A DNA stretch of 46,053 nucleotides from Sedimenticola sp. (lineage in GTDB: Bacteria > Pseudomonadota > Gammaproteobacteria > Chromatiales > Chromatiaceae). The notes under the pieces were generated by a model. It was not told the DNA's origin. It did no database searches and saw nothing but the letters and a program-made list of their open reading frames with translations. The position numbers and the translations under genes were made by a program. The stretch spans positions 1-46,053 of the forward strand of contig JAPHUE010000165.1 in the NCBI GenBank assembly GCA_026196795.1, written 5' to 3'. Positions 1 to 46,053 of this stretch are shown here, one piece after another; within the stretch, counting starts at the first letter, position 1; each line of letters begins with the position of its first letter.

Positions 1-294
1 CCGTTCGGTATGGTAAGGCTCCGGGTTGCCATCCCTTCGCACCTCCAGCAGTTCGAAGTCGACCCGATAACGGGTGCCCAGCCTGTCGCTATAGTCTGTA
101 GGGAAGTCTCTGAAGATACCCCGTTTTATGATGTTGCCTTCGGCCCGCACCTGGATGCTCTCTTCCACCACCATGCTGGCATCTTGCTGCACCTGTATGT
201 CGCTGAAGTAATCGAGAATCGCTTCACTGGCCAGGCTGCTGTGACTAATCAGCAGTAACAGGATCAGGAGCCAACGTGGAATCAGTAGAGGCAT
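1..294 (-). CDS. DUF2207 (YciQ-like) membrane protein, N-terminal part
   Basis: This is the first 98 codons of a gene that runs off the left edge. It begins with a hydrophobic signal or anchor (about residues 8-22, followed by SLASEA). After it comes the start of a DUF2207 extracytoplasmic domain with the family-typical stretch IIKRGIFRDFPTDYSDR at about 55-71. DUF2207 proteins are membrane proteins of unknown biochemical function. The ATG shares one base with the TAA stop of the upstream lemA gene (TAATG), so the two are almost certainly translationally coupled, and the lemA-DUF2207 pairing is common in bacteria. The C-terminal membrane segments lie outside the window. Confidence 0.8.
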   Translation of the reverse strand, partial: MPLLIPRWLLILLLLISHSSLASEAILDYFSDIQVQQDASMVVEESIQVRAEGNIIKRGIFRDFPTDYSDRLGTRYRVDFELLEVRRDGNPEPYHTER

Positions 295-836
295 TAATGG
301 ATCTCGGGAGGGTCAGACTCAACCACGCTTTCCAGTTCAAAAAAACGGGCGGGCGTGAAGTGAAAACCGCGGGCGATCAGCAGATCAGGAAACGACTCCA
401 GGCGTACATTGTAATTACGTACTGAGCCGTTGTAATAGCGGCGTGCATACTGGATATGATTTTCGACATCACTGAGTTGTGCCAGCAGATCGAGAAACTG
501 ATCTCCCGCTTTCAGCTCAGGATAGGCCTCGGCAATTAGTAGCAGGGATCGTACCTGTTCACTGAGTGCCGATTCCATTCGTTCACGCTCCCCGGTTTCG
601 GAAGTGGCTGAAGCGGTTTGGCGAAGGTGAGTAATATGTGTGAGGGTGGTCTGCTCATAGTCGGCATATGCCTGAACGGCCTGAACCAGTTTGGGTATCA
701 GGTCGTGACGCCTTTTTAACTGGACATCGATATCACTCCAGGCGGCGAGCACATGGTTTTTATCGCTGATCAGTTTGTTGTAGAGCAAGACAGCCCATAT
801 CAACAACGGCAGCAGTACAAGTAGAGCAATTTCCAT
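294..836 (-). CDS. lemA: LemA family protein
   Basis: The product is 180 residues, a normal LemA length. A single N-terminal membrane segment (about residues 3-19) is followed by the family signature: YNKLISDKN, then AWSDIDVQLKRRHDLIPKLV at about 32-51. The rest is a charged helical region that would form the LemA coiled four-helix fold, probably facing the periplasm. LemA has no established enzymatic activity. It is widely found next to DUF2207/YciQ or TPM-domain proteins and is thought to belong to a membrane-associated complex. Here it is the upstream partner of a DUF2207 gene with a one-base stop/start overlap. The family is certain; the role is not. Confidence 0.93.
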   Translation of the reverse strand: MEIALLVLLPLLIWAVLLYNKLISDKNHVLAAWSDIDVQLKRRHDLIPKLVQAVQAYADYEQTTLTHITHLRQTASATSETGERERMESALSEQVRSLLLIAEAYPELKAGDQFLDLLAQLSDVENHIQYARRYYNGSVRNYNVRLESFPDLLIARGFHFTPARFFELESVVESDPPEIH

Positions 837-987
837 CGCAGTTTAGATCCCAGCTGTTCTGTTTATTCTAGTGGGTCCCCACAGCAGGTGACACATACAG
901 GCTTTCGGCCCAGTGTGCGATCTCTTTAAGGCTTATTCAATACTTTTACTATTTAGTGAGTAGGAATGGGTCACAAAAAAGTGAACA

Positions 988-2508
988 CTAGCTGAATTGT
1001 AGATCAAAACCTCGATTACTCAGCTGCTTTGCTTCCTGCTCAAGTTCAGCTCGGGGCAGTGTATGTGTGTTGAGCCACTCATCCGGAAATTTGAGTTTGA
1101 TCTGGTTATCTGAGGCCTTGATCTTCATCTCGACGGATGTGGTCTCAGAGCGTGCGCGGTGCAGCAGTACGGACAGGCGTAACAGGATACAGAGTCTGAG
1201 GGTCGGCAGGGAGATATCTTCTGGCAGGTCGTTGAATACATCGAAGGGGAATTTTCGGCGATGACCGCGGATCAGAGCGGAGAGCACACGCTGTTCCTGA
1301 CGGGAGAAACCCTGCATGTCGGAGTTACCGATAAGATAGGCACCATGTTTATGAAACTGGCTGTGCGAGACGGTCAGCCCTATCTCATGCAGGCGAATGG
1401 CCCAGCAGAGCATATCCAGATATTCACCTTCATTTAGCTGCCAGGCATCGGCTGTTTCAGCAAACAGTGAACGGGCTGTCGCTTCAACCCGGCTGGCATG
1501 TTCCATATCCACATCATAGCGACGGCAGAGGGCGCGAACGGTGCTTTCGCGAACATCTTCGTACTGGGTGCGGCCGAGCATTTCATAGATCAGCCCTTCA
1601 CGCAGTGCCTTATCAGAGACCTTCAGTTGGTCGATTCGCAGCGCCTTGAATACGGAGCGCAATACCGCGACCCCGCCTGGAAATACGGCCTTGCGCTCAT
1701 CGCTCAATCCGTCGAGTTGCAGCTTGTCCACATGGCCTGTATCAATCAGAACATTGCGCAGTTTTTCCAGTGACTGGAAGCTGATGCCTTCCTGACCATT
1801 GGTCCAGCCAGCGGCTTGAACTACTTTATTAATCGCGCGTATCGTGCCGGAAGCGCCCACGGCGATCTCCCAGCCGGCGCTGCGGTATTCATTCTTGACC
1901 GGCAGCATCTCCAGGGCCCCTGAAAGCTCGGCTGAACGCATCGCTTCGGGTGTGATGGCCCCGTCATTGAAGTGCCAACGGGTCATGTTGACACAACCCA
2001 TGTGGATACTTTCTGTACGCCTTGGCTGGAAGCCGTCGCCGACAATCAGTTCGGTACTACCGCCGCCGATGTCGATAACCAGTCGCCGCTCATTGCCTGC
2101 GGCTAAACCGTGGGCGACACCCAGATAGACAAGACGTGCCTCTTCACGACCGGCGATGATCTCAATCGGATGGCCGAGCAAGGCTTCTGCCTCTGACAGA
2201 AAGCGAGCGGAGTTGCGTACCTGACGAAGCGCGCTGGTACCTACCGCACGGACACTGCCATGGGGGAGAGACTTGAGGCGCTGCCCAAAGCGTTTCAGGC
2301 AGTCGAGAGCCCGGGCTTCGGTTTCAGGAGAGAGTTCCTTGTTTTCAAGCAGGCCGCCGCCAAGGCGAACCATCTCCCGCAGACGATCGATTACCTGGAA
2401 GTTACCATTGTCCACTTTCGCGACAATCATGTGGAAGCTGTTTGACCCCAGATCCACCGCCGCAACGGTATCTGAAGTGGTCGGAATGTGGAGGCTATAT
2501 CGCAACAT
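988..2508 (-). CDS. ppx: Exopolyphosphatase / guanosine pentaphosphate phosphatase (Ppx/GppA family)
   Basis: The product is 506 residues, as expected for a two-module Ppx. The N-terminal actin-like (ASKHA) phosphate-binding loop is AVDLGSNSFHM (residues 17-27), and the second phosphate loop is VIDIGGGSTELIVG (144-157). GREEARLVY (120-128) carries the glutamate that acts as catalytic base in this family. The C-terminal half (about 320-506) is the HD-like helical module. The enzyme releases orthophosphate from polyphosphate and in some relatives hydrolyses pppGpp; sequence alone cannot separate the two. It lies downstream of sixA on the same strand with a 134-bp gap, so two phosphatases are grouped. 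The first ATG gives the N-terminus expected for the family. Confidence 0.95.
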   Translation of the reverse strand: MLRYSLHIPTTSDTVAAVDLGSNSFHMIVAKVDNGNFQVIDRLREMVRLGGGLLENKELSPETEARALDCLKRFGQRLKSLPHGSVRAVGTSALRQVRNSARFLSEAEALLGHPIEIIAGREEARLVYLGVAHGLAAGNERRLVIDIGGGSTELIVGDGFQPRRTESIHMGCVNMTRWHFNDGAITPEAMRSAELSGALEMLPVKNEYRSAGWEIAVGASGTIRAINKVVQAAGWTNGQEGISFQSLEKLRNVLIDTGHVDKLQLDGLSDERKAVFPGGVAVLRSVFKALRIDQLKVSDKALREGLIYEMLGRTQYEDVRESTVRALCRRYDVDMEHASRVEATARSLFAETADAWQLNEGEYLDMLCWAIRLHEIGLTVSHSQFHKHGAYLIGNSDMQGFSRQEQRVLSALIRGHRRKFPFDVFNDLPEDISLPTLRLCILLRLSVLLHRARSETTSVEMKIKASDNQIKLKFPDEWLNTHTLPRAELEQEAKQLSNRGFDLQFS

Positions 2509-2642
2509 ATCAGCGGTTTTTTATAACAAACGGGATCGGCATGCTACCACTGGGTCTGTTTGATTGAAACTGTTCTGTGTCAGGCTGAATTCGGGTAGTC
2601 GAACAGGTAAATGGGGTATTCCTGACTATTTAAAGTATCGTA

Positions 2643-3149
2643 CTAGCCACTCAGACTTCTCAGTTGTCTTGGTGGTAATAGCCAGATGAGCTCTGCTGAT
2701 GCGGCTCTGGGAACGTCCTTGAACTGGAGCAGGCAGGCCGCTCCGCGTTTGAGCTGCAGAAAACTGAAATGTGATCCATTGGTAAACCAGGAGATCAGCT
2801 CAGAGAGATCGGGCTCATGGCCGACCAGCAGCACGGTGCTTTCCGGTGGAAGGTCAGATAATAGACTGGTCAGTTTTGCCGGGTCAGAGCCCGGATTCAG
2901 TTGCGGAATAGCCTGCCGTGTTGCCTCTGGATAGAGTTCTGCAATCAGTTCAGCCGTTTGTGTGGCCCTGATCAAGGTGCTGCTGAGTATATATTCCGCC
3001 TTTGGCTCCAGTTTTTTCAGTCCCAGGCGTGACTGCTGAATCCGCTTGATACCTTTCTCTGTTAGCGGGCGTAGCGTATCGTCTTTGCAGGTTTTGGCAA
3101 ATAGCGTGGGGTTTTCAGCGATGGCGTGTCGGATGATGATTATTTTCAT
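2643..3149 (-). CDS. sixA: Phosphohistidine phosphatase SixA-like (histidine phosphatase superfamily)
   Basis: The product is a 168-residue small histidine phosphatase. The catalytic motif appears as RHA at residues 7-9 (the family is usually RHG), with His8 as the phosphate acceptor. Other conserved elements are SSTLIRATQTA (56-66, Arg61) and GHEPDLSEL (110-118, His111). SixA removes phosphate from histidine, for example on HPt domains or PTS proteins. There is no signal peptide, so it should be cytoplasmic. It is probably transcribed before ppx on the minus strand. I saw no clear Shine-Dalgarno sequence; the ATG is set by the family N-terminus. Confidence 0.88.
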   Translation of the reverse strand: MKIIIIRHAIAENPTLFAKTCKDDTLRPLTEKGIKRIQQSRLGLKKLEPKAEYILSSTLIRATQTAELIAELYPEATRQAIPQLNPGSDPAKLTSLLSDLPPESTVLLVGHEPDLSELISWFTNGSHFSFLQLKRGAACLLQFKDVPRAASAELIWLLPPRQLRSLSG

Positions 3150-3306
3150 AACAAATTATTCTGGCAAATCCGATTGAACCGATATTTTACGTTAGAATAC
3201 AAGATTACACCTGTTTTCCTGTTCTTGGCACCCGTTTATTCGGTTGGTAGTGGGCGATTGAACAGATAAATCGAGTATCCTGTTTTTATATGACACGTTT
3301 GTAATT

Positions 3307-3894
3307 ATGGGCCCTGCTATGAAATTTTGCAGTCAATGTGGTAGTTCTGTCGAGATAAAAGTACCCCAGGGGGATAATCGACCGCGTCATGTCTGTATTG
3401 ATTGCGGGGAAATCCATTATCAGAATCCGAATGTGGTGACCGGTTGTATCCCCGAGTGGGAAGGTAAGGTGCTGCTCTGTCGGCGGGCGATTGAGCCACG
3501 CAGAGGCTACTGGACGCTACCAGCCGGTTTTCTTGAGAATGGTGAATCGACCCAGCAGGGTGCCCTGCGCGAGACCCTGGAGGAGGCCAATGCCAGGGTG
3601 TCAGTGGGGCCGCTCTATACCCTGTTCAGTCTGCCTCATATTGATCAGATCTATATGCTGTATCGTGGTCCACTGGAAGATCTTGATTTTGGGCCGGGTG
3701 AGGAGAGTCTCGAGGTAAAGCTGTTTACAGAGACGGAAATCCCCTGGGAGGAGCTGGCCTTTCAGGTTGTTGCCGAGACCCTTAAATACTATTTTGAGGA
3801 TCGGCGACAGAATAGCTTTCGATTGCGTTCCGGTGTCATTGAGCGCCTGCCCGGTGCCGAGCGACGTTATCGCACAACGCTGCACGAAGAGTAG
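3307..3894 (+). CDS. Nudix hydrolase with N-terminal zinc ribbon
   Basis: The product is 195 residues, or 191 if the second ATG at 3319 is used. Four cysteines (Cys8, Cys11, Cys30, Cys33) form a zinc ribbon like that of NADH pyrophosphatase-type Nudix proteins. The Nudix box starts at Gly74, with Glu80, Arg88-Glu89 and the catalytic Glu92-Glu93 pair in the standard GX5EX7REXXEE spacing. Such enzymes hydrolyse nucleoside diphosphates linked to another group (NADH, ADP-ribose, CoA derivatives); the substrate is not readable here. It is divergently oriented from sixA. No strong ribosome-binding site was seen before either ATG. Confidence 0.9.
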   Translation: MGPAMKFCSQCGSSVEIKVPQGDNRPRHVCIDCGEIHYQNPNVVTGCIPEWEGKVLLCRRAIEPRRGYWTLPAGFLENGESTQQGALRETLEEANARVSVGPLYTLFSLPHIDQIYMLYRGPLEDLDFGPGEESLEVKLFTETEIPWEELAFQVVAETLKYYFEDRRQNSFRLRSGVIERLPGAERRYRTTLHEE

Positions 3895-3906
3895 AGCGGC
3901 AACCGG

Positions 3907-4725
3907 TCAGGACGGGTCATAGACCAGTCGGACGTTGGTGGCGATCAATCCCTCATCCACATCGCTCTCTTTCAGATAAAACTCCACGATGGTTTCCCGG
4001 TGTTGCAATAATTCAGGTGTCACACCATCGGCGAGTTCATTGACGTGGCAAAACACGCTTTCGTAGGGTGATTCCGGCTCTCTCGGGTCAGTAATCCAGA
4101 GATTGGGCGAAACCTCCCGTATAAAGCGCAAGAAGCCATAACCTTTATCAGGGAACCATTTAGAACAGACACCCCGTACGCAAGAACCGGCTTTTCCCCA
4201 CTCATTTCTTGGTTCATAGGGGAAGGGAAGTAGATCGGGTATCAGGTAGCCGCGATAAAAGGCATCGGCCTGGCGCTGCAGTTGTTTGGAGACGTTATTA
4301 AAACCAAGTAGCTCCACCCGGCAACCTCGGTTTTGCAGCGCAGTAACCACCTGAAGAAAATCACCATCGCCAGTCACCAGCAGGACCAGGTCAAGATTTT
4401 CAACCTGTAACATGGCATCAACCGCCAGATCCAGATCAGCATTCGCCTTGGTGGTGATGTTACCTTCATCATCTACATAGCGCTTTACGTGTTTGACAAT
4501 GATCTTCCAACCGTAGTCACGCACCATCTGTTGATAGATGTATGACTTTTTTGCGTATTCCGGGTCTTTCTTGGCTCGTTCCTGGTCAAAGGCGAGATAG
4601 GTATTGAGTCGTAATAGCGTTCCGCCGTCACGTGCAGCGAAGCGTCTCAGTACGTCATATCGTAATTGGTAGCCGCCATTAAACTTGATATTTTCAGCGT
4701 CAACAAAAACACCCACTTTTAGCAT
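3907..4725 (-). CDS. NYN-domain (LabA/DUF88-like) protein with C-terminal cold-shock-like domain
   Basis: The product is 272 residues. Residues 1-165 form an NYN (PIN-like) domain: VFVDAENIK (7-15), DLDLAVDAM (97-105) and TGDGDFLQVV (118-127) supply the acidic residues that bind metal in this nuclease-like fold. Residues of about 180-240 contain GYGFLRF followed by VFCHVNEL, the pattern of a cold-shock/OB-fold RNA-binding domain, interrupted by an insertion rich in proline and acidic residues. NYN proteins are usually RNA-acting or presumed ribonucleases. I infer an RNA-processing protein that brings its own single-strand nucleic-acid binder. Its end is 12 bases from that of the convergent Nudix gene. 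Confidence 0.88.
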   Translation of the reverse strand: MLKVGVFVDAENIKFNGGYQLRYDVLRRFAARDGGTLLRLNTYLAFDQERAKKDPEYAKKSYIYQQMVRDYGWKIIVKHVKRYVDDEGNITTKANADLDLAVDAMLQVENLDLVLLVTGDGDFLQVVTALQNRGCRVELLGFNNVSKQLQRQADAFYRGYLIPDLLPFPYEPRNEWGKAGSCVRGVCSKWFPDKGYGFLRFIREVSPNLWITDPREPESPYESVFCHVNELADGVTPELLQHRETIVEFYLKESDVDEGLIATNVRLVYDPS

Positions 4726-4823
4726 GTTCAGATTTAATTACCTCAATAAATTACTTAACTTTGCAGTATGTAAAACGTGCGCCTGAGTTTTTTCATCGCA
4801 TCAATTTGTGCCGGTATGTTACA

Positions 4824-7232
4824 TCAAACTACCTGTTCCTGCTCGAGAGGTTGACTGCTTTTCAGGTCCGTTACCCTGTGGGTGTAACGCGAGTTCAGGC
4901 CTTTCAGATGCAGGATAATGATCCCCTGGGTATTGCCGATATTCTCGTGCAGGATGCCGTGTCGGTTGGCCTGGATAAGCCCAATCGTTTTTTCCTTGCT
5001 GCTGATTTTGTTATACACGCGATTGACGCTGTCAGGAACAACTACCGGGTCTTCATCACCTTGTAGTAATAGCGCTGGACAGTGTATGTCCGGTAATCGT
5101 TTGGTTAATTGCGTCACCATTAGACGGAGTTCAAACAGTGAGTGCAGTGGCATGGTGCTGTAGTTGATATCCGGATGTTCGGTGTCATTGGGTCTGAAGG
5201 GCATGATGCCTTCATAAGAGGGCAACCAGCTCATGAGTTTATTGGCATGGTGAACCAAGGGAACAAAGATCATATTTTTGTTGCGAAATTTGACCGGAGT
5301 AGAGATGGCTACAACACCGGCCAGTCCGTCTGGTTGCTCGGCTGCGGCTAGAAGGGAGAGCGCACCACCCGTTGAAAAACCAACTAGACAAATATCCTCG
5401 CAATAGTTTTGCATGATCCGATAGGCACGTTGAACAGAGGCCAGCCAATCTTTCCAGCTGCGTTCACGCAGATCCCAGGGCGAGGTCCCGTGTCCTTTCA
5501 GGCGTGGCCCGATGACGGCAAAACCGAGATGGCCGAGTTTTTCTGCAAAGGCGTAAACTTCGGCTGGTGAAGCAAGAAAACCATGTACCAATACAATGCC
5601 AAGCGGGTTGGGATTTTCAGGCAGAATAAGAAACGGTTCACCGCTACGGGTTGCCGTCTCTTTATTATTGATCTCCTGGTGTCTCGGTTTGGAAAATTGT
5701 GCTTTGTCCCAGTGATACCCTTGCCGTTCATCATCAAAAAGATGGGCCGCCATCTGCTGGTTAGTAATCTGCTTAGCCTGAGTGATTGAGTGACTGATGA
5801 GTTGGGGTAAGCCCGTGACAGGACGTGCCTCATTGGCGTAGACCTCAATCATGTTTTCCAGTCTGATCTGATCGAATTCATGATCCTGACAAAGTTTGGG
5901 CATAAACAGATAACGGTCGCCTTCATGCTCTATCAGTTCCAGTTGCGAGGCCGTTAAGAAGAATTGATCAAGTCCGGCACAGAGGCCAATGGTCAGTTCA
6001 CCATAGCAGCCGGCATCTTGAAGGCTGCGATGCAGATTGACATTGGGAATCTTCTGTACCGATTTTACCGCCAGATAAAGCGTGCGATGAAACAGCGCTG
6101 TATCGACCGCGGTCTGATTTTTCTCGAGTAGCTGATAAATGATCAAGGAGGCAAGGTGACTCAAATTTAAGGTCACCTCACTGTAGATTGCCTTCATATA
6201 ATCATTTCTCAGACGCAAGGCATTCTGGCGTAAACGGCTGGTTAGCAGACGATGTTTGATACTGGGGTGAGGTGTTTCATGCTGCAGTAGCTCATCCAGT
6301 GATTTCATATCAGGGGCCAACTGCTTCACAAGGGGGCGGACCCACCAGCTCCAGTAATTCTGGCTCTCGAGGATGTCCCCCAGATGAATGTCCATATCGG
6401 TATTCTTGAGTAGGATATTCCCTTCGATCAATAACTCTTCTGAGAGTCGTCGGCTTATGCCTCTGTTCATCAGTTCAAAGCCACTGTGTAACAGATTGTC
6501 GCTTACCCGCATGGGATAGAAGGTGATATTGGCTGGCACAATGGTGGAGGGGCGGTTTGCCACTTGCTCGAGTAGAGTTTGATTATCAAATCCCAGTCGC
6601 TGCATCCAATGATCTATCTGACATTGATCTTCTTGTTCAAAGGCGTGCTGTATCGACTGCTTGAGAATATCCACCGACAGTGACAGTACCGCTGCACCGG
6701 TGTGATGTTTTCTTCGCTCCAGGGCCGTTCGGGAGTAGATGCTGTAGCGGCCACTTCGGTCTTGAGAGCGACGGTCTTTTACCATGCCACCTTCAGGGAA
6801 AATAATCACTTTACGACCCCGCAGGATCTCTTCCGCCAGATAGGAGAGCAGGCGTGGATGATCATTGGGAACCGCACCGACACTGAGTAGATAGTTGGTC
6901 AGCGCATCATCGCCGCCAAAGAATTCACTGGCAGCTACGGAGCGACATAACGCACCACTCTCCTGATAGATGAGATATTGGGGAATGAAGGTTTCAAAAC
7001 GGGCGAAGTGATTAAACAGAAAAATCTCACCCTGAGCGACCTGTCCCTGATCGTGGTGCATTTTGATGTTGACACTCAGCAGTCGTCTGAGTGTAGAGAA
7101 AAGACGTACAGACCACTCATATGTCGAGATGTTGATCTTTACTTCGTCCTGCCGATCGGTCAAATCGGAGCCCCCTGAAATGTGATAAATACCTTTTGTA
7201 TCTCTACGCGTTATTGTCTTGATCCAACTCAT
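4824..7232 (-). CDS. Glycerol-phosphate acyltransferase-like / alpha-beta hydrolase fusion protein
   Basis: The product is 802 residues with two enzyme parts. Residues of about 65-300 resemble PlsB/PlsC acyltransferases: NHFARFE (74-80) occupies the acyltransferase motif I, with Glu80 where HX4D normally has aspartate, and FPEGGMVKDR (145-154) is motif III. A helical region (about 330-480) resembles the C-terminal part of PlsB-type enzymes. Residues of about 550-780 are an alpha/beta hydrolase with VHGFLASP (oxyanion-hole HG), nucleophile elbow GFSTGG (Ser620), an acid in QGDEDP and a His in NRHGILHE. No signal peptide was seen. I infer a lipid-remodelling enzyme that can both transfer and hydrolyse acyl chains. 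The start is the first ATG, with no good Shine-Dalgarno sequence. Confidence 0.85.
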   Translation of the reverse strand: MSWIKTITRRDTKGIYHISGGSDLTDRQDEVKINISTYEWSVRLFSTLRRLLSVNIKMHHDQGQVAQGEIFLFNHFARFETFIPQYLIYQESGALCRSVAASEFFGGDDALTNYLLSVGAVPNDHPRLLSYLAEEILRGRKVIIFPEGGMVKDRRSQDRSGRYSIYSRTALERRKHHTGAAVLSLSVDILKQSIQHAFEQEDQCQIDHWMQRLGFDNQTLLEQVANRPSTIVPANITFYPMRVSDNLLHSGFELMNRGISRRLSEELLIEGNILLKNTDMDIHLGDILESQNYWSWWVRPLVKQLAPDMKSLDELLQHETPHPSIKHRLLTSRLRQNALRLRNDYMKAIYSEVTLNLSHLASLIIYQLLEKNQTAVDTALFHRTLYLAVKSVQKIPNVNLHRSLQDAGCYGELTIGLCAGLDQFFLTASQLELIEHEGDRYLFMPKLCQDHEFDQIRLENMIEVYANEARPVTGLPQLISHSITQAKQITNQQMAAHLFDDERQGYHWDKAQFSKPRHQEINNKETATRSGEPFLILPENPNPLGIVLVHGFLASPAEVYAFAEKLGHLGFAVIGPRLKGHGTSPWDLRERSWKDWLASVQRAYRIMQNYCEDICLVGFSTGGALSLLAAAEQPDGLAGVVAISTPVKFRNKNMIFVPLVHHANKLMSWLPSYEGIMPFRPNDTEHPDINYSTMPLHSLFELRLMVTQLTKRLPDIHCPALLLQGDEDPVVVPDSVNRVYNKISSKEKTIGLIQANRHGILHENIGNTQGIIILHLKGLNSRYTHRVTDLKSSQPLEQEQVV

Positions 7233-7330
7233 TAAAGTATAGGCGCTGCTGAAGCGAGTGTCTGCAACAGTTTTATTTAGAAACGGTCGGACAAAGGTTG
7301 ATCTTAAAGATTAGTTATAAAATCCAGACC

Positions 7331-7366
7331 AATAAAAAAGGCAACCCTGTGTTCAGGGTTGCCTTT
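7331..7366 (-). terminator. Rho-independent terminator of acs
   Basis: A perfect 10-bp stem (7340-7349 with 7354-7363) has a 4-base loop and, read on the minus strand, is followed by six T residues (7339-7334) and ATT. It lies about 20 bases after the acs stop codon. Confidence 0.92.
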
Positions 7367-7384
7367 GATCGTCAAGAAATCGCG

Positions 7385-9325
7385 TTACTTGTTGGCGCGG
7401 TTCTCGATAAGATCATCCACCACGCCTGGATCTGCCAGTGTGGAGGTGTCGCCCAGTGTGTCGATCTCGTTACAGGCGACTTTACGCAAGATGCGGCGCA
7501 TGATCTTGCCTGAACGGGTCTTTGGAAGGCCGGGGGCCCATTGGATCAGGTTGATCTTGGCGATAGGGCCAATCTCGTTACGTACCAGTTTCACCAGTTC
7601 AGCCTTGAGCTCGTCAGTGGGTTCAATGCCTGCCATGGGTGTGACGTAGGCATAGATGCCCTGGCCGGTGATTTCATGGGGATAACCTACCACAGCCGCC
7701 TCGGCAACTTTTTCATGCAGCACAAGGGCTGACTCAATCTCAGCTGTACCGAGACGATGACCGGAGACATTCAGAACGTCATCAATTCGACCGGTGATCC
7801 AGTAGTAGCCATCCTTGTCACGGCGCGCACCGTCACCCGTGAAATAACTGCCGGGGTACTGTGAGAAGTAGGTGGATTTGAAACGCTCATGATCACCATA
7901 GACCGAGCGCATTATTCCCGGCCAGGGGCGTGTCATAATCAATGCACCTTCACACTCTCCTTCCAGGACTTCACCGGTAGCCGCATCGACAATCTCTGGT
8001 ACGACGCCAAAGAATGGCATAGAGGCCGAGCCGGGTTTCAGATCAGTTGCACCAGGCAGTGGTGTGATCAGATGTCCACCTGTCTCGGTTTGCCACCAGG
8101 TATCCACGATGGGGCAGCGAGCACCACCAACTACGCGGTAGTACCACTCCCAGGCTTCAGGGTTGATGGGCTCACCTACTGATCCGAGTAGACGCAGGGT
8201 TGAGAGATCATGTTTTTTAACGGGTTCATCACCTACCCGCATCAGGGCGCGAATAGCGGTAGGTGCGGTGTAGAAGGTGTTGACCTTGTGTTTTTCACAG
8301 ACCGCCCAGAAGCGACCGGCATCCGGATAGGTCGGAATGCCTTCAAACATCAGGCTGATAGCGCCATTGGCCAGCGGACCATAGACGATATAAGTATGGC
8401 CGGTTACCCAACCCACATCAGCGGTACACCAGTAGACTTCACCTTCTTTATAGTCAAAGGTGTATTTATGCGTCATGGCGGCATAGAGCAAGTAACCGCC
8501 CGTGGTGTGCAGTACGCCCTTGGGCTGGCCGGTGGAACCCGAGGTATAAAGGATGAATAGAGGGTCTTCCGCATCCATCTCTTCTGGGGCGCACTCTTCA
8601 GAGGCATCCGCCATGGCATCGTGGTAGTAGATGTCCCGTCCTTCTTTCCAGGCAACATCACCGCCGGTGCGTTTGACTACAATGCAGGTGCTGACATTGG
8701 GACAATCTTCCAGAGCGATATCGGCGTTGGATTTGAGTGGGACATTCTTACCGCCACGAACAGATTCATCAGCGGTGATCAGGGTCTGGCAATCAGAATC
8801 CAGGATACGACTGGAGAGGGCATCGGGAGAGAAACCCCCAAAGACAATGGAGTGGACCGCGCCGATACGGGTGCAGGCCAGCATCGCCACAGAGGCTTCC
8901 AGAATCATCGGCATGTAGATACAGACACGATCGCCCTTTTTAACACCCCGTGATTTCAATACGTTAGCAAACTTACAGACTTCCTTGTGCAGTTCACGAT
9001 AGGTGACGCTCTTGTCTTCATTGGGGTTATCGCTTTCCCAGATCAGTGCGGTCTGGTCACCACGGGTATCCAGATGGCGATCAAGGCAGTTGTAGGAGAC
9101 ATTCAGCTTGCCGCCCTGAAACCATTTGATATTGGCGTCATTAAAATCCCAGTCACTCACTTTGTCCCATTTTTTGGACCAGGTGAGAAACTCTTCTGCG
9201 GCGTCGCCCCAGAAACCATCCGGGTCTTCCACCGAGCGCTGGTACATGGCTTTGTATTTTGCGGCATCAATATGGGCTTGGGCCGCTGTCTCAGCACTAA
9301 CCGGATAGATTTTCTCTTCGGACAT
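7385..9325 (-). CDS. acs: Acetyl-coenzyme A synthetase
   Basis: The product is a 646-residue AMP-forming acetyl-CoA synthetase. It has the ATP/AMP loop [11 protein letters not shown], the acetate-pocket region with WWQTETGG, the hinge region [16 protein letters not shown], and C-terminal [11 protein letters not shown], whose lysine is the acetylation site in characterised homologues. The start at 9325 is chosen over an upstream in-frame ATG at 9424 because AAAAGGAGAC lies just before it and the N-terminus ([10 protein letters not shown]) then fits the family. It converts acetate, ATP and CoA to acetyl-CoA. It lies downstream of the exonuclease and DUF294 genes on the same strand. Two inverted repeats sit in its 125-bp leader, and a strong terminator follows. 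Confidence 0.97.
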
Positions 9326-9354
9326 AGCATGTCTCCTTTTCTTTAATATACATG

Positions 9355-9370
9355 GACCAATTGCTTGGTC
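9355..9370. repeat. Inverted repeat in the acs leader (possible operator)
   Basis: GACCAA and TTGGTC are separated by 4 bases, 30-45 bp upstream of the acs ATG. The symmetry suits a dimeric repressor site or a short mRNA hairpin; which one is not known. Confidence 0.45.
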
Positions 9371-9390
9371 GGCTTCTCTCAAATTTAAAT

Positions 9391-9405
9391 ATAACGAAAC
9401 GTTAT
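9391..9405. repeat. Second inverted repeat upstream of acs
   Basis: ATAACG and CGTTAT are separated by AAA, in an AT-rich stretch about 66-80 bp before the acs ATG, where a promoter could lie. Possible operator; no protein is assigned. Confidence 0.4.
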
Positions 9406-9450
9406 TTTCTACGTTTCTGCACAACAGGTGTTCTCAGTTCTATGCGGACA

Positions 9451-10179
9451 TCAAAAGTGTCCCAGTTCGTATTGTCGATTAATCAGTTTATTCACCGGAT
9501 TGTTGTATTCCACCAGTACCTTTGCCAGCCGCTTAAATACCTCCGCAGTGATCATGGCATCGCCACGAGCCGTGTGGCGTCCTTCGATGACCACTTGAGT
9601 GTAATCGGCCACCTCCTCCAATGTATAGTGCCCAACCCGTCCTGTGTGTACGAGATAGAGCAGCATGGTATCCAGCCACGGATGTTTCAGGTGACACAGC
9701 AGCTCTTTCTGCAGGATTTTGTTTATAAATCGGATATCAAATCCAATATGATGCCCAATCAATACACTCTCACCAATAAAATCAGCTATTTCCTGCATTA
9801 CCTCTTCAATCAAGGGTGCATCCCTTACATCCTCATCTTTCAGATGATGTATGCGGGTTGAAGCTGCTGGAATGTCTCTTCCTGGATAGATCAATGTGTT
9901 GAACTCGCGTCCAGTTAACTCCAATCCGTGCATTTCAAGTAGCGAGATTGAACAGATCTCATCGCCTGCATAAGCCTGTAAGCCGGTAGTCTCTGTGTCT
10001 ACAACAACAAATCGCGTCTCCTCAATCGGTTTATTGATCAGCTGTTTCGGATTAACCGAAAGCAGTCGATGGTGCAGTGCCAGCATATCCGGGTCTGCAA
10101 GCAAGGCACCTTTGCTCAGGGTACGTCGAAACCCTGCATGTATTCTCCCCAGTAACTCACCGAGCTGTTCGCTTGCCAT
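9451..10179 (-). CDS. DEDDh 3'-5' exonuclease (DnaQ / Pol III epsilon-like)
   Basis: The product is 242 residues. The exonuclease motifs are complete: DTET (61-64, Asp61 and Glu63), GHHIGFD (142-148, Asp148), and RHTARGDA with His202 and Asp207, which makes it a DEDDh enzyme. It lacks the C-terminal alpha-binding tail that would make it the replicative epsilon subunit. An N-terminal extension of about 55 residues precedes the fold. Genes of this type often sit beside a cNMP/CBS/DUF294 gene and a symporter/acs cluster in gammaproteobacteria, as here. It lies 131 bp after the DUF294 gene and 125 bp before acs, so one transcript is plausible. Confidence 0.88.
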   Translation of the reverse strand: MASEQLGELLGRIHAGFRRTLSKGALLADPDMLALHHRLLSVNPKQLINKPIEETRFVVVDTETTGLQAYAGDEICSISLLEMHGLELTGREFNTLIYPGRDIPAASTRIHHLKDEDVRDAPLIEEVMQEIADFIGESVLIGHHIGFDIRFINKILQKELLCHLKHPWLDTMLLYLVHTGRVGHYTLEEVADYTQVVIEGRHTARGDAMITAEVFKRLAKVLVEYNNPVNKLINRQYELGHF

Positions 10180-10310
10180 ATCGCTTTGGCGGTTGCTGTT
10201 CAGCCTGTAATTCCCGTATGTTTTTTACTTTTTTTCCCTCTTTAAAATCAAAAGGGCCGGGACTTGATCAGTTATATGATGGCTGCCAGTTTCTGCCACT
10301 CCTCTCTCTA

Positions 10311-12191
10311 CTAGAATATGTCGGTTGCGTAGTCGTCCTGTAACTTTTCCTGGAGGCGTTTTACCGCCCGCATAGCCATACGCAGCGTACTGCGCGACTG
10401 CGGTGAGAGTCGTTCTGGATTGATCAGTTTGTTCAATTCATTTTCACTCTTGGCCTGTTTGATCTGGTGTGTCAGCAGCAGATCCAATAGCTCTTCGAAG
10501 GCCTCTTGTACGGAGTCCTTGAAATCTGTGGAGAGTTTTCCGACACGCGTCAGCGCGTTCAGCCGATCGGTGGTGTTCTGTGCAGCGATGCCTTTTTGCA
10601 GAGAAAAAATGCGTGCGGCATCGGCAATGATACGTAAACCGTTACGTTTGATATCGATATACTCACCCTGTTTATCTTTCATAGTAACCAATTGGTTGAA
10701 GAATCCGATAGCGGGTTTTCCCTCGGCATCGTGATCTGACATCATTTTAAGTAAGCGAGGTTTTTCCTTTATTTGAGCGAGGGAATAGCGACGCAACTCC
10801 GAGGTGAGTGTGTCATCACCGTATAGCGTATCGAAATCAAAGACAACGTTTGACCAGCGCGCTGCTTTTTCAGTTGGGTGGTCAATAATATGGCTGATCT
10901 GCTGTTTCCACTTGGAGAGTGTTTTGTTATACAACGGATTACGCGCCATGATGGCACCGGGGCAGAGCGGATAGCCGATTCGATCAAGATTCAGATTGAG
11001 TCGATTACAGAAATGGTCAAACCACTCCTTCACCTCTTTGGTTTCGCTTATGGGAGTGTCTTCGATAATGATGCCGTTATCCTGATCGGGATTAAGCAGC
11101 ATCTCAAGACGTCCGCCGGAACCCATGATAAGCAGGCTGAAACCGACGGGTGCTTTACCCAGGTCCTTTGTCTCCATCCAGCGTAGTGTTAATTCAACAG
11201 CACGCCTTTGTGCAATCAGGTGGTATTCGCTGAGTAATCTGACGGCACTGCTAGGGCGGTGATTGGTCTCCTGGATGTCGATTGCGGCATCCACTAGTTG
11301 CGGAATGAGGTTCGCCAGTTCCTGTATGGTGTCAGCTTTCCGCAATCGATTGGTGAGTGTGCTGGGTCGAGAAATCAGAATACGCAGGATATCGGTTTGC
11401 GAGACAATACCGATGGGTAGTTGTTCCTCCAAAACGATCAAGTACTCTGTCGAGTGCCGTTTCATGATCTCTTCGGCTTCCCACAGGGCTGTGTCAGGAT
11501 CGATCACGCGGGGTGTTTCAAAGGCTACATTGATCAATCGGTCATTTGGATCGGCCCCTTTCAACATGACCGCTTCAGCTATGCCGGCATAGGTCAGCAT
11601 GCCTTTTAACAACCCTTTTTTATCAGTGACTACGACGCTGCCGATTTTTCTGCTTTTCATCATGCCGAAGGCATCACGCAGTGTGGTTTCAGATGTGCAG
11701 GATACGGCCGGTGTGCGCATCAGCCGGGTAACGGGTTGTGCCAGTACGCCAGTTGAGATTGAACGGTCCGGGCTGCGCTCCCGTAATTTCGTTGCGATCA
11801 CCCGATTCAGTACATTGAAGAGTTCAGGATGCTCCTCTTCAAGTGCCTTAAAACGCGCCTCCGGAATGGCAAGTATGACCGATTGATTCGTCGCTACAGT
11901 TTTGGTGGTGTAGTCGTTCTTATCCAGATAATTCGCCAAGCCAATCAGGTCGCCAGGCAGTACGGTATCCTGTCGGCCTGTTGGGCGGTGCATGACCACT
12001 GTGCCGTCAAGCAGTATATAGATCTCTTTTTTGTAGGGTTCGCCAGGGCGAAAAAGTGCAACGCCACCGGGCAGAACGCGTTTGCTCGCGCAGGACACCA
12101 ACTTTTTCAAGGTTCTAATAGGAACCTCTCTGAAGGTGCGCGTCGCAGCAAGTATCTGCTCGGTTGTTAACGTTGCTCTTGTCTCTTCCAT
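10311..12191 (-). CDS. cNMP-binding / CBS / DUF294 nucleotidyltransferase-like signalling protein
   Basis: The product is 626 residues from the ATG at 12191; a GTG at 12236 would add 15. There are four parts. A cyclic-nucleotide-binding beta barrel (about 20-135) contains LPGGVALFRPGEPY and PGDLIGLANYLDK. Two CBS repeats span about 155-280. A DUF294 nucleotidyltransferase-like domain has GSGGR (357-361) and acidic pair D369/D371. A DUF294 C-terminal helical domain ends the protein. The architecture predicts a protein that senses cyclic and adenine nucleotides and modifies a partner, as GlnD-type enzymes do; the partner is unknown. It starts the minus-strand group that continues with the exonuclease and acs. 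Neither start has a good Shine-Dalgarno sequence. Confidence 0.88.
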   Translation of the reverse strand: MEETRATLTTEQILAATRTFREVPIRTLKKLVSCASKRVLPGGVALFRPGEPYKKEIYILLDGTVVMHRPTGRQDTVLPGDLIGLANYLDKNDYTTKTVATNQSVILAIPEARFKALEEEHPELFNVLNRVIATKLRERSPDRSISTGVLAQPVTRLMRTPAVSCTSETTLRDAFGMMKSRKIGSVVVTDKKGLLKGMLTYAGIAEAVMLKGADPNDRLINVAFETPRVIDPDTALWEAEEIMKRHSTEYLIVLEEQLPIGIVSQTDILRILISRPSTLTNRLRKADTIQELANLIPQLVDAAIDIQETNHRPSSAVRLLSEYHLIAQRRAVELTLRWMETKDLGKAPVGFSLLIMGSGGRLEMLLNPDQDNGIIIEDTPISETKEVKEWFDHFCNRLNLNLDRIGYPLCPGAIMARNPLYNKTLSKWKQQISHIIDHPTEKAARWSNVVFDFDTLYGDDTLTSELRRYSLAQIKEKPRLLKMMSDHDAEGKPAIGFFNQLVTMKDKQGEYIDIKRNGLRIIADAARIFSLQKGIAAQNTTDRLNALTRVGKLSTDFKDSVQEAFEELLDLLLTHQIKQAKSENELNKLINPERLSPQSRSTLRMAMRAVKRLQEKLQDDYATDIF

Positions 12192-12266
12192 CAGTAGGCT
12201 ATGTTTCTTGTTCCGGCTGTCGTTGTTTGTCGGCACTGTTGTGCATTATGAAAAACTGTTACTTTT

Positions 12267-12473
12267 ATGCTCTTTCCCGTCACTAAGATAAAGGTAGAGG
12301 CAACAACGTTGATAGACTGGATCTTCCTGCTTGTTACCGGCGTTATTGCCTATCATGCGTTAACCCATCGTAATGAGGATGGTGAAAACGATATCGGTCA
12401 TCTTCTGTTTGGTGCGATTGCGCTACTGTTTTTCACCCGTGTTCTGTTTGTCGATATTCTAAAGTTGCTCTGA
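12267..12473 (+). CDS. Small two-helix membrane protein, unknown function
   Basis: The product is 68 residues (about 54 if a TTG at 12309, preceded by AGAGG, is the true start). There are two hydrophobic segments, about 16-31 and 44-66, joined by a charged loop HRNEDGENDIGH. It is divergent from the DUF294 gene and convergent with the TPR gene, and no gene on the other strand covers it, so it is unlikely to be a shadow ORF. I do not recognise the family. Position suggests it belongs to the symporter/acs neighbourhood. Confidence 0.6.
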   Translation: MLFPVTKIKVEATTLIDWIFLLVTGVIAYHALTHRNEDGENDIGHLLFGAIALLFFTRVLFVDILKLL

Positions 12474-12494
12474 ACCGTGTTTTCTGCGCTGTTA

Positions 12495-13196
12495 TTAGTC
12501 CAGTCGATAGGCTTGTTGTTTGGCATCCTCATCGGGTAGCCGCATTAATCGCTGTTCTACAGGTTTGGCTAATTCCGTTTCCAGGTAGCGAGCCCTGTCC
12601 GCAATGGACGGTGGTTTCTCAGGCTGATTGCGCATGAATCGGGTGAGAAAACCGGGACCTTCTTTCACTTCTGGTGCCAGTTTTAATGCTAAATTGTAAT
12701 CATCCAGTGCCCCTTGGTAATCGGCCAACTGATCTTTCAATATGCCCCGGTTGGCATGGGCGACACCTATGGCCAGCCGATTGGTCTGGCTGATGCCGTT
12801 GATTGTTTCCCGTTGTATGGCTTCGTCATACAGTGAGAGGGCCGTCTGTAGATGGTTGTTGGATGAGCGGCGCAGCTGCGCGGCCCTGCTAGTGTCATCC
12901 TGTGTATTAAGCTTAATCTGTTCAGCTTCGATAGACTGCTGAAGTCCGAGGCGCATATGCGCCTGTGCCTGCCCACGTAATGCGCCGATGTTCTCTTGGT
13001 CCTGTTCGTAGACCTTACTGAAAGCTGCAAGTGCTTTTTCAAATGCACCATCTTCCAGATAGCGTCCTGCCGCGGCAAGTTCGTGAGCGCCCGGTTTGGA
13101 CGCTCCGTCTCCAGAGTCGTACAGCGTCCATGCGACCCACGCAATAGTAAGTGCTATAGCCGTTCTGACCAGGAGGCGATAGCGTTTTTCATCCAT
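12495..13196 (-). CDS. TPR-repeat protein, membrane-anchored
   Basis: The product is 233 residues from the ATG at 13196; a GTG at 13205 is also in frame. One membrane segment (about 8-25) is followed by tetratricopeptide-like helices: AAAGRYLEDGAFEKALAAFS at about 42-61, ALRGQAQAHMRLG, then HANRGILKDQLADYQGALDD and YNLALKLAPEV. The last 50 residues are charged. TPRs mediate protein contacts; the partner is not evident. The ATG lies inside the end of the upstream 81-residue gene (ATGGATGA, an 8-base overlap), which indicates coupled translation of the two. Confidence 0.8.
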   Translation of the reverse strand: MDEKRYRLLVRTAIALTIAWVAWTLYDSGDGASKPGAHELAAAGRYLEDGAFEKALAAFSKVYEQDQENIGALRGQAQAHMRLGLQQSIEAEQIKLNTQDDTSRAAQLRRSSNNHLQTALSLYDEAIQRETINGISQTNRLAIGVAHANRGILKDQLADYQGALDDYNLALKLAPEVKEGPGFLTRFMRNQPEKPPSIADRARYLETELAKPVEQRLMRLPDEDAKQQAYRLD

Positions 13197-13434
13197 TGCC
13201 GGCACTAGTCAGCCACAGATTGAAAAACCATGAGAACAGTGCAACAAGAAACAGACTTATAAAACGTGCCCGTATCTTCTGGCCATGCAAGGCGTCACGA
13301 TCAAGCGTAACACCCAGTTTGTTTTGTAGCCGTCGGACACTGACTATCCAGATCAGGTTGCTGACCGGGAAAAACAGCATGGCCGCTAATAAAATGAACC
13401 AGAGGTAGAATGACGTGTTCATAATCTGATCCAC
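13189..13434 (-). CDS. Small membrane protein, unknown function
   Basis: The product is 81 residues, or 77 from a second ATG at 13422. It has two hydrophobic helices (about 9-31 and 58-75) separated by a basic linker, VRRLQNKLGVTLDRDALHGQ. It overlaps the TPR gene by 8 bases and lies 87 bp after the symporter gene on the same strand, so all three may be co-transcribed. I do not recognise the family. An accessory role for the symporter is possible, but this rests only on position. Confidence 0.75.
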   Translation of the reverse strand: MDQIMNTSFYLWFILLAAMLFFPVSNLIWIVSVRRLQNKLGVTLDRDALHGQKIRARFISLFLVALFSWFFNLWLTSAGNG

Positions 13435-13521
13435 AACTCATGTTTGTTCGTATCTGCAAGTTCTATTAAGTATCTGGCACTCTGCTGGGACATTCATTTC
13501 GTGACACTCATCAGAAACAGA

Positions 13522-15507
13522 TCACCCAGGTTTATCCAGGTCCAGCTGTATGTCACCTATATCTTCATGCAGTGCCACCACCTCTTTATGGGGTATGGTG
13601 GAGAGTTCCATCTTATAGGCCAAGAACCACATCATACCCACACCGAGTATCCACCATAGCAGCTGCCAGGCCCAGATAGAGGGCATGCCGAACGTCCAGG
13701 TGGCCGCATTGGTAGGGTCACCAAATATCCAGTTACCAATCACCGCACCCGGCCCTATACCAAAGAAGAACCAGATCAGTGTGACTATCCATGCGATGGG
13801 AATCAGGCTGCGTTTTTCGGCAGAGAGCGAGGCATGATCATGAAGGAAATTATGGAAGATCATACGGTGCTCACGCTCAGTATCTTTCTGCGTCATGGCA
13901 GAGATAATCAGGGCCAGTGAGAAATTGAATAGGATGCCCCAGAATGCTGAGTGCAGGGTCATAGGCCAACGTCCCCACGGCATATATTGTGCGCCTACGC
14001 TCTCAGTCAGGGTTACCGCAATCAGGCCGGCAATAAGACCGATAGTGATACCTTGACGTGTCAGGTAGGGCCACCAGCATACGGCGATCAGGGCGGGCCA
14101 CATCTGGAAGCCATAGGCTACGGCGAGTCCACCCAGTAACACCAGGGCATCGCTGGATGTGGAGGCAACCACCAGTGCCGCCAAGACAATCAGGATGACA
14201 CCGATTCGGCCGTACATCTTTTGCTGGGCGTGTGAAGCATGGGGAATAAGGAATCGCTTTAGCAGATCTCGGGTCAGCATTCCGCCAGCAGTCGACATGT
14301 AGGCAGAGCCAGTCGATTGCATTGCGGCCAGGGCGCAGACCGATAACAGGCCCACCAGCCAGGGTGCAGTCTCAGACATCAGGTAGACCAGCTGTGGAAC
14401 CAGCATGTCGCCTTTACCTTCCGACTGAAGCAGGTCGATACCACCGAGGCCTGTACCCATCACATTATTGACCAGCTCGGGAAACTTGGCCAAAAATTCA
14501 AGATCGGCCCCAAGGAAGTGAGCACCGATGCCCTGGATGGCAGTGAAAAACATCAGGATAAAGCCAATGACAAAGGAAGAGGCCCAAACCTGCTGGGGCG
14601 CAAAGGGTTCAGGGCTTTTATTGCCGAAGGCCCACATGGAGAAGGCCGGTGCGGATTGGATGCCCATTAGTCCAAACATATAGGTGAGCACCATGACGCC
14701 TGTCCAGGCGCCGCCAATGGGTGCGCTATCCGTTCCCAGTCCTGCACCAAACTGGATCACCCCCGGAATGGCAATGTAGGCGCTATACCCCTCCGGTGTG
14801 GTTTTTCCGAACATCGCCTTGCCTGTGGCGGGGTCGATCTGCGACAGTGCGGCTATGCCTTCGTTCAGACGGGCAAAACCACCTACCTCATGCATGGCGA
14901 TTAGACCCACGACCACTATGCCTCCGCCCAGCAGGATGGCCTGGGCTGAGTCCACATAAGCGACTGCTCTGAGCCCGCCGGAAGCGACATAGATAATGAC
15001 CACGATAGAGAGTAACCACATGCCTACTGTGGTGCTGAGCATGTTGTCGGTCAGGACGTTAAACAGGAAACCGGATGCGCGCAGCTGAATCCCCAGATAG
15101 GGTACCGAGAAGATCAGCGCCACCAGCACCACCAGGATTCTGATCAGGTCTGAACGAAAGTAATACGACAGCATCTCGCCCGGGGTGATGAACCCAAAGC
15201 GCTTGCCCAGCATCCATTGCCGTTTTAGAAATAGAACGCCGGTGAAAGGAATGGTGATGGCGTAAAATGAGGCGTAAGCGTATTGAAAGCCGTCACGATA
15301 GATTAAGCCTGGATGGCCCATAAAGGTCCAACCGGAGAATGAAGTTGCTGTGGCTGCGAGAATGAACACCCACAGTGAGATCTGACGTCCTGCTACGAAA
15401 TAGTCGCTTGCGGTCTTGGCTGAGAGGGCACCCTTGATGCCCCAAAAGATACAGTAAGACCAATATAACGCAACGAATACAAACAACCAGACAACTTTCG
15501 CGTCCAT
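13522..15507 (-). CDS. Sodium:solute symporter (SSS family), putative acetate/carboxylate transporter
   Basis: The product is 661 residues with about 13 hydrophobic segments. Family landmarks are ASDYFVAGRQISLWVFILA near residues 34-52, ATSFSGWTFMGHPGLIYRDG (55-74) and IIYVASGGLRAVAYVDSAQA (about 170-190). The C-terminus (from about 525) holds a cytoplasmic loop, two more helices and an acidic tail. SSS proteins use the sodium gradient to import small organic solutes. The acs and CbrAB-like neighbours point to acetate or another small carbon source, but the substrate cannot be read from sequence. The ATG is preceded by GAGGGGG, a strong ribosome-binding site. A sigma54 promoter and an activator-type palindrome lie upstream. 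Confidence 0.9.
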   Translation of the reverse strand: MDAKVVWLFVFVALYWSYCIFWGIKGALSAKTASDYFVAGRQISLWVFILAATATSFSGWTFMGHPGLIYRDGFQYAYASFYAITIPFTGVLFLKRQWMLGKRFGFITPGEMLSYYFRSDLIRILVVLVALIFSVPYLGIQLRASGFLFNVLTDNMLSTTVGMWLLSIVVIIYVASGGLRAVAYVDSAQAILLGGGIVVVGLIAMHEVGGFARLNEGIAALSQIDPATGKAMFGKTTPEGYSAYIAIPGVIQFGAGLGTDSAPIGGAWTGVMVLTYMFGLMGIQSAPAFSMWAFGNKSPEPFAPQQVWASSFVIGFILMFFTAIQGIGAHFLGADLEFLAKFPELVNNVMGTGLGGIDLLQSEGKGDMLVPQLVYLMSETAPWLVGLLSVCALAAMQSTGSAYMSTAGGMLTRDLLKRFLIPHASHAQQKMYGRIGVILIVLAALVVASTSSDALVLLGGLAVAYGFQMWPALIAVCWWPYLTRQGITIGLIAGLIAVTLTESVGAQYMPWGRWPMTLHSAFWGILFNFSLALIISAMTQKDTEREHRMIFHNFLHDHASLSAEKRSLIPIAWIVTLIWFFFGIGPGAVIGNWIFGDPTNAATWTFGMPSIWAWQLLWWILGVGMMWFLAYKMELSTIPHKEVVALHEDIGDIQLDLDKPG

Positions 15508-15614
15508 TGGTCGTATTCCCCCTCAGTTGTGAATTTTGAATGAAAATTATAATTCTGGTTTTTGAATTCAGGATGCTAAAGACGATCCATTTTAATTCAA
15601 ATCTCACGCTATTA

Positions 15615-15630
15615 TGCGAGAAACGTGCCG
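15615..15630 (-). promoter_or_regulatory. Sigma54 (-24/-12) promoter of the symporter gene
   Basis: On the minus strand the element reads CGGCACG-TTTC-TCGCA, against the consensus TGGCACG-N4-TTGCA. The invariant GG (15629-15628) and GC (15617-15616) are present with correct spacing, and 10 of 12 fixed positions match. The expected start site is near 15604, giving a leader of about 97 bases that ends in a strong ribosome-binding site for the symporter gene. Confidence 0.78.
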
Positions 15631-15679
15631 TTAATTAAAGCTATTCAGCTCAATGGGTTGTGTAATTCATCATCGTTCT

Positions 15680-15707
15680 GTTACCGCCTTTCGTTACTAT
15701 TGGTAAC
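15680..15707. promoter_or_regulatory. Putative activator-binding site (CbrB-type UAS)
   Basis: A GTTACC half-site (15680-15685) is followed by the palindrome GTTAC-TATTG-GTAAC (15693-15707), with another GTAAC at 15724-15728. It lies about 70 bp upstream of the -24 element, a normal distance for a sigma54 activator. The same composite motif occurs before the kinase operon. Confidence 0.65.
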
Positions 15708-15757
15708 GGAGTCGTGTGATTAAGTAACAACGACTTGTGTGAGCCATCCTGATCGTG

Positions 15758-17113
15758 TCAGCTCGCCCCTTTTTTGGCCCTGGGTATGCCAAAGCGTTGT
15801 CTTCTCTCCCAGAGTGCCTTGCGGCTGATCCCCAGTCGTTTGGCGAGTTCAGTTTCGGTCATATGATCCTGGTTTTCCAGGACGAACTGGCGGAAATAGG
15901 CTTCAAGCGAGAGGTCACCTGAAGGTGTGCTGGCGGACATGGTCAATGAGTCAGCAGAGTGGGCGCTTTCAATAGCGAGCAGGTCGGGCGTAATCAGGTC
16001 CTCTTCACAGAGAATGACGGCGCGCTCCAGTGCGTTTTCCAGTTCCCGGACATTCCCAGGCCAGCTATAGGTGGTGATCGTATCAATGGCTGCCTGGTTA
16101 AGCGTCATTGGGGCGCGGTTCAGCTGTTTGCGCGTTTTCTCCAACAGGAATGTCGCCAGTTCTACGACATCGGCCCCCCGGTCTCGCAGTGGTGGAAGAT
16201 TGAGCTCCACTACACGGAGGCGGAAATAGAGGTCGCTTCGAAACTCCCCCTCCTGGACCCGTTGTTTCAGATCGCGGTGCGTTGCGGCAATCAGTCTCAC
16301 GTCCACCAGGCGGGACTGCTCTGAACCGACACGGCGTATCTCTCCATTTTGCAGGACACGCAGCAGGCGGGCCTGTGCTGCAAGAGGTAACTCGCCGATC
16401 TCATCAAGAAACAGGGTGCCACCCTCTGCCGCTTCGATCAGGCCGGTACGGGCTGAATCGGCCCCGGTAAACGCCCCTTTTTCATGGCCGAACAGCTCGG
16501 ATTCAATCAGGGTTTCAGGGATGGCCGCACAGTTGACCGTTATAATCGGCGCATCTTTACGCAGGCTCTGTTCATGTAGCGCCCTGGCAACCAGCTCTTT
16601 ACCTGTACCTGACTCGCCCAGTATAAGAACGGTGCTATCGGTGGGTGCTACCTTGGTTACCCGGCGGCAGACCTCCTGCATGGCCGGGCACTTTCCTACC
16701 ATGCCATCAACAGGATAGGATTTGTTGAGTTCGGATTTCAGAACTTCGGTCTTTCGCCCCAGCTTTTCCTGCTTCAGTGTGCGCTCAATCAATAGCACCA
16801 GCTCGTCGTGATCAAACGGCTTCGCAATGTAATCAATAGCCCCCTTTTTCATGGAGTCGACCGCGGACCTGACACTCGCATAGCTGGTCATGATCAGCAC
16901 GGGTACGCCCGGTGCGCGATGAATGACCTCGGTGCCAGGAACACCGGGTAGCCTGACGTCGGTCAGGATCAGGTTGAAGCTTTGCAAATCATATTTCTGC
17001 TCAGCCTCCTCAACGGATTCTGCGGAGCTGACTTTATAGCCCCGACGGGTGAGTAAGCGTTCTACTGCGGCACGGATGACCGATTCGTCTTCAATAATCA
17101 GTATTTGACTCAT
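15758..17113 (-). CDS. Sigma54-dependent NtrC-family response regulator, CbrB-like
   Basis: The product is 451 residues with three domains. The receiver domain (3-115) has acidic pocket E8/D9, phospho-acceptor Asp52 and Lys98. The AAA+ domain (about 135-375) has Walker A GESGTGKE (166-173), the sigma54-contacting GAFTGA loop (213-218) and Walker [11 protein letters not shown]. The C-terminal Fis-type helix-turn-helix (about 415-445) is [20 protein letters not shown]. It needs sigma54 to activate promoters. Its ATG lies 23 bases inside the end of the kinase gene, so the pair is coupled. Pairing with a symporter-domain kinase is the CbrA/CbrB arrangement of Pseudomonas. The name is a family inference, not proof of orthology. 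Confidence 0.93.
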
Positions 17114-20060
17114 GACTTTTCAGGTCCAAGTGTTGCGGTAGATTAATAATGACTCGGGTACCCACTCCAGGGGCCGAATCAATAGCAATACTACCATCAT
17201 GTTCATCGATAATTTTTCCTACCATGGGCAGGCCCAGGCCCGTTCCTTTCCCGGCCTCTTTGGTAGTGAAGAAGGGTTCGAAGATCACATCCTGCACATC
17301 TTCCGGGATGCCTTCTCCCTGATCCATTACTTCAATCTGTATCTTGTTATGTGAGGCAAAAGCAAAGATCTCCACCCGATCGCCGGGCTCAGATGCATCA
17401 CAAGCATTGGTGAGTAGATTAACCATCACTTGAGCGAGTCGCTGTCGATCGCCTTTCATGAGCAGATCTTCGGGACAGCTGTTGCTGAACTCTACATGTT
17501 TGCCTGCTCGGGTCAGGCCAACCAGCTGAATGGCCTCTTCAAGGATGCTGTTGAGAGTGAAGGTTTCAAAATTAAGTCCGATACGGCCACTTCGGCTGTA
17601 GCTCATCAGGGAGTGGACAATACTACTTATGCGGCGAGTCTGCTGTAGTATCGCTTCGATGCTCTCCTTGGTCGTCTCCTCATCTCGCTCTTCCAGAAGG
17701 TTCTGGGCCAGTGAGGCGATGCCCGAGACTGGGTTGCCTATCTCATGCGCTACGCCTGCCGCCAGCTTACCAATAGAAGCGAGTCGGTCACTGTGGGCCA
17801 GTTCGGCCTCCAGGGTTTCCAGGTCTGTGAGATCCTCCAGGAGCAGAACCAGGCCACTGCGGGGACCGGTCTGGTAGCGAGGCAGGTCTGGATCAAGAAT
17901 GGCGGCCTTATGCAGATTGAACCAGTGAGGACTGTTATGAATGGGCACTTCCATATGGTGGATGTGTTCATCCTGAGCCAGCGCAAAACCGGCCAGCAAT
18001 TCACCCCAGGGTTCGGTCAGTGAAGAGAGTTTGCGACCCATGGCTTCATTGCTGGGAACACCACTCATCACTTCCAGTGCCAGGTTCCAGGTCACCACGG
18101 TGTGATCCGGGTCCACAGCGCAGACCCCCAGGGGCAGATCCAACAGTACCTGTCGATGATATCGGCGCAGTGCATCAAGATCCGCCGTCAAACCCTTCAG
18201 CTTACTGCGTGACTGCTCCATGCGCTCTTCCATATGTCTGATTGAGTCGGCCAGAGCCGTCTTCGCATCAGCATCCACTTTGAGCTGTTGGTTGATAATC
18301 ATATGTGCCATGGCGGGACCGACGAGACCTGAGAGGTTTCGCTCGATCCGCTGTCTGAGCCGCTTCAGCTCTCTGGGACGCGTCTCACTGCGATCGAGTT
18401 CCAGGTCTTCCAGGGCTTGGTTGACCTCCATCTCCGCTGCTTCACGCCCCAGCATCACCGCAAGTCCTTCGGAGAACTGTGCGGGTGAGACCGCTGACAG
18501 GGTGCCATCCAGGGGAATCATGATGGCAACTTCACTGCGGCAGGCGAGGGCTGTCTCTTCCTCTTCCGGTGACTGGCGGGTAAGTAGAGAGATAATGACA
18601 AACAGCAGGCTGTTGAGGGCGAGTGACCAGAAGGTGGAGAACTGCCACTGATCCAGCCCGGCTGTATCCCGCATGGCGGGAAGATCAATGCCGGTACTTA
18701 TGAAGCCTGACTTTTCAAGTAAAGGCAGCAGCAGGGTGATGACCCAGATTGATATACCACCCAGTAGTCCGGTGATAAACCCTTCCCGTGTGGCGCGTCG
18801 CCAGTAGAGCAGGCCGACAATGCCGGGCAGAAACTGGGCGACAGCCACAAATGAGATCAGACCGAGTTGAACCAATCCCTGATTGTGCTCCAGTAATTCA
18901 TAAAAGATATAGCCGGCAAAAATAATCAGACCAATCAGCAGGCGCCTGCCCCAGAGAAGCCAGCGATAGAGGTCGACCTTGGGATCAGGATAACTGGCGG
19001 GTAACAGCAGGTGATTCAGGCACATGGATGAGAGTGCAAGGGTGGACACAATGACCATCGCGCTGGCTGCGGAGACGCCTCCAATAAAGGCCAGAACCGG
19101 TAGCCAGGACGGTCCCTTACTGAGGGTGATGCCCAGTACATAGTAGTCGGCATCCATATCCAGTTTCAGGTACTCCCCCGCCCAGAGGATCGGAGGGATA
19201 GCCAGATTGAGCAGTAACAGAAAGAGGGGAAAGGCCCAGCTTGCCGTGGCCAGCGACCTGATCGACAGATTTTCGGTAAAGGTCATGTGAAACTGTCGAG
19301 GTAGCAGGAATGCCGCACAAAACGATAGAAACAGTAGCGTGGTCCAGGGGCCTTCTCTGACCGGTTCATACAGGTTACGCAGGGCTTCGGGGTGTTTTTC
19401 GAGGTACAGACCTAAATCTGAAGGGCCGGAAAAAACACCGAAGATGGCGAAATAGCCGACGGCCATCATGGCGACAATCTTGACCAGTGACTCGAAGGCG
19501 ATGGCGGCCACCAGTCCACGATGCTTCTCTCGTGGAGAGATGTGTCGTGCACCGAACAGGATTGAAAACAGGGTGAGCATGCCGCAGAAACCCAACGCCA
19601 GGGTCTGAGGGATTTCATCGTGGGTCAACACCTGGATGGAGGTGGTGACCGCACGAATCTGCAAGGCAATGTAGGGCAGCGAGCCCAGCAACATGAACAG
19701 GGTGACCAGCACGCCACCAATCTGGCTGCGATAACGGAAGGCCAGCAGGTCAGCCAGAGAGGTAAGCTGGTATTCCCGTGTCAGCCGTAACAGGGGTTGT
19801 AGCAACACCGGACTGAGAATGAAGGCAATGGTGACACCCAGATAAACGGTCAGGAACTGGTAACCCTCGCGCTGTGCAAAGCCAACACTTCCATAATAGG
19901 TCCATGAGGTGGCGTAGACACCGAGCGAAAGTACATAAACAGGGGCGTTATCGGTCCAACGGTCAGGTAACAGGCCACTGTCAGTGACATAGGCTACGAA
20001 GAAGAGCAGCAGGAGATAGAATAGGCTGGCGCCAAAGAGGATCTCCAGATCATAGGTCAT
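17091..20060 (-). CDS. Sodium:solute symporter-domain sensor histidine kinase, CbrA/CrbS-like
   Basis: The product is 989 residues from the ATG at 20060; the reading frame extends back to a TTG at 20099. Residues 1 to about 490 are an SSS transporter-like domain of about 13 helices. Next come a cytoplasmic linker of the STAC type, a coiled region, a PAS domain (about 640-750), the dimerisation/phospho-acceptor box [14 protein letters not shown] (His772) and a HATPase domain with N box [10 protein letters not shown] and G boxes [10 protein letters not shown] and [11 protein letters not shown]. There is no C-terminal receiver domain, unlike the Vibrio CrbS as I recall it, so the layout is closer to CbrA. 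It should sense a transported solute or its flux and phosphorylate the NtrC-type regulator. Confidence 0.93.
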
Positions 20061-20250
20061 GCTGAGAATATTTCCGGCGTAACCAAGCACCCAGCACAAT
20101 CACAAGTAGCCATAGCCCATAGGGAACCAGCCAGTGGGCGCGATCTGAAGCCCACCATACCGTCAGAGGGGAGGCGAACAGAAACAGGGCGAACAGAGCC
20201 AGTATCAGGGCGCTCTCTCGCAGCCGTATGGGATCGGGGTGTTTTTGCAT
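20050..20250 (-). CDS. Short membrane protein upstream of and overlapping the kinase gene
   Basis: The product is 66 residues: a charged start (MQKHPDPIRLRES), two hydrophobic helices (about 14-33 and 42-57) and a basic end (RRKYSQHDL). The kinase ATG lies within its last codons, an 11-base overlap (ATGACCTATGA), so kinase translation is probably coupled to it. A short ORF called cbrX has been described before cbrA in Pseudomonas; this one sits in the same place, but homology was not checked. No clear Shine-Dalgarno sequence is present, and a GTTAC/GTAAC motif lies only 9 bases before the ATG. Confidence 0.75.
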   Translation of the reverse strand: MQKHPDPIRLRESALILALFALFLFASPLTVWWASDRAHWLVPYGLWLLVIVLGAWLRRKYSQHDL

Positions 20251-20258
20251 GATATTAG

Positions 20259-20283
20259 GTTACCAGCTGTTACTATAGGTAAC
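20259..20283. promoter_or_regulatory. Second GTTACC + GTTAC-N5-GTAAC site, before the kinase operon
   Basis: GTTACC (20259-20264) is followed by GTTAC-TATAG-GTAAC (20269-20283). It has the same half-sites in the same order as the site at 15680-15707, with a shorter gap (4 instead of 7 bases) between the single and the paired half-sites. No sigma54 element with correct spacing was found on either strand between here and 20480. Confidence 0.6.
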
Positions 20284-20479
20284 AACATGGCGCGGCTTTA
20301 GGGGAAATTTATTCTGTGGCCTATCGGATCAAATAGAGCGGTATACTGGCAACGCAAGCGGCTTTGATAAGACGTGCTGGCAAGCCGTATTATCGAGCTG
20401 TGGTAAATAAAAACGAACGTAGCTTCGAAAGCTGTCGACAATTGACGGTTTTCTATGGGTGAGCAAATAAGGGGAGTCC

Positions 20480-20863
20480 ATGAATCCTGAAAAGGTGGTA
20501 TTCGGTTTTTTTATTGTTTTAGCACTGACGCTTAATTTCGGATTTTTTGTCGGCGAGATCGATAATCCTGATCATCATCATCTGTATGAGCTGTTTGCAG
20601 TTGTGATCGTGAATGTGATTGCGACCCTGTTGAAGTTTGGTGATCGGACTCAGATGGGAGCCGTGTTACTGGCTACCAGTCTGGTTGCCGTGATGCAGTT
20701 GTTCGCGGCAGCGCTGGTATGGGCTGCGGCTGAGCATATTACCGCTACGGGACTGACCCCTACCGTGATGGCCAGTATCGTTTCACTTTCGGGTGGCGCC
20801 ATGTTGGCAAATGTTATCTCAGTGGTTCTACTGGTCATTGAAACCGTCATGTTGCGGCGCTAA
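20480..20863 (+). CDS. DUF6394-like integral membrane protein
   Basis: The product is 127 residues with four hydrophobic segments (about 5-26, 37-53, 60-85, 96-123) and a histidine cluster HHH at 33-35 in the first loop. The AGGGGAG before the ATG is a good ribosome-binding site. It ends 14 bases before the potassium-channel gene, so the two form an operon, and similar small membrane proteins are known beside RCK channel genes. No biochemical role is known; an auxiliary subunit of the channel is a positional inference. Confidence 0.8.
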   Translation: MNPEKVVFGFFIVLALTLNFGFFVGEIDNPDHHHLYELFAVVIVNVIATLLKFGDRTQMGAVLLATSLVAVMQLFAAALVWAAAEHITATGLTPTVMASIVSLSGGAMLANVISVVLLVIETVMLRR

Positions 20864-20877
20864 GTCGGTATTTCGAG

Positions 20878-22623
20878 ATGCATAGCATCTACTTTCTGAT
20901 ATTCCGGCGTATGCGTCAGCCACTGCTGACGTTAGTGGTGACCTATGCCGTTGCTGTGTTGGGATTGTCACTGATTCCAGGACAGGATGATGCGGGAAAT
21001 GTCTGGCATATGGATCTGTTCCATGCCTTCTATTTCGTCAGTTTTATGGCCACCACGATTGGTTTTGGTGAAATTCCGTATCCCTTCACAGATGCCCAGC
21101 GTCTCTGGGTGACCTTCTCACTCTACGCGACCGTGGTTGTCTGGTTTTATGCGATTGGCACACTGCTATCGCTGGTGCAGGATAAAACCTTTCAGCAGGC
21201 CATGACCGAGGGTAAATTCACCAAGCGTGTCAAACGGATACGTGATCCCTTTTATCTGGTGTGCGGCTATGGTGAAACCGGCAGTGCATTGGTTCATGCA
21301 CTCACCGAGCGTGATCATTCCGTTGTGGCTGTTGATATTAATGCCGATCGCGTCAATATGCTTCAACTTGAAAACCTGCGACAGTATGTTCCTGCCCTGG
21401 AGGGTGACGCTTCCCGGCCATTGCATCTATTAGAGGCCGGATTGAAACATCCGCTCTGTCGGGGTGTTGTTGCACTTACCAACGTAAACGAAGTCAATCT
21501 GAAGATTGCGATTACCAGTAAGCTGCTGCATCCGGAAGTCAAGGTGATCTGCCGCACTGATTCCCATGATATCGAAGAGAATATGGCCTCTTTTGGTACA
21601 GATTACATCATTAACCCGTTTGACACCTTCGCGAATCACCTGGCAACGGCGTTGCAGGCCCCCGGCTTGTACTTGCTGCACGCCTGGTTAACAGGCGGGC
21701 GGGGTCATTCGCTGGAAGAGCCAGTATATCCGCCTGCGTCTGGGCGCTGGCTGGTCTGCGGCTATGGCCGGTTTGGCAAGGCGATTTGTCATCGGCTGAA
21801 AAAGGAGGGGATTGAGCCGATTGTTATTGAGGCAATGCCCGATGTCACCGGTATGCCAGAAGAGGGTTATGTTCTGGGCAGAGGGACAGAGGCCAAGACG
21901 TTGTTGGAGGCAGGGATAGAAGAGGCGGTTGGGCTGGTGGCTGGTACCGATAATGATGCCAATAATCTCTCTATTATTATGACTGCCAGAGAGTTGAGGC
22001 CCGAGCTATTTGTCATACTTCGGCAAAATCAGAAAGAGAATCAGTCTATTATCAATGCGGTCAAGGCGGATATGGTGATGCATGCCAGCGCTATAATCGC
22101 CAATCGGATTCGGGTTCTACTGGGAACGCCCCTGCTGTATCAGTTTACCAGTCTCGCTATGCATGAAAGTGACGGGTGGGCCTGTGAACTGGTCAGTAGA
22201 ATCAGTGCTCTGGTTACTACAGAAGGCCCGGCTATCTGGGAGGTAGCGCTCACAACGCATGAGGCGCTGGCGGTCTGCAGTGCTATGGGGCAGGGTCGCT
22301 CCGTTAATTTGCAACATCTTTTGACCGACCCAAGGGCACGCGAACAGTCGCTTCCCTGTATACCCTTGTTGCTGAAAAGAGGGGATCAGAGAACGATGTT
22401 GCCAGTTTATGAAACCCCACTTAAACTGGGTGATAATATACTCTTCTGCGGCCGATACTCGGCCCGTGATCGTATGGAGTGGGGACTGCAGAATATTCAT
22501 TCGCTGAATTATATTCTTACTGGTAAGGCCGCTACGGGTAGCTGGCTTTGGCGCTTGTTACAGCGAAAAGGATTGATTTCGACTGATCCCCCATCGCCTT
22601 CAAACGATGATGTGCCGGGCTAG
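20878..22623 (+). CDS. Potassium channel with two RCK (TrkA-N) domains
   Basis: The product is 581 residues. An N-terminal two-helix pore module (about 12-32 and 80-100) flanks the selectivity filter TTIGFGE (59-65), a variant of TVGYG. Two cytoplasmic regulator-of-conductance (RCK/TrkA-N) Rossmann domains follow, with GYGETG (130-135) and GYGRFG (295-300) nucleotide-binding loops. A less conserved region (about 415-540) probably corresponds to TrkA-C-like parts. It should be a tetrameric K+ channel in the inner membrane, gated by nucleotide or another ligand. The filter has phenylalanine where tyrosine is common, so ion preference is not certain. It is probably co-transcribed with the DUF6394 gene. 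Confidence 0.9.
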   Translation: MHSIYFLIFRRMRQPLLTLVVTYAVAVLGLSLIPGQDDAGNVWHMDLFHAFYFVSFMATTIGFGEIPYPFTDAQRLWVTFSLYATVVVWFYAIGTLLSLVQDKTFQQAMTEGKFTKRVKRIRDPFYLVCGYGETGSALVHALTERDHSVVAVDINADRVNMLQLENLRQYVPALEGDASRPLHLLEAGLKHPLCRGVVALTNVNEVNLKIAITSKLLHPEVKVICRTDSHDIEENMASFGTDYIINPFDTFANHLATALQAPGLYLLHAWLTGGRGHSLEEPVYPPASGRWLVCGYGRFGKAICHRLKKEGIEPIVIEAMPDVTGMPEEGYVLGRGTEAKTLLEAGIEEAVGLVAGTDNDANNLSIIMTARELRPELFVILRQNQKENQSIINAVKADMVMHASAIIANRIRVLLGTPLLYQFTSLAMHESDGWACELVSRISALVTTEGPAIWEVALTTHEALAVCSAMGQGRSVNLQHLLTDPRAREQSLPCIPLLLKRGDQRTMLPVYETPLKLGDNILFCGRYSARDRMEWGLQNIHSLNYILTGKAATGSWLWRLLQRKGLISTDPPSPSNDDVPG

Positions 22624-22831
22624 GTTTAAACTGATACAGTATCTGTGAAGAGAAGAAGTGGGGATAAAGATAGGTTAGGATGGGAGCCTCTTTATTGGGC
22701 AGGAGCTGGTAGAAAAAGAGTGCTTTCCTAACCGGCAGAGTGGTGAAGGGATGCTTGGAAAAGATTAACTGGAGCGGTAGTTTAAGCCGATACCAGACAG
22801 ATTTTATCAGCTTGTTATTTGGAGACATCCC

Positions 22832-23389
22832 ATGCATTATCTATTGGATAAATTACACAGGGATCATAGAAATCTCGAGAAAATTCTTGACCTGTTGACC
22901 ACGCAACTTGACCAGTTTCTGGCTGGCCATGAATCTGATTTCGATCTGAAAATCGAATTGCTCGAGTATATGGAGGTCTACGCAGATCAGGGGCACCATC
23001 CACTGGAGAATGTGATCTTTACCGTGGCTAAGCCACTGATGGGTGAGCGTGCTGAACTGATGGAGCGTCTGATGACGCAACATCACGAATTGGCTCAGTT
23101 GACGCGGACTTTCCGCAACTCACTGGAGAACATCTATCAGGGTGGTGTGATGTCGCGTGATGAGCTGGAGGTTCAGGGGCGTGAGTTCATTGCACTGCAG
23201 CGACAGCATCTGGCGCTTGAAGAGCAGGAGGCGTTCCCCCTGCTTGATGAGACACTCCAGTCGGCTGATTGGGATAAGATCATAGAACAGTCACCCAATC
23301 ATGATGACCCGGTGTTTGATAAGCCGGATAAGATCCGTTTTCAGACGCTGTTTGAGTATCTGAGTCACGCAGATCCAGTAGAAGAATAA
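22832..23389 (+). CDS. Hemerythrin-domain protein
   Basis: The product is 185 residues, nearly all one hemerythrin-like four-helix bundle. Likely di-iron ligands are His12, His55/His56, Glu59, His84/His85, His126 and Glu130/131, set in the typical contexts HRDHRNLE, HHPLEN, HHELAQL and QRQHLALEEQEAFP. The C-terminal 45 residues are extra. Proteins of this type bind oxygen or nitric oxide or take part in iron and redox stress responses. TTGGAGAC before the ATG serves as ribosome-binding site. It lies 175 bp before sqr, with a perfect hairpin between them. Confidence 0.9.
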   Translation: MHYLLDKLHRDHRNLEKILDLLTTQLDQFLAGHESDFDLKIELLEYMEVYADQGHHPLENVIFTVAKPLMGERAELMERLMTQHHELAQLTRTFRNSLENIYQGGVMSRDELEVQGREFIALQRQHLALEEQEAFPLLDETLQSADWDKIIEQSPNHDDPVFDKPDKIRFQTLFEYLSHADPVEE

Positions 23390-23411
23390 GTAAATAATCA
23401 GGAGCCGCCGC

Positions 23412-23435
23412 GCTGCCATTGCGTGTAATGGCAGC
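23412..23435. repeat. Perfect 9-bp inverted repeat between the hemerythrin gene and sqr
   Basis: GCTGCCATT (23412-23420) pairs with AATGGCAGC (23427-23435) across a 6-base loop, 23 bases after the hemerythrin stop. No T-run follows on either side, so it is not a typical terminator. It could stabilise or attenuate the transcript, or be a protein-binding site. Confidence 0.6.
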
Positions 23436-23537
23436 CGTCCATCAGGAAGATGATCACCATACACATCTCCGCAAGCGCTTAAGGATTGAGTTCACTATTT
23501 GGTGCTGGCAGGGGCAGGTGGGATGATTGGGAAATAA

Positions 23538-24836
<1,299 letters not shown>

Positions 24837-24854
24837 TCGGCTCTTCATCGAATT

Positions 24855-24881
24855 AAAGCCCGGTTTTTACCGGGCTTTTTT
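24855..24881 (+). terminator. Rho-independent terminator of sqr
   Basis: An 8-bp stem (AAGCCCGG at 24856-24863 with CCGGGCTT at 24870-24877) and a 6-base loop are followed by a T-run. It lies 20 bases after the sqr stop. The A-rich left flank may let it also stop hemH transcription from the other side. Confidence 0.92.
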
Positions 24882-24926
24882 CATATATCAGTCAGTGCCA
24901 GCAGAAGGCGTGCGGTCACTTATTGG

Positions 24927-25946
24927 TTACATATCATTCCAGAGATGCCGTTTTGCAATCCGGGTCAACGCATCTATATGATCATCACTACTGTTGAGTG
25001 ACGGTATATAGCGATACGCTTTGCCGCCGGCTTCCAAAAAATAGTCTCGGTTCTCTTCACCAATCTCTTCAATTGTCTCCAGGCAGTCAGCTGGAAATCC
25101 AGGGCAAGCGACATCAACCCGCCCAACACCTTCTGCTCCCCACTGTTTGAGTGTCTCGTCCGTGTAGGGTTTGAGCCAGACTTGGGTGCCGACGCGGGAC
25201 TGGAAGCTGATGGCCCATTGATCATCTGTTAACTCCAGTGCCTGGGCGAGGAGCTTGGCTGTGGTATGGCACTCCCGACCATAGGGGTCGCCCTTGTCTT
25301 GATAGCTTTGGGGGATGCCGTGGAACGAGAGCAGTAATTTGTCGGGCTGCCCCTGTTCTTGCCAATAGCTTTTTATACTCTTTGCCAGAGTATTGATGTA
25401 GTCGGGACTGTCAAAATAGTGATTAATAAAACGTAGCTCAGGTAACCAGCGCCAGTTACGCAATACACGGGAGATCTCGTCAAATGTTGATGCCGTTGTA
25501 GTGGCTGAGTACTGGGGATAGAGCGGCAATACTATAATTCGCCGGGCATTCTGTTGCCTCAGCTGTTCCAGTCCATCGGCTATCGAAGGTTGTCCATAGC
25601 GCATGGCGGTAACAACAGAGATTGGCGTGGCCGTTGCCGTGGTGAGTGTTTGCTGCAGTTTCTGGGCAATGGCTTGCGTGTGGAATAGCAGGGGTGATCC
25701 CTGGTCTGTCCAGACCTTGCGATAGGCAGCGGCTGAGCGGGCCGGTCTGATGCGGAGAATAACGCCGTTCAGAATCAGCCACCACAGCAATCTTGGTGTC
25801 TCAATGACACGGGGGTCACTGAGAAACTCTTTCAAGTAGCGCCTGACATCGCCCACTGAAGTTGAGTCGGGTGTTCCCAGGTTGGTGAGTAGTATGCCGG
25901 TGCAGGCGGGCAGGGTGCGATCAGGTTCAGGTCCGGAAAATTGCAT
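24927..25946 (-). CDS. hemH: Ferrochelatase
   Basis: The product is 339 residues, a normal bacterial ferrochelatase length. It has the N-terminal ILLTNLGTPDS and RRYLKEFLSDPRVIE segments, YRKVWTDQGSPLL, AMRYGQPSI, the catalytic-histidine region LLLSFHGIPQSY, and CPGFPADCLETIEEI with the conserved glutamates. It inserts ferrous iron into protoporphyrin IX at the end of haem synthesis and works at the cytoplasmic face of the membrane. It stands alone, convergent with sqr and divergent from xerD. Confidence 0.96.
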   Translation of the reverse strand: MQFSGPEPDRTLPACTGILLTNLGTPDSTSVGDVRRYLKEFLSDPRVIETPRLLWWLILNGVILRIRPARSAAAYRKVWTDQGSPLLFHTQAIAQKLQQTLTTATATPISVVTAMRYGQPSIADGLEQLRQQNARRIIVLPLYPQYSATTTASTFDEISRVLRNWRWLPELRFINHYFDSPDYINTLAKSIKSYWQEQGQPDKLLLSFHGIPQSYQDKGDPYGRECHTTAKLLAQALELTDDQWAISFQSRVGTQVWLKPYTDETLKQWGAEGVGRVDVACPGFPADCLETIEEIGEENRDYFLEAGGKAYRYIPSLNSSDDHIDALTRIAKRHLWNDM

Positions 25947-26151
25947 GAGCTGTCTTGGGTTGCCTCAGGTTGTCCCCCCTATAATCCATCATTAGCGATG
26001 TGTGGTGCAACGGTCTAGCGTGATAATCAGTGAATAAAATTCTCCGGGTGCTTTGCGGGATTTTTACCAGTGTATAATGGCGGCTTGATATGATGAGCCA
26101 AATCAATACTATTGCTCAATTCGACAGAGACAGGCAGGGTCGTAAACGGAG

Positions 26152-27051
26152 ATGACAGTCACGATCGACATAGCATCGATTGAACGATTTGCCGATGCGC
26201 TCTGGATGGAGCGTGGTCTGAGCAAGAATACCCTGATGGCCTATCAGTCTGATCTTAATAAACTGGCTGTCTGGTTGGCTGGCCAGGATATTTCACTGTT
26301 ATCTGCCCAGCGCGAAGACCTTTTAAGTTACCTGGCGGTCTTATCCAGGGAAGGTAAAAAAGCGCGGTCGACGGCTCGGATGCTCTCCTGTATTCGGCAG
26401 TTCTATCAATATGCCCTTCGTGAAAATTGGGTAAATACCGATCCCTCCTCATTGATAGATGCGCCCAAACTTGGCCGGTCTTTACCTAAATCCCTGACAG
26501 AAGATGAGGTGGAGTCACTGCTGGATGCGCCGGATATTGACGACCCCGAAGGTTGTCGTGACCGGGCCATGCTGGAAGTGCTTTATGCCACTGGCCTGCG
26601 GGTATCAGAATTGGTGGGATTGCAGTTCAACCAGGTGAGTCTGAATCAGGGGTTGGTCAGGGTCATTGGTAAGGGCGGGAAAGAACGGCTGGTTCCTTTG
26701 GGTGATGAGGCCGTAGAGTGGCTTACGCGGTTTTTAAAGACAGCACGTTATGATCTCTTGGGTGAGCGGGTCTGTGATGATCTGTTTCCCACTCGGCGAG
26801 GTGCTGGTATGACGCGTCAGGCTTTCTGGTACCGAATAAAGAAACACGCTGCATCTGCCGGGATAACCAAACACCTCTCTCCTCACACCCTGCGACATGC
26901 CTTTGCCACCCATCTACTGAATCATGGTGCGGATCTGCGCGTGGTACAAATGCTGTTGGGGCATAGCGATCTCTCCACCACTCAGATCTATACCCATGTG
27001 GCCCGTGAACGGCTGAAAAGCCTGCATCAACAGCACCATCCCAGGGCCTGA
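26152..27051 (+). CDS. xerD: Site-specific tyrosine recombinase XerD
   Basis: The product is 299 residues. The N-terminal SAM-like DNA-binding domain (about 8-90) contains the family-typical GLSKNTLMAYQSDL. The catalytic domain carries the full active site: Arg150, Lys174, His246, Arg249, His271 and nucleophile Tyr280. Sequence and length fit chromosomal XerD rather than an integron or phage integrase, and no attachment-site repeats flank it. With XerC it resolves chromosome dimers at dif. CGGAG lies just before the ATG. yajQ and dsbC-like genes follow on the same strand; xerD next to dsbC is a common gammaproteobacterial order. Confidence 0.95.
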   Translation: MTVTIDIASIERFADALWMERGLSKNTLMAYQSDLNKLAVWLAGQDISLLSAQREDLLSYLAVLSREGKKARSTARMLSCIRQFYQYALRENWVNTDPSSLIDAPKLGRSLPKSLTEDEVESLLDAPDIDDPEGCRDRAMLEVLYATGLRVSELVGLQFNQVSLNQGLVRVIGKGGKERLVPLGDEAVEWLTRFLKTARYDLLGERVCDDLFPTRRGAGMTRQAFWYRIKKHAASAGITKHLSPHTLRHAFATHLLNHGADLRVVQMLLGHSDLSTTQIYTHVARERLKSLHQQHHPRA

Positions 27052-27111
27052 ATTGTCTGCGCCCATGATCTGTTAATTATGGTAGCCTTTGCTGGCAAAC
27101 CAGAATAAGAG

Positions 27112-27120
27112 AGGAGGTGA
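27112..27120 (+). promoter_or_regulatory. Ribosome-binding site that decides the yajQ start
   Basis: AGGAGGTGA, a near-perfect anti-16S match, ends 4 bases before the GTG at 27125. It favours that codon over the ATG at 27089, which has no such site. Confidence 0.85.
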
Positions 27121-27124
27121 TTCT

Positions 27125-27607
27125 GTGCCATCATTTGATATTGTATCTGAAGTGGATATCCAGGAAGTTCGAAACGCGGTTGACCAGGCGAAGCGGGAGG
27201 TGTCGACGCGTTTTGATTTTAAAGGGACCAAGTGTTCTTTTGAGCAAAATGACGCAGAGATCACCCTGAAGGGCGAGCAGGAGTTTCAGCTCAATCAGAT
27301 GATGGATATCCTTCGGCAAAAGCTGGTAAAGCGGAAAGTAGACTTGGCCTGCATGGAGATTAAAGAGCCTGAATCCAACATCAATTCAGCTATTCAAAAG
27401 GTTGTCATCCGGCAGGGAATTGAGTCTGATACTGCTCGAAAAATGGTCAAGATGGTCAAGGGAGCCAAGCTGAAGGTACAGGCGCAGATTCAGGGTGAAC
27501 AAGTGCGGGTGACGGGTAAAAAACGCGATGATCTACAGCAGGTTATTGCACTGTTTAAAAATGCCGAGTTTGACCTGCCTTTGCAATATATCAACTTCAG
27601 GGATTGA
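27125..27607 (+). CDS. yajQ: YajQ family nucleotide-binding protein
   Basis: The product is 160 residues from a GTG start. It begins with PSFDIVSEVDIQEVRNAVDQ, the standard family N-terminus, and carries FDFKGTKCSFE and, near the end, KRDDLQQVIALFK. YajQ proteins bind nucleotides (c-di-GMP in a Xanthomonas homologue) and nucleic acid; the role here is open. The large GGDEF/EAL protein at 36871 makes c-di-GMP signalling relevant in this organism. It lies between xerD and the DsbC-like gene, the latter starting 3 bases after its stop. Confidence 0.93.
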   Translation: MPSFDIVSEVDIQEVRNAVDQAKREVSTRFDFKGTKCSFEQNDAEITLKGEQEFQLNQMMDILRQKLVKRKVDLACMEIKEPESNINSAIQKVVIRQGIESDTARKMVKMVKGAKLKVQAQIQGEQVRVTGKKRDDLQQVIALFKNAEFDLPLQYINFRD

Positions 27608-27610
27608 CCG

Positions 27611-28372
27611 ATGATCCTTTCACGCCACGGGTTTGGTAGGGTACTGATTCTGGTGCTGTTTGGGCTTCTGCCGCAGATCGGGTCTGGTCAAACATCAGTC
27701 GATGGCATTGAGCGCATTCGTCAGAGTCTCATGCTCCTGTTGCCGAACGTAGAACCCACCAGTATCACCGAAACCCCCATGGCGAATATATATGAAGTCG
27801 TCATCGGCTCACGATTGGTCTATATCAGCGGGGATGGACGTTTCTTGATTGAGGGTGAAGTTATCGATCTGGAACAGCAGCAGAATCTCACCACGCCGCG
27901 TTTGCGAGAAGTGACGCTCAGTGCCATAGAGCGGGTAGGTGAAGCGAACATGCTGATCTTTGAGCCGGCTGAAAAAGTAAAGCATACCCTCACGGTGTTT
28001 ACCGACATAGACAGTGCCTACAGTCGAAAACTACAGCGAGAGATAGAAACCTATACTCATCGAGGCATCCGTATTCGCTATCTGTTTTTTCCCCGTGCCG
28101 GAGTTGATAGTCCCTCTTACATGAAAGCCGTTACGGTTTGGTGTTCTGTTGATCGCCAGAAGGCTTTGAAACAGGCGATGTCAGGGGAGGCTAAGGAAAT
28201 GCGTGACTGTGAAAACCCGGTAAGCAACCACTTTCAATTGGGAACTATGCTTGGCGTATCGGGTGCTCCCGTTTTGGTGCTGGAGAATGGCGAGATGTTG
28301 CCGGGTTACGTAGATGCTGAGAAGTTGTATGAGATTATGAGCAAAATGAAGCCATTTTTTGAAAAACAATAA
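27611..28372 (+). CDS. DsbC/DsbG-family thioredoxin-fold protein lacking the CxxC active site
   Basis: The product is 253 residues with an N-terminal signal peptide (about 1-27, hydrophobic VLILVLFGLLPQIG). A DsbC-type dimerisation domain (about 30-95) leads into the thioredoxin fold. The expected TDITCGYC region reads TDIDSAYS (131-138), so both catalytic cysteines are serine (codons AGT and AGT). The residue before the cis-proline loop is also changed: GAP at 218-220 instead of GTP. The second, structural cysteine pair is kept (Cys178, Cys200). The frame is intact with no decay, so it is probably a functional periplasmic protein that acts as a chaperone or binder rather than a disulfide isomerase. 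It starts 3 bases after yajQ. Confidence 0.88.
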   Translation: MILSRHGFGRVLILVLFGLLPQIGSGQTSVDGIERIRQSLMLLLPNVEPTSITETPMANIYEVVIGSRLVYISGDGRFLIEGEVIDLEQQQNLTTPRLREVTLSAIERVGEANMLIFEPAEKVKHTLTVFTDIDSAYSRKLQREIETYTHRGIRIRYLFFPRAGVDSPSYMKAVTVWCSVDRQKALKQAMSGEAKEMRDCENPVSNHFQLGTMLGVSGAPVLVLENGEMLPGYVDAEKLYEIMSKMKPFFEKQ

Positions 28373-28601
28373 TATTTTTCTGCTGCCATGCTGTTTTTGG
28401 GACTTCTGTTATTAACCACACAATTTCACATGACTTTTTTTCATGCATCTTCAGAAGTGTGCAGTCGTTTACAGAATAATCGTTCTGACTGTCTGATGAT
28501 TCAAGTCTGATGCGTATGTTGCCGATAGCCAATTTATGCTGCGACAGCGTTACGCCACGAGGTTGAACCCGGTGAATTTACCCGGTTCCAGAATAAATGA
28601 T

Positions 28602-29351
28602 ATGAATGTAATGCCCATTAGTGCTGTCACTTTCTCTGATAAGGGGCGAGTGAGAGAGATCAATGAGGACAGCGTCGCTGTGCTCGAAGCGCATGGCCTG
28701 GTGATTTTGGCTGATGGTATGGGGGGGTACAATGCCGGTGAAGTTGCAAGCCAGCTGGCGGTAGAAAGTATTAGCGCAAATCTACTGCCACACTATACTG
28801 ATACTCAGATAGTGCCGTCTGAACAGATGATAGCCGGCGCTGTTGAGGCGGCTAATGAGGCGATCCTATCCATGATGATGGCCACCCCCGAGTATGACGG
28901 GATGGCGACAACAGTGGTCATGGGGCTGTTTAGTGAGGGGACGGTCTACTATGGTCATGTAGGTGACTCCCGACTTTATCGCCTGCGTGACAGTCAACTG
29001 AAACAGTTGACCAAAGATCATTCCATGATACAGGCGGTTGTTGATGAAGGAATGTTTGATACGATTCAGGAGGCCCTGGATGCCGGGGTAAAGGGTAATA
29101 TTTTGATTCGTGGTCTGGGCATTAATGAGGTCGTCGAGGTAGATGTGGCTTGCGCTGAAGTGAAGCCAGGAGATGTCTATCTGTTTTGTTCAGATGGATT
29201 AAGTAATATGGTATCTGATCAGGTGATGCAACAGATTTTGACCGCATCAAGTGGTGAAATAGGGATGGCAGCCAGGCAGCTGCTGGATACGGCCCTGGAG
29301 AACGGTGGTCTGGATAATATATCGCTGGCAGTGGTAGCCCCTCAATCATGA
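28602..29351 (+). CDS. PP2C-type serine/threonine protein phosphatase
   Basis: The product is 249 residues from the ATG at 28602; an upstream in-frame ATG at 28536 would add 22 residues that do not look like the family. All metal-binding motifs are present: RxxNEDS, ADGMGGYNAGEVAS, GHVGDSRLYRLR, KDHSM, FCSDGLSN and the final DNISLAVV. No membrane segment, so cytoplasmic. It removes phosphate from serine and threonine. The stop overlaps an ATG of the FHA gene (ATGA), so phosphatase and phosphothreonine-reader are coupled. No Ser/Thr kinase gene is in the window. Confidence 0.92.
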   Translation: MNVMPISAVTFSDKGRVREINEDSVAVLEAHGLVILADGMGGYNAGEVASQLAVESISANLLPHYTDTQIVPSEQMIAGAVEAANEAILSMMMATPEYDGMATTVVMGLFSEGTVYYGHVGDSRLYRLRDSQLKQLTKDHSMIQAVVDEGMFDTIQEALDAGVKGNILIRGLGINEVVEVDVACAEVKPGDVYLFCSDGLSNMVSDQVMQQILTASSGEIGMAARQLLDTALENGGLDNISLAVVAPQS

Positions 29352-29389
29352 TTTCATTACAGCTTGCTGCAAGCGGACCGGGAGTGACG

Positions 29390-30049
29390 ATGGAAAAGCT
29401 GGTAATTAATAAAGATGGTGTGCTGGTTGATGAGGTTTCCATCGACAAGCAGATAGTGACCATTGGCAGAGATGCGGACTCTGATGTTCAGCTCAATGAC
29501 CCCTCTGTCAGCCGGAATCACGCGAGTATTCGCCGTATTTATACCGATCTTTATATTGAAGACCTGGGTAGTACCAACGGGACGCAGTTAAATGGTCGAA
29601 GCATTACCAAACACGTGCTCAAGGCCGGTGATCGTCTGATAATCGGCACTTATCAAGTTGATCTGCAGTCTGAGATAGAAGAAGAGGATGATCTGGATAA
29701 GACCGTTGTTATTCAGCCATCGGCAGTAGCTGCGGCTCGCAGTAAACTGGCCAAACAACCTAGGAAACTGCTGCCGAAAAGTGCTACCTTGCGCTGTTTC
29801 AGAGGCCCAAATAAAGGCAACATGGAACGGATAGATCGCTCCCTCTTTACCATTGGCAAGCCTGGTGAGAATGTAGCGGTGATTGCGCGGCGTCCCCAAG
29901 GGTTCTATTTGCTGCATATTGGCGGCTCCAGTTTTCCTCGGATCAACAACAAAGAGATTGATTCCAAGGGCGGCGTTCAATTGCAAGAAGGGGATGTCCT
30001 GGAAGTAGGCGACTTTATGGCTGAGATCTCATTTGCTAAAGAAGCCTGA
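29390..30049 (+). CDS. FHA-domain protein
   Basis: The product is 219 residues from the ATG at 29390, which is preceded by GGGAG. A start at 29348 overlapping the phosphatase stop would add 14. The first FHA domain (about 1-95) has the key residues in TIGRDADSDVQL, SVSRNHASI and STNGTQLNG. After an acidic linker (IEEEDDLDKT) and a basic stretch, a second FHA-like domain (about 135-215) keeps the fold pattern (TIGKPG, INNKEID, LQEGDVLEVGDF) but lacks the SRxH core, so it probably does not read phosphothreonine. FHA domains bind phosphothreonine peptides. The gene ends an operon at the terminator at 30068. Confidence 0.9.
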   Translation: MEKLVINKDGVLVDEVSIDKQIVTIGRDADSDVQLNDPSVSRNHASIRRIYTDLYIEDLGSTNGTQLNGRSITKHVLKAGDRLIIGTYQVDLQSEIEEEDDLDKTVVIQPSAVAAARSKLAKQPRKLLPKSATLRCFRGPNKGNMERIDRSLFTIGKPGENVAVIARRPQGFYLLHIGGSSFPRINNKEIDSKGGVQLQEGDVLEVGDFMAEISFAKEA

Positions 30050-30067
30050 TATTATCTTGAAATGCAT

Positions 30068-30097
30068 AAAAAAACCGGTCGATAGGCCGGTTTTTTT
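30068..30097 (+). terminator. Terminator between the FHA gene and mutS, probably bidirectional
   Basis: AAAACCGG and CCGGTTTT arms around an 8-base centre are flanked by an A-run on the left and a T-run on the right. It serves the FHA operon and, on the minus strand, mutS, whose stop is at 30116. Confidence 0.85.
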
Positions 30098-30115
30098 ATG
30101 GTCAAACGGTTGCCT

Positions 30116-32695
30116 TTAAACGGGTTCGTTGTAAAGCGCCTTCAGGCGGTAGAGTTCATCCAGGGCCTGGCGCGGTGTCAATTCATCCGGATCAATTGAG
30201 GATAGTGCATCCATTGCTGGAGAGGGTGCTGCTGCTTCAGGTTCTGCAGCAAACAGGGAGAGTTGGTTGGTGTGCTGATCTGAGTGTCGCTGGGCTGAGA
30301 GCTCCAGTTCCCTCAGTCGTTGGGCTGCCCGTTTAATAATCGCGCGGGGCACCCCGGCCAGTGCGGCAACCTGTAGACCATAACTCTGATTGGCGGGTCC
30401 TTCACGTACGGCATGTAAAAAGACAATAGAATCCCCATGCTCTACGGCATCCAGATGAACATTGGCAATCCCAGGATACTCTTCAGGCAGGGTCGTTAGT
30501 TCAAAGTAGTGTGTTGCAAAGAGAGTGTATGCGCGAATAGAGGTGGCCAGTTCCACACCACAGGACCAGGCCAGTGACAGGCCATCAAAGGTGCTGGTTC
30601 CCCGACCAATTTCATCCATTAACACCAGGCTGTTCTCGGTGGCGTTGTGCAGGATATTGGCGGTCTCTTCCATCTCAACCATGAAGGTTGAGCGTCCACC
30701 CGCCAGATCATCGGATGCTCCAATGCGGGAAAAAATGCGATCAATTGGACCAATGCGGGCCGACTTGGCCGGAACGAAACAGCCGGAATAAGCCAATAGT
30801 ACGATCAGAGCCGTCTGTCGCATAAAGGTGGATTTACCACCCATATTAGGGCCGGTAATGATCAGGATACGACGGTTGTCATCAAAATCCACCCCATTGG
30901 CTACAAATGGCTTGTCGCTGACACGTTCAACCACCGGGTGGCGTCCATCTTCAATCTGAATTCCAGGTTCTTCATCCAGTTCAGGCTGATTCAGTTCCAG
31001 GCCTTCGGCACGTTCCGCAAAGTTGGCTATGACATCCAGTGCCGCCAGGGCGTTGGCGCAGGATTGCAGTGTGACGATATATGACTGGAGTGTCTTGAGT
31101 AGAGCCTCATAGAGCAGTTTCTCGCGAGACAGGGAACGCTCTTTGGCGGAGAGCACCTGGTCTTCAAATTTCTTCAGCTCCGGAGTTATGAACCGTTCGC
31201 TCCCCTTTAGGGTCTGGCGCCGTACGTATTCATCAGGTACTTCATCGGACTTGGTTCGACTGATCTCAATATAGTAGCCATGCACCCGGTTATAGCTGAC
31301 CTTCAGGGTTGAGATGCCAGTACGTTCTTTCTCCCGCGTTTCCAGATCCAGCAGAAACTGATCGGCATTTTCCGAGAGTGCCCTTAGCTCATCCAATTCT
31401 TCATCGTAGCCAGTTGCCAGGACACCACCATCACGAATCAGCATGGGTGGTTGTTCAATAATGGCCCGTTTTAACAGGTTGACGATATCTGGGTGGGTCC
31501 CGCTTTCTGTCGCAAGCTGTTTTAACAGAGGGGCATCCAGTAAGGCCAGTTGTTCCTGGAGTTCGGGTAACTGATCCAGTGAGTCACGTAAGGTGGAGAG
31601 GTCTCGAGGGCGTGCGCTTTTCAAGGCCACCCGGGCCAGAATCCGTTCGATATCACCGATCCCTTTCAATGTCTCCTGCAGTCCAGGGAAAGCCTGCCGT
31701 TGTAATAGCTGGTTGATCGCGTTATGTCGTTCCCGAACCTGTGTCACCTGTCGCAATGGGCGGTTGATCCAGCGCCGTAGCAGGCGACTACCCATGGGTG
31801 TTGTGGTGCGATCAAGAATGCCGGCCAGTGTGTGCTGTTGTTGGCCGGAGAGGCTGTTGTCCAGCTCCAGGTTGCGTCGGGTGGCAGCATCAATAATGAT
31901 GGCATCTTCCCTGCGTTCAACCGACAGGCCTCGTATATGGGGCAGTGCGCTCTGTTGAGTATCGATCACATATTGCAGCAAACAACCGGCAGCCGTGATC
32001 GCCACCGTCAGATCAGAACAGCCGAAGCCACCCAGATCGCGGGTGCCAAATTGCCGTGTTAATAAACGCTCTGCGGTCTCATGGTCATAATGCCAGACGG
32101 GACGGCGGGTGGTGCCGCCGGGTGCCACCACGCCCTCTGGCAGTGTGTACTCTTCCATCAGCAGCAGCTCGGCCGGATGCAGTCGTTCCAGTTCACCTGC
32201 CAGTGCTTCACTGCCTTTCAGTTGCTGGACGACGAATCGTCCGCTGCTCAGATCGAGTGTGGCCAGCCCCACTGTTTCATTATGCTGAAAAAGGGCGGCC
32301 AACAGATTGTCACGTCGTTCTTCAAGCAGGGCATCATCCGTTACGGTGCCGGGTGTGACAATACGTTGAACCTTGCGCTCAACCGGCCCTTTGCTGGTCG
32401 CGGGATCTCCCACCTGTTCGCAAATAGCGACTGATTCTCCCTGTTTCACCAGCTTGGCCAGATAGCCCTCGGCGGCATGATAGGGGAGCCCTGCCATTGG
32501 GATGGGTTTGCCTGCAGACTGTCCTCTTTTGGTTAGCGTAATGTTCAGCAGTTGAGCGGCACGCTCCGCATCACCAAAAAAAAGCTCATAGAAATCACCC
32601 ATCCGATAGAACACCAGCATATCGGGATAATCCGCTTTGATACGCAAATACTGCTGCATCATCGGGGTATGTGATGGGGTGGCTGTCTTACTCAT
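30116..32695 (-). CDS. mutS: DNA mismatch repair protein MutS
   Basis: The product is 859 residues, the full MutS length. The mismatch-binding N-terminus has the Phe-x-Glu motif region [11 protein letters not shown] (about 33-43). Connector, lever and clamp domains follow. The ATPase has Walker [11 protein letters not shown], the QTALIVLLA helix, Walker [15 protein letters not shown] and the [12 protein letters not shown]-loop. A short dimer/tetramer tail ([15 protein letters not shown]) ends the protein. It recognises base mismatches and small loops and recruits MutL. It is the last gene before the shared terminator, with a small cupin gene upstream on the same strand. Confidence 0.98.
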
Positions 32696-32725
32696 TGAAG
32701 ATGATAAGGGTGGCGAAACCAGGGG

Positions 32726-33010
32726 TTATTCGAAACTGTAATGCTTTTCGACAGGTTTGAGAATATTCCAGCTGCACTGCATGCCGGCCGGGAAGGTGAC
32801 CAGATCACCTCGTCCAAACTCCTGTGGTTCACCGCCTTCAGGGGTGATAATGACCTTTCCGCGGAGGAAATAGCAGACTTCAGTGCGGTCGTAATGCCAG
32901 GGGAACTCTGAGACCTCTTTCTCCCAGATAGGCCACTCGAACACGCCGAGGATCTCAAGTTTTGCGGGTGACGCCTTGTGTTCGCAGAGGATTTCCATTG
33001 CAACCTTCAT
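32726..33010 (-). CDS. Small cupin-domain protein (DUF861-like)
   Basis: The product is 94 residues forming a single compact cupin: PIWEKEVSEFPWHYDRTEVCYFLRGKV and the second motif GRGDLVTFPAGMQCSW. The metal-type residues are partly kept (His53, Glu57), while the last His of motif 2 is a Cys/Ser pair. Members of this group are small sugar- or ligand-binding proteins of unsettled function. It lies 30 bases before mutS on the same strand. Confidence 0.82.
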   Translation of the reverse strand: MKVAMEILCEHKASPAKLEILGVFEWPIWEKEVSEFPWHYDRTEVCYFLRGKVIITPEGGEPQEFGRGDLVTFPAGMQCSWNILKPVEKHYSFE

Positions 33011-33120
33011 AATTGATAACTCAGGGTCGCACAGTGTAGCCCAAAATGGCGGATCGGTCAGGCCCAGGTAAGTCGCTGTTTGGCTTGCATCCCATAATTT
33101 GAAACCAGATACTGTTGGGT

Positions 33121-33603
33121 ATGAGTGATACGTTGGAAATTGCAGCCCGGCAGGTGGCAGAAGGCCTGTTGAGTCGTGGTCTGAAAATGACCACGGCTGA
33201 GTCTTGCACCGGTGGCTGGATAGCCAAGGTGCTGACGGATATTGCCGGTAGCAGCGTCTGGTTTGACCGGGGTTTTGTTACTTACAGTAATGAGGCCAAG
33301 CAGGAGATGCTGGGTGTCAGTGTCCAGCTGTTACAAGAGCAGGGTGCAGTCAGCGAACCTGTGGTAGATGCCATGGCGAAGGGGGCTATAGCGCATAGTC
33401 AGGCATCGGTGGCGGTTTCTGTCAGCGGTATTGCAGGCCCTGGCGGTGGCAGTGATGAAAAACCGGTAGGAACGGTCTGGTTTGCCTGGCATAGCGAGGG
33501 TTGTGAGTCGGTAACGAGGTGTCACCAGTTTGCTGGTGATAGAAATGCTGTACGGCATCAGGCCGTGCTTGTGGCCCTGGAGGGTGTACGCTCTCTTCTT
33601 TGA
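33121..33603 (+). CDS. pncC: Nicotinamide-nucleotide amidohydrolase (CinA C-terminal family)
   Basis: The product is 160 residues from ATG 33121; a TTG two codons earlier is in frame. It is the stand-alone CinA C-terminal domain, as in E. coli PncC. Conserved blocks are TTAESCTGGW (about 24-33, catalytic serine region), VTYSNEAKQEMLGVS and the glycine-rich GIAGPGGGSDEKPVGTVW. The enzyme deamidates NMN to nicotinate mononucleotide in the pyridine nucleotide cycle. In many gammaproteobacteria pncC lies just before recA. Here the DUF3422 gene, on the other strand, is between them. Confidence 0.95.
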   Translation: MSDTLEIAARQVAEGLLSRGLKMTTAESCTGGWIAKVLTDIAGSSVWFDRGFVTYSNEAKQEMLGVSVQLLQEQGAVSEPVVDAMAKGAIAHSQASVAVSVSGIAGPGGGSDEKPVGTVWFAWHSEGCESVTRCHQFAGDRNAVRHQAVLVALEGVRSLL

Positions 33604-33612
33604 ACGTGGTGA

Positions 33613-34932
33613 TCAAGGGTGGTTGCTGTCTGCTTCTGCGCCATGACCCGCCAGCCGCTTCAGACGTCTGACCCCCAGAAAGACTGCGCCAATCACCAGT
33701 GGAATGGCAATCCCGGTGCCAAGCTCGACATTGATCCCGATGCCGGCTGATTTGATTGCCTTCAGGCCATAGCCGACTAATCCGATAAGATAGTAACTCA
33801 GCACCACCACTGAGAGCCCTTCAACCGTCTCCTGCATGCGCAGTTGCAGGTGGGCGCGTCTATCCATCGATTTCAGCAGATCTTTGGTTTGACCTTCCAT
33901 GCTGACATCGACCCGGGTGCGCAACAGATTGGAAGCCCGGGTGATACGCTTGGCAAGTGTCTGAATGCGTTCATCAACGGATTGACAGGTGTGCATGGCG
34001 GGGCCGAGTCGGCGTTCCATAAATTCATGCAGCATCTGAATGCCCTGAATACGCTCTTCACGCAGGTCGGCCAGACGCTGGTGGATAATGTCGTAATAGG
34101 CCGCAGAGGCACTGAACCGGTAACTGGTGCTGGATGAGATCTGCTCGACTTCTGCTGCGAGGCGGGACAACTCTTCCAGTGCCTGATGCTCATCTTCCAG
34201 GTTGTCGATATCAACGATCTTACTGGTCAGGTTGTTCAGGGCCTGATCCAGCCGACTGAGGATTTGCCCATACTGTTGGGCTAGAGGAAATGCCAGCAGT
34301 GCCAGAATTCGGTACTGTTCGACCTCGTATAGCCGTTGAATCAGTCGACCCGCCTGGCGGCTGCGCAGACTATTATCTTGTACAAGAAAACGGCTGAATC
34401 CATCGGCATGGACATGGAAATCTGTCCAGACTTCGGCCGCATCGCCGGCCACCGAAGATCCGGTAACGGTGTTGCTGGCAAAATGGACCGCTAACTCTTC
34501 AATCTCACGTTTGGGATAATCTCTGGGCGTCAGGGCTACATGGATAGCGGCTAACAGATCGCCGGGTAGCTGTTCGACCCACTCCTTTGGAACCTGGGCG
34601 ATAGCCGGCTCTCTAAAGGGTTCACTAAAAGGGGCAGCATGAAAAAAGGTATAGGTAGAAAACTCGGTATGGCGCTCCCACTTTAGCCTGAAAATTCCCA
34701 TGTCGGCACTGAAGTGCCTGGCCGAGATGTCAGGTGGAGCGATATTAAAGCGTGCACAGAGTGCGCCGATTGCTTCACGCTCACGGGGGAGTGTCGACTC
34801 GTCTGACAGTATGGCCAGATGGCTGGCCTGAACGGGTGCTGTTAACAACTCATACGGGCGGGCATGCACTTCATTGGCTAACTGCATACGCAGGGGGTGG
34901 TTGGAAATGCCGACGGTCTCTCCTGGTAACAT
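33613..34932 (-). CDS. DUF3422 family membrane protein
   Basis: The product is 439 residues. The N-terminus carries the family hallmark HPLRMQLANEVHARPYELL (12-30). A long soluble alpha/beta and coiled part follows (a basic helical segment with ERRLGPAMHTC and repeated heptads at about 220-370). Two C-terminal membrane helices end it (about 375-395 and 405-425), before a basic tail. No function is established for the family. It is convergent with pncC and divergent from recA. Confidence 0.88.
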   Translation of the reverse strand: MLPGETVGISNHPLRMQLANEVHARPYELLTAPVQASHLAILSDESTLPREREAIGALCARFNIAPPDISARHFSADMGIFRLKWERHTEFSTYTFFHAAPFSEPFREPAIAQVPKEWVEQLPGDLLAAIHVALTPRDYPKREIEELAVHFASNTVTGSSVAGDAAEVWTDFHVHADGFSRFLVQDNSLRSRQAGRLIQRLYEVEQYRILALLAFPLAQQYGQILSRLDQALNNLTSKIVDIDNLEDEHQALEELSRLAAEVEQISSSTSYRFSASAAYYDIIHQRLADLREERIQGIQMLHEFMERRLGPAMHTCQSVDERIQTLAKRITRASNLLRTRVDVSMEGQTKDLLKSMDRRAHLQLRMQETVEGLSVVVLSYYLIGLVGYGLKAIKSAGIGINVELGTGIAIPLVIGAVFLGVRRLKRLAGHGAEADSNHP

Positions 34933-35172
34933 GTGCGGGTGCCTTGTGATTCTGATCCGGACGTATAAAAGTTCAGATTGTACCTGTATTACGATAAGAA
35001 TGGCGGTGCCAATTATTCAGTGAAGCCTAAATAAAAGGGTGAAGTAGAAAATATTTACACATTTTGTAGAACTGACTCATGACTTGAGCCTCAGTCTATG
35101 CAATAATGGAGAACATCAATAGAACATTTCGATTTGCAGGATGCAGTCGATCTTTGAAAACCGGGGGAACAT

Positions 35173-36207
35173 ATGGACGACAATCGTAAGAAAGCATTGG
35201 GTGCAGCACTGAGTCAAATTGAGAAGCAGTTTGGTAAAGGTGCGGTCATGCGAATGGGTGATGGTACGGCTATACGTAATATTGAAGCGATATCTACGGG
35301 TTCAATTAATCTCGACATAGCATTAGGTATTGGTGGGGTTCCAAAAGGGCGTGTTATTGAAATCTATGGGCCTGAATCCTCTGGTAAAACAACGCTGACC
35401 CTGCATGTAGTGGCTGAGTCACAGAAGCAGGGAGGAACCGCGGCGTTTGTCGATGCTGAGCATGCGCTGGATCCGCAATACGCTGAAAAACTGGGTGTAA
35501 ACGTTGATGAATTACTGGTATCCCAGCCAGATACGGGAGAGCAGGCCTTGGAGATCACTGACATGCTGGTGCGCTCCGGTGCCGTTGATGTAGTGGTTGT
35601 GGATTCGGTTGCGGCACTGACCCCCAAGGCTGAAATTGAAGGTGATATGGGTGATACCCATGTTGGTCTTCAGGCCCGTTTAATGTCACAGGCTCTACGT
35701 AAACTGACGGCTAACATCAAGCGCTCAAATTGTGTGGTTATCTTTATTAACCAGATCCGTATGAAAATTGGTGTGATGTTTGGGAATCCTGAAACTACTA
35801 CAGGTGGTAACGCACTGAAGTTCTACTCTTCTGTACGTTTGGATATACGCCGCACGGGTGCTATCAAGAAAGGTGATGAAGTTATTGGCAATGAAACCAA
35901 AGTGAAGGTGGTTAAAAATAAAGTGGCGCCACCTTTCAAGCAGGTCCATTTTGAGATCCTTTATGGTGAAGGAATTTCACGCGAAGGTGAGTTGATTGAC
36001 CTGGGTGTTCAGTACGGCTTTGTTGAAAAGTCGGGTGCCTGGTATAGCTATAACGGTGATCGGATTGGTCAAGGCAAAGACAATGTGCGGAATTTCCTGA
36101 AAGAGAATGCGGATATCGCACAGCACCTGGAAGAGCAGATCCGTAATCAGGCTTTCCCAAAGGCTGAAGCGGAGGGTGGTCCGGTAGAGGCCGAGATAGA
36201 GGCCTAG
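35173..36207 (+). CDS. recA: RecA recombinase
   Basis: The product is 344 residues. Landmarks are the N-terminal [20 protein letters not shown], Walker [10 protein letters not shown] (about 66-74), the catalytic Glu in [10 protein letters not shown], Walker [13 protein letters not shown], loop L1 and the L2 region [22 protein letters not shown], followed by the C-terminal domain with an acidic end. It drives homologous recombination and LexA self-cleavage. GGGGGAAC lies upstream of the ATG. No complete CTGT-N8-ACAG LexA box was seen in the 240-bp upstream region, only a left half at 34984. recX follows one base after the stop. Confidence 0.99.
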
Positions 36208-36208
36208 T

Positions 36209-36655
36209 GTGTCTGATCGAAGTGAGTTGGAGCAGGCGGCTATCCGCCTGCTTGCAAATCGGGAACACAGTCGTGCTGAGCTGCGTCGAAAGTTAGGCGG
36301 GCGGTGTGAAGACGATGCGCTGCTTGATCAAGTGCTAGACTGGCTTGAGTCGAGTGGTTATCAGAGTGATGAACGATTTGCAGAGCTCTATGTGAAGCAG
36401 CGAAAACAGAAGGGTTTTGGTCCGATCCGGATCCGCCTTGAATTACAGGAACGTGGTATTACAGCGGATCTTATTGATGCCTGGACTGATCCGCGTGAAG
36501 TACAATGGTTAGAGTTGCTTGACAGGTGCTGTCAGCGAAAGTTTGGTTGCTCGCCACCCGATGATTTCAAGGCGCAGTCGAAACGCGCTCGCTTTTTAGA
36601 GTATCGCGGATTTCCTTCAGAGATGATCCGAAGTTATCTATGGCATGACGCCTGA
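36209..36655 (+). CDS. recX: Regulatory protein RecX
   Basis: The product is 148 residues from a GTG one base after the recA stop, so its translation is probably tied to recA. The three-helix repeats of RecX are visible: AAIRLLANREHSRAELRRKL, VLDWLESSGYQSDERFAELYV, and KGFGPIRIRLELQERGI, followed by a final repeat ending YRGFPSEMIRSYLW. RecX binds and caps RecA filaments. In the usual order alaS follows directly; here about 6 kb intervene. Confidence 0.95.
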   Translation: MSDRSELEQAAIRLLANREHSRAELRRKLGGRCEDDALLDQVLDWLESSGYQSDERFAELYVKQRKQKGFGPIRIRLELQERGITADLIDAWTDPREVQWLELLDRCCQRKFGCSPPDDFKAQSKRARFLEYRGFPSEMIRSYLWHDA

Positions 36656-36726
36656 CATAAAGACTATGCAAATAGAGGCGATAACGGCTGTAGGTCTAAT
36701 TTTCCCCGGTTAAAACAAGGTTCCTT

Positions 36727-36745
36727 CTCCAGCATTATGCTGGAG
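36727..36745. repeat. 8-bp inverted repeat between recX and the PAS/GGDEF/EAL gene
   Basis: CTCCAGCA and TGCTGGAG flank a 3-base TTA loop, 71 bases after recX. No T-run follows. It may be a weak terminator or processing hairpin for the recA-recX transcript. The rest of the 215-bp gap shows no other structure I can name. Confidence 0.45.
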
Positions 36746-36870
36746 TCATGCTAATTGCCTGGTTTTATACATAAATCGATAACATTTCCAACGCTTGTTA
36801 CTATACTTCCTCTTTAGTCGAGATAAATTATTGCTCGATGGTAAACCCTATATTCTAAGAGGAATGTTGA

Positions 36871-39800
36871 TTGCGATTACCAGCACTTTCACTTGAACAG
36901 TATAAAGACATCATCGAAACGACATTGGAAGGTGTTTGGTTACTGGATGTTGAAGGGCGTACGTTGTTCGTTAATCAACGAGTGGCTTCAATGCTTGGGT
37001 ATAGCCAGGATGAAATGTCTGGCCGCACGCTCGACGATTTTGTCGACAAAGCATCTAGAGGGCGGGTTCTTGGCAGTATCAAGCAGAGTCAACAAGGAAA
37101 AAAAGAGGAGCGTGAATTTCGCTTTATTCGTAAGGATGGCACGTCGTTGTGGGTACTGTTTATTTCGGCTCCGTTATTTGAACAGGGCAACTTAACCGGA
37201 ACCATCAATCTTGTACTTGATTTTACAGAGCGTAAGATGCTTCAGCAGGCCGCCCAGGCCAGTGAAGCGCTTTACCGTCGAATATTCCAGACGGCGGGTG
37301 TTGGGATTCTGGAACAGGATATATCAGGCCTGAGGGAGTGGTTGGATACTCTTGACCCTCAATCCTTACAAGATCCTGATGCACTGTTTACTCATAATCC
37401 TGAACTGCTCATTATCGCTGCATCTAAAATGGTCATTACCCGTGCAAACCCTGCAGCAGTAGAGCTGTTTTGTGCGGATAACGAAACCCAGCTGTTAGGC
37501 CCCATTAACCGGCTTTTTCCAAAGAGTAGTTTTGCTGCTTTTAGAAAAGCGCTGGTCGAATATATCAATGGCTCGCGCAAAATAGAAATAGAAATCTCCT
37601 TGCATAGCTTTACATCCAATTATATTCAGGCGCTGGTGCGTGTGCAGGTGCCTGATGAAAAAACAGAACCCTGGCTGGTTAATATTGTTGATATTACAGG
37701 GCGAGTGGAATTGGAAGACCAACTGCGTAAGAGTGAAGAGCGCTTTCGTGATTTTGCAGAAGTCGCGGCAGACTGGTTTTGGGAGATGGATCGTGATCTC
37801 CGTTTTATTTATCTCTCTGGCCGTGTTGAAGAAGTGCTGGGTGTTTCCCCAATTGAATTAATGGGGAAGACGCGCTCAGAGGCCCATTCAAACCAGTCCT
37901 ATGATGACGCTCGCTGGCAACAGCACCTGCAAAATATGCAAGCCCATGAGCCATTGCTTTCGGTAGAGGTCGACTGGAAACGTCCGGATGGAGAGCGCCG
38001 CACTATCCGCCTCACGGGTAAAGCTAAATATGGCCTTTCGGGTGAGTTTTTGGGTTACCGAGGCGTGGGTACTGATCTGACTGGTGTAAAGGAGCTTCAA
38101 CTCGAGCATCAAAAAGAGGCGGCATTCCGTCGCGCTGTGATTGAAAAGGCGGCCGAAGGCCTATGTGTTTGCTGTCCCATTAGTGAGTTTCCGTATCTTC
38201 AGTTTACGCTTTGGAATGACCGGATGACCGAAATCACCGGTTACACGCGTGAAGAGATCAATCATAAAGGATGGTATCAATTGCTCTATCCTGATCCAGA
38301 CTTACAAAAAAGAGCTATTGAACGCATGGATAAAATGCGTCTAGGAGAGGATTTACGTGGAGAGGAGTGGCCTATAACAAGAGCGGATGGGGATCAGGCG
38401 GTCATTAGTATTTCTTCCTCTGTCATTCCTTTTAATGACAATACACCAAGAGTCTTGGCACTCATCCAGGATGTAACAACAAGACGCAGGCAGCAAGACG
38501 CTATTCTCGAGATTGCCAAGGGTGTATCAGCCGAATATGGAAGCGGCTTCTTTAATCGATTGTTGGAACATTTAACACCTGCTCTCGGCGGTTTTTTCTC
38601 ATTTATTGGGACACGAGATGTGAAAGATCCTGGTCGTGTACACACCCTGGCTACATATAGCAAGGAAGCGGGTGATGCAGGCTTTAGCTATACCCTTGAA
38701 CACACGCCCTGTGAAGAAGTGTTGGCGGGTGAATACTGTATTTATCCAGAACATGTCTGTGATCTCTTTCCAAATGATGCCGAACTTTCTCAGCTTCAAG
38801 TAGAGGGTTACGCTGGTGCTCCGTTGATCGATTCGCAAGGGAACAATCTGGGGCTCTTGGTCGTCCTGTTCAGGCAGTCGATCTTGAATCCGGAATATGT
38901 GGAATCTATATTACGGATTTTTGCTACCCGTGTTGCTTCAGAAATGGAGCGAAGTCAAACCGAGCGGGCTATATTCGACGAGCGAAAAAGGTTCCAGGAC
39001 TTCGCTGAAGTCGCATCTGATTGGTTTTGGGAGATGGATGCGGAGCTACGGTTCAGCTATTTCTCGGATCGAATAAAAGAGGCTATAGGTGTTTCAGGCG
39101 ATTTTATACTGGGGAAAAGTCGCCGTGACCTGATATCAGAAGACTATGACAAGGCTGTCTGGGATGAGCACCTTGCCCAGTTAGAAGCACATGAGCCATT
39201 TCGTGATTTTGAGTATGAGTATGAACGTCCCGATGGTGAAGTAATCTATGTGCGCGTTAGCGGTACTCCGTTGTTTGATGAGTCTGGTCAATTTAAGGGT
39301 TATCGAGGAATAGGCTATAACCTGACCAAGGAGGTAGAGGCAAGACGTGCAGAAGTTCGATTGCAGGATCGCCTGAACGATGCGATGGAAAGTGTGCCTG
39401 GTGGGGTGATTTTATTTGATAGTGAGGATCGAATGGTTCTCTGTAATAGCGCTTATAGAAAAGCCGTTAAAGAGATCGGCTCCATCCTAAGGCCGGGTAT
39501 GTCATTCAAACAACTCAATCACGCATTGGCGACAGTTGGGCTGGTTGACCTGGAGGGGGTTAGCGTAGATGAGTGGGTTGAAAAGCGTTTGCGGATGCAT
39601 AAGGAGAAGCGGCCGTTCGTATTAAAAGTAAAGGGTGATCGTTGGATTGAAGTGCTTGAATTTGCTACCCAGGAACAGGGCACGCTGATTATTAGAATGG
39701 ACATCACCGAAAGGATGCAAACCCAAAAGGCACTGAAAGCGAGCGAAAGTCGTTATCGTACGTTAATTGAACAAGCTGCCGACGGATTGTTAGTTACAAA

Positions 39801-41793
39801 TGAAAAAGGTGTTATTACAGACTGTAATCGATCCGCCCAATTGATGTTGGGTTATACAGTGGATGCATTGTTAAACCACCAGGTTATAGAATTTATTCAT
39901 CCATCAGAACGTCCGGGCTATGAGAAGCAACGCAATGAAGTGCATCGGCTTGGTTCTCTGATAGTGCAACGAAAGATGCTCTGTCAGGATGGCTCTGTAT
40001 TACCCGTAGAGGTCAGTGCCCGTTCACTGCCCGATGGTGGCATTCAGGCCCTGATAAGGGATATATCTGAGCGCTTACTTTCAGAAGAACGATTGCGGCT
40101 GTCGGCAACTGTATTTGAGAGTACCAGAGAAGGGGTATTGATCACCGATACTCAGGGTAATATTACAGCAGTCAATAATGCTTTCACAGAAATTACCGGC
40201 TATTCTGAAGCAGAGGTAAAAGGTAAGAATCCAAGTATGCTGAAGTCTGGAAAGCACGCAGATAATTTCTATGATGAAATGTGGGAGACGATTAATAAGA
40301 TTGGCTATTGGCGTGGTGAAATTTGGAATCGAAGAAAGAGTGGTGAAGTCTATCCTGAATGGGAGACAATCAGTACGGTTAGAAATGAGCAGGGAGAACT
40401 GACTAACTATGTTGCGGTATTCTCTGATATCAGTGACGTTAAAGAGTCGGAAAATCAACTGGAATACCTGGCGCATCATGACCCACTGACAGAGTTGCCA
40501 AATCGACTGTTATTTACCGCGCGACTTGATCATGCATTGGAACGCGCCCGTAGGGATAAGACCTGTCTGGCGGTGTTTTTTATTGATCTCGACTTATTTA
40601 AAAATATCAATGATAGTCTGGGACACCCGGTTGGCGATTCGTTGCTACAGAAAGTGTCGTTGCGTTTGCGGCAGCAGCTACGTGATGAGGATACTGTTGC
40701 CCGTCTGGGTGGGGATGAATTTACCGTTTTACTTGAGCAGCTTCCGACCCAGGAAAAAGCGGGGGATTTGGCCACCAAGCTGGTGCTCAGTCTCAATGCG
40801 CCATTTATTATCGAGCAGCATAAACTACATATTACGGCCAGTATTGGTATCAGTATATTTCCCAATGATGGAGATACGGCCGCCACCTTGTTACGCAATG
40901 CCGATGCTGCCATGTACCAGGCCAAGGCTCAAGGGCGCAACGGTTATCAATACTACACCGAAGAGATGACCTCTTCTGCGGTGAAGCGTGTGTTGCTGGA
41001 AAACAGTCTTCGGCAGGCAATAACGCTGAATCAATTTGTTGTCTACTATCAACCCAAGCTTTCACTTATAACTGGAAAGCTCATAGGGTCAGAGGCCCTC
41101 ATTCGCTGGTTACATCCTGAAATGGGATTGGTTCCACCGGACAACTTTATTCCGCTGGCAGAAGACACGGGCTTGATTGTGCCGATTGGGGCCTGGGTGC
41201 TTAATACAGCCTGTACACAGATCAAGCAGTGGCAGGACGAAGGGCTAGAGACGGGTACTGTGGCAGTTAATCTTTCGGGTCAACAGCTACAGCGAGGTGA
41301 TCTTGTGGCAACGGTCAAGGAGGCCCTGGCGAGCTCTGGGTTGAAAGCAACCTCGCTGGAATTAGAGATTACAGAAAGTTTTCTCATGGATCAGGCAGAT
41401 AAAGCCATTGGTGTGCTGAGTGAGTTAAGAGAGCTGGGAGTGACGCTGTCGATTGATGATTTTGGTACCGGATACTCTTCGCTCTCTTATCTGAAAAAAC
41501 TGCCGATCAATAATTTGAAAATTGATAAATCCTTTGTACGGGATATCCCGCATGATCCTAATGATGAAGCGATTGCTCGTGCCATTATCTCATTGGCGGG
41601 TAATCTACAGCTGGATGTTATTGCAGAAGGGATCGAGACCGAGGATCAGTTAAACTTTCTTCGTAAAGAGGGGTGCATGCTAGGTCAGGGTTATCTCTTT
41701 AGTCCGCCCATTGCAGCCGAAGGGTTTGTGCAGTTTCTAAAGGAACGGCCTTGTCTATCAGAAACATTCAAAGAGCAGAAAAACCCGCCTTGA
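36871..41793 (+). CDS. Multi-PAS/GAF diguanylate cyclase-phosphodiesterase (GGDEF-EAL)
   Basis: The product is 1640 residues from a TTG start preceded by AGAGGA; no ATG in frame offers the same fit. Order: PAS (about 8-118), a degenerate PAS (130-272), PAS (288-405), PAS (415-535), GAF (545-695), PAS (704-822), a PAS-like region (826-940), PAS (950-1068), PAS (1072-1190), GGDEF (about 1200-1365), EAL (1380-1625). The GGDEF motif (1280-1284) is intact, with a product-inhibition site RDED (1271-1274) five residues before it. The EAL domain keeps SEALIRW (1407-1413), VNLSGQQL, ELEITES, IDDFGTGYSS, LKIDKSF and AEGIET. Both activities on c-di-GMP are therefore possible. No membrane helix was seen, so it should be a soluble multi-signal sensor. 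Confidence 0.93.
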   Translation: MRLPALSLEQYKDIIETTLEGVWLLDVEGRTLFVNQRVASMLGYSQDEMSGRTLDDFVDKASRGRVLGSIKQSQQGKKEEREFRFIRKDGTSLWVLFISAPLFEQGNLTGTINLVLDFTERKMLQQAAQASEALYRRIFQTAGVGILEQDISGLREWLDTLDPQSLQDPDALFTHNPELLIIAASKMVITRANPAAVELFCADNETQLLGPINRLFPKSSFAAFRKALVEYINGSRKIEIEISLHSFTSNYIQALVRVQVPDEKTEPWLVNIVDITGRVELEDQLRKSEERFRDFAEVAADWFWEMDRDLRFIYLSGRVEEVLGVSPIELMGKTRSEAHSNQSYDDARWQQHLQNMQAHEPLLSVEVDWKRPDGERRTIRLTGKAKYGLSGEFLGYRGVGTDLTGVKELQLEHQKEAAFRRAVIEKAAEGLCVCCPISEFPYLQFTLWNDRMTEITGYTREEINHKGWYQLLYPDPDLQKRAIERMDKMRLGEDLRGEEWPITRADGDQAVISISSSVIPFNDNTPRVLALIQDVTTRRRQQDAILEIAKGVSAEYGSGFFNRLLEHLTPALGGFFSFIGTRDVKDPGRVHTLATYSKEAGDAGFSYTLEHTPCEEVLAGEYCIYPEHVCDLFPNDAELSQLQVEGYAGAPLIDSQGNNLGLLVVLFRQSILNPEYVESILRIFATRVASEMERSQTERAIFDERKRFQDFAEVASDWFWEMDAELRFSYFSDRIKEAIGVSGDFILGKSRRDLISEDYDKAVWDEHLAQLEAHEPFRDFEYEYERPDGEVIYVRVSGTPLFDESGQFKGYRGIGYNLTKEVEARRAEVRLQDRLNDAMESVPGGVILFDSEDRMVLCNSAYRKAVKEIGSILRPGMSFKQLNHALATVGLVDLEGVSVDEWVEKRLRMHKEKRPFVLKVKGDRWIEVLEFATQEQGTLIIRMDITERMQTQKALKASESRYRTLIEQAADGLLVTNEKGVITDCNRSAQLMLGYTVDALLNHQVIEFIHPSERPGYEKQRNEVHRLGSLIVQRKMLCQDGSVLPVEVSARSLPDGGIQALIRDISERLLSEERLRLSATVFESTREGVLITDTQGNITAVNNAFTEITGYSEAEVKGKNPSMLKSGKHADNFYDEMWETINKIGYWRGEIWNRRKSGEVYPEWETISTVRNEQGELTNYVAVFSDISDVKESENQLEYLAHHDPLTELPNRLLFTARLDHALERARRDKTCLAVFFIDLDLFKNINDSLGHPVGDSLLQKVSLRLRQQLRDEDTVARLGGDEFTVLLEQLPTQEKAGDLATKLVLSLNAPFIIEQHKLHITASIGISIFPNDGDTAATLLRNADAAMYQAKAQGRNGYQYYTEEMTSSAVKRVLLENSLRQAITLNQFVVYYQPKLSLITGKLIGSEALIRWLHPEMGLVPPDNFIPLAEDTGLIVPIGAWVLNTACTQIKQWQDEGLETGTVAVNLSGQQLQRGDLVATVKEALASSGLKATSLELEITESFLMDQADKAIGVLSELRELGVTLSIDDFGTGYSSLSYLKKLPINNLKIDKSFVRDIPHDPNDEAIARAIISLAGNLQLDVIAEGIETEDQLNFLRKEGCMLGQGYLFSPPIAAEGFVQFLKERPCLSETFKEQKNPP

Positions 41794-41805
41794 GTCGTAG
41801 TGGAT

Positions 41806-41835
41806 GCCTTGCTATCCACTGTTTGATAGCAAGGC
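41806..41835. terminator. Strong hairpin between the convergent GGDEF/EAL and FKBP genes
   Basis: An 11-bp perfect stem (GCCTTGCTATC at 41806-41816 with GATAGCAAGGC at 41825-41835) has an 8-base loop, midway between two convergent stops. It has no T-tract, so it is a probable bidirectional barrier rather than a classic terminator. TGGAT/ATCCA (41801-41805, 41814-41818) could form a competing smaller hairpin. Confidence 0.55.
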
Positions 41836-41853
41836 GTCGGCTATAAACGTCTG

Positions 41854-42372
41854 CTATTTAAGCTCAACAGCCATACTTTTCTTGTGTTCTTTCTCGTAGA
41901 TTTCATCCATATCCTGAACCTGTCCGGTCAGAAGCTCCTCTTCGACAGCATCACGCACCTCAACAATGACAATATCCATGTTGATAGTGACACCCGCCAT
42001 AGGTGGGTTGGCGTCAATGACCACGCTTTCATCATCGACTTTGACTATTGTGACCACGATATCCTCGTCATCCCGGCGGGTCTTGAATTGACTGCCAACC
42101 TGGATTTCACCCTCAAACTTGAACCGGTCGCGTGGCACGATCTTGATCAGGCGCTCATCTGTCTTGCCGTAGGCCTGTTCGGGCGTCAGAGTAATTTCCA
42201 GTCGCTCACCGATAGATTTGCCAGATAGGGCGTCCTCCAGTGCAGGGAAAATGGCCCCCTTTCCCTGAATAAAGGAGAGTGTGTCCCCATTATCTGAAGT
42301 GTCCAGCAGGTTGCCGAGCTGGTCTGTCATGGTGTATTCAATGGTGACGACTTTGTCCTGACTGATTTGCAT
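41854..42372 (-). CDS. FKBP-type peptidyl-prolyl isomerase, SlyD-like
   Basis: The product is 172 residues with no signal peptide. The FKBP domain (about 5-70 and 130-150) begins KVVTIEYTMTDQLGNLLDTS. The inserted-in-flap chaperone domain (about 72-128) contains LTPEQAYGKTDERLIKIVP. The usual DANHPLAG signature of SlyD proteins is DANPPMAG here (120-127), so its histidine is missing. It lacks the metal-binding His/Cys-rich tail of E. coli SlyD and instead ends in a charged helix. It probably assists protein folding in the cytoplasm. Divergent from alaS. Confidence 0.9.
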   Translation of the reverse strand: MQISQDKVVTIEYTMTDQLGNLLDTSDNGDTLSFIQGKGAIFPALEDALSGKSIGERLEITLTPEQAYGKTDERLIKIVPRDRFKFEGEIQVGSQFKTRRDDEDIVVTIVKVDDESVVIDANPPMAGVTINMDIVIVEVRDAVEEELLTGQVQDMDEIYEKEHKKSMAVELK

Positions 42373-42455
42373 GTGCTTGCCTTGGTGAATCGTTAAAGAG
42401 CGGCCATATTACGGCGGTTTTGGATTGTGGCCAAGTTAACTGGCTGTAATGAGCG

Positions 42456-42461
42456 TATAAT
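42456..42461 (+). promoter_or_regulatory. Candidate -10 element of the alaS promoter
   Basis: An exact TATAAT lies about 130 bases before the alaS ATG, in the divergent gap with the FKBP gene. No good -35 at 16-18 bp was found, so the call is weak. Confidence 0.35.
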
Positions 42462-42591
42462 TCCTATAGAACGGAGCGTAAAAGCGCGCACTATTTGTCC
42501 TGCCAGAGTGATTTCCGTAGAATTGCAGGTGACAACACCCGTGCTTCTGCCTAATATCCACCATTTCATTAATTTACATAGTCTAGCCTGT

Positions 42592-45198
42592 ATGAAGACC
42601 AGCGCCGAATTACGCACCGCATTTCTAAATTTCTTTATCGAGAAAGGTCATCAGGAGGTTGCCAGTAGCTCTCTGGTGCCCCATAACGACCCGACCCTGC
42701 TGTTCACCAATGCTGGCATGGTCCAGTTCAAGGATACCTTTCTGGGTAGGGAGAAGCGCGACTATGTGAGAGCCACTACCTCGCAACGCTGCGTACGTGC
42801 CGGGGGGAAGCATAACGACCTCGAAAATGTGGGCTACACAGCACGCCATCACACTTTCTTTGAGATGCTGGGTAATTTCAGCTTCGGCGACTACTTTAAG
42901 CGCGAGGCCATTAAATATGCCTGGGAGTTTCTGACAGAAGAGCTGGGCTTGCCCGAAGATAAGCTGTGGGTCACGGTTTATGAAGAGGACCAGGAGGCCG
43001 AAGATATCTGGCTCAAAGAGATGGGGGTCGACTCGACTCGTTTCTCACGCTGTGGGGCAAAGGACAACTTCTGGTCAATGGGTGATACGGGCCCTTGCGG
43101 TCCCTGCTCAGAAATCTTTTACGATCATGGTCCAGAGATCTGGGGTGGCCCTCCAGGCTCTCCTGAAGAGGATGGTGATCGCTATATCGAAATCTGGAAC
43201 CTGGTCTTCATGCAGTTTAATCGGGACCAGAGCGGTGAGCTGACACCCCTGCCAAGACCGTCTGTTGATACCGGCATGGGATTGGAACGTCTAGCGGCTG
43301 TACTCCAGCATGTTCACAGCAACTATGAGATCGATCTGTTTCAGAATCTTATCAAGGCGGCCTCAGCGGTTACCGGTTGTGTAAACCTGGAAGAGAAATC
43401 GCTTCGTGTGATTGCTGACCATATCCGCTCGTGTGCTTTCCTGATTGTTGATGGCGTGCTGCCCTCGAATGAGGGGCGTGGCTATGTACTGCGACGCATT
43501 ATTCGTCGCGCTATCCGCCATGGCTACATGCTGGGGAAGAAAGACCCCTTCTTCCATAAGCTGGTCGCCACCCTGAGTCAGGAGATGGGCGCGGCTTATC
43601 CAGAGCTGCCTGATATGGCGGATCAGGTCACCCGTGTTTTACGCCTGGAAGAGGAGCGTTTTGCGGAAACCCTGGAACAGGGTATGAAGATTCTGGATCA
43701 GACGATTGAAGCCCTTGATGGTACGCAGATCCCAGGAGAAACCGTATTCAAACTTTATGATACCTACGGATTTCCAACTGATCTGACTGCTGATATTGCC
43801 CGTGAGCGTGAGCTGTCACTGGATATGGAAGGCTTTGAGCAGGCCATGGAAGCTCAACGGGAACGTGCCCGTGCTGCCAGCCAGTTTGGAAGTGTCCAGG
43901 AGGTTGATATCACCCTGGATGGTGCAACCGAATTTACTGGCTATGACAAGCTTGAGAGCAAGGCAACAGTCATTGCCATGTTCCAAAATGGTGAGTCTGT
44001 CGAGACGCTGGGCGATGGCGAAGATGGGTTGATTGTATTGGATCGCACCCCATTCTATGCCGAGTCCGGTGGTCAGGTAGGCGATGTGGGTGTGCTGGCC
44101 GCAGGTGAAACCCATTTCTCCGTAGCGGACACCCAGAAGCAGGGTGGAGATGTCTTTATTCATCGGGGCCAATTCCATGGCGCTTCACTTCGGGTGGGTA
44201 GCGAGGTTGTTGCCCAAGTTGATGAGCAGAAGCGCGAAGCAACGGCCCTCAACCATTCGGCCACCCATCTGATGCATGCTGCCTTGCAGCGCGTGCTGGG
44301 TGATCATGTACAACAGAAAGGCTCTCTGGTTAATCCAGAACGCTTGCGTTTCGACTTCTCACACTTTGAGCCGGTCAGCCGGGAGCAGATCAAAGAGATT
44401 GAGCGCATGGTGAATGAGCAGATTCGTGAGAACCACACGGTACAGACTCGTATCATGTCGCTTGATGATGCCAAGGCCAGCGGGGCGATGGCGCTGTTTG
44501 GCGAAAAATATGGGGACAATGTTCGCGTACTGCGTATGGGTGATTTCTCCACAGAACTGTGTGGTGGAACCCATGTTAAAGCAGTGGGTGATATCGGCCT
44601 GTTCAAAATTACCGCTGAAACGGGTATTGCATCAGGTGTGCGTCGTATAGAAGCGGTGACTGGCGCTGCAGCCATCCAGTGGGTAGAAGAGGACGAAAAT
44701 CGTCTTCAGCGCGTTGCAGATCTGGTTAAGTCCGGTCGCGATGATGTGGCAGAAAAGGTCTCCCAGCTGGTTGATAAAAGTCGCCGACTGGAGAAAGAGC
44801 TGGAACAGCTGAAAGGCAAGCTGGCAAGTGCAGCGGGTAGTGATCTGGCCGGCAGTGCAGTTGATGTGGACGGCGTTAAGGTGTTGGCTGCCAAGCTGGA
44901 AGGTGTAGATCCCAAATCACTCCGCGACACAATGGATCAGCTCAAAAACAAATTGGGCAGCGCGGTTATTCTGTTGGCGGCGGTTACGGGCGACAAAGTA
45001 AGCCTGGTTGCTGGTGTCACGAAAGATCAGATTCCGGGCTTGAAAGCCGGTGATCTGGTGAAATTTGTCGCCGAGCAGGTAGGTGGAAAGGGGGGTGGAC
45101 GTCCCGATATGGCTCAGGCGGGTGGCAATAACCCTGAGGCACTTCCTGCCGCATTAGCCTCGGTTGAGGGCTGGGTGAAGTCATCTCTGAATGCCTAA
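42592..45198 (+). CDS. alaS: Alanyl-tRNA synthetase
   Basis: The product is 868 residues from the ATG at 42592 ([15 protein letters not shown]), the standard family N-terminus; the frame is open 55 codons further upstream, but that part is not family-like. The class II aminoacylation core has [19 protein letters not shown] and the motif around [12 protein letters not shown]. The editing domain has zinc-type residues H555 and H559 (HSATH) and C657/H661 (CGGTH). The C-terminal oligomerisation/DHHA1-like domain ends [14 protein letters not shown]. It charges tRNA-Ala. It precedes lysC, as in many gammaproteobacteria. Confidence 0.98.
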
Positions 45199-45253
45199 TT
45201 GAAAAGGCTTTCAGAGAAGTCATGGAAACCCCCGGTATTTTATTGTTTAATTA

Positions 45254-45284
45254 GCGCCCTTCGGGTGCCCGCCTCGCTGGCGGG
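45254..45284. repeat. Twin adjacent hairpins before lysC (REP-like)
   Basis: GCGCCC-TTC-GGGTGC (45254-45268, one G-T pair) is directly followed by CCCGCC-TCGCT-GGCGGG (45268-45284). The two GC-rich hairpins share one base, lie 56 bases after alaS and 36 before the lysC ATG, and are richer in GC than their surroundings. They could be a dispersed repeat or a leader structure of lysC. Confidence 0.5.
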
Positions 45285-45319
45285 TCAAGCGTATAACTGA
45301 AAAGCGAGTAGCAGAATCA

Positions 45320-46053
45320 ATGGCCCTGATCGTACAAAAATACGGTGGCACATCTGTTGGTACTATCGAGCGAATCCAGGCAGTGGCCGAGAAGGTTGCA
45401 ACTGCACGGAATCGCGGTGACCAGGTTGTCGTGGTTGTTTCGGCCATGTCTGGAGAGACCAATCGACTGATTGCCCTGGCAAAAGCGATAGAAGAGCATC
45501 CCTCGGCGAGAGAGATGGATGTACTGGTGTCGACGGGTGAGCAGGTAACCATAGCCCTGCTCTCTATGGCCTTACACAAGGCCGGTTGTCCTGCAAAATC
45601 CTACACGGGTGGGCAGGTGCATATTCGGACTGACAGCGCCTATAGCAAGGCACGTATTCAGGATATTGATGATGTCAAAGTCAGAAATGATCTGGATGCA
45701 GGCTGTGTTGTGGTGGTGGCCGGTTTTCAAGGTATTGATGATCAAGGCAGTATCACAACGCTGGGTCGTGGTGGTTCTGACACCACCGCTGTTGCTCTTG
45801 CTGCCGCGCTAAAAGCGGATGAATGCCAGATCTTTACTGATGTGGATGGTGTTTACACCACAGATCCACGGGTAGAGCCCAAAGCCCGTCGCATGAGTAA
45901 AATTTCATTTGAAGAGATGCTGGAAATGGCCAGTCTCGGATCCAAGGTTTTACAGATCCGCGCGGTTGAATTTGCCGGTAAATATAATGTACCCCTGCGC
46001 GTACTCTCGAGTTTCGAAGAGGGCGAGGGAACCTTGATCACCTTTGAGGACAA
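45320..46053 (+). CDS. lysC: Aspartate kinase, N-terminal part
   Basis: This is the first 244 codons of a gene that leaves the window on the right. It begins MALIVQKYGGTSVG, the ATP-binding lysine loop of aspartokinases. It continues with VVVVSAMSGETNRLI, LVSTGEQVTIALLSMAL, the glycine-rich TTLGRGGSDTTAVALAAAL and DVDGVYTTDPRVEPKA, which cover most of the amino acid kinase domain. The regulatory ACT domains would follow. The length so far and lack of a fused homoserine dehydrogenase fit monofunctional LysC. It phosphorylates aspartate at the start of lysine, threonine and methionine synthesis. alaS-lysC is a common order, often followed by csrA. Confidence 0.95.
   Translation, partial: MALIVQKYGGTSVGTIERIQAVAEKVATARNRGDQVVVVVSAMSGETNRLIALAKAIEEHPSAREMDVLVSTGEQVTIALLSMALHKAGCPAKSYTGGQVHIRTDSAYSKARIQDIDDVKVRNDLDAGCVVVVAGFQGIDDQGSITTLGRGGSDTTAVALAAALKADECQIFTDVDGVYTTDPRVEPKARRMSKISFEEMLEMASLGSKVLQIRAVEFAGKYNVPLRVLSSFEEGEGTLITFED

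Follow-up and report, generated by a model that had tools for sequence, protein, structure and literature searches.

The question raised by this locus is what a CbrAB-type two-component system controls when a symporter gene stands directly behind its regulator gene. The best-known output of CbrAB in Pseudomonadaceae is the decoy RNA CrcZ. The window, a stretch of 46,053 nucleotides from Sedimenticola sp. (GCA_026196795.1, contig JAPHUE010000165.1), carries on its minus strand a gene for a small membrane-type protein of 66 aa (20050–20250), a sensor kinase gene with a symporter-like N-terminus (17091–20060; the longest ORF reaches 20099), a gene for an NtrC-type sigma54 activator of 451 aa (15758–17113) and a gene for an SSS/SLC5-family symporter of 661 aa (PF00474; 13522–15507). 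An earlier note had claimed that the activator switches on the symporter gene directly from a sigma54 promoter, closing a loop between a symporter-domain sensor and a true symporter. The activator is indeed the next gene upstream and contains GAFTGA in its AAA+ domain, between a receiver and a C-terminal HTH.

The note had called the system "CbrAB-like", which is right as to the relationship and too weak as to its degree, because the cbrX-cbrA-cbrB locus here is an orthologous one. Among 55 regulators placed in a tree, the window regulator falls in a 33-row CbrB clade (support 100/100) together with the regulators of Pseudomonas, Serpens, Halomonas, Litchfieldella, Gilvimarinus and a Cellvibrionaceae bacterium. 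With Pseudomonas CbrB as the query, the window gene is the best match in its genome (62%), and the orthologue is the best match in eight of the nine genus genomes (60–62%), the ninth, G005, being 65% complete. NtrC-type regulators are plentiful in the genus (13 matches at E<=1e-60 in the source genome, CbrB included), and the receiver-containing paralogues in the source genome reach 46% at most to Pseudomonas CbrB among the matches listed. The recognition-helix region, TETELAxxLGISRKxLWERRQRxGIPR, is common to the window regulator and the Pseudomonas, Halomonas and Cellvibrionaceae regulators, and is unlike that of four other NtrC-type regulators (L110, L111, L112 and L114).

The kinase has PAS, HisKA and HATPase domains by Pfam, with no SSF match by the same search. 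Its residues 4–590 align to PDB 10ed_A (E 5e-172), an entry taken as the Pseudomonas CbrA structure on the strength of a residue numbering that agrees with PMC13022988; the STAC part was judged via this same alignment alone. Between CbrA and the window symporter, BLASTP gives a weak match of 25% over 170 residues. Six of nine residues named in the account of PMC13022988 are kept by eye (Y51, W55, F71, Y75, F406 and the coupling residue K196), and three pocket or coupling residues differ from Pseudomonas (S53T, A56T and F248S), suggesting that the sensed ligand may not be histidine. The small protein is the counterpart of CbrX by position, with its start read by eye. The 3' end of its gene shares 11 nt with the likely beginning of cbrA (ATG at 20060; by eye), and both this overlap and the gene order resemble the Pseudomonas CbrX-CbrA-CbrB/CrcZ system, the cbrX/cbrA overlap in P. 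putida being given as 17 nt in a review (PMC8871633). Orthologous kinase-regulator loci are also present in Halomonadaceae, Cellvibrionaceae and the source family, which contradicts the statement in the same review that CbrAB is unique to Pseudomonadaceae. Divergent to cbrX, the plus strand encodes a DUF6394 protein and a TrkA-N/ion-channel protein (20480–22623); this neighbourhood also occurs in five of seven congener loci, and one or both genes occur in six other genera.

The intergenic region between the regulator and symporter genes contains, in minus-strand order, a forward subsite, a palindrome, a reverse subsite, CGGCACGTTTCTCGCA and the symporter ATG. The sigma54-type -24/-12 element CGGCACGTTTCTCGCA (15630–15615) has the form GG-N10-GC, with two mismatches to TGGCAC-N5-TTGCW. 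It lies about 108 bp before the ATG at 15507, in agreement with the distance of about 110 bp claimed earlier, and predicts a transcription start at approximately 15604. The two upstream elements of the earlier note are also in place: the palindrome GTTAC-CAATA-GTAAC (15707–15693), whose right half we call subsite R1, and GGTAAC (15685–15680; GTTACC on the plus strand), subsite R2. The note had omitted the forward subsite F1, TGTTAC (15729–15724), as well as a second palindrome at 20269. The GTTAC/GTAAC half-sites that it names agree with those of P. putida CbrB, for which PMC6296734 describes one TGTTAC (F1) and two GTAACA (R1 and R2) subsites upstream of sigma54 promoters. These subsites were mutated and footprinted in that work, and the protein is described as a monomer on non-palindromic subsites with a slight dependence on phosphorylation.

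Neither motif stands out by number. With up to three mismatches allowed, the window holds 215 instances of the -24/-12 pattern, where 229 are expected, and GTTAC-N5-GTAAC occurs at six places in the 2.77-Mb assembly, the same count as that of the backward control. Since each is at chance level singly, conservation and position have to decide. Two of the six palindrome places are the two intergenic regions that flank the kinase-regulator operon (15693–15707 and 20269–20283).

Of 93 genomes, 15 contain matches to the symporter at E<=1e-150, at 17 loci in all. Eight of the 14 readable loci in genomes with a CbrB orthologue belong to the genus, two are the copies in G018, and G017, G053, G023 and G012 contribute one each; the G005 locus, cut at a contig end, was left out. 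All 14 have GTTAC/GTAAC sites and GG-N10-GC, including the four that are distant from cbrB (G017, G053, G023 and G012), where the symporter lies 6 or 10 kb away or on another contig. GTTAC at F1 and the right half of the palindrome are each kept in 14/14 loci, and R2 in 11/14 (absent in G008, G012 and G017). What is conserved as a unit is GTTAC-(30–31 bp)-GTAAC, in most cases followed 12–14 bp on by another GTAAC; the F1–R1 distance is 30–31 bp in 13 of the 14 loci, and the distance from R1 to -24 is 67–71 bp in every one. The palindrome as recognition unit at the symporter is rejected, being perfect in five of the 14 readable loci and in three of eight in the genus. The conservation that the earlier note had predicted upstream of orthologous symporters thus holds for the sites and the -24/-12 element and fails for the palindrome itself. 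Among eight genus sequences, the best conserved intergenic stretches are the -24/-12 element, F1 and the ribosome-binding region. A composite pattern built on these same sites gives one match each in eight of nine genus genomes, always at the symporter promoter, with none in the controls; a stricter spacing pattern gives four matches in 57 family genomes, all at the symporter promoter, with three control matches. The subsite spacing is 31/13 here versus 19/22 in the Pseudomonas locus L007. In G018, each of the two cbrB-symporter copies (L122 and L123) has its own sites and -24/-12 element.

G089, which belongs to another family, carries the symporter at two loci (78% and 58% identity) and has no match to the regulator at E<=1e-100. 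Neither locus contains a GTTAC/GTAAC pair or a -24/-12 element, and one has two lone GTAAC. Together with the 14 conserved loci, this supports the central claim of the earlier note, and we consider it probable that CbrB activates the symporter gene. RpoN was found in seven of eight congeners and was not found in the source assembly (78% complete) or in G006. The -24/-12 element counts as a predicted sigma54 promoter by virtue of its conserved GG-N10-GC (14/14) in this RpoN-bearing group. In G002, the RpoN DNA-binding domain lies in two pieces 40 kb apart (C14:178634 and C14:218523), which reflects an assembly fault or a rearrangement.

The slot behind cbrB is occupied differently elsewhere. 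In Pseudomonas and Serpens, the promoter in this position makes CrcZ (Rfam; L007 and L010). Halomonas, Litchfieldella, Gilvimarinus and a Cellvibrionaceae bacterium have similar sites and a -24/-12 element followed by AANAANAA repeats; an eighth Pseudomonadales locus, L006, showed no such repeats, and L005 and L008 were missed by the promoter pattern and thus remained unscored. Closer to the source genome, the slot in G043 opens onto acs, the site geometry being the same (R1 to -24, 68 bp) and approximately 360 bp lying between promoter and gene (L126 9741–10260). In G053 a TIGR03647/03648 symporter pair takes this place, with a palindrome and a -24/-12 element. In G023 the slot faces a symporter with 20% identity to that of the window, after a small ORF resembling TIGR03647 (by eye), also with a palindrome and a -24/-12 element. 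G049 has the TIGR03647/03648 pair with a palindrome, and no -24/-12 element was found there. These four are the loci with a palindrome-like site among 14 further ones scanned behind cbrB in the family and class, three of them with -24/-12; the other ten lack the combination of site and -24/-12 (G015 has a -24/-12-like match alone), indicating that the slot is not used everywhere.

The distribution of Crc was followed with a Pseudomonas Crc query (L187), recognised by eye from its sequence and lying beside a pyrE-like gene. Homologues of 40–48% occur in 14 of 21 same-class genomes; they are relatives by sequence only and are not set apart from exonuclease III paralogues. A set of 34 same-family genomes gave no match at E<=1e-15; all nine of the genus, two of these being incomplete, belong to this set. 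Among five more family genomes, G036 and G049, both with CbrB, have homologues of 44–45%, and no match reached E<=1e-15 in G043, G053 or G057. The proposition that Crc is missing from the whole family is accordingly rejected, with a homologue in two of the 39 family genomes examined. None of the 14 family genomes carrying the symporter has a Crc homologue, and G089 has one; Crc is also missing from family genomes that lack CbrB. An output onto Hfq/Crc through CrcZ or CrcY was found neither in the window, as to CrcZ, nor in the genus, as to Crc, and this is an output of CbrAB, not a defining part of it.

The regulator may have a further target. A search for GYTAC-N5-GTAACR in six genus genomes revealed tandem palindromes 43–44 bp apart, with TGGCCCAAATCATGCA or close variants, preceding a second symporter operon, TIGR03647/TIGR03648 (families tested in G004). 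The remaining places in G004 (two contigs) are the cbrX promoter and two inside ORFs. In three of the six genomes (G008, G003 and G001) the total counts are no higher than those of the backward control, and this third conserved promoter is argued from shared positions, not from pattern counts. A circuit confined to the window symporter is rejected on the basis of this third promoter. On the other side of the second-operon palindrome, about 35 bp away, starts an ArsP-type permease ORF (L140 6838–7977, G000 C10), and the two may share a control region.

The second palindrome flanking the operon (20269–20283) is a predicted CbrB operator on the cbrXAB promoter. It overlaps a -35 hexamer, TTGTTA (20280–20285, minus), and the spacer, and is followed by an extended -10, TGG-TAACCT (20257–20265, minus), six bases ahead of the cbrX ATG. 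We compared the window with 16 of 24 fetched loci (L115–L138), the other eight being cut or without the small ORF. By eye, GTTAC (once GCTAC)-N5-GTAAC followed by the extended -10 TGNTANNCT is present in 17/17 cbrX promoters. The N6-ATG spacing after the -10 holds in 16/17, L130 having ATC; in L138 and L135, the cbrX start is upstream of the tblastn match or has no such match. In 14/17 loci the palindrome supplies TTGTTA with a 17-bp spacer to the -10; in L130, L133 and L135 the spacing is 20–24 bp and the palindrome lies 3–7 bp further upstream of the -10. The six bases between -10 and ATG predict transcription from the start codon, so that cbrX is apparently leaderless, and the position of the palindrome over the -35 and spacer predicts a CbrB dimer in a repressor position. 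We lean towards the view that CbrB represses its own cbrXAB operon, and this palindrome is a candidate for a more direct feedback than the sensor-symporter loop suggested previously. In the 14 genomes with the 17-bp operator-promoter spacing, no Crc match was found (14/14, uncorrected for kinship); of the three genomes with other spacings, G071 and G049 have a Crc homologue and G091 just a 25% match. This trend fits a rewiring of the system and is confounded by kinship.

In seven Pseudomonadales loci, no palindrome was found within 700 bp upstream of the kinase gene. The P. putida cbrXA transcript is described as having a leader with a predicted Hfq/Crc site, unlike the apparently leaderless promoter with an operator-like palindrome seen here, and its CbrA levels as independent of CbrB (PMC6591292). 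Together with the monomeric, non-palindromic binding in PMC6296734, these accounts of the model protein offer no precedent for palindrome binding or autorepression. Our literature search found no case of a leaderless promoter combined with response-regulator autorepression in a two-component system.

The symporter promoter can be read in other ways. A sigma70 promoter, or read-through from cbrXAB, might supply the symporter transcript, with the -24/-12 match arising by chance, as its chance-level frequency in the window and the failure to find rpoN in the source assembly would allow; the conservation of the element in all 14 loci, where it ranks among the best conserved intergenic stretches, its near-fixed distance to R1 and the presence of RpoN in most congeners make this quite improbable. 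Occupation of the same slot as crcZ would suit a promoter that drives a CrcZ-type sRNA in the leader instead of the symporter mRNA. This we regard as very improbable, because the symporter promoters have 0–1 AANAANAA motifs in the 350 nt downstream (nine loci), against 9–17 per 350 nt behind the promoter in the five Pseudomonadales loci scored out of seven, no CrcZ or other Rfam match reaches the gathering score in the window, and the genus gave no Crc match. A coincidental link to CbrB, with another regulator reading GTTAC-N5-GTAAC, would account for the control-level frequency of the palindrome genome-wide, and a different NtrC-type regulator is encoded a few kb from the second symporter operon. 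Against this improbable reading, the half-site is identical to the P. putida CbrB subsite established by mutation and footprinting in PMC6296734, the CbrB recognition helix is conserved and the HTH of the regulator near the second operon differs from it, and the sites stand on either side of cbrXAB in the genus, being absent from the symporter loci of the genome that gave no CbrB match.

A more serious alternative, though still an unlikely one, concerns the direction of control at cbrX: the palindrome would be an activator site from which CbrB aids sigma70 polymerase in a positive feedback. It overlaps the -35 and has been kept together with the promoter, and in L130, L133 and L135 it sits further upstream of the -10. 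Sigma54 is the usual partner of NtrC-type activators, and no -24/-12 element was noticed by eye at the cbrX start. Moreover, the palindrome lies over the -35 and the 5' portion of the spacer, a usual position for a repressor, and the extended -10 present in all 17 promoters suggests that little help is needed.

We propose a circuit in which CbrA, the symporter-fold sensor kinase, together with CbrX probably signals to CbrB. CbrB would most likely oligomerise on F1, R1 and R2 (15729–15680) and drive sigma54 RNA polymerase from the -24/-12 element, turning on the symporter gene, so that the slot behind cbrB may give a symporter mRNA here versus the Hfq/Crc decoy RNA CrcZ in Pseudomonas. It most likely also activates the second symporter operon. 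Repression of cbrXAB would most likely be exerted by a single CbrB dimer on the palindrome over the -35 and spacer of the leaderless sigma70 promoter. A wider proposal, which we hold to be evenly poised between right and wrong, is that CbrAB has been rewired in the source family: where Crc is missing, the slot would have been given to uptake and activation genes (the SSS symporter, the TIGR03647/03648 pair and acs), and an operator for CbrB, on a sigma70 promoter without a leader, would have taken over from Hfq/Crc in the control of cbrXA. If so, CbrB would work in two modes set by the number of sites, one palindrome over a sigma70 -35 repressing and several subsites upstream of -24/-12 activating. 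A circuit with three conserved promoters (six genus genomes, palindrome search only) suits clean tests of CbrB action. The same kinase, regulator, small protein and subsites in another family also provide a natural comparison for the assembly or dismantling of the Pseudomonas catabolite-repression cascade.

Among the systems that invite comparison, CrbS/R works through a LuxR-type regulator, CrbR. The closest likeness is to the Pseudomonas system, in which CbrB has a near-identical recognition helix and cbrB is directly followed by TGTTAC/GTAAC subsites and a sigma54-type promoter (PMC6296734). Unlike in Pseudomonas, the slot holds a symporter gene, or in other genera acs or the TIGR03647/03648 pair, instead of crcZ, and no Crc was found in the genus. 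In Sinorhizobium, RpuS/R is likewise described as an SLC5/STAC kinase system that activates a symporter gene, mctP, adjoining it in several strains; the mctP promoter as presented there has a direct repeat, which is imperfect, and a -10 box for which no -35 is recognised, with no -24/-12 element in the description (PMC9100948). CrbS/R is another SLC5/STAC kinase system, controlling acs and the SSS symporter actP, and in the published account its inverted repeat stands directly before the RpoD promoter of acs (PMC5715377). CbrA and CbrB control the glucose symporter GluP in Azotobacter, a Pseudomonadaceae organism in which Hfq-Crc is named as part of the control (PMC5429807). A symporter-fold kinase driving a neighbouring symporter (PMC9100948), the control of acs/actP (PMC5715377) and symporter control by CbrA/CbrB (PMC5429807) are therefore already known from these accounts. 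As far as our literature searches show, the new elements are CbrXAB outside Pseudomonadaceae, uptake genes in place of CrcZ in the slot and an apparently leaderless cbrX promoter that bears an operator-like palindrome; titles and abstracts gave no report of the Sedimenticola cbrXAB-symporter locus.

The symporter scores below every NCBIfam cut-off listed. Downstream of it and in the same direction (7385–13205, minus) lie genes for a TPR protein, a DUF294/CBS protein, a DnaQ-like exonuclease and an acetyl-CoA synthetase (acs), in an order that is identical in all seven congener loci fetched. From acs and the TIGR03648 neighbours, one might guess at the uptake of short-chain carboxylates. Just before the symporter start, TGAGGGGGAATACGACCAATG (15505–15525, minus) is conserved as strongly as the promoter; it may simply be the ribosome-binding site, or perhaps a translational control site.
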